A stretch of 35,740 nt of DNA from a virus: IMG/VR virus record IMGVR_UViG_3300025896_000085, positions 1 through 35,740 of that record; one strand, written 5' to 3'. Made by a program: the position numbers and the translations under genes. The notes under the pieces were generated by a model. It was not told where the DNA came from. It saw only the letters and a list, made by a program, of their open reading frames with translations, and did not search any database. This document shows, piece after piece, positions 1-35,740 of the stretch. Each line of letters starts with the position of its first letter. Positions within the stretch are counted from its first letter, which is position 1.

Positions 1-28
1 TTATTAAATCCTTATCGGAGGTATTGTA

Positions 29-931
29 ATGGCTAACGACAGAAACGATTTTGCACCTGAAATACGCAATAGTGCTTGGTGGGCATCTGACACCCGTAGA
101 GCTATTCAAGGTCATGCAGTAGAGACTATTCTTATTAAACAAGGCAAGTTGCCTCCTCCTGATTTGTCAGGTATCGAGGCAGTTCAAATGGGTCACATTA
201 TGCAACCTACCATTGGTAGACTAGCACAAGACCGTTTAAAGAAGGAACTAAAAGATGCAGACTACGCACTTACTCATAACTCTGAGCCTTGGTTTCGCAG
301 TCATTTTGATTTTATTAGCTCTGACGGAAGAACCTTGGTTGAAGTTAAAAACTATAATGCGAATGCTCGATCTAAGTTTGATCCTGATAGTAATCGCATT
401 CCTACTGTCGATTACAGCCAGTTAGTCCATGAAAGCGCAGTCCATCGTATTAACCATGTAGTCCTAGCGGTTCTGTTCGGTGGTCAAGAGTTTCATACCT
501 TTGAGTTTAATGTGACTGAGCAAGAGCATAGCGAGTTAATACAGTCCATGGCGGTGTTTTGGGGTCATGTTCAATCAAATACGCAACCAGAGGCTAAGTC
601 CATAGAAGATACTAAACTCTTATTTCCTACCAGTATGGAAGGTGTTGTGATAGCTACTGCTGAGATGGAGAGAGTGATTGGCGATCTTAAATCTATTAAA
701 GGCAAGATTAAAGAGTTAGAGGAAATCCAAGAGCAATGGGAGTTAGTATTGCGTAATTCTTTAGCAGACAAAGCAGAGATACGATCTTTTGATGGTAATA
801 CCCTAGTTACATGGAAGTCATCTAAGGCAAGTATGCGGTTCTCTACAGATTTGTTTAAGAGTGCGATGCCTGACATCTATGAGAAGTTTATCGTGGAAAG
901 TAGTGGTAGTAGACGTTTTTTAATTAAATAA
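29..931 (+). CDS. YqaJ-type recombination exonuclease
   Basis: A 300-aa protein of the YqaJ/lambda-exonuclease PD-(D/E)XK superfamily. It is expected to degrade one strand of double-stranded DNA ends so that the RecT protein encoded next can anneal the exposed strand. The nuclease core is visible: GHIMQPTIGRLAQ (55-67) in the first helix, then an acidic D94 in HFDF and E105-V-K107 after a glycine turn. A charged helix lies at about 220-245. The C-terminal stretch with TWK, FKSAMPDIYEKF and SRRFLIK is typical of phage members. The start ATG has GGAGG at 17-21, 7 nt upstream. The gene heads the recombination operon and is followed 25 nt later by recT. The family call is strong; processivity and polarity are inferred from relatives. 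Confidence 0.9.
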   Translation: MANDRNDFAPEIRNSAWWASDTRRAIQGHAVETILIKQGKLPPPDLSGIEAVQMGHIMQPTIGRLAQDRLKKELKDADYALTHNSEPWFRSHFDFISSDGRTLVEVKNYNANARSKFDPDSNRIPTVDYSQLVHESAVHRINHVVLAVLFGGQEFHTFEFNVTEQEHSELIQSMAVFWGHVQSNTQPEAKSIEDTKLLFPTSMEGVVIATAEMERVIGDLKSIKGKIKELEEIQEQWELVLRNSLADKAEIRSFDGNTLVTWKSSKASMRFSTDLFKSAMPDIYEKFIVESSGSRRFLIK

Positions 932-956
932 CCTAACTAAATTAAAGGAAATCAAT

Positions 957-1784
957 ATGAGTAATATTATTCCGTACGCTGATATGGAACAGATGGCAAA
1001 GGCGATGGTAGCTAGTAAGCTCTTTGGTGTGAAAGATGTCAATGAAGTAATAGCTCTCGGACTAGTTGCACAGGCTGACGGTATGCCGTTTGCATCGGCA
1101 GTACGAGACTATGACATTATTCTCGGTAGACCAGCTCTTAAATCTTCAGCTATGCAAGCAAGATTCCAAGCTGCTGGCGGTAAGATCGAGTGGCAAGCAT
1201 ACACAGATATAGAGTGTACAGGCGTTTTCTCACACCCAAACGGGGGTAGTCTCACCTTAACATGGACTATCGAACAGGCACGCTCTATAGGGCTTGTAAA
1301 GCCTAATTCGGGATGGACTAAGTATCCTAGAGCCATGTTACGTGCTAGATGCCTTAGTGAGGGTATTAGGACTGTATTCCCAGGTTGTTTAGGCAATATG
1401 TATGCACCCGAAGAAGTCCAAGACTTTGATGAGAAACCGAGAGCAATGCGAGACATTACACCAACCACATACGCTGGTGCAGAGCCAGTAGCACTTGTAG
1501 ACATGGTGGATGATGAAGTAGATGTCAATACTTTAAAACTCTATGTTCCTAATCAAGACGAACCCTACGCTAAGTATCTGAATATCAAGGATTGGCAAAT
1601 GGGATTCCTAGATATGGCAAGAAGGATTTATACAAGTCCTAAGTTTGATGAGGCAACACGTATTGAGAAGTACACAGCATTAAAGGTAGCAAATAAGGAG
1701 TACATGGACACTTGGGACTCGATGCAAACAGCAGAGTTACTCGGTGGATTAAACAGATTAAATAAGGAGTTAAATAATGGCTAG
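957..1784 (+). CDS. recT: RecT-family single-strand annealing protein
   Basis: A 275-aa RecT-type recombinase that should anneal complementary single strands and cooperate with the upstream exonuclease in recombination-dependent replication and repair. Family signatures include a helical N-terminus, GLVAQADGMPFASAVRDY (36-53), the region around LKSSAMQARFQAAGG, TWTIEQARSIGLV, and the hallmark block YPRAMLRARCLSEGIRTVFP followed by GMY/APEEV-like residues (about 123-155). The length is normal for the family. The leader is ACCTAACT (931-938, overlapping the previous stop) followed by AAAGGA before the ATG, a box that recurs elsewhere in this window. Its last 8 nt overlap the next gene, so the two are probably translationally coupled. 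Confidence 0.9.
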   Translation: MSNIIPYADMEQMAKAMVASKLFGVKDVNEVIALGLVAQADGMPFASAVRDYDIILGRPALKSSAMQARFQAAGGKIEWQAYTDIECTGVFSHPNGGSLTLTWTIEQARSIGLVKPNSGWTKYPRAMLRARCLSEGIRTVFPGCLGNMYAPEEVQDFDEKPRAMRDITPTTYAGAEPVALVDMVDDEVDVNTLKLYVPNQDEPYAKYLNIKDWQMGFLDMARRIYTSPKFDEATRIEKYTALKVANKEYMDTWDSMQTAELLGGLNRLNKELNNG

Positions 1785-2046
1785 TGGACACATTGCACAG
1801 GTAGGAAAAGGGGTTCTCATGCAGAACACAAAGAAAACATCTGAGAAGTCGCCTGATTGGAAGGGTACTCTCATGTTAAGTGAGGACTATAAAGCTGGTC
1901 AAACAGTCAAGATTGCTGGCTGGACTAAGGCTACACCAATGGGTTCTTTAATTAGCCTCTCTGAGGACAACTGGAAACCTAATCCTGACTCGAACTATCC
2001 AAAAGAGATTCCACGTAAGGTAAGCGATCAGGATGTGCCTTTTTGA
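1777..2046 (+). CDS. small SSB-like protein with DQDVPF tip
   Basis: An 89-aa protein that ends in SDQDVPF, close to the acidic D-D-x-I-P-F tip with which bacterial SSB recruits partner proteins. The middle (PDWKGTLMLSEDYKAGQTVKI, split around 26-45, then AGWTK and LISLSEDNW) has the spacing of short beta strands seen in small phage OB-like proteins. Its place between recT and rusA supports a role in single-stranded DNA handling. The chosen ATG overlaps the recT stop by 8 nt and has AAGGAG 7 nt upstream. An internal ATG at 1819 with its own AAAAGGGG is an alternative start. The tip and position are seen; the single-strand binding role is inferred. Confidence 0.6.
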   Translation: MASGHIAQVGKGVLMQNTKKTSEKSPDWKGTLMLSEDYKAGQTVKIAGWTKATPMGSLISLSEDNWKPNPDSNYPKEIPRKVSDQDVPF

Positions 2047-2420
2047 TTACTTTGTACTTACCTTATCCACCTAGTATTAATAATTACTGGATTGCAAGTG
2101 GACACAGACGCTTTATAAGCCAACGGGGTCGTGATTTTAAGGCTGCTGTGTTTACTTACGTGATTGACAATAAAACACCTAATTTGGGGTCAATACCAGT
2201 AAATATTGACATTATTTTGAGACCTAGATCAAAAAAACTCATGGATATTGATAATTGTATTAAACCAATCCTTGATGCAATACAAGACGCTGGTGTGATT
2301 GATGATGATGTACAGGTGGCTAGGGTGAGTATCGAACGTGGATTAATACAAAAGGGCGGTGGTTGTGTCGTAATGATCATTCCCATGAGTCAAGACGTGA
2401 ATCTAGCACCAATTAGCTAG
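2043..2420 (+). CDS. rusA: RusA-like Holliday junction resolvase
   Basis: A 125-aa RusA-family endonuclease that should cut four-way DNA junctions made by the recombination genes upstream. The N-terminus LPYPPSINNYW is diagnostic. The acidic active site is intact: D68 and D70 in MDIDNCIKP and D89 in VIDDDVQV, with K74. These have the same spacing as D70, D72, K76 and D91 of E. coli RusA. The start appears to be TTG at 2043, sharing TTGA with the stop of the preceding gene; no in-frame ATG lies nearby and the family motif begins four residues in. A structured leader for the next gene begins directly after the stop. Confidence 0.88.
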   Translation: MITLYLPYPPSINNYWIASGHRRFISQRGRDFKAAVFTYVIDNKTPNLGSIPVNIDIILRPRSKKLMDIDNCIKPILDAIQDAGVIDDDVQVARVSIERGLIQKGGGCVVMIIPMSQDVNLAPIS

Positions 2421-2421
2421 A

Positions 2422-2484
2422 TAGTTAGGTGGTTGCGCCAGCCAACTTTCTTGGCAAGCTGGCATAACCTAAACTGGAGAAAAG
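2422..2484 (+). promoter_or_regulatory. structured leader with ACCTAAACT box
   Basis: The 65-nt gap between rusA and the next gene folds well. AGTTAGGT (2423-2430) can pair with ACCTAAACT (2467-2475, one bulged A). This encloses a hairpin GCCAGC (2437-2442) / GCTGGC (2458-2463) with an inner CAA/TTG extension. The ribosome site GGAG (2476-2479) follows the box at once. There is no T tract, so this is not an intrinsic terminator. It resembles the structured gaps at 33511-33597, 33803-33888 and 34740-34811, which end in the same box. A role in translation control or mRNA processing is inferred. Confidence 0.5.
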
Positions 2485-2485
2485 A

Positions 2486-2683
2486 ATGAAATCAATGCAC
2501 TTTGCTTTTGTCGGTATGTGGATTATATTCTGTGGGCTAATTATTTATCTCACCGAAGTGAGTCGTAAAGAAGAATATTTCAAAATTGATTGTATGACCG
2601 TCATGGGTGGTTGGCATCCTGATATTCCTAAGAAATTTACAGAACTGTGTTTAGCTGCCAAACAAGAAAGGAACGATAGATGA
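2486..2683 (+). CDS. small single-pass membrane protein
   Basis: A 65-aa protein of unknown function. Residues about 5-23 (HFAFVGMWIIFCGLIIYLT) form one clear membrane helix, followed by a charged segment and a soluble tail with two cysteines (C37, C55). By the positive-inside rule the orientation is ambiguous. It has a good ribosome site (GGAGA) behind a structured leader, and its stop overlaps the next start by 4 nt (ATGA), which suggests coupled translation. It could be an envelope-acting accessory protein; nothing in the sequence says more. Confidence 0.6.
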   Translation: MKSMHFAFVGMWIIFCGLIIYLTEVSRKEEYFKIDCMTVMGGWHPDIPKKFTELCLAAKQERNDR

Positions 2684-2895
2684 GTGAAATAATATTTAAT
2701 CCTGACATATTGCCTACACAAAAAGAGTGGAAATTAATTTGCAAAATGGTTAAGCAACAACAACGTGAGTTAACTGAGGATGAGATAAGAGAAGTTGCTG
2801 ATAGCGTTTGTCATGCATGGAAAAAGAATGGTGTTGGCGAACTTTACATGACAGATTTTGCAAGAGCAATATTAAGAAAGGCGAGTGAGAAATGA
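2680..2895 (+). CDS. small helical hypothetical protein
   Basis: A 71-aa, mostly helical and charged protein that I do not recognise. It starts in an ATGA overlap with the previous gene and ends in an ATGA overlap with the next. Its last 12 codons (ending ARAILRKASEK) are repeated almost exactly at the end of the following 30-aa gene, so the DNA here contains a short duplication. The duplicated tail suggests a shared partner or a recent copying event. No catalytic or metal-binding motif is visible. Confidence 0.55.
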   Translation: MSEIIFNPDILPTQKEWKLICKMVKQQQRELTEDEIREVADSVCHAWKKNGVGELYMTDFARAILRKASEK

Positions 2896-2984
2896 ACCAA
2901 AATATTTTTTGTAGCAAATGCCACAGAATACCTAGTCAATGTCGTTGTGCAAGAGCAATATTGCAGAAAGCGAGTGAGAAATGA
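2860..2984 (+). repeat. 36-bp direct repeat spanning two gene ends
   Basis: The 36 bp at 2860-2895 recur at 2949-2984 with a few changes clustered in the middle. Both copies start GCAAGAGCAATATT and end GCGAGTGAGAAATGA. Each is the 3' end of a small gene plus the ATGA overlap that starts the next one. The copies are 89 bp apart, so the 30-codon gene between them could have arisen, or could be lost, by recombination between the repeats. Confidence 0.8.
2892..2984 (+). CDS. 30-aa Cys-rich mini-protein
   Basis: A very short gene, 30 codons, fused by ATGA overlaps to the genes on both sides. It encodes C7-x2-C10-x7-C18-x-C20 (CSKCHRIPSQCRC), four cysteines spaced like a minimal zinc knuckle, followed by the tail CARAILQKASEK that copies the end of the previous protein. 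The conserved overlaps and compact metal-site pattern argue that it is translated. Its function is unknown. It could be a zinc-stabilised regulator or a by-product of the 36-bp duplication. Confidence 0.5.
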   Translation: MNQNIFCSKCHRIPSQCRCARAILQKASEK

Positions 2985-3250
2985 TCGCAGATACATCCGT
3001 TATTGCTTACAACGAACATAAAGCTAGTGGTAAAGTCGGTCAACAGTCTAATTTCCTCTTAAATTACATGAAATCAGGTGTCTCTTATTCCAGACGGGAG
3101 TTAGCAAAGCAAACAGGTATCGAGTTATCTTCCGTTTGTGGGCGCATCAATGAACTCTTAGAAATGGGTCTCATTGAAGAAGGCACTAAGCGTAAATGCT
3201 TGATTACTCAAAAACTCATTACACCCGTTATAAAGGATGCTCTATTTTGA
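2981..3250 (+). CDS. winged-helix DNA-binding protein
   Basis: An 89-aa protein with a winged helix-turn-helix over about residues 25-75: NFLLNYMKSG, then SRRELAKQTGIELSSVCGRI (recognition helix) and NELLEMGLIEEG leading into the wing. This layout is common in small phage regulators and replication accessory proteins. It may regulate the rightward operon or act at an origin; the sequence does not say which. It starts in an ATGA overlap with the 30-aa gene and stops in a TTGA overlap with the glycosyltransferase-like gene, so it belongs to the same operon. Confidence 0.7.
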   Translation: MIADTSVIAYNEHKASGKVGQQSNFLLNYMKSGVSYSRRELAKQTGIELSSVCGRINELLEMGLIEEGTKRKCLITQKLITPVIKDALF

Positions 3251-3861
3251 ACTTATCTGTCTTTTCTCTTTATTGGGATAATATTGATGACCGTATTGTC
3301 TCCTATCAACGTGAAGTCATGCTTAATCACGGTATTCCTATTCAACAACACCGTATTAATGGATTTGATCACGGCACTTGGATGGACTGGACTATGAAAC
3401 GTAATTCTGAGTTAGTTTTATTCATGGATATTGATTGCATCATCCTCAACAAGGATAAAGCGTTCAAATACATTGAAATGGCTACAAATGGCAGTTTAGT
3501 CGGCAATGTACAAGCTACCAATCACATGGGTTTTGATATTGCTCAAAAACTGTTCGCTGCACCATCTTTTCTCTGCGTTCATAAAGAAATGTGGACAAAG
3601 CTCGGTAAACCGTCTTTTAAGCCTACGCCATACGGAGATGTAGCACAACTACTCACCGATACATGGAAACGCCATAACGTGCCTGTAGAATACCTTTCTG
3701 TAACTAATTTTGAAGTACCAAAATGGGACTTGCCAGGCGCACCACAATCTTACGGAATTGGCACTACATTTGGTGATTGTGTCTACCATCTCTTTGAATC
3801 ACGAGAAAGTAGCAATATTGATCGTTTTTTAGCTAAATGTGGCGAGGTCTTAGATGCTTAA
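3247..3861 (+). CDS. glycosyltransferase-like protein (GT-A fold)
   Basis: A protein of about 204 aa with the hallmark of GT-A glycosyltransferases: ELVLFMDIDCIIL, with the metal-binding D61-I-D63. Before it lies a strand and helix order (SVFSLYW, VMLNHGIPIQQHRI) seen in small nucleotide-sugar enzymes. I place the start at TTG 3247, which shares TTGA with the previous stop, instead of extending upstream to 3196 through the winged-helix gene. RusA has the same TTGA arrangement. It overlaps the next glycosyltransferase by 8 nt. The likely job is transfer of a sugar to a host-surface or virion glycan. Fold call good, substrate unknown. Confidence 0.65.
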   Translation: MNLSVFSLYWDNIDDRIVSYQREVMLNHGIPIQQHRINGFDHGTWMDWTMKRNSELVLFMDIDCIILNKDKAFKYIEMATNGSLVGNVQATNHMGFDIAQKLFAAPSFLCVHKEMWTKLGKPSFKPTPYGDVAQLLTDTWKRHNVPVEYLSVTNFEVPKWDLPGAPQSYGIGTTFGDCVYHLFESRESSNIDRFLAKCGEVLDA

Positions 3862-5239
3862 AGTAGCCGTAATCACACCATCCGTCAATACAGAGTATTT
3901 GATACGTGCAATCAAAAGTGTGCAAAATCAAACACTTGAATGTAAGCATTATGTAGTAAATGATGGAAAAGACGATTTTTCTTGGGGTGGGGAGAGCGTT
4001 ATCAATTTGCCAGAAAACACGGGAAGGGCAGATGGAGTTATTTGGAACGGTCATCGTATCTACGCTGGCTTGCCATTTATGCTTAATGCTGACTATGTAA
4101 TATTTTTGGATGAGGATAATTGGTTTGATGAGAACCATGTCGAATCAATGGTCAATCTCTGCGAATCTGAGAACTTAGATTGGTGTTTCTCCTTACGTAA
4201 GATAGTCAATCAGAAAGGCGAATATGTCTGCAATGATGACTGCGAGAGCCTTGGAAACATCGCTGATGCGATTGGTATGGGTCATGGATTTGTCGATACC
4301 AACTGTTACTGTATTCGTGGCAACATATTACCGTCTGTCAGCCCTGCTTGGATGACACCAGCTATCGGTGATCGCACATTCTACTTAGAGCTTGCTAAGA
4401 AGTATCCGAACTTCAAATGTACGAATCAATACACCGTCAATTACACGACAAGAGATGCTTTACTTCCGATGTTTATCAACAACCCTAAAAAGGATAAGAA
4501 TATGCCTAAAGTTTTCCTAGCAACACCCATGTATGGTGGTATGTGTACTGGTTATTACACACAGTCTATTTTACAGCTCAATAATCTACTCAGAGACTCA
4601 GGCGTGGATTGCATGATGAGTTTTATGTTTAATGAGAGCCTGATAACCCGTGCAAGGAACGGATTAGCCAAGGCTTTCTTAGATACAGACTGTACGCATT
4701 TGTTTTTTGTAGATGCAGACATACGGTTTCAAGCACAAGACGTAATCAGGATGCTGAACGCTGAAAAAGAAGTCATCTGTGGTATTTATCCTAAGAAAGA
4801 GGTCAATTGGGATACGGTCAGACGTGCTATGGACAATGGTGTACCCAATGATGAACTGAAAAGACACACGGGTAGCTTTGTAGTCAACTTAGTGAACTAT
4901 GTAAATGAAGTAACTGTACCAGTAGGTGAGCCAGTAGAAATCTTTAATGGTGGTACAGGATTCATGTTAATCAAGCGAGGTGTGTTTGATGAACTGCGAG
5001 ATCATGTTCCAACCTACACCAATGATGTACATGACTTAGGGAATACCCTAAAGTCTGATCTAATTCATGAATACTTTGCCACAAGCATTGAGGATGGTAC
5101 AAACCGATTACTCTCAGAGGATTATCATTTCTGTAACATCTATCGGAAGATTGGTGGGAAGATATACGCTGCACCATGGGCGCAACTAGCGCACATTGGT
5201 ACATATTGTTTTGAAGGTCAACTGACACCAGCCGTATGA
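3854..5239 (+). CDS. two-domain glycosyltransferase fusion
   Basis: A 461-aa protein that contains two GT-A-like domains. Domain 1 (about 1-205) opens with VAVITPSVN and SVQNQTLECKHYVVNDG, the GT2 family start, and has a DED metal motif at 86-88. Domain 2 (about 217-461) restarts with PKVFLATPMYGG and has DAD at 287-289 in HLFFVDADIRF, then GGTGFMLIKRGVF and a late EDYHFC acidic motif. The linker is lysine-rich (211-216). An internal ATG at 4502 is preceded by AAGGAT, so domain 2 could also be made alone. It overlaps both neighbours by a few bases. It probably adds one or two sugars to a surface or virion glycan; acceptor unknown. Confidence 0.75.
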   Translation: MLKVAVITPSVNTEYLIRAIKSVQNQTLECKHYVVNDGKDDFSWGGESVINLPENTGRADGVIWNGHRIYAGLPFMLNADYVIFLDEDNWFDENHVESMVNLCESENLDWCFSLRKIVNQKGEYVCNDDCESLGNIADAIGMGHGFVDTNCYCIRGNILPSVSPAWMTPAIGDRTFYLELAKKYPNFKCTNQYTVNYTTRDALLPMFINNPKKDKNMPKVFLATPMYGGMCTGYYTQSILQLNNLLRDSGVDCMMSFMFNESLITRARNGLAKAFLDTDCTHLFFVDADIRFQAQDVIRMLNAEKEVICGIYPKKEVNWDTVRRAMDNGVPNDELKRHTGSFVVNLVNYVNEVTVPVGEPVEIFNGGTGFMLIKRGVFDELRDHVPTYTNDVHDLGNTLKSDLIHEYFATSIEDGTNRLLSEDYHFCNIYRKIGGKIYAAPWAQLAHIGTYCFEGQLTPAV

Positions 5240-5871
5240 GTTACGTTCCCGAACAGTCTCACCCAAACAACTTTCTAGTCAACCTAGTTAGTCAAGCCAT
5301 GGAGAAAGCACACTATGGCTTGGTAGCTGGTGGTAAAAGAGACTTACCTGACTACAAATATCTCAATCTCAACCCTGGAGAACACTATCGTTTGCTCAAA
5401 GCAATGGTGCAGATACTCAAACCAAAGACTAGTATTGAAATAGGTACATTTACTGGTCTAGGAACGATTGCATTGCATGAAGCAGGGTATGGTTATGTGC
5501 ATACGTTTGACATCATACCGTGGGATCACCTAATGAGCCACCTAACTCCTGAACACTTTAAAGATCGGATGGCGCAACACATTGCTGACCTAACTGATCT
5601 TATGGAATACAGAAAGTACAATCATCTGTTTCAAAATGCCGATATTATCTTTATGGATGCACCTAAAGATGGTGTGTTTGAGCCAAAGATGGTGGATTTA
5701 CTCTTAAAACTGACACCAAAAGAGAATCGCATCCTAGTTATGGATGACATCTGGTTTGATTGTATGCAACCCCTATGGCGTAGTATCAAGTTACCAAAGA
5801 TTGATATTACATCCCTTGGTCATTGGTCAGGCACAGGAATTGTAGACTTATCGCTTGGCGGTACGCTTTGA
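5236..5871 (+). CDS. class I SAM-dependent methyltransferase
   Basis: A 211-aa Rossmann-fold methyltransferase. Motif I is SIEIGTFTGLG (66-76), the acidic residue that holds the SAM ribose is D92 in HTFDIIP, and ADIIFMDAPKDG forms the following strand with its MDAP metal or substrate loop. The overall layout resembles O-methyltransferases of the CmcI/Methyltransf_24 type, so methyl capping of a sugar made by the two upstream glycosyltransferases is a reasonable reading. The start shares ATGA with the previous stop. Its last 24 nt overlap, in the opposite direction, the end of a minus-strand gene, and no terminator is visible between them. Confidence 0.75.
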   Translation: MSYVPEQSHPNNFLVNLVSQAMEKAHYGLVAGGKRDLPDYKYLNLNPGEHYRLLKAMVQILKPKTSIEIGTFTGLGTIALHEAGYGYVHTFDIIPWDHLMSHLTPEHFKDRMAQHIADLTDLMEYRKYNHLFQNADIIFMDAPKDGVFEPKMVDLLLKLTPKENRILVMDDIWFDCMQPLWRSIKLPKIDITSLGHWSGTGIVDLSLGGTL

Positions 5872-5991
5872 ATCCTTGAAATCCTTGGCGGTAGGCGCAC
5901 CCTTACTGCCAACTTTTCGCATCTTCTCTTTTGAGCCAGCAGCTATTCTTGCACGTTTGGCTAAAATATTGGCATACAATCCGTTTTTCAT
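5848..5991 (-). CDS. basic phage mini-protein (47 aa)
   Basis: A 47-aa, strongly basic protein beginning MKNGLYANILAKRARIAAGS and containing KMRKVGSKGAPTAKDF. This looks like a small conserved protein found near the end of virion or lysis operons in many environmental phages; its function is unknown. The ATG lies in an ATGA overlap with the stop of the preceding 75-aa gene. It is the last gene of the leftward operon and its end overlaps the methyltransferase by 24 nt. The charge and GSKGAPTA segment suggest nucleic-acid contact, which is an inference. Confidence 0.65.
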   Translation of the reverse strand: MKNGLYANILAKRARIAAGSKEKMRKVGSKGAPTAKDFKDSKRTAKR

Positions 5992-6215
5992 CTACACCCC
6001 CATCGTTGTCTGGCAGCCTTACCACGTTCACCTTTCCAACTCTGTGACCTAGCGCAAAAAGACTTGTGCCGTGGTCCTGATTTGGTTGGTGCTTGTAGTT
6101 TGCTACCTGTTTCTCGGTTATATTTCGCTCTACCCTTGGCAGTCAATCCACTACCAGCTTTGACGGATAACTTCTCGCCTCGACCTACTGACAGATTAAC
6201 ATTTTTCTTAACCAT
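5988..6215 (-). CDS. basic phage mini-protein with SFCAR motif
   Basis: A 75-aa basic protein with the run NVNLSVGRGEKLSVKAGSGL, then AKYNRETGSKLQAP, GPRHKSFCARS and a WGC end. I recognise this as a recurrent small phage protein in which the SFCAR segment is conserved; no function is established to my knowledge. The copy here appears shorter than relatives between the SFCAR block and the terminal W. Its ATG shares one base with the stop of the 48-aa gene and its stop shares ATGA with the next start, so three basic mini-genes are tightly chained. Confidence 0.65.
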   Translation of the reverse strand: MVKKNVNLSVGRGEKLSVKAGSGLTAKGRAKYNRETGSKLQAPTKSGPRHKSFCARSQSWKGERGKAARQRWGCR

Positions 6216-6361
6216 TATCTTTTAGAAGTACGAGCTTTTTTAGTCATACGTTTCTCATTGAGAGAGGCAGCCACAGCCATCTTTTGTGGATAACCTTCTT
6301 TAAGCATTTTACGAATGTTTGCAGAAACAGTTTTTTGACTTGTACCTTTTTTTAACGGCAT
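6215..6361 (-). CDS. basic phage mini-protein (48 aa)
   Basis: A 48-aa, lysine- and arginine-rich protein beginning MPLKKGTSQKTVSANIRKML and continuing EGYPQKMAVAASLNEK. This is the layout of a widespread small phage protein with a KxGxSQxxxxxNIxxM core and a PQKQAVAxAL-like helix. The role is unknown; a helix with a basic tail would suit DNA or RNA binding. The start touches the stop of the previous gene (TAATG) and the stop touches the next start. It is first of three chained basic mini-genes. Confidence 0.7.
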   Translation of the reverse strand: MPLKKGTSQKTVSANIRKMLKEGYPQKMAVAASLNEKRMTKKARTSKR

Positions 6362-6909
6362 TATTTAACTCCTAAGTATTTTCTAATTTCATCTAAAACT
6401 CGCAATTGTTGAGGCGTATATGCGTCTTTAGAATTTTCCCATTGATCAAAAGTATACCCCCTAAAATAGCCAGGCATACCGCTCGCTTTTTTCCAATCCT
6501 CAAATGGTCTGGACTCTCTATATTCAGGATGTTCCTGATAATATTTGTATTGTTCTTGTAATCTCTGCTCTTGTTCTGGAGTAAAAGATTGTGAAAATTG
6601 TTGATAGCGTTCTGAAAGGTAGGGGTCTTTCTCAACACCATAATGGCTTACATAATCACCCAAAATATCTAAAGGTCTTGTCTTAGGATTGAAAACTTCA
6701 AGTCCTATTTTCCCCATAGGAAATTCTTTAGGTCTTGGATATTCAGGAGAGCCTGGTTCATCTTCTCCATAAAACTCTAAAAATCCTCTGCCCTCATTAG
6801 GTGAGTATTTAAAAGAAATGTCTTTATCGGCAAGGTAAGGGTATTCTTGCTTTGTTCTTTCAAACATCATTGAACCCATTACATCATCGTTTGACACTTC
6901 ATCAGGCAT
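6361..6909 (-). CDS. conserved phage protein, unknown
   Basis: A 182-aa acidic protein rich in aromatic residues. The middle has FLEFYGEDEPGSPEYPRPKE and GKIGLEVFNPKTRPLDILGD, which look like a compact beta domain. The C-terminal half has two helices rich in Q, E and Y and ends WENSKDAYTPQQLRVLDEI. I do not assign a function. Its position beside the endolysin and its overlap of 8 nt with it suggest a late protein, possibly virion-associated. Confidence 0.6.
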   Translation of the reverse strand: MPDEVSNDDVMGSMMFERTKQEYPYLADKDISFKYSPNEGRGFLEFYGEDEPGSPEYPRPKEFPMGKIGLEVFNPKTRPLDILGDYVSHYGVEKDPYLSERYQQFSQSFTPEQEQRLQEQYKYYQEHPEYRESRPFEDWKKASGMPGYFRGYTFDQWENSKDAYTPQQLRVLDEIRKYLGVK

Positions 6910-7330
6910 ATACTCTAACTCCCTGTTTATCTATTATCAACGCTTGTTTACGAGCTGTATTGTGAATTGAATTAGGAATACTAATGTGTGTCCATCTATC
7001 AAATTCACGGATAATCTGATCATAGCCTAAATCTGAGGCTATTACAGCTTTAACTACTTCATCAGGAGTCATGCCAGGCACTCTTATGTCGGCAGCACAA
7101 CCAAGCCTATGCTGACTAGTATCTTTAGAACCAACAGCATCATTAACCAGTTTAGAGCGGAAAGCACTATTAACCATAATGGGCTTGTTTCCCAATAATG
7201 TTTTAACATCCTCCAAGAACTCAGCAAGACGGGTGAGGTTTGCAATTTCAGTATCATTCGGACTATTATCCAATGTACGATGATCGGTATGCGTAAGTTC
7301 TTCAAGTGTAAAATGTTCCGTTAAATTCAT
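6902..7330 (-). CDS. endolysin, M15 peptidase family
   Basis: A 142-aa zinc peptidase of the M15A (VanY/D-Ala-D-Ala carboxypeptidase-like) type used by many phages to cut peptidoglycan cross-links. It begins with the typical HFTLEELTHTDHRTLDN block. Zinc ligands are visible as H74 in SQHRLGCAADI, D81 in the same block, and H115 in WTHISI. A FRS motif at 57-59 precedes them. There is no signal peptide, so it needs the holins encoded directly upstream for export. The start overlaps the holin-like gene by 4 nt. Length and motifs are complete, so it should be active. Confidence 0.9.
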   Translation of the reverse strand: MNLTEHFTLEELTHTDHRTLDNSPNDTEIANLTRLAEFLEDVKTLLGNKPIMVNSAFRSKLVNDAVGSKDTSQHRLGCAADIRVPGMTPDEVVKAVIASDLGYDQIIREFDRWTHISIPNSIHNTARKQALIIDKQGVRVYA

Positions 7331-7725
7331 TTCTTAGCCTTCATATCCATGATTTTCTCAAGAGTACGACCACCAAAGTAAAAGCTCATTATAAGCATAC
7401 CCCATTGACCTAGCAACTCTACGTAGTTGTTGTTTACCTCAATATCCCATGCAGACATCATTCCAAACGTAGTATAGGTTATTAGAATAAATACAAGAGT
7501 CATAGGGCGAATGTTTTTAGACATCCAAGAGTCTGACATCATGTCAGCAGATTGTCGCTTGGTGAGTTCTTGAGCCTCTATATTGTCAGCGTTCAATTCT
7601 GCTAGTTTACCTTCTTGTTGCATCTTCAGCAACTCTTGCTGTGCCTTTGCTTTAGCCTCTGGGTCAGGTACAAACTTATCCAAGACTTTCATACCAACAT
7701 CAAATAAAGCTGTAAGTGGAAACAT
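7327..7725 (-). CDS. holin (GTA 3TM-type family)
   Basis: A 132-aa protein with an amphipathic front (MFPLTALFDVGMKVLDKF), a charged coiled region (about 22-60, AKAKAQQELLKMQQEG), an RP turn at about 73 and hydrophobic helices at about 75-93 and 103-120. This arrangement matches the holin family first described in gene-transfer-agent release. It should form pores in the inner membrane so that the M15 endolysin reaches the wall. It shares one base with the gene before it and 4 nt with the endolysin, placing it in the lysis cassette. Confidence 0.7.
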   Translation of the reverse strand: MFPLTALFDVGMKVLDKFVPDPEAKAKAQQELLKMQQEGKLAELNADNIEAQELTKRQSADMMSDSWMSKNIRPMTLVFILITYTTFGMMSAWDIEVNNNYVELLGQWGMLIMSFYFGGRTLEKIMDMKAKK

Positions 7726-8015
7726 TATCTAGCCTTTCTAAAGTGTAATAAAGCTAAGTCAAAAATAATAATAGATGCACCAATATCCTTAGTTATCCAC
7801 AGAGGAAACAAAGTATCTACAGGGTACGAACCAAACTCAAAGTAATGTAATGAACGCATGACTTGCACCATTAATCCAGTTGTCATAACAAATATGCCGA
7901 TCTTAGATAGCATACGCATATCAGTAAAGAATCCTGAAAAGGCTAAGAAAGCTACGACAAAGACCGCAATTAGTTCAATGACTAGAATAGACATGAGCCA
8001 ATGTATTAGTGTCAT
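7725..8015 (-). CDS. membrane protein of lysis cassette
   Basis: A 96-aa hydrophobic protein with three likely membrane helices: about 4-29, 34-53 and 70-88, ending in a short basic tail (HFRKAR). Size and topology fit a holin or holin partner, and it lies between two other membrane proteins upstream of the endolysin. I see no family signature that separates holin from antiholin. It overlaps both neighbours by 1-4 nt. Confidence 0.6.
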   Translation of the reverse strand: MTLIHWLMSILVIELIAVFVVAFLAFSGFFTDMRMLSKIGIFVMTTGLMVQVMRSLHYFEFGSYPVDTLFPLWITKDIGASIIIFDLALLHFRKAR

Positions 8016-8368
8016 TTCTTTGCTCTTTTTTGTTTAATTTCTTCTGCTACTTCTGAAATATCCATGTGTTCTCGCTTGACCATGTAATTGGACACCCAAT
8101 TAATGACAGCCACACTAAGTAAACCTAGTACCCATGCCAATCCAATTAGCATATCTAGCTTATCAGAGCCAATACTTAACTTCTCAGCCACTATTCCTGT
8201 AAATGCAAAACCTGCCATTGCACTAATACCGCCAGCAATAAAGACAGAGGCAACCTTACCTTTTTCTTGTAGTTTTTCAGGAGTCCAGAACATAGCAAGA
8301 CTAAGCCCACCAAATAAACCACCTAGGGCTGGTGCTAGTTTGTCAATCAAGAATCCATCAGGCATCAT
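8012..8368 (-). CDS. holin-like membrane protein
   Basis: A 118-aa protein with glycine-rich hydrophobic segments at about 12-30 (ALGGLFGGLSLAMFW), 40-62 and 73-93, then a charged tail EEIKQKRAKK. The helices and basic C-terminus match holins of the LydA type or related phage inner-membrane proteins. It is the first of three membrane genes in the lysis cassette, 20 nt downstream of a virion-type gene. Which of the three triggers lysis cannot be told from sequence. Confidence 0.6.
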   Translation of the reverse strand: MMPDGFLIDKLAPALGGLFGGLSLAMFWTPEKLQEKGKVASVFIAGGISAMAGFAFTGIVAEKLSIGSDKLDMLIGLAWVLGLLSVAVINWVSNYMVKREHMDISEVAEEIKQKRAKK

Positions 8369-8387
8369 TTTTCAATGAGAATACTAT

Positions 8388-8732
8388 TTACAGACCTTCG
8401 CCTGGGGTTACATACATTACACCTGTACCTGTAGCAGTAATACCAGATACATACAAGGTAGATACGCCACTTGAAAATGCTTGGGGTACTGTAAATATTT
8501 GTGTGGCATTGTTGTGCATAATCATGCCATAAGCAGGAGTGCCAACGACAGGAACGGCAGCAGCGTTACTTGGCGTACCTGTGAAACGAACAAATATTTC
8601 TCCAGCCGTACCGTTATGTATTCGAACTTGATTACAAGGACTGTCTGCATTAACCGCTATTTCGGATGTAGTTGTTGTCAGGTTAGCTCGATAGGTTTTA
8701 CCCATCGGCTGAAAAGGAATATTATTAGCCAT
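8388..8732 (-). CDS. small beta-rich virion protein, paralogue 1
   Basis: A 114-aa protein built of short beta strands with a regular pattern (QVRIHNGTAGEIFVRF, then TQIFTVPQ, STLYVSGITATG and MYVTPGEGL). Another gene at 17863-18195 has the same plan and the same ending (IYITPGDGS), so the two are probably paralogues. The fold hints at a decoration or tail-associated protein: NxG-rich loops, no charges in the core, no signal peptide. Function unknown. The start overlaps the preceding stop as TAATG. Confidence 0.6.
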   Translation of the reverse strand: MANNIPFQPMGKTYRANLTTTTSEIAVNADSPCNQVRIHNGTAGEIFVRFTGTPSNAAAVPVVGTPAYGMIMHNNATQIFTVPQAFSSGVSTLYVSGITATGTGVMYVTPGEGL

Positions 8733-8977
8733 TAGATAATCCTATTTTTCTCAGGCTTTGTAGTAGACGATATTTTGCTGTTGTATTCGCCTTCTTCAAA
8801 ACAAAATACACTACGGAATCCACCCATCGGAACTTGTCCTGGTGACCATTTTTGTGTACGAATTGTAGTGTCAGATGGTTGCTGTGGGCGTGTTGGCTTG
8901 CCTGGCATCTGAGAATAATTTAATTCTTCTGCACCTTTAACACTACTCTTGTTTGTCCAATCTTTCGGGTTTCTCAT
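8732..8977 (-). CDS. small hypothetical protein (81 aa)
   Basis: An 81-aa protein with little predicted order: many P, Q, S and K residues and one aromatic cluster (FRSVFCFEEGEYNS). Similar small proteins sit between structural and lysis genes of related phages, but I know of no function. Its start lies inside the 3' end of the upstream membrane gene (35-nt overlap), and its stop overlaps the next start. Confidence 0.5.
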   Translation of the reverse strand: MRNPKDWTNKSSVKGAEELNYSQMPGKPTRPQQPSDTTIRTQKWSPGQVPMGGFRSVFCFEEGEYNSKISSTTKPEKNRII

Positions 8978-9170
8978 TTTTAGTCCTATCTTTCATGTGA
9001 ATTAATGCAAAACTGAAAACACAAAAAAATGCCATAGTTCCCAATCTCTCCAATGTCGGTATATACATTGTCCAACAGGCTAGACTAAATGACAACCCTA
9101 GAGCAATGATTACCAACAAACGATCTGTAATAATTTGTAATGCTAAACGTATTAATGAAACTGCTTCCAT
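8943..9170 (-). CDS. two-helix membrane protein
   Basis: A 75-aa protein with two membrane helices (about 16-35, LLVIIALGLSFSLACW, and 43-58, LGTMAFFCVFSFALIH) joined by a short loop YIPTLERL, and a charged tail KDRTKNEKPERL. The hairpin with a cytoplasmic tail resembles small holin-like or membrane-anchoring phage proteins. GGGGAT precedes the ATG. The overlap of 35 nt with the next gene suggests both are translated. Not assignable further. Confidence 0.55.
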   Translation of the reverse strand: MEAVSLIRLALQIITDRLLVIIALGLSFSLACWTMYIPTLERLGTMAFFCVFSFALIHMKDRTKNEKPERLDKQE

Positions 9171-9206
9171 AATTATCCCCTTTGATTAACCAGTACACAG
9201 TTTAAC

Positions 9207-9410
9207 CTACTCGTCATCATCTGTGTTGATAAAACCACTACCCCACTCATCGTCACTTAACTTCTGTTTCAATTTCTCAATGTTTATTGCTCGATCAATC
9301 ACTTTACATTTGTCAGTTAAAGAGGCTTGTTCATCTTGCATTACCTCTTGCAATAGCTTACTAACAGCATCCTCAAGGTCTGGATTAACGCCTTTATTTT
9401 TTTTACTCAT
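9207..9410 (-). CDS. conserved small phage protein
   Basis: A 67-aa acidic, helical protein. It contains DLEDAVSKLLQEVMQD, SLTDKCKVIDRAINIEKLKQ and ends WGSGFINTDDDE. This pattern (an LTDK-VIDR helix followed by a GSGF tail) is one I recognise from environmental phages, where it is annotated only as hypothetical. It begins in a one-base overlap (TAATG type) with the stop of the 913-aa ejection-type protein, so it is co-translated with the virion genes. Confidence 0.6.
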   Translation of the reverse strand: MSKKNKGVNPDLEDAVSKLLQEVMQDEQASLTDKCKVIDRAINIEKLKQKLSDDEWGSGFINTDDDE

Positions 9411-12151
9411 TATTTACCTAACAAAGCATCTAAAGGATTAATTAAAAAATTTAAACCACGAGCAGATTCAGCAGCTAAACCTCTAAAGGTTGTACGAACT
9501 ATAAATTCTTGTATACCGCTTAGTTTTTGTTGTGGACTAATATCTAATCGACTACTTAATTCGTCAATCTTTGATGTTAATGTATTTATTTCAGCTTTAG
9601 TCATTAAACCGCTTGACTCAACAAAAGGTGAAATATCTTTACGCCAAGCATCAATTGCTCCTGCTGGACTTCTACTGGCTTTATTAGCAATAATTTGTTT
9701 AATTGCGTCTACTGCCATTTTCTGTGTTTGAGCATCTTTAGTTAATATTGGTCCTACTTGCTCCCAAAGTTTAGGACTACCACTTAGGATAATTTCCTCC
9801 ATACGTCTTACTGGAGAGGCATCACCTAAAATTAATTTACGTATTGCTTCACTTTGAGAAGTAAGAGGAGCTTGTTGTTTACGTAATAAATTTGCTTGTT
9901 TTTCTGCTTCTGAAACTACTCGCTCTTGTTGTTTACCAACAGCTTTAGTAACGTCAGTTGTTTGTTTTTCAGCACTTTTTGCTATGTTTTCAGCTTGTTT
10001 TAGTGCATCACTTGTAACTTTTTCTGCTTGTTTCTCTGCTTGTTGTAGGATGTTTTCTCCTGCTTTACCACCTGTAGTTCGAAAACGTTGCGCTACGTCA
10101 GCTAATTCTTGCTCTCTTTGTAATGCGGATTTTTCAGCTACTTTTGGTAAATTTCTTGCTTCTGTACGTAATGATTGAGCTAACGTACTTCTTGCTCCAC
10201 CAAAAGTCTCAGCTCTACCTAAACCTTGTGAGGCAGTATTTAACTCAGAAAACAGTTTAGGTAATGTACGCTCATTTAACCAATCATTATTTGTTTGTAA
10301 GAAAGATTGAATCTTTTTTGAATCAGCATTTTTTAATATATTGACAACATAATTTCTAGCAATATTTTCTATAGACTGTGGATTTACACCTGACAAACTG
10401 ACAATATCTTTGATGGCAGTTTCATTATTAAAGACAGCTTTAGCAATACTAGCTGGATTCGTTACAAAACGACCCATGTCAAAATCTTCTTTACCAACAA
10501 TCATTTGCCCTAGTTTTGTTTTAAAAGCATTTAAAGGTATTGAATCATTTTGATATTGTTTCAAAGCAGTTGCAATGCTTGGAGAAAATTCTCTTTGAAC
10601 AGACTCAACACCTTCTGCAAGTTTTTTGGCTGTACTTTGACTAATTGCATCTGCGCCTTCTGCTGGCAATCCAGAGGCTCTATCTCTTAATACTCTACGT
10701 AATGTTTCTAATCCACGAAAACTTAATAAATCATTAGGTATTTCTACAACTTCACCACCAACTTCTTTTCTAGTAGTTGGTTCTAGGGCTTTTGATATAG
10801 CTGTTAATTGTTGTTTAATTGCGCCTTCAGGAACATTGGCTAAATTAGTTGTAGGGTCTGTCAGAGCATCTTTAACTTGTTTACTAAAGTCTGCAAATGC
10901 TTGAGTTTTATTTGCTGTATTACCTTGTTGTTCTTTGATTAAAGCAAAATTAAATGCCTCACTAAAATTAGCGTCTGCCTTTTGATCTCTTGTTTTTTTT
11001 AATAAATCAAACCTTGGTAACAATAAATTTCTTATTTGTTCACCAGACTGTGTTTCTGTTAGAGGAGTACCTATGTCAGCAATCTTTTGTTGTGCTGCGC
11101 CTAATTCTCTAGTTGATTTAACAACTTGACCACCAGCCTGTTGGCGCAACTTTAATATTCTTTGTTGTGCATCTCGCAATATCTGTTGAGCTTGTTCTTG
11201 ACCTTGTTTAATTGCTTGTCTAGCATCTATTTCTAAAACATCGCCAATATTTGATGAAGAAGTTCTTGCTCTATCTCGAATTGCATTAGCTTTTGCTTCA
11301 GCAGTATTAATTACAGACCGTGCCGACATCTCCGCAGTTTGATTTAATTTTTGTATACCAGCTAACAATTCTCTATCTAAATTTGCAGAACGTTGTGTTG
11401 CACCCGTCATTAAATCATTTGCTTGTTTTTCTAAAAGATTTACTTGTTGCGTATAGCTAGATATTAAGTTATCAGTACCTTCTTTTAACACATTATAAGA
11501 ATAAACAAGTGGTTGATCCGCTACTTTTCCACCACGTATGTCATTAACAATTTTTTCTAAAAATGATCTTTGACTTGGGGTTAATACTTTTTCTTCTGTA
11601 CCAAACATCTTAGCTACATCATTCATTGCTTGATTGACTGTGCCTTTTGTGGCTACAGGAATCATGTAACCAATTCCTTTAAGAAGTGCTTTTGAAAATT
11701 CAGGTGCTACAGCTCCTGCTGCAAAACGTGCAACTTCTTCAGTACCTTTACTAGCACCAAACACATCACGGGCAGTTTGTCCTACAACTTCTTCAGCAGC
11801 TCCACTAATAGCACCAGCACCAGCACTTGCCAATCTTTGACCTCTCATGCCACGACCCATCATCATCAATGGTGGACCAACAGGAGCTGTTAAAGGAAAC
11901 ATGGATAGACCCATTCCAGCACCAGTTATAATTTCGGGAGCTAACGCACCAAATCCAGCAGCAATCGCTGATGTACCAACAACATCTTTTGCACGTTCTT
12001 TTAACGTAGGTGCTTTATCTATTTTTTCAGTTTTTAATAAAGGAACATCGCTATCTTTACTTAAAAACTTATCAGGATCAAACGCTGTGGTTTTAGGTTC
12101 AGTAATTTTAGGTTCTGTTTTTGCTAAATAAGCATCAGGATCAAAAGCCAT
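9410..12151 (-). CDS. large internal virion / ejection-type protein
   Basis: A 913-aa protein, the longest in the window. It opens with two copies of an AFDPDxxL motif (2-9 and 22-29), common at the start of phage internal virion proteins. A glycine- and alanine-rich hydrophobic stretch (about 55-100) could insert in a membrane. The middle and end are long alanine- and glutamine-rich helices with repeated EKQAEK / LKQAENIAKSAEK heptads (about 690-770), similar to coiled ejection proteins. In podoviruses such proteins leave the capsid and help DNA cross the cell envelope. No lytic domain is visible. The role is inferred from architecture and operon position. Confidence 0.6.
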   Translation of the reverse strand: MAFDPDAYLAKTEPKITEPKTTAFDPDKFLSKDSDVPLLKTEKIDKAPTLKERAKDVVGTSAIAAGFGALAPEIITGAGMGLSMFPLTAPVGPPLMMMGRGMRGQRLASAGAGAISGAAEEVVGQTARDVFGASKGTEEVARFAAGAVAPEFSKALLKGIGYMIPVATKGTVNQAMNDVAKMFGTEEKVLTPSQRSFLEKIVNDIRGGKVADQPLVYSYNVLKEGTDNLISSYTQQVNLLEKQANDLMTGATQRSANLDRELLAGIQKLNQTAEMSARSVINTAEAKANAIRDRARTSSSNIGDVLEIDARQAIKQGQEQAQQILRDAQQRILKLRQQAGGQVVKSTRELGAAQQKIADIGTPLTETQSGEQIRNLLLPRFDLLKKTRDQKADANFSEAFNFALIKEQQGNTANKTQAFADFSKQVKDALTDPTTNLANVPEGAIKQQLTAISKALEPTTRKEVGGEVVEIPNDLLSFRGLETLRRVLRDRASGLPAEGADAISQSTAKKLAEGVESVQREFSPSIATALKQYQNDSIPLNAFKTKLGQMIVGKEDFDMGRFVTNPASIAKAVFNNETAIKDIVSLSGVNPQSIENIARNYVVNILKNADSKKIQSFLQTNNDWLNERTLPKLFSELNTASQGLGRAETFGGARSTLAQSLRTEARNLPKVAEKSALQREQELADVAQRFRTTGGKAGENILQQAEKQAEKVTSDALKQAENIAKSAEKQTTDVTKAVGKQQERVVSEAEKQANLLRKQQAPLTSQSEAIRKLILGDASPVRRMEEIILSGSPKLWEQVGPILTKDAQTQKMAVDAIKQIIANKASRSPAGAIDAWRKDISPFVESSGLMTKAEINTLTSKIDELSSRLDISPQQKLSGIQEFIVRTTFRGLAAESARGLNFLINPLDALLGK

Positions 12152-13677
12152 TATTCAACTCCTAAACGTTTTTTAATTGCTTTAGCTTGAGGAGTCTCAG
12201 GGTTTGCATTTGCCCAAGCCAAAGCCTGTTCTGCTTCTGAATCAGTTGCTCCTGCACTATAATTTTGTCCAGGTATTAAATTTATTCTTTCCCCAGGTGA
12301 AACTTTAATGTCTGGAAATTTATAAAATTGTTTATCAAAACTTATTTGATTTTGAACTCGTTTTTGCATACCATTAATTTTGTTTACCATCATTTCAGGA
12401 TTATCACCTGGTTGTGGAACAGTACCGTAACTACGTAATGCTTCACCGCCAGTAACTGCTTTACCAGAAATATCTAAATAATAATTGTTACGAATATCTC
12501 TTACTTTAGTTAAAAACTCTTGTAATTCATTAGGAATATTTGAATTAATTGCTTGATTTAACCATTTACCTTCTTCAGTAAAAAACGCTTCTACACGATA
12601 TTGTTTTATTAAATTAACCATTTTAGGATCAGACAAATCTTTTCTTAAATCATTTAAATCTTCATCTAAAATAAGTTTAGATCGGAATCCATCTACTGCT
12701 TTAGCTGTAGCTTTAGGTCCTGCTCCACTTGCTGCGCCTAATTTTTGTGAGCCAAAGAATCTTTTAGCTTCAGGGCTATCAGCTCCATATTCCACAGAAG
12801 TTCCAATAGGATTCTTTGGATCATACATAACAATTGAGCCGTCAGCTTTTTGGAGAATTTGAAAATTAGCTTGATTTTGTTGTAGTCTTTTTAAACGTGC
12901 ATCTTCTTCTTTTTGTTTAAATTCTTTTACTTTAAAGTCTACAGTTAAACCACTATCTAATAATTTTAATGCGCCTTCTACATTGCCTTTATTTAACATA
13001 TTACCTAAAACAGAGTTAGTTCCAGCTAAAGCAATTGCTTGTTGTCCAGCAGCGTAGGATGCTTCTTTATCTATACCACGCAATTGAATAGATTTTTCTA
13101 ATTGTTTTTCTATTTCATTACGTAGGTCTGTAATACGTTTGTATTCTTTATCAAATTCTTTGACTTCTTTTTCATACAAGTCTTTACGACCAGTTTGCCA
13201 ACCCTTTAACATTCCTGTCATAGCGTTCATGGCGTTGTTAGCACCCATCTTTCCTGATGAACCTACAATCATTCCCAAAGTAGATACCATGCTAAATAGT
13301 GCGCCTAAAGAGGCTAAGTTTTCTTTAGTAGGATGAAACTCTGGGCGTGGGTATTCATCTTTCTTTATTTGATTAGCATCTATATCACTTCGTATATCAG
13401 TAGCATATTGTTTTTCAACACTAGACTTTAATCCTAGATTTGCTGCATCCATTCCTAATTTAGTTCGAGCGGTATCTACATCTACTTGTGTTTTTTGTTG
13501 CAACAAACCTGATTGATCTTTTAAGAATTGTTGCGTTAATGGATCATACTTTTCTGTTTTTAAAGGAGGCACTTCAACCTTTGGTGCTTCAGGAAATTTA
13601 ATCGGCAATACTTCAGGCTTAACATTTAAACCTTGTTGTAGATTATTTTGACTAGTTATTTCATCAGGATTAATCAT
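12151..13677 (-). CDS. internal virion-type protein
   Basis: A 508-aa protein with charged helices (about 60-230 and 245-275) and a glycine- and alanine-rich segment near 130-160 (GMIVGSSGKMGANNAMNAMT) that may be membrane-active. The C-terminus has a pattern of conserved aromatic and glycine residues (RSYGTVPQPGDNPE, QFYKFPDIKVSPGE) found in phage structural proteins. It lies between two other ejection-like genes and overlaps the 913-aa gene by one base. A role in DNA ejection or as an internal core protein is inferred. Confidence 0.5.
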   Translation of the reverse strand: MINPDEITSQNNLQQGLNVKPEVLPIKFPEAPKVEVPPLKTEKYDPLTQQFLKDQSGLLQQKTQVDVDTARTKLGMDAANLGLKSSVEKQYATDIRSDIDANQIKKDEYPRPEFHPTKENLASLGALFSMVSTLGMIVGSSGKMGANNAMNAMTGMLKGWQTGRKDLYEKEVKEFDKEYKRITDLRNEIEKQLEKSIQLRGIDKEASYAAGQQAIALAGTNSVLGNMLNKGNVEGALKLLDSGLTVDFKVKEFKQKEEDARLKRLQQNQANFQILQKADGSIVMYDPKNPIGTSVEYGADSPEAKRFFGSQKLGAASGAGPKATAKAVDGFRSKLILDEDLNDLRKDLSDPKMVNLIKQYRVEAFFTEEGKWLNQAINSNIPNELQEFLTKVRDIRNNYYLDISGKAVTGGEALRSYGTVPQPGDNPEMMVNKINGMQKRVQNQISFDKQFYKFPDIKVSPGERINLIPGQNYSAGATDSEAEQALAWANANPETPQAKAIKKRLGVE

Positions 13678-13678
13678 A

Positions 13679-14773
13679 TTAAACTCCTCTTACAGCCGTT
13701 GGTGGTAAATAACCATACGTTCCACCGCTAGCTATTTGTGCTAACTGCGTGTAGAAGTTATTAGTTGTTTGAGCCATTGAACGATCCATTTGTAAACCTG
13801 TACGGATAGCACCTAACGCAATATTGTCACCTATTTGAGCCACTTGCAAGCCATACTTATATTGGCTATCTAATAAGTTATTGTAAATCTGTGCAATTTG
13901 GTTAGCTGATTGTTGTTGACCAACACCACCACGACCTGCAACTGATTGAGCTATTCGAGCTTTAGCAGCGTCTAATGATGCTTGAGATTGAGGAGTCAAT
14001 TGACCAGCTTGTGCTTGTGTCATTAACTTTTGCCCTGCTTCTGTGTATGGTTGTGCAATAGCTTTTTGTTCTGCTGTGGCAGCTTGTGCTTGTTGTCCTT
14101 GACGTTTGTTTTGTAATGCACCGATTAATCCCAAACCACCAGCTAAACCTAAACGACCTAAAGTGTCAGGTTTTGTTAAAGCTGTTTTAGTTTGTTTAGT
14201 AAATTCATCTAAGAAACTAGGTTCTGGTTTTTGTCCTGGTGTTATTTGTTGACCTGGTGCTTGATTAACTAAAATACGATTAATATCTTGTTCACTATAA
14301 TTTGCTGGTGAGTATAATGTTGCACCTTCTGGATAATATCCTCCTTGAATTTCTTTACCAACAGGAGCAGTTACACCAGTACCAGTTATAGGCGTATCAT
14401 ATCCAAGATTTCCATAATCTATAGGGGTATCTCCACCAAAATTACCGTAATTAACAGATGCTTGATTAATTTGGTCAGGGGATAATATGTATGAAACGTC
14501 TGAAGGTGTATATTGACTTGCATCTTGATAACCAAATTCTCTTTGAGGTGCATTTCCTACATCATCAAAATTATCATAAAAAACATCTTCTTGAAACTCA
14601 GGCAATCCAGTTTCAGGGTTAGGTTCTCCACTACCACCAGCTCTTTTAAGTAAGGCAGCTTCTTGAGGATTAATGTGCGCTAGGATTGTATCCTTACCAC
14701 GCCCTTTAGAACGCAGTAATTGTGCAAGACCTGCAAGGTCAGTACCTAATGCTTTTGATAGATTTTTAGCCAT
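13679..14773 (-). CDS. Gln/Ala-rich internal virion-type protein
   Basis: A 364-aa protein. The first 60 residues are charged and helical; residues about 90-140 are Tyr- and Gly-rich with repeats of a YGNxGxDTPI type (YGNFGGDTPIDYGNLGYDTP). The second half is a Gln- and Ala-rich helix bundle (QQAQAATAEQKAIAQPYTEA) with a short GLAGGLGLIGAL hydrophobic patch. This is typical of internal virion proteins that form helical cores in short-tailed phages. It sits two bases from its neighbours on each side. Function inferred. Confidence 0.5.
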   Translation of the reverse strand: MAKNLSKALGTDLAGLAQLLRSKGRGKDTILAHINPQEAALLKRAGGSGEPNPETGLPEFQEDVFYDNFDDVGNAPQREFGYQDASQYTPSDVSYILSPDQINQASVNYGNFGGDTPIDYGNLGYDTPITGTGVTAPVGKEIQGGYYPEGATLYSPANYSEQDINRILVNQAPGQQITPGQKPEPSFLDEFTKQTKTALTKPDTLGRLGLAGGLGLIGALQNKRQGQQAQAATAEQKAIAQPYTEAGQKLMTQAQAGQLTPQSQASLDAAKARIAQSVAGRGGVGQQQSANQIAQIYNNLLDSQYKYGLQVAQIGDNIALGAIRTGLQMDRSMAQTTNNFYTQLAQIASGGTYGYLPPTAVRGV

Positions 14774-14774
14774 G

Positions 14775-16739
14775 TTATATTCCTAACGTTCCTCTTAAAG
14801 ATTCTGTATTCCAGACATCACGTCTTTTTTTGTTGTCACTCTCTAATAAATACGGTTCTGATGTAGATGATATATCAGGTCTAGTTGCTAATCCTGTTCC
14901 TAAAACAGTTCCAACATTAGTATTTAAGTTTAATGATGAGGCTAATGCCCTGTTTGTTTTAGTAGGTAAATTCCTACGATTAGGTATATCAAGTATTGTT
15001 AAATTAACGCTAGGTTCATCTTTTACAGTTTTTGTTGGTGGTTTTACCGTTTCATCCACTACTTCTTCATCAACCACTTCATCTATTGGAACTTCATCAA
15101 CAGGCAACTCATCAACAGGTACTTCATCAACAGGTGGATTTACTGTTATAGGTTCTACTGTTGGATCAGATATTGGTGGTTTTATATCAGGAGGTGGAGT
15201 AACCGTAATTGGTTCTACCGTTGGATCAGTTGTTGGTGGAATTTTAGGGTTATTAATTAAATCTAGTATGTCTTGATCTGTAGTAGTTGAAGGTACAGTT
15301 GTTGTAGATGTATCTGTCGTTGAAGGTACGGTTGTTGTCGATGTGTCTATTGTTGTAGGCGTAGTTACTGGTGTTGTAACAGGTGTTGTAGTTGTGTCAA
15401 CAGCATCTGGCACAGTTACAGGCGTTGTTACTGGCGGTGTAACTACAGGTGTTGTTGGTAAATTAGGGTCAACAATTGGAAATACTAAATCAAGTAAATC
15501 TTGATCAGGCGGTGTTGTTACTGGCGGTGTAGGCGTTGTTTCTAAATCAGGTAAATCGGTAGGAGTCTCTGTAGTATCTGTTAATGGAGGTTCAGTTGTA
15601 TCTGTTGTTGATGGTGGCGTTATAGATGTATCTGCATCTGAAGGTTGTGAAATTGTTACTGTGGCATTTCCTGTACTAGCAACTAAAGTAGGGGGAGTAT
15701 TAATAGTTTCATTCTTTTTTAACTCATCTGCAATTTGTTGCAAACGAGCTTCATCTTCAGCTTGAATTCGAGCATCTTCTTCGGCTTTTAAACGAACACG
15801 TTCAGCTTCTTCTTGTTGACGTTGAATTTCTGCAAGTCGAGCTTCTTCTTTTAGTTTTTCTTCAAGAGCTATCTTTTCCAACCGTTGTTGTTCAGCAATT
15901 CTTTCTTGTTCTGCCCTTGTTTCCGCAGCGACCCGATCTTCTTCTTGTTTTCTTTCTAATTCTTTTCTTTCTTTTTCTGCTTCTATTTGTCTACGTGTTT
16001 CTTCTGCAACAGCTTTTGTTTTTGCTTCATAATCACGAACACTATTATTGTATTGATCAACACTATCTTTTAAACGTTGTGCTTCAGTTTGATATGCCGT
16101 ATAAGAACTATCATAAGCATCTTTATAGTTTTTTAAATTATCTGTTGATGCTCGAACAACATCAGCATAGTTTGTTGCAACCCATCGACCTTGAGTATTT
16201 GTTGTACCATTCTTGTATATTTCCCAAGCAGGATAATAAGAACCTCTATTTTTTACTTGAGGACCAACAATTACAGGACCATTAACACTATTAGGATAAT
16301 ATTTCACTCCCATTGGATTACTTTTTTGCGCTCCAAGAGAATTAGCATAGGCTTCAAAATTATTGTAATTGTTTAATTTGGTTTCATAATCAGAATATGC
16401 GGTTTTATAACCATCAAATTGTTGTTGTAACGCTGGTATCTTATTAATTAAATCATTATTAACTGCTTTTATTTGATCTTGTTGCAAAAGCATATTTGGT
16501 ACTAGATTTCTAATTACATCAAACTGTGGCATTTGCATATAATTTGAATCAAAAGCAAATGTAAAAGACGGCATTTGCGTACTAGTAATGTTTTGAAATG
16601 TGTTATTAAAACTAGTTATTTCACCAAAGTCAGGCAAAGTGCTAGTATCAAATCCACCAATACTAGGACTTGGAGTGTCATAACCAACTAATGAAACTCT
16701 TGAATTTGGATAAAGATCGTCAAATGAAAAACTAAACAT
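14775..16739 (-). CDS. rod-and-linker virion protein
   Basis: A 654-aa protein with three parts. Residues 1-237 are a Tyr/Asn-rich domain that repeats a YxxxxxxYxT helix pattern. Residues about 238-343 are an unbroken charged helix of E, R, K, A and Q, like the single alpha-helix of TolA. Residues about 348-600 are Thr/Pro/Val/Asp-rich with imperfect tandem repeats (TDTSTTTVPSTT, TDPTVEPITV, PVDEVPVDELPVDE), a flexible linker. The last 50 residues are ordered again and end ESLRGTLGI. It may be a spacer or injected protein. The repeated DNA could vary in length between relatives. Confidence 0.5.
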   Translation of the reverse strand: MFSFSFDDLYPNSRVSLVGYDTPSPSIGGFDTSTLPDFGEITSFNNTFQNITSTQMPSFTFAFDSNYMQMPQFDVIRNLVPNMLLQQDQIKAVNNDLINKIPALQQQFDGYKTAYSDYETKLNNYNNFEAYANSLGAQKSNPMGVKYYPNSVNGPVIVGPQVKNRGSYYPAWEIYKNGTTNTQGRWVATNYADVVRASTDNLKNYKDAYDSSYTAYQTEAQRLKDSVDQYNNSVRDYEAKTKAVAEETRRQIEAEKERKELERKQEEDRVAAETRAEQERIAEQQRLEKIALEEKLKEEARLAEIQRQQEEAERVRLKAEEDARIQAEDEARLQQIADELKKNETINTPPTLVASTGNATVTISQPSDADTSITPPSTTDTTEPPLTDTTETPTDLPDLETTPTPPVTTPPDQDLLDLVFPIVDPNLPTTPVVTPPVTTPVTVPDAVDTTTTPVTTPVTTPTTIDTSTTTVPSTTDTSTTTVPSTTTDQDILDLINNPKIPPTTDPTVEPITVTPPPDIKPPISDPTVEPITVNPPVDEVPVDELPVDEVPIDEVVDEEVVDETVKPPTKTVKDEPSVNLTILDIPNRRNLPTKTNRALASSLNLNTNVGTVLGTGLATRPDISSTSEPYLLESDNKKRRDVWNTESLRGTLGI

Positions 16740-16790
16740 TATTTATCCTATTCTCAAAAACCTGATTTTTTTGGGGGTGGGGAAACATAT

Positions 16791-17129
16791 TTATAATCCT
16801 AAACTTGCAACAATTTGTTGGTGAATTGTTAAATGTGTACCGAGCCAATCATAAAAATCATCTTCTTTTTTAAAGTCTACATCCAACATATTGAACGGAT
16901 TACTCAAGTCTAAGTAGCTTGCAATAGCTTGATGCTCTACTTGATGAGCTAATAACCAGTCATCTAAGTTGTTTACATTGGCATCTGTAATGGGAAATTT
17001 AGGGTAAGAACGACCTTGATCAGTCAATGTTTCCCAAAATAACAGGTGTTGTACACCATTTTCAAACAAAAACTCTCCTAATGATTCTGGATCACCAAAT
17101 TTAACAATAGAAAGAGTGTCCATATTCAT
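16791..17129 (-). CDS. conserved phage protein, unknown
   Basis: A 112-aa soluble protein. Conserved-looking blocks are LLFWETLTDQG, YPKFPITDANVNNLDDWLLAHQ and EHQAIASYL, then DDFYDWLGTHLTIHQQI. The two W-L-x-x-H-x-x-x-H/Q helices (DDWLLAHQVEH and YDWLGTHLTIHQ) look like an internal duplication. I recognise it as a protein that recurs in virion regions of environmental phages, with no assigned function. Translation is probably coupled to the 59-aa gene whose stop lies 3 nt upstream. Confidence 0.6.
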   Translation of the reverse strand: MNMDTLSIVKFGDPESLGEFLFENGVQHLLFWETLTDQGRSYPKFPITDANVNNLDDWLLAHQVEHQAIASYLDLSNPFNMLDVDFKKEDDFYDWLGTHLTIHQQIVASLGL

Positions 17130-17131
17130 AG

Positions 17132-17311
17132 TTAGTTCATCTTCAAAGCAATTGCTATTAACGATGCCACAATAAATCCAGCAGATGTAATTAAAATAGT
17201 TTCAATACGTTTTAACCGAGCGCAGATAGATTCATAACGTAATTCGCATACAGCTTCATGCGTATTTAACTTTGCTCTTGTTTCATCAATCAAAAATGCT
17301 GTATTTTCCAT
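17132..17311 (-). CDS. small helical anchor protein
   Basis: A 59-aa protein. The front is a charged helix with ETRAKLNTHEAVCELRYESI, a pattern found in many small phage proteins, followed by a C-terminal membrane helix (about 38-57, TILITSAGFIVASLIAIAL). The topology resembles the XhlA-like membrane anchors or accessory lysis proteins, but it lies among tail genes, so a role in virion assembly or entry is also possible. The ATG lies just after the stop of the 182-aa gene. Confidence 0.6.
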   Translation of the reverse strand: MENTAFLIDETRAKLNTHEAVCELRYESICARLKRIETILITSAGFIVASLIAIALKMN

Positions 17312-17313
17312 AT

Positions 17314-17862
17314 TTACACCGCATAGTAAGGTATCTTGACGGTAGTTCCGTTCAAGAGTATTGAGATATATCCTGCTGGCACTAATGGTAAACTGGATGT
17401 AGCAAAAGTGGCTGACGCACCCGTAGTAGCTGATATATTTGCACCAGCTAAAGTCACGTTTCCTAAACTTGTGACTGTAGAACCTAAAGTAATGGTTGTA
17501 TTGCCAATAATAACGTTGCTATTTGCTAAACCGTTATTAGGAATGGTAACTGAGGCTGTAACTGCACTAGTATTATTAGCATACATATAGCCTGTTAAGC
17601 TAGTAACAGTTAATGTAGTAATGTTGGTTGTGTCTCCCCCATCTACTTTTTGCCAAACAGAACCGTTGAATACCGCCCAATCACCAACACCCCAAAGTGT
17701 AACTCCATTAAGGTTAGTTGACCCTGCTACGGATACAACGTAATAGTCTCCCTTAGTTCCAACGCTTGACACTAACGTAGGATTATTTGTTGAGGCATCC
17801 CACGTTCCTCGATAGTTCAAAGAACCGAGAGCATTAGAAACTGATGAGACTGTCTTTAACAT
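17314..17862 (-). CDS. tail-fibre-like protein, short
   Basis: A 182-aa protein. Its first 75 residues (LNYRGTWDASTNNPTLVSSV, then GDYYVVSVAGSTNLNGV and GDWAVFNGSVWQKVDGGD) match a head-binding or linker module that is frequent at the N-terminus of phage tail fibres. The rest is Thr/Asn/Val repeats (NSNVIIGNTTITLG) like the start of the S74 fibre at 18672-20285. It probably forms a small fibre or a fibre base. There is no chaperone domain of its own. Its start follows the stop of the previous gene directly. Confidence 0.6.
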   Translation of the reverse strand: MLKTVSSVSNALGSLNYRGTWDASTNNPTLVSSVGTKGDYYVVSVAGSTNLNGVTLWGVGDWAVFNGSVWQKVDGGDTTNITTLTVTSLTGYMYANNTSAVTASVTIPNNGLANSNVIIGNTTITLGSTVTSLGNVTLAGANISATTGASATFATSSLPLVPAGYISILLNGTTVKIPYYAV

Positions 17863-18195
17863 TTAGCTTCCATCCCCAGGAGTTATGTAGATAGTTGTAC
17901 TTGATGAGGCATTGGCAGAGAAAAACGCATTAGGAATAAATGTCAGTATTTCATCTGTGCCTGGCAACAGAGGTAAACAATTTGCCACAGTTCCCGTTGG
18001 TGTATTAGCACCTGTAGCAGCAATGGTTGCATTAGCACCAAACCCTAAGAAAGCTGTAATTGAACCTGAATTAATAATGCGATATTGATTACCACCAAGC
18101 GTAGATGATATAGCCTGTACAGCAGCAGGAGCTGGTGTAGTAGCAGTAATCACAATTGTGTTACCAGTTACAGTAAAGGGAGCATTGACACTCAT
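17863..18195 (-). CDS. small beta-rich virion protein, paralogue 2
   Basis: A 110-aa beta-rich protein: NQYRIINSGSITAFLGFGAN, then a central loop, LPLLPGTDEILTFIPN and an end STTIYITPGDGS. The plan and C-terminal motif are shared with the gene at 8388-8732, so these look like paralogues on either side of the ejection-protein block. Likely a tail-tip or decoration protein; not proven. It starts in an ATGA overlap with the small GTG gene upstream. Confidence 0.6.
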   Translation of the reverse strand: MSVNAPFTVTGNTIVITATTPAPAAVQAISSTLGGNQYRIINSGSITAFLGFGANATIAATGANTPTGTVANCLPLLPGTDEILTFIPNAFFSANASSSTTIYITPGDGS

Positions 18196-18344
18196 TGCAC
18201 GGTTTCCTCTTGTTTAGGTACTTGTGGATTAGCTTGTTCTTTAATCTTTTGCAATAACATCCAAGCACCTGATTTAGTCGGTAATTCACCTAAAACTTGT
18301 AAAGCAAAATTTACTTCTTCTATTGTCAAATCTAATTTAATCAC
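18192..18344 (-). CDS. 50-aa helical phage protein (GTG start)
   Basis: A short gene of 50 codons starting with GTG, preceded by AAGGGG. The product begins IKLDLTIEEVNFALQVLGEL and continues PTKSGAWMLLQKIKEQA. This is a pattern I recognise from many phages: two helices with a GELPxxxxxxLLxKIxxQ core. It lies among tail genes and ends in an ATGA overlap with the next. Function unknown; the size and helices would suit a tail or assembly accessory. Confidence 0.65.
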   Translation of the reverse strand: MIKLDLTIEEVNFALQVLGELPTKSGAWMLLQKIKEQANPQVPKQEETVQ

Positions 18345-18369
18345 GGTTATCCCCTTCAGTTGTTAAAAA

Positions 18370-18672
18370 TTACGCAGTTGTCCAAGGTGTTCCTGTTGCA
18401 GTAACAGGATTCTTGAGTAACTCAATCTGTTGTGCTAATGATGCCTCTGTTGCATCTTTGTCTACTCCACTTGTCCAACACCAATCCAAGACTTCTGCCA
18501 TAGTTACATCTGCATAAGGTACTGTAGGTGTGCCATCTGCCCATGAACAAGTTGAGTAAGTAGATGTAGTGTATTCGCCATCGACAGCATTGCATTGCCA
18601 ATGCGCCGTAGTTATAAAACCATTTGCAGTTTCATAGTTTGTCTGTGATACATTCCATGTAAAAGTTGCCAT
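18370..18672 (-). CDS. conserved phage protein, unknown domain
   Basis: A 100-aa protein. It has a beta-rich first half (ATFTWNVSQTNYETANGFIT, THWQCNAVDGEY with a CSWADG loop) and a helical second half (YADVTMAEVLDWCWTSGVDK). The W-x-x-x-Q...AHW...YTT pattern is one I know from phage virion regions without function. It overlaps the start of the S74 fibre gene by one base, and may be attached to the fibre or assist it. Confidence 0.6.
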   Translation of the reverse strand: MATFTWNVSQTNYETANGFITTAHWQCNAVDGEYTTSTYSTCSWADGTPTVPYADVTMAEVLDWCWTSGVDKDATEASLAQQIELLKNPVTATGTPWTTA

Positions 18673-20285
18673 TATTTATTCTCCAAAACTGTTAGTCGTG
18701 TTGTTAATGATTCTATTAATGCCTGTTGTTCTTGAATTGCTTTTGTAAGTGTCGCTACTAAAAATGACACATCAATGCCTTGAGGTTTAATGTTTCCATT
18801 GGCATCTAATGCGTCTTTTGCACCAGTAACCGCATAGGGACAAACTTCTGCTAGTTCGTGAGCAATAAAGCCTTCGCCATCAGAACCATCAGCGTTCCAC
18901 TTATAAGTAACTGGTTTAAGCAATGCCACTTTAGCCAATGCACCTGTCATTGGTGTTACTGTGTTTTTTAGGCGGTAATCAGATGTAACATTGTATGTAG
19001 TAGTTGCCGCATTAATAGCAATACTTCCAACTTGCGTTCCAGATTGATTTCTAAAATCAAAACCAAGAGCGCCATTTGTTGTAACTTGAACTTCACAAAC
19101 ATCAGATGCACCAGTACCTTTAACAACTAATTTTGCATTTGCGTTTCCAGAAGCAGGTGTAGTAAATATATTTATACCAACTAAACCAGTTTCAGTAATC
19201 TTTACACGATTTTGAATTGTTCCAACACTATCAGCAGTTCTAATTACAAATGAACTTCCACTTGTAGTATCTCTAATTCCTGCTAGCTCTACTCGACCTG
19301 AACCTGCTGACGCATTTGTTGAATTAGCAAACGCAATAGTGCTGCCTGTACCAATTCCACCAGCATCTGACCTAATCTGAAACAGAGTAGTTTCAACTGT
19401 AGTTGCACCGCCAACTATTTCAGTTTTAAAAGCAGGACTACTAGTACCTATGCCAAGATTGCCGTTTGCAAGAAGTCTAATTTTTTCATATAAAACACCG
19501 CCTGTTGCAACCATAAACCCAAGTTGTCCGTTTTGCGTTCCTGTATCAACTCCTGATGATATTGATGCTTTTACTACTGCCTCATCAAAGCCAGGGTAAT
19601 AAGGTGCAAAATCTAACATTCTAGTAATTTGACCATTACCTAATGCTTCATTAGGTTTTCTTAAAACAAGTTTTCCTACTGCACCATTAGCATTAGCGGT
19701 AAGACCTGTAACTCCAATGTCTACCACGCCAGCAGTTGAAATACGCATTTTTTCTGTATTATTTGTATACCAAGTTTGAAAATAATTAGTATTTGCGTAG
19801 TTTTGAATTTCACCTGATGAATGATTTACATTTAAACTTGCTGCTAAACCACCAGCATTTGCCAAAAACTTTAAGCCATTAAGACTTGCTAAACCTGTTC
19901 CTATGTTTACATATGTTCCATCAAAAGTGAATCCAGTACTATCACTTAATAATCCACTAGCACCTGCAAATGTTACTCGACCACTTGTTAATCCTGAATC
20001 TGTAATAGATGTTGAAGTTAATGTGGTAATATTTCCTGTAGCAATATTAGCAGTATTAGTTACAGTAATATTAGTAACATTTGCTGTAGTTACCGTTACA
20101 TTAGTAATGTTTACAGTTCCGCTACTAATCGTAGCGTTAGTTAATGTCAGATTACCAATAGTAGTAGTGGTATTCCCTAGGTAGATAGATGTATTACCCA
20201 AGGTAATGGGTGTGTTAAAGTTAGCATCTAAATTCGATAAGGGTATAGATGTTGTTGCCGTGCCAAAGGTGTATGGGACAGTCAT
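18672..20285 (-). CDS. tail fibre with S74 chaperone domain
   Basis: A 537-aa tail fibre. Residues about 20-110 are Thr/Asn/Val/Ile repeats, typical of a beta-helical shaft. The middle carries knob-like repeats (GNLGIGTSSPAFK, TGLVGINIFTTP). The end is an intramolecular chaperone of the Peptidase S74 family: SDYRLK with catalytic-type S435 and K440, followed by ALAKVALLKPVTYKWNADG, EGFIAHELAEVCPYAV and a final coiled coil. Relatives trimerise through this domain and then cut themselves at the serine. It probably recognises the host surface. The start is 2 nt after the tail hub stop. Confidence 0.88.
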   Translation of the reverse strand: MTVPYTFGTATTSIPLSNLDANFNTPITLGNTSIYLGNTTTTIGNLTLTNATISSGTVNITNVTVTTANVTNITVTNTANIATGNITTLTSTSITDSGLTSGRVTFAGASGLLSDSTGFTFDGTYVNIGTGLASLNGLKFLANAGGLAASLNVNHSSGEIQNYANTNYFQTWYTNNTEKMRISTAGVVDIGVTGLTANANGAVGKLVLRKPNEALGNGQITRMLDFAPYYPGFDEAVVKASISSGVDTGTQNGQLGFMVATGGVLYEKIRLLANGNLGIGTSSPAFKTEIVGGATTVETTLFQIRSDAGGIGTGSTIAFANSTNASAGSGRVELAGIRDTTSGSSFVIRTADSVGTIQNRVKITETGLVGINIFTTPASGNANAKLVVKGTGASDVCEVQVTTNGALGFDFRNQSGTQVGSIAINAATTTYNVTSDYRLKNTVTPMTGALAKVALLKPVTYKWNADGSDGEGFIAHELAEVCPYAVTGAKDALDANGNIKPQGIDVSFLVATLTKAIQEQQALIESLTTRLTVLENK

Positions 20286-20286
20286 A

Positions 20287-22278
20287 TTAGAACCTCACTC
20301 TCAATTCATGTTCAAATTCAAATCCGTTATAAACAAAACCTGCGCTATTTGATGTTACTGTGCAACCTAAATACTTGCCGTATTGGGAAGCATCTGATTT
20401 AAATAATTGATAACCTACGGTATCCCAACCAATTGTTACATTGCTATTATTTTTCCACAAAATAACTGTAAAATTATTGTTAGTCCAATCAATTAAACTG
20501 GTTAATACGTTAATTGGATTTTGACTCACTTCACTATCTATGGTAGCAGTTAAATCAATCGTATTGTTGCTATTTGTTGCTTCTATGGCTAATTTTAATG
20601 CTTGTTTTGTGCGTATGGGATCACCCATTGGCATCAAAGCAGTCTGTATTCTGCTAGTAATTGTATTTGCACCATCATTATACAATTTGACTAAATTATT
20701 GCCTTGTGTACCGTAAATAGTAATCTTGCCACCAACAGTCACCGAGGCAATATAACTTAAAGTATCGCCTTGACTAGTTAAAAACCATTTTTTCTCAAAA
20801 AATACGGCTTGAATATACCGATAACTCTGGGTAAAAACCGCATCATAATATCTAAAGTTAAAACACGCACAAAGGATGTTATTTACCAAAACTTGACCAG
20901 CGTAGACAGGATTTGTAAAGTCAATGTTTGGAAACAAGCCATCTAAGCTATCAGACAGTTTACTGGTCGTTGAACCAACTAAAGCGTACATTCCATAATC
21001 GTTCATAAATAGCACAGAACGGAAGTATGGAAAGATGGTATGTTGACGTTTAGAACCTACCGAGGCAGAAACGTTGGTATTAGTAAATAAGGTTGTGCCA
21101 TCGGTTTGTACTCGCACATCAGAGAATACGTTGATAGAATCATCACCAAAAATGTATAAAAAGTTATTAGCAGATAGTAATTGAGTAATGTTACCGTGTA
21201 GGGTTGAATCGGTTAATGTTAAAAAACCAGCCGATACACTTGTAAAATCGGAATAAGAACCTGCTGCGCTATAATAAATAGTTCTACCTTGCGCTATCCA
21301 CAATCTCCCACTAAAGGTAGCAATAGCAGTATTAGTTGTATTATTTATTGTGGCAGTAATGGTTGCTGCGTTAGTAAATCCACCACCACTAAGGGAAACT
21401 ACTAGGTTAGCTGAGTTAGTATACCCACTACCAAAGTTTGTCATGACCACTTGTGTGACAATATTTCCTAAAACAATGGCTGTACCTGCTGCGCCTGCGC
21501 CTCCACCGCCACTAATATTAACTGTTGGTGCGCTCGTATATCCAGCTCCACCAGTAATCACATTAATGGTGACTGTGCCTGTCTTAAAATTAAGTAAACT
21601 AGCTACTGCCGTAGCATTATTACCAGCACCATTAGCACTTGTTATGGTAACGGTTGGCGTGGTGTTATAACCTGTACCAGCGTTGGTAAGTGCAATAAAT
21701 GAAACACTATTACCACCAGTAGTTAGGAAAGATGTAGCATTAGCTTGTATACCATTAGCATTATTGGGTGCTGATATAACTACTGAAGGTGAAACGTTAT
21801 AAGCAGAGCCACCATTGCTTATAGCAACTATACCAATTGAACCTATTTCTACTAAATTAGTGCCATCCCATGAAAATAACCCGTTATTTGGGTCAATAAT
21901 CATCATAAATTCGTTATTCCATTGAGCAACTTGCACTCCAGTACCAGTAAAAGTACTAGCAGTAGCAATTGTTCCTGTAGAACCGTTAATCACGTTGTAA
22001 TATTGTGCGCTACCATTGGCATTAAAAGAAACTACATAATCCATAACGCCAATGTTAATAGAGTACAAATAGGTAGGGCTTGCAAAAGTAACAGCCGTAT
22101 TACCGCTATAAACAGCACTATAATTAGGAATAATTTTTAGATTACCAAACCCAATAGGTTGGATATTCTCAAGCCAATATAACTCTTTCTCATCAATTGA
22201 GGTGCGATTAGCTTTGGTGTTTAGTCCTGTAAATTGTTTAACAACTTGGTAGGACTTGCGCTGTTCTGCTGCTGCCAT
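20287..22278 (-). CDS. tail hub / DNA stabilisation protein with insert
   Basis: A 663-aa protein of the podovirus tail-hub or packaged-DNA-stabilisation type (like P22 gp10): the start QVVKQFTGLNTKANRTSIDE, ELYWLENIQP and GNLKIIPNYS is typical, and the second half has propeller-like blocks (IFGDDSINVFSDV, MNDYGMYALVGST). A four-fold repeat is inserted at about 148-311; each unit has a GxGY(T/N)xxPxVxI(S/T) motif, sometimes with a GGGGAG stretch. Such repeats occur in phage adhesins, so the insert may be exposed for receptor or glycan contact. It is flanked by the connector and the fibre gene. The hub call is good, exact homologue uncertain. Confidence 0.7.
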   Translation of the reverse strand: MAAAEQRKSYQVVKQFTGLNTKANRTSIDEKELYWLENIQPIGFGNLKIIPNYSAVYSGNTAVTFASPTYLYSINIGVMDYVVSFNANGSAQYYNVINGSTGTIATASTFTGTGVQVAQWNNEFMMIIDPNNGLFSWDGTNLVEIGSIGIVAISNGGSAYNVSPSVVISAPNNANGIQANATSFLTTGGNSVSFIALTNAGTGYNTTPTVTITSANGAGNNATAVASLLNFKTGTVTINVITGGAGYTSAPTVNISGGGGAGAAGTAIVLGNIVTQVVMTNFGSGYTNSANLVVSLSGGGFTNAATITATINNTTNTAIATFSGRLWIAQGRTIYYSAAGSYSDFTSVSAGFLTLTDSTLHGNITQLLSANNFLYIFGDDSINVFSDVRVQTDGTTLFTNTNVSASVGSKRQHTIFPYFRSVLFMNDYGMYALVGSTTSKLSDSLDGLFPNIDFTNPVYAGQVLVNNILCACFNFRYYDAVFTQSYRYIQAVFFEKKWFLTSQGDTLSYIASVTVGGKITIYGTQGNNLVKLYNDGANTITSRIQTALMPMGDPIRTKQALKLAIEATNSNNTIDLTATIDSEVSQNPINVLTSLIDWTNNNFTVILWKNNSNVTIGWDTVGYQLFKSDASQYGKYLGCTVTSNSAGFVYNGFEFEHELRVRF

Positions 22279-22280
22279 AA

Positions 22281-23198
22281 TTAATATGGAGAAGAATAAA
22301 CACTTGGCAAACGCCTTGTGTATACAGAATTAATAATGCTATTGATTTGCTTGAGATACTCTTGTTTAAAAATCTCAGACTCACCAAAACTTTGTTCGTA
22401 AAATTTAGCTAAATAAGCTGAATAAAACGGTACGGCAGCACTATATGGATCATTAATTGAATCATTAACGGTTGGTGTAGATAAATTTAACGGATTGGGC
22501 AATACTACGCAATCTATCTCTACTTGGTAAATCTGATCTGGAACTGGTCCAATATAAATACTATTTTGACCATAAACGCTAAATGCTAAAGGTTGACCAA
22601 TATAATTCTGCCAAAAACGTAATCTTGCACTAAAGTCTGACCATGCAAAATAATTCATGGGTAAACGTGAATTTCCCCAATATAAATTAATATTCACAAT
22701 ATCTAAGATAGTATTGCCTGAACTAGATGATAAAGGTGCAGTTCCCATGAGATTAGTTAAAGCCTCATACGAAATGTTTTCACAATTACCAACATACTGT
22801 AAAGTAGCTGTTCCATCAGCAAATGCTGTACTTGGTGGGTAATTACTATAATTATTAGTATTGTTGCCAGGATACGCTGGTGCAGTTGATCCTGATGTAC
22901 CACCAGTTATATATTGATATATAAAGATATTGCTAAATACAAATGTATTAGCTGTAACTACTGTATCTGCTAACCATTGGGTAGGATATGCTGGCGTGAC
23001 AGAATTAATGGTTGCGCTAGGTGCAACTTGACATGGCACTTGAGCAACAACGATTTCTCGTAATGCGCCAGAATCTCTTACTACACGCTCACGAGCAGAA
23101 TTGATGTTGTCAGTTAGTTGCTGATCCGTGTAAAAATTGGCATTAGCATCATGTAACAATCTACGTACTGCGGTGAGGTAACTTGACAAAGTTGCCAT
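22281..23198 (-). CDS. head-tail connector with inserted domain
   Basis: A 305-aa protein starting with a helical module (YLTAVRRLLHDANANFYTDQ and INSARERVVRDSGALR) that matches head-tail connector proteins of short-tailed phages. Between residues about 72 and 137 sits an extra domain with GTSGSTAPAYPGN and a GTATLQYVG end, a stand-alone beta module frequent in phage surface proteins. The core resumes with SYEALTNLM and ends with a helix RRLPSVY. It lies between the head genes and the tail hub, as expected. The main call rests on position and the N-terminal motif. Confidence 0.6.
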   Translation of the reverse strand: MATLSSYLTAVRRLLHDANANFYTDQQLTDNINSARERVVRDSGALREIVVAQVPCQVAPSATINSVTPAYPTQWLADTVVTANTFVFSNIFIYQYITGGTSGSTAPAYPGNNTNNYSNYPPSTAFADGTATLQYVGNCENISYEALTNLMGTAPLSSSSGNTILDIVNINLYWGNSRLPMNYFAWSDFSARLRFWQNYIGQPLAFSVYGQNSIYIGPVPDQIYQVEIDCVVLPNPLNLSTPTVNDSINDPYSAAVPFYSAYLAKFYEQSFGESEIFKQEYLKQINSIINSVYTRRLPSVYSSPY

Positions 23199-23212
23199 TT
23201 AATTTCCATCAT

Positions 23213-23551
23213 TTATGACGCTATTTTAAGGATGTTTCCCCGAACCTGCCTTTTAGCAGGTAGGGGTACTTTTTCCACCAACGGGGATAACGATTGGTCT
23301 TTTTTTGGAGGTTGGGTACTAATCTCCCATTGATCAAGAATAGCTAAAGCAGCCTCTAAATCGTTGGAAGTAAGACACCATCCCAACCTAGCCAAGTAAA
23401 CTTCTTTATTTTCGCTACCATAACCAAATACATGACGAGCAACTTCTTCAGGAATCTCTACAGTAGTGTCTTTTGGAAAAGTATAAAAAACACCACCAAG
23501 TCCATCTTTCAGTTTCTTATCAGATCGATTTGTAACATAAATCACAGTCAT
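23213..23551 (-). CDS. small head-completion-type protein
   Basis: A 112-aa protein opening MTVIYVTNRSDKKLKDGLGG and with VFYTFPKDTTVEIPEEVARHVFG, a beta-sandwich-like start, then an LARLGWCLTSNDLEAALAILDQW helix pair (split about 52-75). Proteins of this shape lie after the major capsid gene in several phages and are treated as head-tail joining or capsid accessory proteins. It overlaps the next gene by one base on the capsid side. Function inferred from place. Confidence 0.5.
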   Translation of the reverse strand: MTVIYVTNRSDKKLKDGLGGVFYTFPKDTTVEIPEEVARHVFGYGSENKEVYLARLGWCLTSNDLEAALAILDQWEISTQPPKKDQSLSPLVEKVPLPAKRQVRGNILKIAS

Positions 23552-24012
23552 TAGAAACTCACTACGTTTCCAAAAACTGATATATCACAAGTAGCTGCTA
23601 CGGCTGTATTTACATTTAAAAATAAAGCTGAAGTAACAGCACCACTTACTGCGGTATTGGTTAAATACGGTTCAGCAATGTTAAGTGTAATAAATGTTCC
23701 TACACCAGTTAATTGTGTCGTTATTACATTCGATACAACTACGTTAGGTGTAGTTACATTACCCGTTGAACGTACAGAAATAGAAATGTTTGCCGTTGCT
23801 GCGCTTGCATTTGGATCACTTATAACAATTTGACGAATAATTACACTACCAGAGTTAGAAACAGCACCGCCATTGGTTAAACCACCACTATTTAAAGGGA
23901 TGGTTACAATACCTAGACCTGCTGTTGCTAAACTCGCATTACGAACAAATCCAACTCGACCATAACCAAAACTATCTAAAGTTGCATTACCGACCTTATT
24001 TGGGTTTGCCAT
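23551..24012 (-). CDS. beta-rich capsid accessory protein
   Basis: A 153-aa protein with short regular beta strands, many N, T and V residues and no charged core, e.g. IIRQIVISDPNASAATANIS and GTFITLNIAEPYLTN. It lies second after the capsid gene. Size, composition and position suit a decoration or head-stabilising protein. I see no membrane segment or catalytic motif. Confidence 0.45.
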   Translation of the reverse strand: MANPNKVGNATLDSFGYGRVGFVRNASLATAGLGIVTIPLNSGGLTNGGAVSNSGSVIIRQIVISDPNASAATANISISVRSTGNVTTPNVVVSNVITTQLTGVGTFITLNIAEPYLTNTAVSGAVTSALFLNVNTAVAATCDISVFGNVVSF

Positions 24013-24023
24013 AATTTCTCTCC

Positions 24024-24413
24024 TTAAACGTTGTAAGTGCCAACAACAGCATTGCCACCGTTTGAGGTATAGAGAGTTAATGATTGCGTGGCTGTAGAAG
24101 CATTAGCACGAACGTTCCAACCATCAGACAAGATAGTTGTACCGCCTGTGTTAACAGCTACATAAGCTACCCAGTTATTAACTGCAACACCAGTAGCATT
24201 TTGGTATGTATTAACCTCAATCGACACGTTTGAAGTTGTCGAGTAAGGCATAATATATACACCAGCAGGTACAAACTGTGCCGATGACACACCAGCGTTC
24301 ATAGCTGTTAAGTTACCGATACCAATGCTAGTAATGATTACAGGTTGCAAAAACGCACTTGGCGTATTTGTCGCAGTTTGCGAAACAAGGATTTTATTTG
24401 TGCTGAGTGACAT
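24024..24413 (-). CDS. beta-rich capsid decoration-like protein
   Basis: A 129-aa protein directly after the major capsid gene. It consists of beta strands (PVIITSIGIGNLTAMNAGVS, GVYIMPYSTTSNVSIEVNTY) with few charges. Such proteins next to the capsid gene often bind the capsid outside as trimers. The role is inferred from place and composition. It is preceded by the ribosome site AGGAG just upstream of the ATG. Confidence 0.5.
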   Translation of the reverse strand: MSLSTNKILVSQTATNTPSAFLQPVIITSIGIGNLTAMNAGVSSAQFVPAGVYIMPYSTTSNVSIEVNTYQNATGVAVNNWVAYVAVNTGGTTILSDGWNVRANASTATQSLTLYTSNGGNAVVGTYNV

Positions 24414-24425
24414 GGTTTTTTCTCC

Positions 24426-25436
24426 TTATAAAGAAATAGAGTTATAACCTGAAACCCGTGTCATTGACTTAGGCTTAACGCTTACCAATTCGGCAATCAT
24501 TAAAACTGCGCCAACATAACCGATCTGCCAGTTAGGAAGTGTAGACTCAAATCCAGTAAACACAAACGAACCTTGATCGTGGATGTACAAACTCATGTAG
24601 TTACTGTTAATAAAGTAAACAGTACCTTCTGGGCAGTACGGATCAGGATAAATAGGAACACCAGCAACCATTAAAGCCCTAAAAGCAGCAGATGGACCAT
24701 TTGCATCGCCATCAAAACCGTTTCCTGGGGTAATAACGTACTGTTCTTGACCAACATAGTCTTGTGCTAACAATGTCCATGTACCAAAACCACAAACACC
24801 AAACGTAGGCACTTCAGCACCGTTCTTCACAGTTCCTGAAATGTATTGTAAAACGTTTTGTCTTGTAGGATTGACAGAACCAGCAGCGTACACTTTCGAT
24901 TTCCACCAAGTAAAGGTAGAACGATTAATGTTACCGTAGGTAGTCATGTTTGTACCATCATCAATAGCACCAGGTAAACCGATGAACTGTTGTGTGTTGG
25001 TATAGTTAGTGTACAAAGCAGTAGCCATTGCATCCATCATTACGTTGGTCGCATCGTTCATACGAGCTTCGATCAATGGAATAATGGCATAGTCTTGCTG
25101 TACTGCACCTTCCATTCCGAGGAACGGAACTGGAGCTATCATTAACTTGAGGTTAAACTCAGCGTTGAAAGCACCTTGCTGAACTGACGGTTGTGTAAAC
25201 GAACCACTATAGTCAGACCATTGTGCATTAACAAACTGTGCGCCCTGTACTGGGACTGTTACTTGGGATACACCACCAGATGCGGATTGACTGTTAGCAA
25301 TCAAAGCAGCCATCAAGGGTGTGCTGTTATAAAGTTGAACAACCAGCTTGGGGATAAAGGCTCTACGAGTAACATAGGTTAACTCATTGTATTGCGATGT
25401 ACCTGACGCTGGAAGAATACCGCCGCCTATAGGCAT
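24426..25436 (-). CDS. major capsid protein
   Basis: A 336-aa protein with the properties of an HK97-fold major capsid protein: N-terminal arm with TRRAFIPKLVVQLYNSTPLM, a long spine-helix region (IIPLIEARMNDATNVMMDAM at about 125-145), a variable insertion around 155-260 with FNSTFTWW-like and GPSAAFRALMVAGVPIYPDP segments, and a C-terminal beta strand set ending KSMTRVSGYNSISL. It follows the scaffold-like genes and precedes the decoration-like genes. GGAGA lies upstream of the ATG. Assigned mainly from size, gene order and the helix/strand pattern. Confidence 0.8.
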   Translation of the reverse strand: MPIGGGILPASGTSQYNELTYVTRRAFIPKLVVQLYNSTPLMAALIANSQSASGGVSQVTVPVQGAQFVNAQWSDYSGSFTQPSVQQGAFNAEFNLKLMIAPVPFLGMEGAVQQDYAIIPLIEARMNDATNVMMDAMATALYTNYTNTQQFIGLPGAIDDGTNMTTYGNINRSTFTWWKSKVYAAGSVNPTRQNVLQYISGTVKNGAEVPTFGVCGFGTWTLLAQDYVGQEQYVITPGNGFDGDANGPSAAFRALMVAGVPIYPDPYCPEGTVYFINSNYMSLYIHDQGSFVFTGFESTLPNWQIGYVGAVLMIAELVSVKPKSMTRVSGYNSISL

Positions 25437-25486
25437 AGTTTATCTCCAAACAAAATTAAAAATATCCCCTTGTACTGCAATAAAAC

Positions 25487-26020
25487 TTAAATACCAATGG
25501 CTTTTCTGCCAACGTTACGTATATCTTTTAAGGCTTGTGCTGCTTCATCTCTTGCACCCATCTGTGGGTTCTTCCAATACTTAGACAAGTCAAACTTGCT
25601 AATTGCACTTGGATTATAACCACTCGGTGTAGGTTCGGCTGCTTGTTTCATCCAATCAAAATACTCGGCTGCTGTTTCGTGATTGCTAATGTTCTTTGAA
25701 AGCATGATTTTTTCAATCTGCTCAACATCGGCATCATCACGGGCTAACCCTTTAGTAATCAATGATTGTCTACGTCTGTTCAATTCTTCACGGGCATCTT
25801 TTTCACGTAATTTATTTTCAGATACCAACAAACGGTTTTCCATGTCAGACATCTTTTTTTCTGTGTAATCTTGCATTTCCAGTTCAGGAATTGGTAGATC
25901 AGGCTTGACTTTTTTAGTCATGCGTAAGAAATCTTTGCGTGTGGATGGATTCTCAGCCAATTGCTTGGCTAAGAGTGCTAACTCATCACGCTGTTCTAAT
26001 GAAATATCTTCTAAACTCAT
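25487..26020 (-). CDS. scaffolding-like protein
   Basis: A 177-aa, highly charged and helical protein (NPSTRKDFLRMTKKVKPD, then YTEKKMSDMENRLLVSENKL and REELNRRRQSL). Long coiled coil, absence of a folded core, and position directly before the capsid gene are the usual marks of a phage scaffold. The C-terminus SKYWKNPQMGARDEAAQALK may be the capsid-binding part. No protease motif. Confidence 0.65.
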   Translation of the reverse strand: MSLEDISLEQRDELALLAKQLAENPSTRKDFLRMTKKVKPDLPIPELEMQDYTEKKMSDMENRLLVSENKLREKDAREELNRRRQSLITKGLARDDADVEQIEKIMLSKNISNHETAAEYFDWMKQAAEPTPSGYNPSAISKFDLSKYWKNPQMGARDEAAQALKDIRNVGRKAIGI

Positions 26021-26037
26021 TTTTATCCCCTATTTAA

Positions 26038-26223
26038 TTAAATAACTTTCTTGGTGTCACCTGGTTGTGACATAGTCATTAGATTCTTGTTTCCTGCCTT
26101 ACGAGCAGAATCCAATCCACCAAATTCTGAAAAACGTGGTGTGTTAATAACTTGTCCATTTTTCTGATTGTTATCAGTTGGTCTACGTGGTGCTGATGCG
26201 CCTCTTGGTTTAAATAAGTCCAT
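26038..26223 (-). CDS. small head-region protein (61 aa)
   Basis: A 61-aa basic, glycine- and asparagine-rich protein with little predicted order (PRGASAPRRPTDNNQKNG). It lies between two scaffold-like genes. No motif is recognised. Context suggests a head-assembly part. Confidence 0.45.
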   Translation of the reverse strand: MDLFKPRGASAPRRPTDNNQKNGQVINTPRFSEFGGLDSARKAGNKNLMTMSQPGDTKKVI

Positions 26224-26234
26224 GGTTCAATCCT

Positions 26235-26747
26235 TTACATAGGTGGTGGTGGTGGTGGCGATACATCGCCCATTGGAGGCATTCCACCTGGAGGTGGAGG
26301 AGGCATACCCATTGGTGACATACCAGGAATCATCGGTGCTTGCTTCATTGCATTACCTTCAGGTGTAGCACCACCAGCTTGAGGTAAGGTTTGTAACAAC
26401 TGCATAATTTCAGTTGGTTGCAATTCGTTGACTTTGCCTTTTTTCTGACCAATGATTGAAGTCATGGTACGTAGTGCGCCTAAAATCTTTTGTCCTTCAG
26501 GTGTCTCACTACCGATTGCTGGCAAACTCTGTTCTAGCAAATCCATTGCCATGGATAAATTAATCATCGCTGCTTCACGATTACCCATCTTGGGTTCAGG
26601 CGTACTCATCGGTGCGCCCATCGGTGGCATGGATGGATCAGAAATGACATTGTTTTCATCAGCAGGTAACGCAGGTGCGCCTTTTGGACTGGCTTTGTCT
26701 CTTTGACTAGCAATCATTTTCATCATTTCATCTGATGGCACACTCAT
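26235..26747 (-). CDS. Pro/Met-rich head-assembly protein
   Basis: A 170-aa protein with a helical middle (REAAMINLSMAMDLLEQSLP and GQKILGALRTMTSIIGQKKG) between two disordered Pro/Met/Gly-rich parts, ending in a polyproline tail (GDVSPPPPPPM). The tail may bind a partner in head assembly. It heads the scaffold-capsid group and follows a non-coding gap with a hairpin and a TTGACA sequence on the same strand. No enzyme motif is seen. Confidence 0.5.
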   Translation of the reverse strand: MSVPSDEMMKMIASQRDKASPKGAPALPADENNVISDPSMPPMGAPMSTPEPKMGNREAAMINLSMAMDLLEQSLPAIGSETPEGQKILGALRTMTSIIGQKKGKVNELQPTEIMQLLQTLPQAGGATPEGNAMKQAPMIPGMSPMGMPPPPPGGMPPMGDVSPPPPPPM

Positions 26748-26817
26748 AACATTCCCTTCAAGTTGTACATAGGTTACTCAGTTTTACAAAAATGTCAAGT
26801 GGGGGTCTTATTTAGTT

Positions 26818-26836
26818 CTCCCACCCCCTGTGGGAG
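26818..26836 (-). promoter_or_regulatory. hairpin in gap before scaffold genes
   Basis: A perfect 7-bp stem, CTCCCAC (26818-26824) and GTGGGAG (26830-26836) with a 5-nt loop, sits in the 134-bp gap at 26748-26881. On the minus strand it is not followed by a T tract, so it is a weak candidate for an intrinsic terminator. About 20 nt further along the minus strand is TTGACA (26798-26793), but no good -10 hexamer lies at 16-18 nt. The hairpin may separate portal-side from capsid-side transcription by RNA processing. Confidence 0.4.
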
Positions 26837-26881
26837 ATGTTACTGGCAATTGCTTGCCTTTTTCCTTCTCACGGGAAACTA

Positions 26882-26929
26882 TTAACGCCTAGTTTTCCGA
26901 CCACGCTTCATCATCATTTTGCCGTACAT
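26882..26929 (-). CDS. 15-aa basic micro-ORF
   Basis: A micro-gene on the minus strand: MYGKMMMKRGRKTRR, 15 residues, eight of them K or R. It is preceded by AGGAG at 26936-26940, six bases from the ATG, a textbook ribosome site for so short a frame. It follows a 55-aa gene by 17 nt and precedes the hairpin gap before the scaffold genes. A very basic peptide made late could bind DNA or RNA or help head maturation. The ribosome site is seen; translation and function are inferred. Confidence 0.5.
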   Translation of the reverse strand: MYGKMMMKRGRKTRR

Positions 26930-26946
26930 ACGCTTCTCCTATTTAA

Positions 26947-27114
26947 CTATCCCCTAGTCATTCTGCCATAACTCCGCATACTTGGGTTACGGTCATTCGA
27001 TTGCATACCTTGTACCCGATATTGCAAGGTAGGTACTTCAGTTTTAGCGTTTAAATTGCTAGTTGTTTCTCTAGGCATTGCTGCCGTTGCTTGTACTGGC
27101 TTTGCATATTCCAT
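26947..27114 (-). CDS. small unknown protein (55 aa)
   Basis: A 55-aa gene whose ATG lies in a TAATG overlap with the portal stop. The product begins MEYAKPVQATAAMPRETTSN and ends RNPSMRSYGRMTRG, is basic and has no predicted helix or membrane part. The coupled start supports translation with the portal. No family recognised. Confidence 0.5.
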   Translation of the reverse strand: MEYAKPVQATAAMPRETTSNLNAKTEVPTLQYRVQGMQSNDRNPSMRSYGRMTRG

Positions 27115-28739
27115 TATCCGACCTCTGGCTCTTTCTTGTTAATTTTTTCTCTAGGATTCTCTCTTGGTAGATTTTGTTCCATTTTTTCTCTTTTTGCTAG
27201 CTTTTCTTTTAATAATTGTTTCATAGGTGGTTCAGTCAAGTCAAGCAAGGATTCTCGGTCAATTGCACCGACTTTAAAGAGATTAAATGCCATTTGTTTT
27301 AAATCTTCCGTAAAAATGGGAGAATTACTGTGTGCATCTACTTTTACAACAAAATCATTGGTAAATTGTCTTGGAATAAAGCGTAAACCGTTCTCATCAG
27401 TAAAATGCGTGTCATCATACGACTGCATCAGCTTTAAATACAAGGTTGCGACCTTTTCCAAGCTATCTTCTACAATCAATGCACGTTTCTTTGCTCGACT
27501 AGAGCCTAAACGGGCTAATTGTGAGGCATGACCCTGACTTCTGACACCAGATTCACCTCTACCTGATAAAACGTTGCTAATTCCCGACACTTCGGAGAAC
27601 ATGGCATCAACTTCATGGATTACTTCAAATAAATCAGGTGGCATTTGTGGTGCTAAACGATCAACCCTCGCGCCTGGCATATCTGAGGCAATGTACGTAC
27701 CAGCACGGTTAAGTGCCATGAACTTTTCATCAACAATACCTGAAACACCGCTATACACCGTTGGAGGTGAGACTTGTTTACTGAGTAAATCTAAAATTTC
27801 AATCATGCGTTGATTACGCAACTCTTGTAACTGCACTAATTTCTGACATTCACTTTGACCCCACAAGTAATCGTACTGTGGATTAGGACACAGTTGTACA
27901 AATGGACATTCACCCTTTAAGAACATACTCTCGCCTGGGCGATCATATAAAATAATATCAGGTGAGGCAATCGTCACAACTTGATAGTCTTGGGTATCAT
28001 CATTCCATACCCACAACTCACGCATCTCTATGGTATCTTCAGCTACTTGGGGTGCATAACGATTTACGCCACCTAAATCTAAATTAACGTTACCGTAAAT
28101 GGTTGCGCCTGATTGACTCATGACAATACGATTCACCGCATTAGGCATATCATCATCACTTAACTTTACACTAGCAATGACTCGTTTAATAATAGATTCT
28201 CGTTGTGGATGCGAGTACAAACGGGCATACAGTTCAGATTTAGTAATGTAATAAACTTGCAAAATTGCTTCTTGCCGATCTGTATACGGTATATCTTCAC
28301 GTAGTACACCCATGCTTGACGGATCAATCATGTACGGCACAATGCCACGGTTATAAACCAGTTTGATAAAGGTTGTGTTGTAGACTAACGCCCATGTCAT
28401 AGCTAAAGAAAAAATTTGATCGGCATTCGAATTAAGCCATTCATCATTTAGAGCTTGAGTAAGTATGGGTGTTTTAAACTGTTCTTCTTCAGGTACAGCA
28501 GCTCCGAGCGAAATAGAAAACCGAGTAGTCTCGGCAGAATATAAGAAGCTAGTGAGCTGATCTAAATGCGGATGAATTTTATTAAAGTAGGCAGGAGGCT
28601 GTTCAGGCGAACTACCGAATAGATAGTAAGAGCGCAAGGAAGTGTAATCTGCCTTACGAGTTTCCATCGAGATTGAACATTTCTGCATCAGATCAAGATA
28701 AAAATCTTCTCGATCAGCATGATTAGTAGGTATTCTCAT
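27114..28739 (-). CDS. portal protein
   Basis: A 541-aa portal (head-tail connector ring) protein. The signature blocks are HLDQLTSFLYSAETTRFSI near the front, FVQLCPNPQYDYLWGQSECQ and KLVQLQELRNQRMIEILDLL in the centre, then GARVDRLAPQMPPDLFEVIH and SEVSGISNVLSGRGESGVRS, which match P22-like and environmental podovirus portals. The length is normal. It would form the 12-mer through which terminase packs DNA. It overlaps the zinc-ribbon gene upstream by 4 nt and the 55-aa gene downstream. Confidence 0.85.
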   Translation of the reverse strand: MRIPTNHADREDFYLDLMQKCSISMETRKADYTSLRSYYLFGSSPEQPPAYFNKIHPHLDQLTSFLYSAETTRFSISLGAAVPEEEQFKTPILTQALNDEWLNSNADQIFSLAMTWALVYNTTFIKLVYNRGIVPYMIDPSSMGVLREDIPYTDRQEAILQVYYITKSELYARLYSHPQRESIIKRVIASVKLSDDDMPNAVNRIVMSQSGATIYGNVNLDLGGVNRYAPQVAEDTIEMRELWVWNDDTQDYQVVTIASPDIILYDRPGESMFLKGECPFVQLCPNPQYDYLWGQSECQKLVQLQELRNQRMIEILDLLSKQVSPPTVYSGVSGIVDEKFMALNRAGTYIASDMPGARVDRLAPQMPPDLFEVIHEVDAMFSEVSGISNVLSGRGESGVRSQGHASQLARLGSSRAKKRALIVEDSLEKVATLYLKLMQSYDDTHFTDENGLRFIPRQFTNDFVVKVDAHSNSPIFTEDLKQMAFNLFKVGAIDRESLLDLTEPPMKQLLKEKLAKREKMEQNLPRENPREKINKKEPEVG

Positions 28740-29290
28740 CGTTTAATCTGTAGGTTATCGGGATCACGTAAACTTGAGCTTGGATCAGCCCGTGGTCCTA
28801 CTGTAATCCCTGCTTGGCTTGGTGTCAACCCTGCGGACTCACCTTTTATGGATTGACTATATCTGCCAGCCAAGATACTTTGCATATTCATTCCTTGGAA
28901 CGCACCACCCCAGATGGCGTTATCCCCTGCTCTGGGTTCTTGCGGAGCTTGGGGGGTGGGCGGTTTCTTGAGTTGGTCTTTGTTACCCCGTTTACGTGTG
29001 GCAAATTTTTCGGCATTGGCATACTCTTTTTCGGTAAACTTGTTGTTTCTGGTGAGATACCCTGCTTGATTCTCACCCTCTCGTGCGGATTTAATATTTG
29101 ACATTCCGAATTCAATGGCAAGTTGCTTGGATGACTTGTCGGTAAACTTGGTTTTTGCCGAAACAAGCCCAGGAGCTTGGAGGTGAACTTGGAAAACTTC
29201 ATGGGTACATCCTTTCATTGGGCATTTTGGTTGACGGCTTTCAAAATAACCGTGGTGATCGCATTTAAAATCCTTTAGAACTGGCATCAT
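28736..29290 (-). CDS. zinc-ribbon packaging-region protein
   Basis: A 184-aa protein. Its N-terminus has a small zinc-ribbon-like motif, C9-x2-H12 in KCDHHGYFESRQPKCPMKGC with two later cysteines (C23, C28), followed by a helical region KQLAIEFGMSNIKSAREG and a disordered Pro/Gly-rich tail. Proteins of this type lie between terminase and portal in several environmental phages. It may assist packaging or portal assembly; function not established. It overlaps the portal start by 4 nt. Confidence 0.55.
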   Translation of the reverse strand: MMPVLKDFKCDHHGYFESRQPKCPMKGCTHEVFQVHLQAPGLVSAKTKFTDKSSKQLAIEFGMSNIKSAREGENQAGYLTRNNKFTEKEYANAEKFATRKRGNKDQLKKPPTPQAPQEPRAGDNAIWGGAFQGMNMQSILAGRYSQSIKGESAGLTPSQAGITVGPRADPSSSLRDPDNLQIKR

Positions 29291-29299
29291 TTTCCCCTT

Positions 29300-29683
29300 T
29301 TACTGTTCATCTAATGGTTTAATACTGTAATCATACTTGTTTTTAATACCAATTTGTATACCAATCTTGCCATTTTTCATCACTAAACGGGTATCTTTTT
29401 GCATAATTGGCTTGGCTTCTCTACGAAACTCCAGAAAACGGGTGTTATCTCGGTTTGCCATAATAGCTACTTCACCATCTAACCAATGATAATAGCCTTT
29501 ACTGACTCGTCTTTGGACATACTCGGTTAACGGTTCGGTCTTATAAATAAAGACATCGAGTAAATGATTACGGGTGATACCACACAGATCAGCAAATAAC
29601 TCTTGTGAGATGCCACGGTCATTATCAGACAGAAACCGTTTGATTAAAACCTTTAACTCTCTTTTAGGAATAGTCGGTTTCAT
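29300..29683 (-). CDS. small packaging-region protein, HTH-like
   Basis: A 127-aa protein with a helix-turn-helix-like front: ISQELFADLCGITRNHLLDV (25-44), then TEYVQRRVSKGYYHWLDGEV. The rest is beta-rich with KNGKIGIQIGIKNKYD near the end. It could be the small terminase subunit or a regulator. The terminase large gene overlaps it by 4 nt upstream, consistent with a packaging role. Small terminase subunits vary too much for a firm call from sequence alone. Confidence 0.45.
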   Translation of the reverse strand: MKPTIPKRELKVLIKRFLSDNDRGISQELFADLCGITRNHLLDVFIYKTEPLTEYVQRRVSKGYYHWLDGEVAIMANRDNTRFLEFRREAKPIMQKDTRLVMKNGKIGIQIGIKNKYDYSIKPLDEQ

Positions 29684-31461
29684 TTATTGATTAATCCGTC
29701 TGAGCCGTATACCCCAATTCTTTTCAAATAGTCACTTACGTTCCTACCCACGGTGAGTTGTTCAGGAGTAAAGTCATCTTGTATCCGACTAACGTGCTTA
29801 GTAATCTTTTGCATAATGAGGCGAGGCTGTACTTGTTCAGCAAAAGCAGCAGTAGCTAAAGCACAGGCTATGACCCGATCATCTTTATTGCGCCCTGTTG
29901 CCATAATTGAGCCACCATCCCGAACAATGGTTTTCATTTCCTCAATGGTATCCATGTCTACAATGTCCATCATGCCACGCTCAAAGAAGTCTTTCATGTA
30001 AGACAGCATCCGTTCTTTGGTAGCTGCCGTGGTTAGCCAACCAATACTGTTGGAGTAGCCACCAAGGGTATCGTTTCTACGCCAGATATAGTTTTGCATA
30101 TTGCCGTAGACATCGGTGAGTTCTTTACCAAGGGCTGTACCCATGGCTGCTGCTTGTCTTTTGAGATTCTTCAGTTCATTGATAACAGCTTGACCTGGAC
30201 CATTGACTTCTAAGTTTAAGGTAGAGTTTTTGTAAGCACCAGCGAGGTGGGCTAAGACCCACGCAAACTGGTAGGTGTTCATTTCTGCTGTAGCAAAAGA
30301 GGCGACTTGTTCCAAGCCGTCAGCATAACAACGAAAGACTTGTATACAAAAGCGATCAGCCCAATCAGAACTACCGTAGGCAGGATCAGCACCAATGACA
30401 TAATAAGCGGTATCAACTGGTTCTTCCCAAATCTTGAGAGTGCCAAGCCTTTCTGTTGACTTAATGACTTCTGTATCTTGAAAATTGACTCCGAATGAAT
30501 AACGATAACAATCATAGGTGCGTTTTTTAAGAGCTTTGACAGCATCAGTACACCTTGAGTTAGAGAAGAATGAAGTACCTGTCATGACAAAGGCGTAATC
30601 TTCGGTAGGAGGAAACTCTTGATACATCAGACTTTCGTCTTTAATGCCTTCCATCATCTTCCAACGCCACCACGCCATTTGCCTAGAATTAATCTCTACG
30701 CCATATAACTTCTTAATATCTTTTACCCACTCTTTTTCTTCACCTGTTAGTTTGCCATCCCAATAGACTTTATACGTCATACCTTCAGGATCGAGGCTAT
30801 ATAACTCATTACGCCACCACCCACAGAAGATGGCTCTCTGTGTCCTTGCTCGTTTGGCAGTAACGTACATATCATGAAACATATTAAAACCTCTGGCGGT
30901 ACTCTCAAAGAGGTATAAACGGTGTGGATTAGTTTCAGCAAGAGAAGCAAGTAAAGATGCTAATCCTTCCTCATCTCCCCAAGAACTTGTTTCCGTACCA
31001 TGCAAGTATGTAATCGCCTTGCCACGACCCAAACTTCCTTTAGCTCTAAGTCCAGCGACTTGATAAAAGAGACGAGAGCGGTTTTTGAGGGAAAGCTGAT
31101 TGCGGTTGTGAGCAAGTAACGGGATGCGATACTCTTTGGGTAAACCATCCATATACATGGCGAGGGTTGACCTGAACATATCTCGGTTTTCTTCGGTGTC
31201 GGTGGTAAGTGTGCCTTGTAATCCTGCGTGGATAAAGTGCCAGTAGAGGTCAAGGGCGAGTGAGACGGTTGTGATTCCAAGTTGTCTACCTTTCAAAATA
31301 ACAAAGAAATGAACATCATCTTGTAAACCTTTGGTAATCTCATCCATTACATAGGTTTGTGACCCTAAGAGAGTACCCATCTTCTTGAGACCTTGTTCTT
31401 TCGTCTCAATCTTGAGCTGTGAACAGAAGTTATAAAACTGTTTTTGATTAAAGGCGGTCAT
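29680..31461 (-). CDS. terL: terminase large subunit
   Basis: A 593-aa DNA-packaging motor and nuclease. The ATPase region has a variant Walker A, KGRQLGITT (57-65), the Walker B-like strand ITYLHGTETSSW (150-161) and the coupling motif LYLFESTARG (182-191). The RNase H-like nuclease begins at YYVIGADPAYG with D359, has a second acid at E418 in LNLEVNGPG and a third near NKDDRVIA close to the end. It should cut the DNA and push it into heads through the portal. It has the typical terminase length and precedes the packaging and head genes in leftward order. Confidence 0.92.
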   Translation of the reverse strand: MTAFNQKQFYNFCSQLKIETKEQGLKKMGTLLGSQTYVMDEITKGLQDDVHFFVILKGRQLGITTVSLALDLYWHFIHAGLQGTLTTDTEENRDMFRSTLAMYMDGLPKEYRIPLLAHNRNQLSLKNRSRLFYQVAGLRAKGSLGRGKAITYLHGTETSSWGDEEGLASLLASLAETNPHRLYLFESTARGFNMFHDMYVTAKRARTQRAIFCGWWRNELYSLDPEGMTYKVYWDGKLTGEEKEWVKDIKKLYGVEINSRQMAWWRWKMMEGIKDESLMYQEFPPTEDYAFVMTGTSFFSNSRCTDAVKALKKRTYDCYRYSFGVNFQDTEVIKSTERLGTLKIWEEPVDTAYYVIGADPAYGSSDWADRFCIQVFRCYADGLEQVASFATAEMNTYQFAWVLAHLAGAYKNSTLNLEVNGPGQAVINELKNLKRQAAAMGTALGKELTDVYGNMQNYIWRRNDTLGGYSNSIGWLTTAATKERMLSYMKDFFERGMMDIVDMDTIEEMKTIVRDGGSIMATGRNKDDRVIACALATAAFAEQVQPRLIMQKITKHVSRIQDDFTPEQLTVGRNVSDYLKRIGVYGSDGLINK

Positions 31462-31493
31462 GTATTCTTCTGGTGATCAAACTGTTCTGCTTC

Positions 31494-31724
31494 TTAAAAT
31501 TCCCAATTGGCAACCTTTACCCGATTAACCTTATCTTTAGCACATTTCACTAAGTCATTGACTCTGCCTTCAGAATAATTCTTCTTCCAAGTCTCAAATA
31601 AGGCAATCTTCTCAGCATCGGTATGGCATTGAATGACTCTTTGCATCTCTATCTTAAAACAGATGCGAGACTCATACAACTGTTCAGACCATGCCTTTTC
31701 AATGTCTAAGGTCACTAGCATCAT
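31494..31724 (-). CDS. small helical protein (76 aa)
   Basis: A 76-aa protein with three likely helices (DIEKAWSEQLYESRICFKIE, ADEKIALFETWKK-like, VNDLVKCAKDKVNRV). No membrane part or metal site. It starts inside the 3' end of the gene before it (26-nt overlap) and lies 32 nt upstream of terminase. No function is recognised; position at the head of the packaging operon allows a small terminase-type role. Confidence 0.5.
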   Translation of the reverse strand: MMLVTLDIEKAWSEQLYESRICFKIEMQRVIQCHTDAEKIALFETWKKNYSEGRVNDLVKCAKDKVNRVKVANWEF

Positions 31725-31926
31725 CTAGGTCATTAATAATGGCTTGCAAACGATCTAACTCAATCTGCGCTGCTGACATTAACTTAGCACTCTCAGCATG
31801 AACACGCATTAACTCATGGAAGATTTGCTCCTTATCCATAGACCAAATACTTTGCATATACTTGCGCTTTGTGTCATCAGACACAGACTGTATTTGTTCA
31901 GCAAGAGATGTCATTCCGTTCGCCAT
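31699..31926 (-). CDS. small coiled-coil protein (75 aa)
   Basis: A 75-aa acidic protein that is probably one long helix or coiled coil (HELMRVHAESAKLMSAAQIE, LDRLQAIINDLDDASD). It overlaps both neighbours by 16-26 nt. A coiled-coil protein upstream of terminase could act as a small packaging subunit, but no DNA-binding motif is evident. Confidence 0.5.
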   Translation of the reverse strand: MANGMTSLAEQIQSVSDDTKRKYMQSIWSMDKEQIFHELMRVHAESAKLMSAAQIELDRLQAIINDLDDASDLRH

Positions 31927-32123
31927 ACCCGTACCCCGTCATTTTCTTTTCTGGCGATAAACTTCATGCCTAATTGTTTACCCATCCGATAGTTGGAATT
32001 ACAAATAACTTGTAAACTCGTGTCCTCAACAAAGAAACTATCACTAATCTCCATAACCTTATAGGGATAACTGTTTCTAACCCTTATTTTAGGTAACTCT
32101 CTATTCTTTTCTATTGCTAACAT
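31911..32123 (-). CDS. small conserved phage domain (70 aa)
   Basis: First gene of the leftward operon. The product contains IRVRNSYPYKVMEISDSFFV and later GKQLGMKFIARKEN, VRVWRTE, a pattern (YPF-x-M-x-VGDSFFV...G-x-K-F-x-x-R...GVRVWR) that recurs in small proteins of many phages, function unknown. A longer frame could start at GTG 32129, but AGGAGG at 32129-32134 overlaps that codon. ATG 32123 has ideal 5-nt spacing, so I chose it. Confidence 0.65.
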   Translation of the reverse strand: MLAIEKNRELPKIRVRNSYPYKVMEISDSFFVEDTSLQVICNSNYRMGKQLGMKFIARKENDGVRVWRTE

Positions 32124-32140
32124 ATTCACCTCCTACGCAA

Positions 32141-32149
32141 ATAATAGCA
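32141..32149 (-). promoter_or_regulatory. leftward promoter, extended -10
   Basis: On the minus strand, TGC-TATTAT (reading 32149 down to 32141) is an extended -10 element just upstream of the ribosome site of the first leftward gene. A clear -35 is not visible at 17 nt (AATTTG only), which extended -10 promoters can tolerate. The rightward promoter at 35447-35455 has nearly the same box, TGC-TAGTAT. The leader would be very short, about ten bases. Confidence 0.45.
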
Positions 32150-32296
32150 TAGTTCAGAAAACACAAATTTTCTTTGGGGGGGGAAGGGAATAGGTCACGC
32201 TCTCAACTAGACTCAAACCCATTTCAAATCCCAAACAATAGTAAAAGGATTTAAAGAATCGCATCAACCCAAAGTAACCCAAACCAAAAAAGAATA

Positions 32297-32330
32297 GTTA
32301 GTTGATCATTACCGTTAGTTGATTGTTACC
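32297..32330. repeat. tandem 17-bp repeat
   Basis: Two adjacent 17-mers: GTTAGTTGATCATTACC (32297-32313) and GTTAGTTGATTGTTACC (32314-32330). They match at 15 of 17 positions with no spacer. The partial word CATTACC follows at once. One repeat per about 1.6 helical turns could seat two copies of one protein; a repressor or initiator site is inferred. Confidence 0.75.
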
Positions 32331-32382
32331 CATTACCAGTAAGCACCAAAGGAAAATAAACCCTTTTCTATAGAGTGTGAAG

Positions 32383-32485
32383 ATGCGACTATCTATCCTC
32401 ACATCTAACAGTAGATCGAATAGACTATAGACATATTATCTATACCACTATTATTTAAATTTATAGTTATCGTCTATAGTCGCAT
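32383..32485. repeat. nested inverted repeats with CTATAG cores
   Basis: ATGCGACTAT (32383-32392) and ATAGTCGCAT (32476-32485) are exact reverse complements 83 bp apart. Inside lies a second exact pair, GACTATAGAC (32423-32432) and GTCTATAGTC (32472-32481), the latter overlapping the outer arm. The pairs could form a cruciform or, more likely, mark several sites for one dimeric protein that bends or loops the DNA. Confidence 0.7.
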
Positions 32486-32542
32486 ATAAGTATATATATC
32501 TATGATCTATTTTAAGATAGTGTAAACCTATCGTTTAAAAAT

Positions 32543-32579
32543 TACAATTAAAAAATACAATTAAAAATAAATTAAAAAT
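32543..32579. repeat. AT-rich 13-mer repeats
   Basis: TACAATTAAAAAA (32543-32555), TACAATTAAAAAT (32556-32568) and a partial third unit (AAATTAAAAAT from 32569) lie head to tail in a block of nearly pure A and T. Such 13-mers are the usual unwinding element of bacterial-type origins, and can also serve as UP elements for the promoter that follows. Confidence 0.6.
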
Positions 32580-32582
32580 AGC

Positions 32583-32612
32583 TTGTGTTTATATATCTAC
32601 TATCTATATAAT
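32583..32612 (+). promoter_or_regulatory. rightward promoter for ardC cassette
   Basis: TTGTGT (32583-32588), an 18-bp spacer and a perfect TATAAT (32607-32612). The -35 matches three of six consensus bases. The A/T-rich tracts directly upstream could act as an UP element. Transcription would begin near 32619 and yield a leader of about 50 nt containing a small TCAT/ATGA hairpin before AAGGAG and the ardC ATG. Judged from sequence only. Confidence 0.55.
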
Positions 32613-32668
32613 CTAATCATCATCTAAACAATGATAATTAAATTAACTAATTAAGGAGTTTAAATCTC

Positions 32669-33514
32669 ATGGAAAACAAGATATATCAAGAAGTAACGGA
32701 TAGAATCATAGCTAACCTAGAAAAGGGAGTTATGCCTTGGATTAAACCTTGGCATACTGAAAACACACTAGACAAAAACATCGTATCTCAAAATGAATAT
32801 AACGGGATTAATCGTTTAATTCTAGGTATGTCAGGATTTAATTCTAATGTTTGGGGTAGCTTTAAACAATGGGATAGTTTAGGTGCTAACGTTAAAAAAG
32901 GCGAAAAGGGAACGGCTATCGTATTCTACAAACCGTTATCCTCTACTAAAGTAAACGATCAAGGGGAAAGTGAAAACTCATTTTATGCTTGCTTAAAAAC
33001 ATACTATGTATTCAATGCCGAGCAAGTAGAGGGTATAGAGATCAAACCACGTGTAACAGTAGATAAACCATTTATGAACAATGTATCAATAGATGAGTTA
33101 GTAGCCAATACTGGTGCTACTCTTAAACATGGCGGAAATAGTGCTTACTATAGACCTAGTGAAGATTACATTAATATGCCAATCAAATCCGATTTTATGG
33201 AAGAATCAGGATATTACGCAACGTTATTACATGAGCTTACTCACTGGTCAGGTGCTAAACATAGATTAGATAGAACTAAGGGTAAACGTTTTGCGGATAC
33301 CGCATACGCCTTTGAAGAATTAATTGCAGAGATCGGTAGTGCATTTTTATGCGAAAAATACAGCGTAAAAGGTGATATACGTCATGAAGGTTATATTGCA
33401 TCATGGCTAAAAGCGTTAAAAGATGATAACAAAATGATCTTTAAAGCAAGCGCATACGCTCAAAAATCTACTGATTATATTGTAGGATTTAAAGCACTTG
33501 AAATGGTAGCTTAG
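32669..33514 (+). CDS. ardC: ArdC-like antirestriction metalloprotease
   Basis: A 281-aa protein with the two-domain ArdC plan. Residues 1-130 form the single-strand DNA-binding domain: YQEVTDRIIANLEKGVMPWI, NEYNGINRLIL, then WGSFKQWDSLGANVKKGEKG and TAIVFYKP. Residues about 140-281 are a zincin-like peptidase: H188-E-L-T-H192 (HExxH) followed by FEELIAEIGSAF, in which E217 or E221 should be the third zinc ligand, and a C-terminal helix with SWLKALKDDNKMIF. Plasmid ArdC blocks restriction enzymes and shields entering DNA. As first gene after the rightward promoter it is well placed to act as DNA enters. The active site is complete. Confidence 0.88.
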   Translation: MENKIYQEVTDRIIANLEKGVMPWIKPWHTENTLDKNIVSQNEYNGINRLILGMSGFNSNVWGSFKQWDSLGANVKKGEKGTAIVFYKPLSSTKVNDQGESENSFYACLKTYYVFNAEQVEGIEIKPRVTVDKPFMNNVSIDELVANTGATLKHGGNSAYYRPSEDYINMPIKSDFMEESGYYATLLHELTHWSGAKHRLDRTKGKRFADTAYAFEELIAEIGSAFLCEKYSVKGDIRHEGYIASWLKALKDDNKMIFKASAYAQKSTDYIVGFKALEMVA

Positions 33515-33597
33515 TAATACCTTATAAGCTCTTAGTAATAGGAGCTTATAGGATTGTTATTAGACAATCATTACCTAACTTTAAAAGGATAAAAATT
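33511..33597 (+). promoter_or_regulatory. two-hairpin RNA module, copy 1
   Basis: The gap between ardC and the next gene folds as follows. P2 is CTTATAAGCTC (33521-33531) with GAGCTTATAGG (33542-33552). P3 is GATTGT (33552-33557) with ACAATC (33564-33569). ACCTAACT (33573-33580) and the ribosome site AAAGGA follow. An outer P1 is possible: TTAGTAAT (33511-33518) with ATTACcTAA (33570-33578, one bulged C), making a three-way junction. TTAGTAAT occurs again in the P2 loop and could compete for the same strand. No T tract follows, so it is not a terminator. Two more copies with compensatory changes lie at 33803 and 34740. Confidence 0.75.
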
Positions 33598-33789
33598 ATG
33601 TTAATAAGTAAAGAATATTTAGATGATATAGCCGATAAACTCAATATGATGGCTAATAATCATGGAATAAATCCGTCTTACGAATTAGCTTTAAAAAATG
33701 CTACTTACATTATTAGATGTATACGTAGAGAATTAGAAGAAGATAATTTTCAAGTTACTAGCTTTAAATTAGAGGGCAAAAAAGTATGA
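33598..33789 (+). CDS. small helical protein (63 aa)
   Basis: A 63-aa protein made of helices (EYLDDIADKLNMMANNHGIN, YELALKNATYIIRCIRRELE) and a short tail KLEGKKV. It is preceded by RNA module 1 and a weak ribosome site (AAAGGA), 12 nt from the ATG. No known motif. It belongs to the early-type cassette after ardC, so a host-takeover or anti-defence role is possible but unproven. Confidence 0.55.
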   Translation: MLISKEYLDDIADKLNMMANNHGINPSYELALKNATYIIRCIRRELEEDNFQVTSFKLEGKKV

Positions 33790-33802
33790 AAACCCTAATT
33801 AA

Positions 33803-33888
33803 TTAGTCTAATCTTATAAACCCTTATATATAGGGGTTTATAGGGCTTATTCTAAGCCGATACCTAACTAACTATAGGAGTATTTAAC
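33803..33888 (+). promoter_or_regulatory. two-hairpin RNA module, copy 2
   Basis: Same plan as copy 1. P2 is CTTATAAACCC (33813-33823) with GGGTTTATAGG (33834-33844), extendable by three pairs towards a TATA loop. P3 is GGCTTA (33844-33849) with TAAGCC (33853-33858). Then ACCTAACT (33862-33869) and AGGAG (33876-33880). Compared with copy 1, both sides of several P2 and P3 pairs differ but pairing is kept. A partial outer stem is possible through TTAG (33803-33806) with CTAA. Located between two tiny genes. Confidence 0.75.
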
Positions 33889-34068
33889 ATGAGTGTTTAT
33901 TTAGAACGTGGTTATAAAGATCGTAAAGAATATTTGATTAGCTTATCCGAAAATATGGGTATATCTAAATCTATCGTTTTCACTATTGCAAGTATCTTAG
34001 GCGCAAGCGAAGATTTTGACGGTTTAATAAGCGAGTTAGAAGATAACATGATCAATGGGGAGTATTAA
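33889..34068 (+). CDS. small protein (59 aa)
   Basis: A 59-aa protein beginning MSVYLERGYKDRKEYLISLS, then SENMGISKSIVFTIASILGA with an acidic end SELEDNMINGEY. The GISKSIVFTIASILG part reads like a helix-turn-helix or a short amphipathic helix, not a membrane span. AGGAG lies 8 nt upstream of the ATG, following module 2. The stop is 2 nt before the next ATG. Unknown function. Confidence 0.6.
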   Translation: MSVYLERGYKDRKEYLISLSENMGISKSIVFTIASILGASEDFDGLISELEDNMINGEY

Positions 34069-34070
34069 TT

Positions 34071-34271
34071 ATGCAAAATGAAAACCTAACGAATGATGAA
34101 ATAACGTGGATAGTAACCAGTATCAATAATGAAATTGGAAGAATGTATAAACAATCATTGTCGTTTGATAAGTTAGATTCTTGGAAGTATAAGCGTGAGA
34201 ATGAGGGATATATAAAGATTCTCTTGAGTGCTAAAACTAAACTAATCCTTAAACAATTCAAAGGGGTATAG
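34071..34271 (+). CDS. small helical protein (66 aa)
   Basis: A 66-aa protein with helices NDEITWIVTSINNEIGRMYK and YIKILLSAKTKLILKQF joined by a charged turn (WKYKRENEG). GGGGAG upstream of the ATG is a good ribosome site inside the end of the previous gene. No motif recognised. Part of a run of short genes with tight spacing. Confidence 0.6.
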   Translation: MQNENLTNDEITWIVTSINNEIGRMYKQSLSFDKLDSWKYKRENEGYIKILLSAKTKLILKQFKGV

Positions 34272-34274
34272 ATC

Positions 34275-34442
34275 ATGCAATATTGGATAACATACCACGA
34301 TAGCAAATACGATCATACCCGTAGAGAATATGGAATAACTAATAATCCAATGGATATATTTAGAAAATATTACGAGATTCTACAGAATCATAAGGTTCTA
34401 AGTGTAGACATTGATAACCTAGAAAATAAGGGGATAGCATGA
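34275..34442 (+). CDS. small protein (55 aa)
   Basis: A 55-aa protein beginning MQYWITYHDSKYDHTRREYG, with a helix IFRKYYEILQNHKVLSVDID and a short end. AAGGGG precedes the ATG by 9 nt. The stop shares ATGA with the next start. The YHDSKYDHTRR segment is rich in H and D but does not match a metal-site family I know. Function unknown. Confidence 0.6.
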   Translation: MQYWITYHDSKYDHTRREYGITNNPMDIFRKYYEILQNHKVLSVDIDNLENKGIA

Positions 34443-34642
34443 ACCAAGACCTAGCAATTGCTTTTAACAGGGCAAGATATTTTAATAAAAAAATGATTAT
34501 TGAATATCGAGAACACAACAATAGTATTTATCAAAGTCAGATTAATTATCGTGAGGCTGATTCAATGGAAGATTTTAAGGAACGAATGGCAAAATCAGGC
34601 ACTTTAATTTGTTACGCAAAAATATATACGGAGGAAGTATGA
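34439..34642 (+). CDS. small protein (67 aa)
   Basis: A 67-aa protein with DLAIAFNRARYFNKKMIIEY, a beta-like centre NSIYQSQINYREAD and SMEDFKERMAKSGTLICYAK. The order helix-strand-strand-helix-strand suggests a compact folded domain. It is joined by ATGA overlaps to both neighbours, which argues for coupled translation in fixed proportion. Unrecognised. Confidence 0.6.
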   Translation: MNQDLAIAFNRARYFNKKMIIEYREHNNSIYQSQINYREADSMEDFKERMAKSGTLICYAKIYTEEV

Positions 34643-34728
34643 TTGATTACATTCTTGGGACAATCTTTAGTATTGCCATAGGATTGATTCTAGCAAGCAT
34701 TTGGATATATTCTAAGGGTTGGTATTAA
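34639..34728 (+). CDS. 29-aa membrane mini-protein
   Basis: A 29-codon gene in an ATGA overlap with the previous gene and with GGAGG ideally placed at 34630-34634. The product is almost one membrane helix: MIDYILGTIFSIAIGLILAS then IWIYSKGWY. A negative residue lies at the front and a lysine at the back. Such phage peptides often perturb or sense the host membrane. The strong ribosome site and overlap support translation. Confidence 0.55.
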   Translation: MIDYILGTIFSIAIGLILASIWIYSKGWY

Positions 34729-34739
34729 CACAATAGAAT

Positions 34740-34811
34740 TATCTTATAGAGCCTCTTTTAAGGGGTTCTATAGGACTAATTTTAGTCAAAACCTAACTAG
34801 GAGTATACAAA
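34740..34811 (+). promoter_or_regulatory. two-hairpin RNA module, copy 3
   Basis: P2 is CTTATAGAGCC (34743-34753) with GGTTCTATAGG (34764-34774), the pair G-T being a wobble. P3 is GACTA (34774-34778) with TAGTC (34783-34787). Then ACCTAACT (34791-34798) touches AGGAG (34799-34803). The outer strand is not evident here. All three modules keep the words CTTATA, TATAGG and ACCTAACT but change paired bases together, which is the expected mark of selection on RNA structure. Confidence 0.75.
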
Positions 34812-35054
34812 ATGAGTTTATTACAAGAGATGGAAACCCATGGGCTTGCTGATTGTGAGTTTAACCGTAAATTAATTAATTGCACATTAGTGGTAAGAGC
34901 ATACAACCAGTTTGGTGAATGGATGGATGATCTAGGATATTTTAAGTCTAAAGAATTAGCAGAGTTATGCTTATTAAAAGCAAAAGAAGGCGATTCAGGA
35001 GATGAGGATTCATGGAATTATCACATTGAAGAATATACAACGGAGGCGATTTAA
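34812..35054 (+). CDS. small protein (80 aa)
   Basis: An 80-aa acidic protein. It starts with MSLLQEMETHGLADCEF, has a beta-like centre (LINCTLVVRAYNQFGEWMDD) and a helix KSKELAELCLLKAKEGDSGD, ending YHIEEYTTEAI. AGGAG lies 8 nt upstream, after module 3. It is followed after 2 nt by a gene with a related plan (acidic, beta-helix-beta), so both may have come from one ancestor. Function unknown. Confidence 0.6.
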   Translation: MSLLQEMETHGLADCEFNRKLINCTLVVRAYNQFGEWMDDLGYFKSKELAELCLLKAKEGDSGDEDSWNYHIEEYTTEAI

Positions 35055-35056
35055 TC

Positions 35057-35227
35057 ATGGAATACATTGTTAAAAAGACTATTGAAGTTATCTACACTAT
35101 TGAAGCTGATTCTAAAGATGAAGCTATTTTATTAGTTAATAGAATGGAATTAGATGAAGCCGATCAAGTATCAGTCTATGAGATTGAAGCCGAATCAATT
35201 GAAGAATATGAAGAGAGTTTAAAATGA
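35057..35227 (+). CDS. small acidic protein, DpnD/PcfM-like
   Basis: A 56-aa protein: MEYIVKKTIEVIYTIEADSK, a helix DEAILLVNRMELDEAD, and an acidic tail ESIEEYEESLK. The strand-strand-helix order with a Y-x-V-x-x-T-I-E-V start resembles the small DpnD/PcfM family of mobile elements; I offer this as a resemblance only. GGAGG at 35042-35046 lies inside the previous gene. Stop and next start share ATGA. Confidence 0.55.
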   Translation: MEYIVKKTIEVIYTIEADSKDEAILLVNRMELDEADQVSVYEIEAESIEEYEESLK

Positions 35228-35397
35228 TTGATACTAAACATTACATGATTGAGTATTTTGAAAGTGCCTGTCCCTCTTACGATAGTTATATGGGTAAAGA
35301 TGCTCAGGAAGCCGTGGCACATTTTAGAAAAGATTATCCACACGCACACTTGCAAAATGTTTGTTTAATCCTTAACTTTGAGGAGATTACAGTATGA
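35224..35397 (+). CDS. small protein (57 aa)
   Basis: A 57-aa protein beginning MIDTKHYMIEYFESACPSYD, then MGKDAQEAVAHFRKDYPHAH and a beta end LQNVCLILNFEEITV. The strand-helix-strand plan is shared with the two genes before it. It is the last gene before the terminator at 35421-35447. A 3-codon frame (ATG AAA GCT TAA) overlaps its stop and is probably not a gene. Function unknown. Confidence 0.55.
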   Translation: MIDTKHYMIEYFESACPSYDSYMGKDAQEAVAHFRKDYPHAHLQNVCLILNFEEITV

Positions 35398-35420
35398 AAG
35401 CTTAATTTATATATTTGACA

Positions 35421-35447
35421 AGGGGGTTTACAACCCTCTTTTTTTTT
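35421..35447 (+). terminator. intrinsic terminator of micro-gene cassette
   Basis: AGGGGGTT (35421-35428) pairs with AACCCTCT (35432-35439) over eight pairs including one G-U, with a 3-nt loop, followed by a run of nine T (35439-35447). This is a strong intrinsic terminator 24 nt after the last small gene. Its right half is at the same time the -35 and spacer of the next promoter. Confidence 0.85.
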
Positions 35448-35455
35448 GCTAGTAT
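35427..35455 (+). promoter_or_regulatory. promoter with extended -10, inside terminator
   Basis: TTTACA (35427-35432), a 17-bp spacer and TAGTAT (35450-35455) preceded by TGC, giving an extended -10. Start expected near 35462. A second TTGACA at 35415-35420 has no -10 at proper distance. The promoter would drive the small RNA that follows and, on read-through, the recombination operon if the ends join. Confidence 0.7.
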
Positions 35456-35461
35456 CTTTTT

Positions 35462-35582
35462 ATTGCGAATTAGACAGCGCACATTTAAAGCCTCTTGATA
35501 GGTGTTTTGTTAGTTTAGGTAAGTAAGTCGTGAATTTACCTAAGCTACTGTCTAAACAAAACATCTTTTAAGAGGTTTTTTT
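35462..35582 (+). ncRNA. predicted pseudoknotted small RNA or attenuator
   Basis: About 121 nt between a strong promoter and a T run. Helix A: 35487-35496 with 35570-35579 (10 pairs, one G-U). Helix B: GGTGTTTTGTT (35501-35511) with AACAAAACATC (35555-35565), 11 pairs, one G-U. Helix C: TTAGGTAA (35515-35522) with TTACCTAA (35536-35543). In addition the 5' end TTAGACAG (35470-35477) pairs perfectly with CTGTCTAA (35548-35555) in the bulge between B and C, forming a pseudoknot. Seven T follow helix A (35576-35582), so it ends as an intrinsic terminator. It fits no RNA class I know. It could be a trans-acting small RNA or a terminating leader for the next operon. Confidence 0.65.
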
Positions 35583-35740
35583 ATTGCCCTTTCCTCGTAA
35601 TCGTTCTCCATACGATAATAAGCAGCTCTGTTCGTGCTGGCGTGGAAGGAAAGCGAATCACCTACGATAAAGGTTACACGGGTGCGTGAGGTTGCCAAGC
35701 CAAGCGATAAACAGGTAAGTATGCTGATATAGGTTTCTGT
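35583..35740 (+). promoter_or_regulatory. structured leader toward the left edge
   Basis: No convincing gene. Visible pairings: CTTTCCT (35589-35595) with AGGAAAG (35647-35653), enclosing ATCGT (35600-35604) with ACGAT (35612-35616) and a short CAGC/GCTG stem. The word CACCTAC with a following AAAGG (about 35659-35672) weakly recalls the ACCTAACT box. ATAAACAG (35707-35714) pairs with CTGT at the end plus TTAT at positions 1-4 if the molecule is circular. Frames here are short: a TTG-started 28-codon frame from 35584 and a GTG-started 14-codon frame near 35682, neither persuasive. Confidence 0.4.

Follow-up and report, generated by a model that had tools for sequence, protein, structure and literature searches.

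A structured RNA with covarying and possibly competing helices at the junctions of small phage genes

Introduction

The early mRNA of phage T7 is cut at RNase III sites, which are hairpins repeated between the early genes; we know of no competition between alternative helices, and of no strand carrying a stop codon, at those sites. The PeSL mobile cassettes of T4-type phages, said to have been described by Arbiol in 2010 and Comeau in 2014, are reported to be stem-loop modules between genes, in which an early promoter is linked to a terminator stem-loop and at which small genes are exchanged by shuffling (via PMC4503421). Short repeats termed SAS/ESAS precede the starts of some small nonstructural genes in Cluster K mycobacteriophages; they are conserved across gene families and of unknown function, and an inverted repeat lies immediately before about half of them (PMC3203893). 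The SAS is the 13-bp sequence GGGATAGGAGCCC, located 3 to 7 bp before the start codon, and the ESAS repeats are conserved in sequence and consist of 17 bp plus a spacer (PMC3203893). The putL and putR antiterminator RNAs of HK022 are ∼70 nt long, comprise two adjacent stem-loops in phage mRNA, lie near the promoter with one per early operon, and bind RNA polymerase (PMC9378689).

Here, we analyze a window of 35,740 nucleotides (positions 1 to 35,740 of IMG/VR virus record IMGVR_UViG_3300025896_000085), the right end of which carries three copies of a ∼75-nt structured RNA element, undescribed so far and shared with dozens of uncultivated relatives. It is well supported that the helices of this element are kept while the sequence varies. 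Like SAS/ESAS, the element is a repeat tied to the starts of some genes (each of the 74 copies is followed by a start, and the motif ACCTAACT marks others). However, GGGATAGGAGCCC is missing from the elements (a search of the window gave one chance-level match with 3 mismatches, not at an element), and SAS/ESAS are described without a competing helix or stop-codon strand (PMC3203893). Like PeSL, the element lies at gene-shuffling junctions, but it has no T tract, and a plus-strand scan for sigma-70 promoters gave no promoter-like match inside the window copies. With HK022 put it shares two adjacent hairpins, a similar length, and a location in phage mRNA, whereas it occurs in up to three copies per record, each intergenic, and has alternative helices. 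As with the T7 sites, its hairpins are repeated between genes before ribosome sites, cleavage being hypothetical here. Alternative pairings that a ribosome in the upstream frame would influence recall translational coupling by RNA unfolding (PMC12548453) as well as attenuators, but the terminator with a U tract that characterizes attenuators is missing after the element, and the predicted exposure of the Shine-Dalgarno (SD) sequence, unlike that of a coupling switch, is unchanged between states. SAS/ESAS, PeSL, and HK022 put thus have some features in common with the element, and each fails at least one tested defining feature.

Results

Genomic context. The right end of the window is an operon in which an ardC-like antirestriction gene is followed by a run of small open reading frames (ORFs). 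The genes adjoining the element are the following.

32669..33514, plus strand: ardC-like antirestriction gene, upstream of copy E1 (Pfam ArdcN and MPTase-PolyVal; stop codon TAG at 33512-33514)
33598..33789, plus strand: 63-aa ORF, downstream of E1 (ATG at 33598)
33889..34068, plus strand: 59-aa ORF, downstream of E2 (ATG at 33889)
34812..35054, plus strand: 80-aa ORF, downstream of E3 (ATG at 34812)

A protein search found no relatives of the 63-aa ORF product, and ten proteins flanking the element had zero matches in PHROGs. DNA similarity to named phages was low, two Manatee Spring phages being ∼70% similar across part of the region. Among relatives, ardC is the most frequent upstream neighbor of the element (upstream family U0). 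The window also encodes a RecT-like protein, whose match is below the Pfam cutoff.

Three copies and a wider family. Copies were scored with two covariance models, R1 (built from 36 copies) and R2 (built from 49). The copies in the window and their parts are as follows; P1, P2, and P3 are helices, and U is the 5' strand of P1.

33509..33584, plus strand: copy E1, junction of the ardC-like gene and the 63-aa ORF (R1, 88.6 bits; R2, 85.9 bits)
33512..33519, plus strand: E1 strand U (TAGTAATA), starting with the ardC stop codon (8/8 pairs with 33555-33562)
33521..33552, plus strand: E1 helix P2 (11 bp, then 3 apical pairs and a GUAA loop)
33552..33569, plus strand: E1 helix P3 (GATTGT/ACAATC)
33555..33562, plus strand: E1 3' strand of P1 (TGTTATTA), which shares bases with the 5' arm and the loop of P3 (position read from the sequence)
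33573..33580, plus strand: E1 ACCTAACT, start-associated motif before the 63-aa ORF
33801..33873, plus strand: copy E2, junction of the 63-aa and 59-aa ORFs (R1, 69.2 bits; R2, 62.3 bits)
33804..33811, plus strand: E2 strand U (TAGTCTAA; 6/8 pairs with P3 loop strand 33847-33854; positions read from the sequence)
33813..33844, plus strand: E2 helix P2
33844..33858, plus strand: E2 helix P3 (GGCTTA/TAAGCC)
33862..33869, plus strand: E2 ACCTAACT before the 59-aa ORF
34731..34802, plus strand: copy E3, upstream of the 80-aa ORF (R1, 62.9 bits; R2, 62.8 bits)
34734..34741, plus strand: E3 strand U (TAGAATTA; 8/8 pairs with 34777-34784)
34743..34774, plus strand: E3 helix P2
34774..34787, plus strand: E3 helix P3 (GACTA/TAGTC)
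34791..34798, plus strand: E3 ACCTAACT before the 80-aa ORF

E1, which is part of the training set, is matched by both models over all 76 positions. Folding z-scores were −4.1, −2.2, and −4.8 for E1, E2, and E3, respectively. The original prediction, of a three-copy module in one operon with the order P2, P3, ACCTAACT, SD, and ATG, was correct, and the pairs that it named in P2 and P3 are exact in all three copies. P2 is longer than was recognized there, with 11 bp and up to 3 apical pairs, often closing a 4-nt loop, and the upstream strand U and the helix P1 were overlooked.

The family is also larger than was claimed and comprises 74 places with 62 distinct sequences, in IMG/VR contigs and the GenBank phage MW202825.1, with 1 to 3 copies per record among records searched whole. 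Relatives were gathered by neighbor-protein searches and by a pattern combining P3 and ACCTAACT, and the contigs so brought in share the architecture, with the element mostly right after ardC. Search of related phage contigs with R1 found copies outside the training set in L137, MW202825.1 (L151), L198, and L214 and three in L229, to which R2 added a second copy in L198; R2 had 0 matches in 844 kb of unrelated viral contigs. Sequence patterns were less discriminating: nearly all matches of a loose pattern in IMG/VR were due to chance, and a second pattern mostly found unrelated repeats, with few genuine copies. Bacterial or archaeal genomes gave zero exact pattern matches, an ArdC search of genome contigs brought in one distant relative, and the named phages with relatives of ArdC or of the 59-aa gene (L325 to L332) were without a copy.

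The form of the element matches nothing in Rfam 15, as had been anticipated: there was no match at the gathering level in the window, where sub-threshold matches were chance ones, and 51 kb of sequence from relatives gave none at E values up to 1. The openly licensed literature contained no ArdC-linked phage intergenic hairpin that we could find, and the papers listed from that literature as containing the string ACCTAACT concerned unrelated subjects.

Covariation. Selection on structure rather than sequence, proposed from the three window copies, holds across the family, and the stems are retained in relatives. Among 49 aligned copies, the 12 pairs of P2 were paired in 99.5% of cells, with two-sided changes at 9 of the 12, and P3 and P1 were paired in 86.6% and 83.6% of cells, respectively. 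Covariation scores were 0.66 for P1 plus P2 and 0.70 for P2 plus P3, compared with ∼0.20 to 0.21 for shuffles and ≤0.12 for slid partners. A tree-aware null was written for the purpose, with U anchored on its own motif and the P3 3' arm anchored by pairing. It gave nine significant column pairs (six in P2, two in P3, and one in P1) and none outside the helices; significance in the P3 3' arm leans on the pairing-based anchoring, whereas P1 was not anchored by pairing. A further P1 pair, at an E value of ∼0.14 to 0.22, fell short of significance. On the raw MAFFT alignment, the same null gave eight significant pairs, all in P2 or P3 and none in P1, the missing P1 signal being attributed to a misplaced U in a few insertion-bearing copies. 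Two U·G wobbles in P2 are retained in 45/49 and 48/49 copies, an indication that it is the sense strand that folds.

A third helix. P1 is formed by U, an 8-nt strand that precedes P2; its partner comprises the P3 loop and the 3 nt at the end of the P3 5' arm. The fit is specific to each copy: its own U paired at 7.30 of 8 positions on the P3 strand, compared with 6.33 ± 0.09 for swapped U strands. An early idea, that U pairs with CCTAACT (TTAG/CTAA) and closes a three-way junction, was dropped because copies in which U is ACAGTG, AAGTATTG, or ACAATG have an unaltered CCTAACT; the sequence of U tracks the P3 loop instead. P2 is a constant part of the fold. P1 and P3 overlap by ∼3 nt and are probably mutually exclusive, competing helices, although in copies with a large loop a pseudoknot might allow 5 of the 8 P1 pairs to form alongside P3. 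Mean predicted pairing probabilities were 0.93 for P2, 0.47 for P1, and 0.41 for P3, with either P1 or P3 dominant over the other in most copies. The combination of P1 and P2, an extended hairpin of ∼20 bp with a small internal loop, was more stable than P2 plus P3 with U blocked in 55/58 copies.

Position between genes. Upstream-of-gene placement, expected from the window, holds in other phages: all 74 copies are intergenic, with a stop codon on one side and a start codon on the other. In 68/74 copies, the first base of the upstream stop codon falls between −1 and +6 relative to the start of the core; in 39/74 it falls at +3, and the codon is then generally the TAG that belongs to U. U usually contains or touches the upstream stop codon. 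The distance from the core start to the next ATG is 81 to 94 nt in most copies. P2 begins 6 to 7 nt past the stop codon in the commonest layout, so that, by likeness to other structures downstream of ribosomes, its start may lie at about the entry of a terminating ribosome. Two candidate explanations were rejected on reading the sequences. Stop-codon readthrough, raised by the stop-to-hairpin spacing, is contradicted by further in-frame stop codons soon after (for example, TAG TAA in E1). An integron attC site was considered since ACCTAAC fits RYYYAAC, but this motif is on the 3' side, and its GTTRRRY partner is absent from the 5' side.

A separate start-associated motif. ACCTAACT is present in the three gaps, as predicted, but is not specific to the element: it is a separate motif that also precedes many other genes in these phages. 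Outside the element, 57/84 occurrences are at gene starts with an SD sequence, nearly all of these 12 to 20 nt upstream of the ATG, compared with 4 of ∼160 occurrences of control 8-mers (reversed, complemented, or shuffled). Conversely, the remote copies of L198, L229, L151, and L214 keep the helices and lack ACCTAACT.

Discussion

We tentatively propose that the element is a cis-acting, sense-strand punctuation switch of polycistronic small-gene mRNA, a reading to which we give slightly less than an even chance. By default, the RNA would fold into P1 plus P2, a ∼20-bp hairpin starting at the stop codon. A ribosome terminating at this codon would cover U while P2, 6 to 7 nt downstream, remained folded, and P3 would form; the fold would thereby report the translation status of the upstream gene. 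Processing, stability, or ribosome access at the junction might then depend on the fold, and with it how strongly the downstream small gene is expressed, this being the least certain step.

Several observations favor such a switch: the intergenic location of every copy with the closely placed stop codon, the pairing and covariation of all three helices, the preference of the P3 strand for its own U, the near balance of P1 and P3, the sense-strand wobbles, and the specificity of the model in 844 kb of unrelated sequence. Others count against it. E2, with its upstream stop codon 14 nt off and not adjoining U, has the weakest P1 of the three window copies, P3 is lost in MW202825.1, and P1 has one significant pair in the tree-aware analysis and none on the raw MAFFT alignment; the potential pseudoknot would also allow much of P1 to coexist with P3. 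Furthermore, the predicted probability that the SD sequence is unpaired is equal in the two states (0.51 versus 0.50, from folding that does not model tertiary contacts). Sequestration of the SD sequence by the switch is thus unsupported, and instead of masking the SD sequence the switch could act on mRNA processing, stability, or ribosome standby. A weak, short CCU/AGG pairing occurs near the SD sequence.

A broader claim is in our view doubtful: that the terminating ribosome itself acts as the ligand of a phage RNA switch of a new class, with the stop codon inside the switching strand and the whole packed as a portable module. If it is true, the RNA leading into the next gene would sense translation of each small gene, and newly acquired genes would fall under the same control. 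If the switch reading is correct, the element would be a general route by which phages put swapped-in genes under operon control. It is also a concrete candidate for an RNA with a stop codon inside its switching strand. A strongly covarying structured RNA family, unmatched in Rfam, is thereby added at the junctions of small phage genes that are otherwise uncharacterized, and the covariance models provide a handle for locating such junctions.

The main rival is a constitutive processing or stability site of the T7 type, which we consider rather unlikely. Host RNase III (or RNase E) would cut the P1-plus-P2 hairpin, separating the cistrons and leaving the P3 hairpin at the new 5' end, and translation would play no regulatory part. 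Such a site would resemble the ∼20-bp hairpin seen here, of which an operon has several copies, placed at gene junctions and ahead of ribosome sites, and 5' hairpins like P3 are known to protect mRNA. Constitutive cleavage leaves unexplained the precise location of the stop codon in or next to U and, unless P3 acts only after the cut, the covariation of P3 as a competitor of P1.

Binding of a phage or host protein, a translational repressor or activator, to the P2 stem and loop, with joint control of the downstream genes, is unlikely. The invariant A-U pair and the two wobbles of P2, the GNRA tetraloop that caps it in 22/62 copies, and the presence of 1 to 3 copies per record would suit a binding site, but both the size and the sequence of the P2 loop differ greatly among copies, remote copies have little sequence in common, and P1 and P3 would be left without a role.

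The element often marks a junction where neighboring genes are swapped, as judged from comparison of the contigs, in which 25 upstream and 37 downstream gene families adjoin it. L264 and L274 have the upstream gene and element in common and differ in the downstream gene, L318 and L270 share the element and downstream gene and differ upstream, and L258 and L312 have the same element before different downstream genes; the same downstream gene is also found with different elements. L324 is a hybrid: its U and P2 are of the L242 type, its P3 half and its gene of the L250 type. In L230, ardC is followed directly by an E2-type copy and the 59-aa gene, so that the 63-aa ORF and one copy in the window form an extra unit. 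These exchanges, together with the RecT-like match below the Pfam cutoff, could mean that the element is a recombination junction only, its repeats persisting through homologous swapping of small genes and its fold having no RNA role. We regard this as improbable: homology-driven exchange needs like sequence, whereas here the sequence varies and the pairing stays, and strand-specific wobbles and fixed stop and start spacing indicate RNA.

A transcription signal (terminator, attenuator, or put-like antiterminator) is very improbable: two adjacent hairpins (∼70 nt) with alternative pairings recall put or an attenuator, but no U tract follows P2 or P3 across the copies, the copies lie mid-operon at stop codons whereas put is near the promoter (PMC9378689), and an Rfam match is absent. 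As the original prediction had argued from the lack of a T tract, intrinsic termination is not a property of the family, since T runs within the 12 nt past P2 are short (for the longest run per copy, median 2 and maximum 4 among 62 copies). A loose scan flagged the three P2 stems of the window as terminator-like because their tails are AT rich.

Atypical and hybrid copies of the element

Several copies of the intercistronic element in related viral contigs were atypical or hybrid in structure:
L151 (MW202825.1) 32637-32709, remote copy
L230 1405-1476, copy of the type of window copy E3
L324 426-502, minus strand, hybrid copy

The remote copy suggests that P1, the helix in which the upstream strand U pairs with the 5'-arm end and loop of the second hairpin (P3), is able to outlast P3, as all P1 pairs (8/8) and the main hairpin, P2, are retained while P3 is essentially gone. 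In the L230 copy, TATAGG is changed to TACTGG and the base of P2 is disrupted; this is possibly a decaying copy. The L324 hybrid joins U and P2 matching contig L242 to the 3' half of P3 and a downstream gene matching L250, and is consistent with crossover within P3.

Start-associated motif

In these phages the 8-mer ACCTAACT (variant, ACCTAAACT) is associated with gene starts; it usually lies 12 to 20 nt 5' of ATG and occurs also at starts without the fold:
window 931-938 and 2467-2474, and many related loci, start-associated motif

Outside elements, 57 of 84 motif occurrences were start associated, versus 4 of ∼160 for control 8-mers.

Noncoding stretches

Two noncoding stretches were recorded:
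window 35420-35590, hairpin, promoter-like match, and long stem
window 35590-35740; L150 (MW202753.1) about 32380-32560, minus strand, second noncoding stretch

The first, which may represent a small phage RNA, contains a terminator-like hairpin with a T tract, then promoter-like TTTACA-17-TAGTAT, followed by a noncoding segment of ∼100 nt that forms a long stem with a T tract at its end. Similar stretches are present in contigs L124, L196, L127, and L150, with two-sided changes at 8 pairs among five sequences compared. For the second, comparison by eye of the window with MW202753.1 indicated apparent conservation (GGAAGGAAAGC ... GGTTGCCAAGCCAAGCGATAAACAGGTAAG).

Proteins flanking the elements

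C-terminal alanine is frequent in small proteins on both sides of the elements: counted by eye, roughly 10 of the 25 upstream family representatives end in this residue, as do roughly 16 of the 37 for downstream families.
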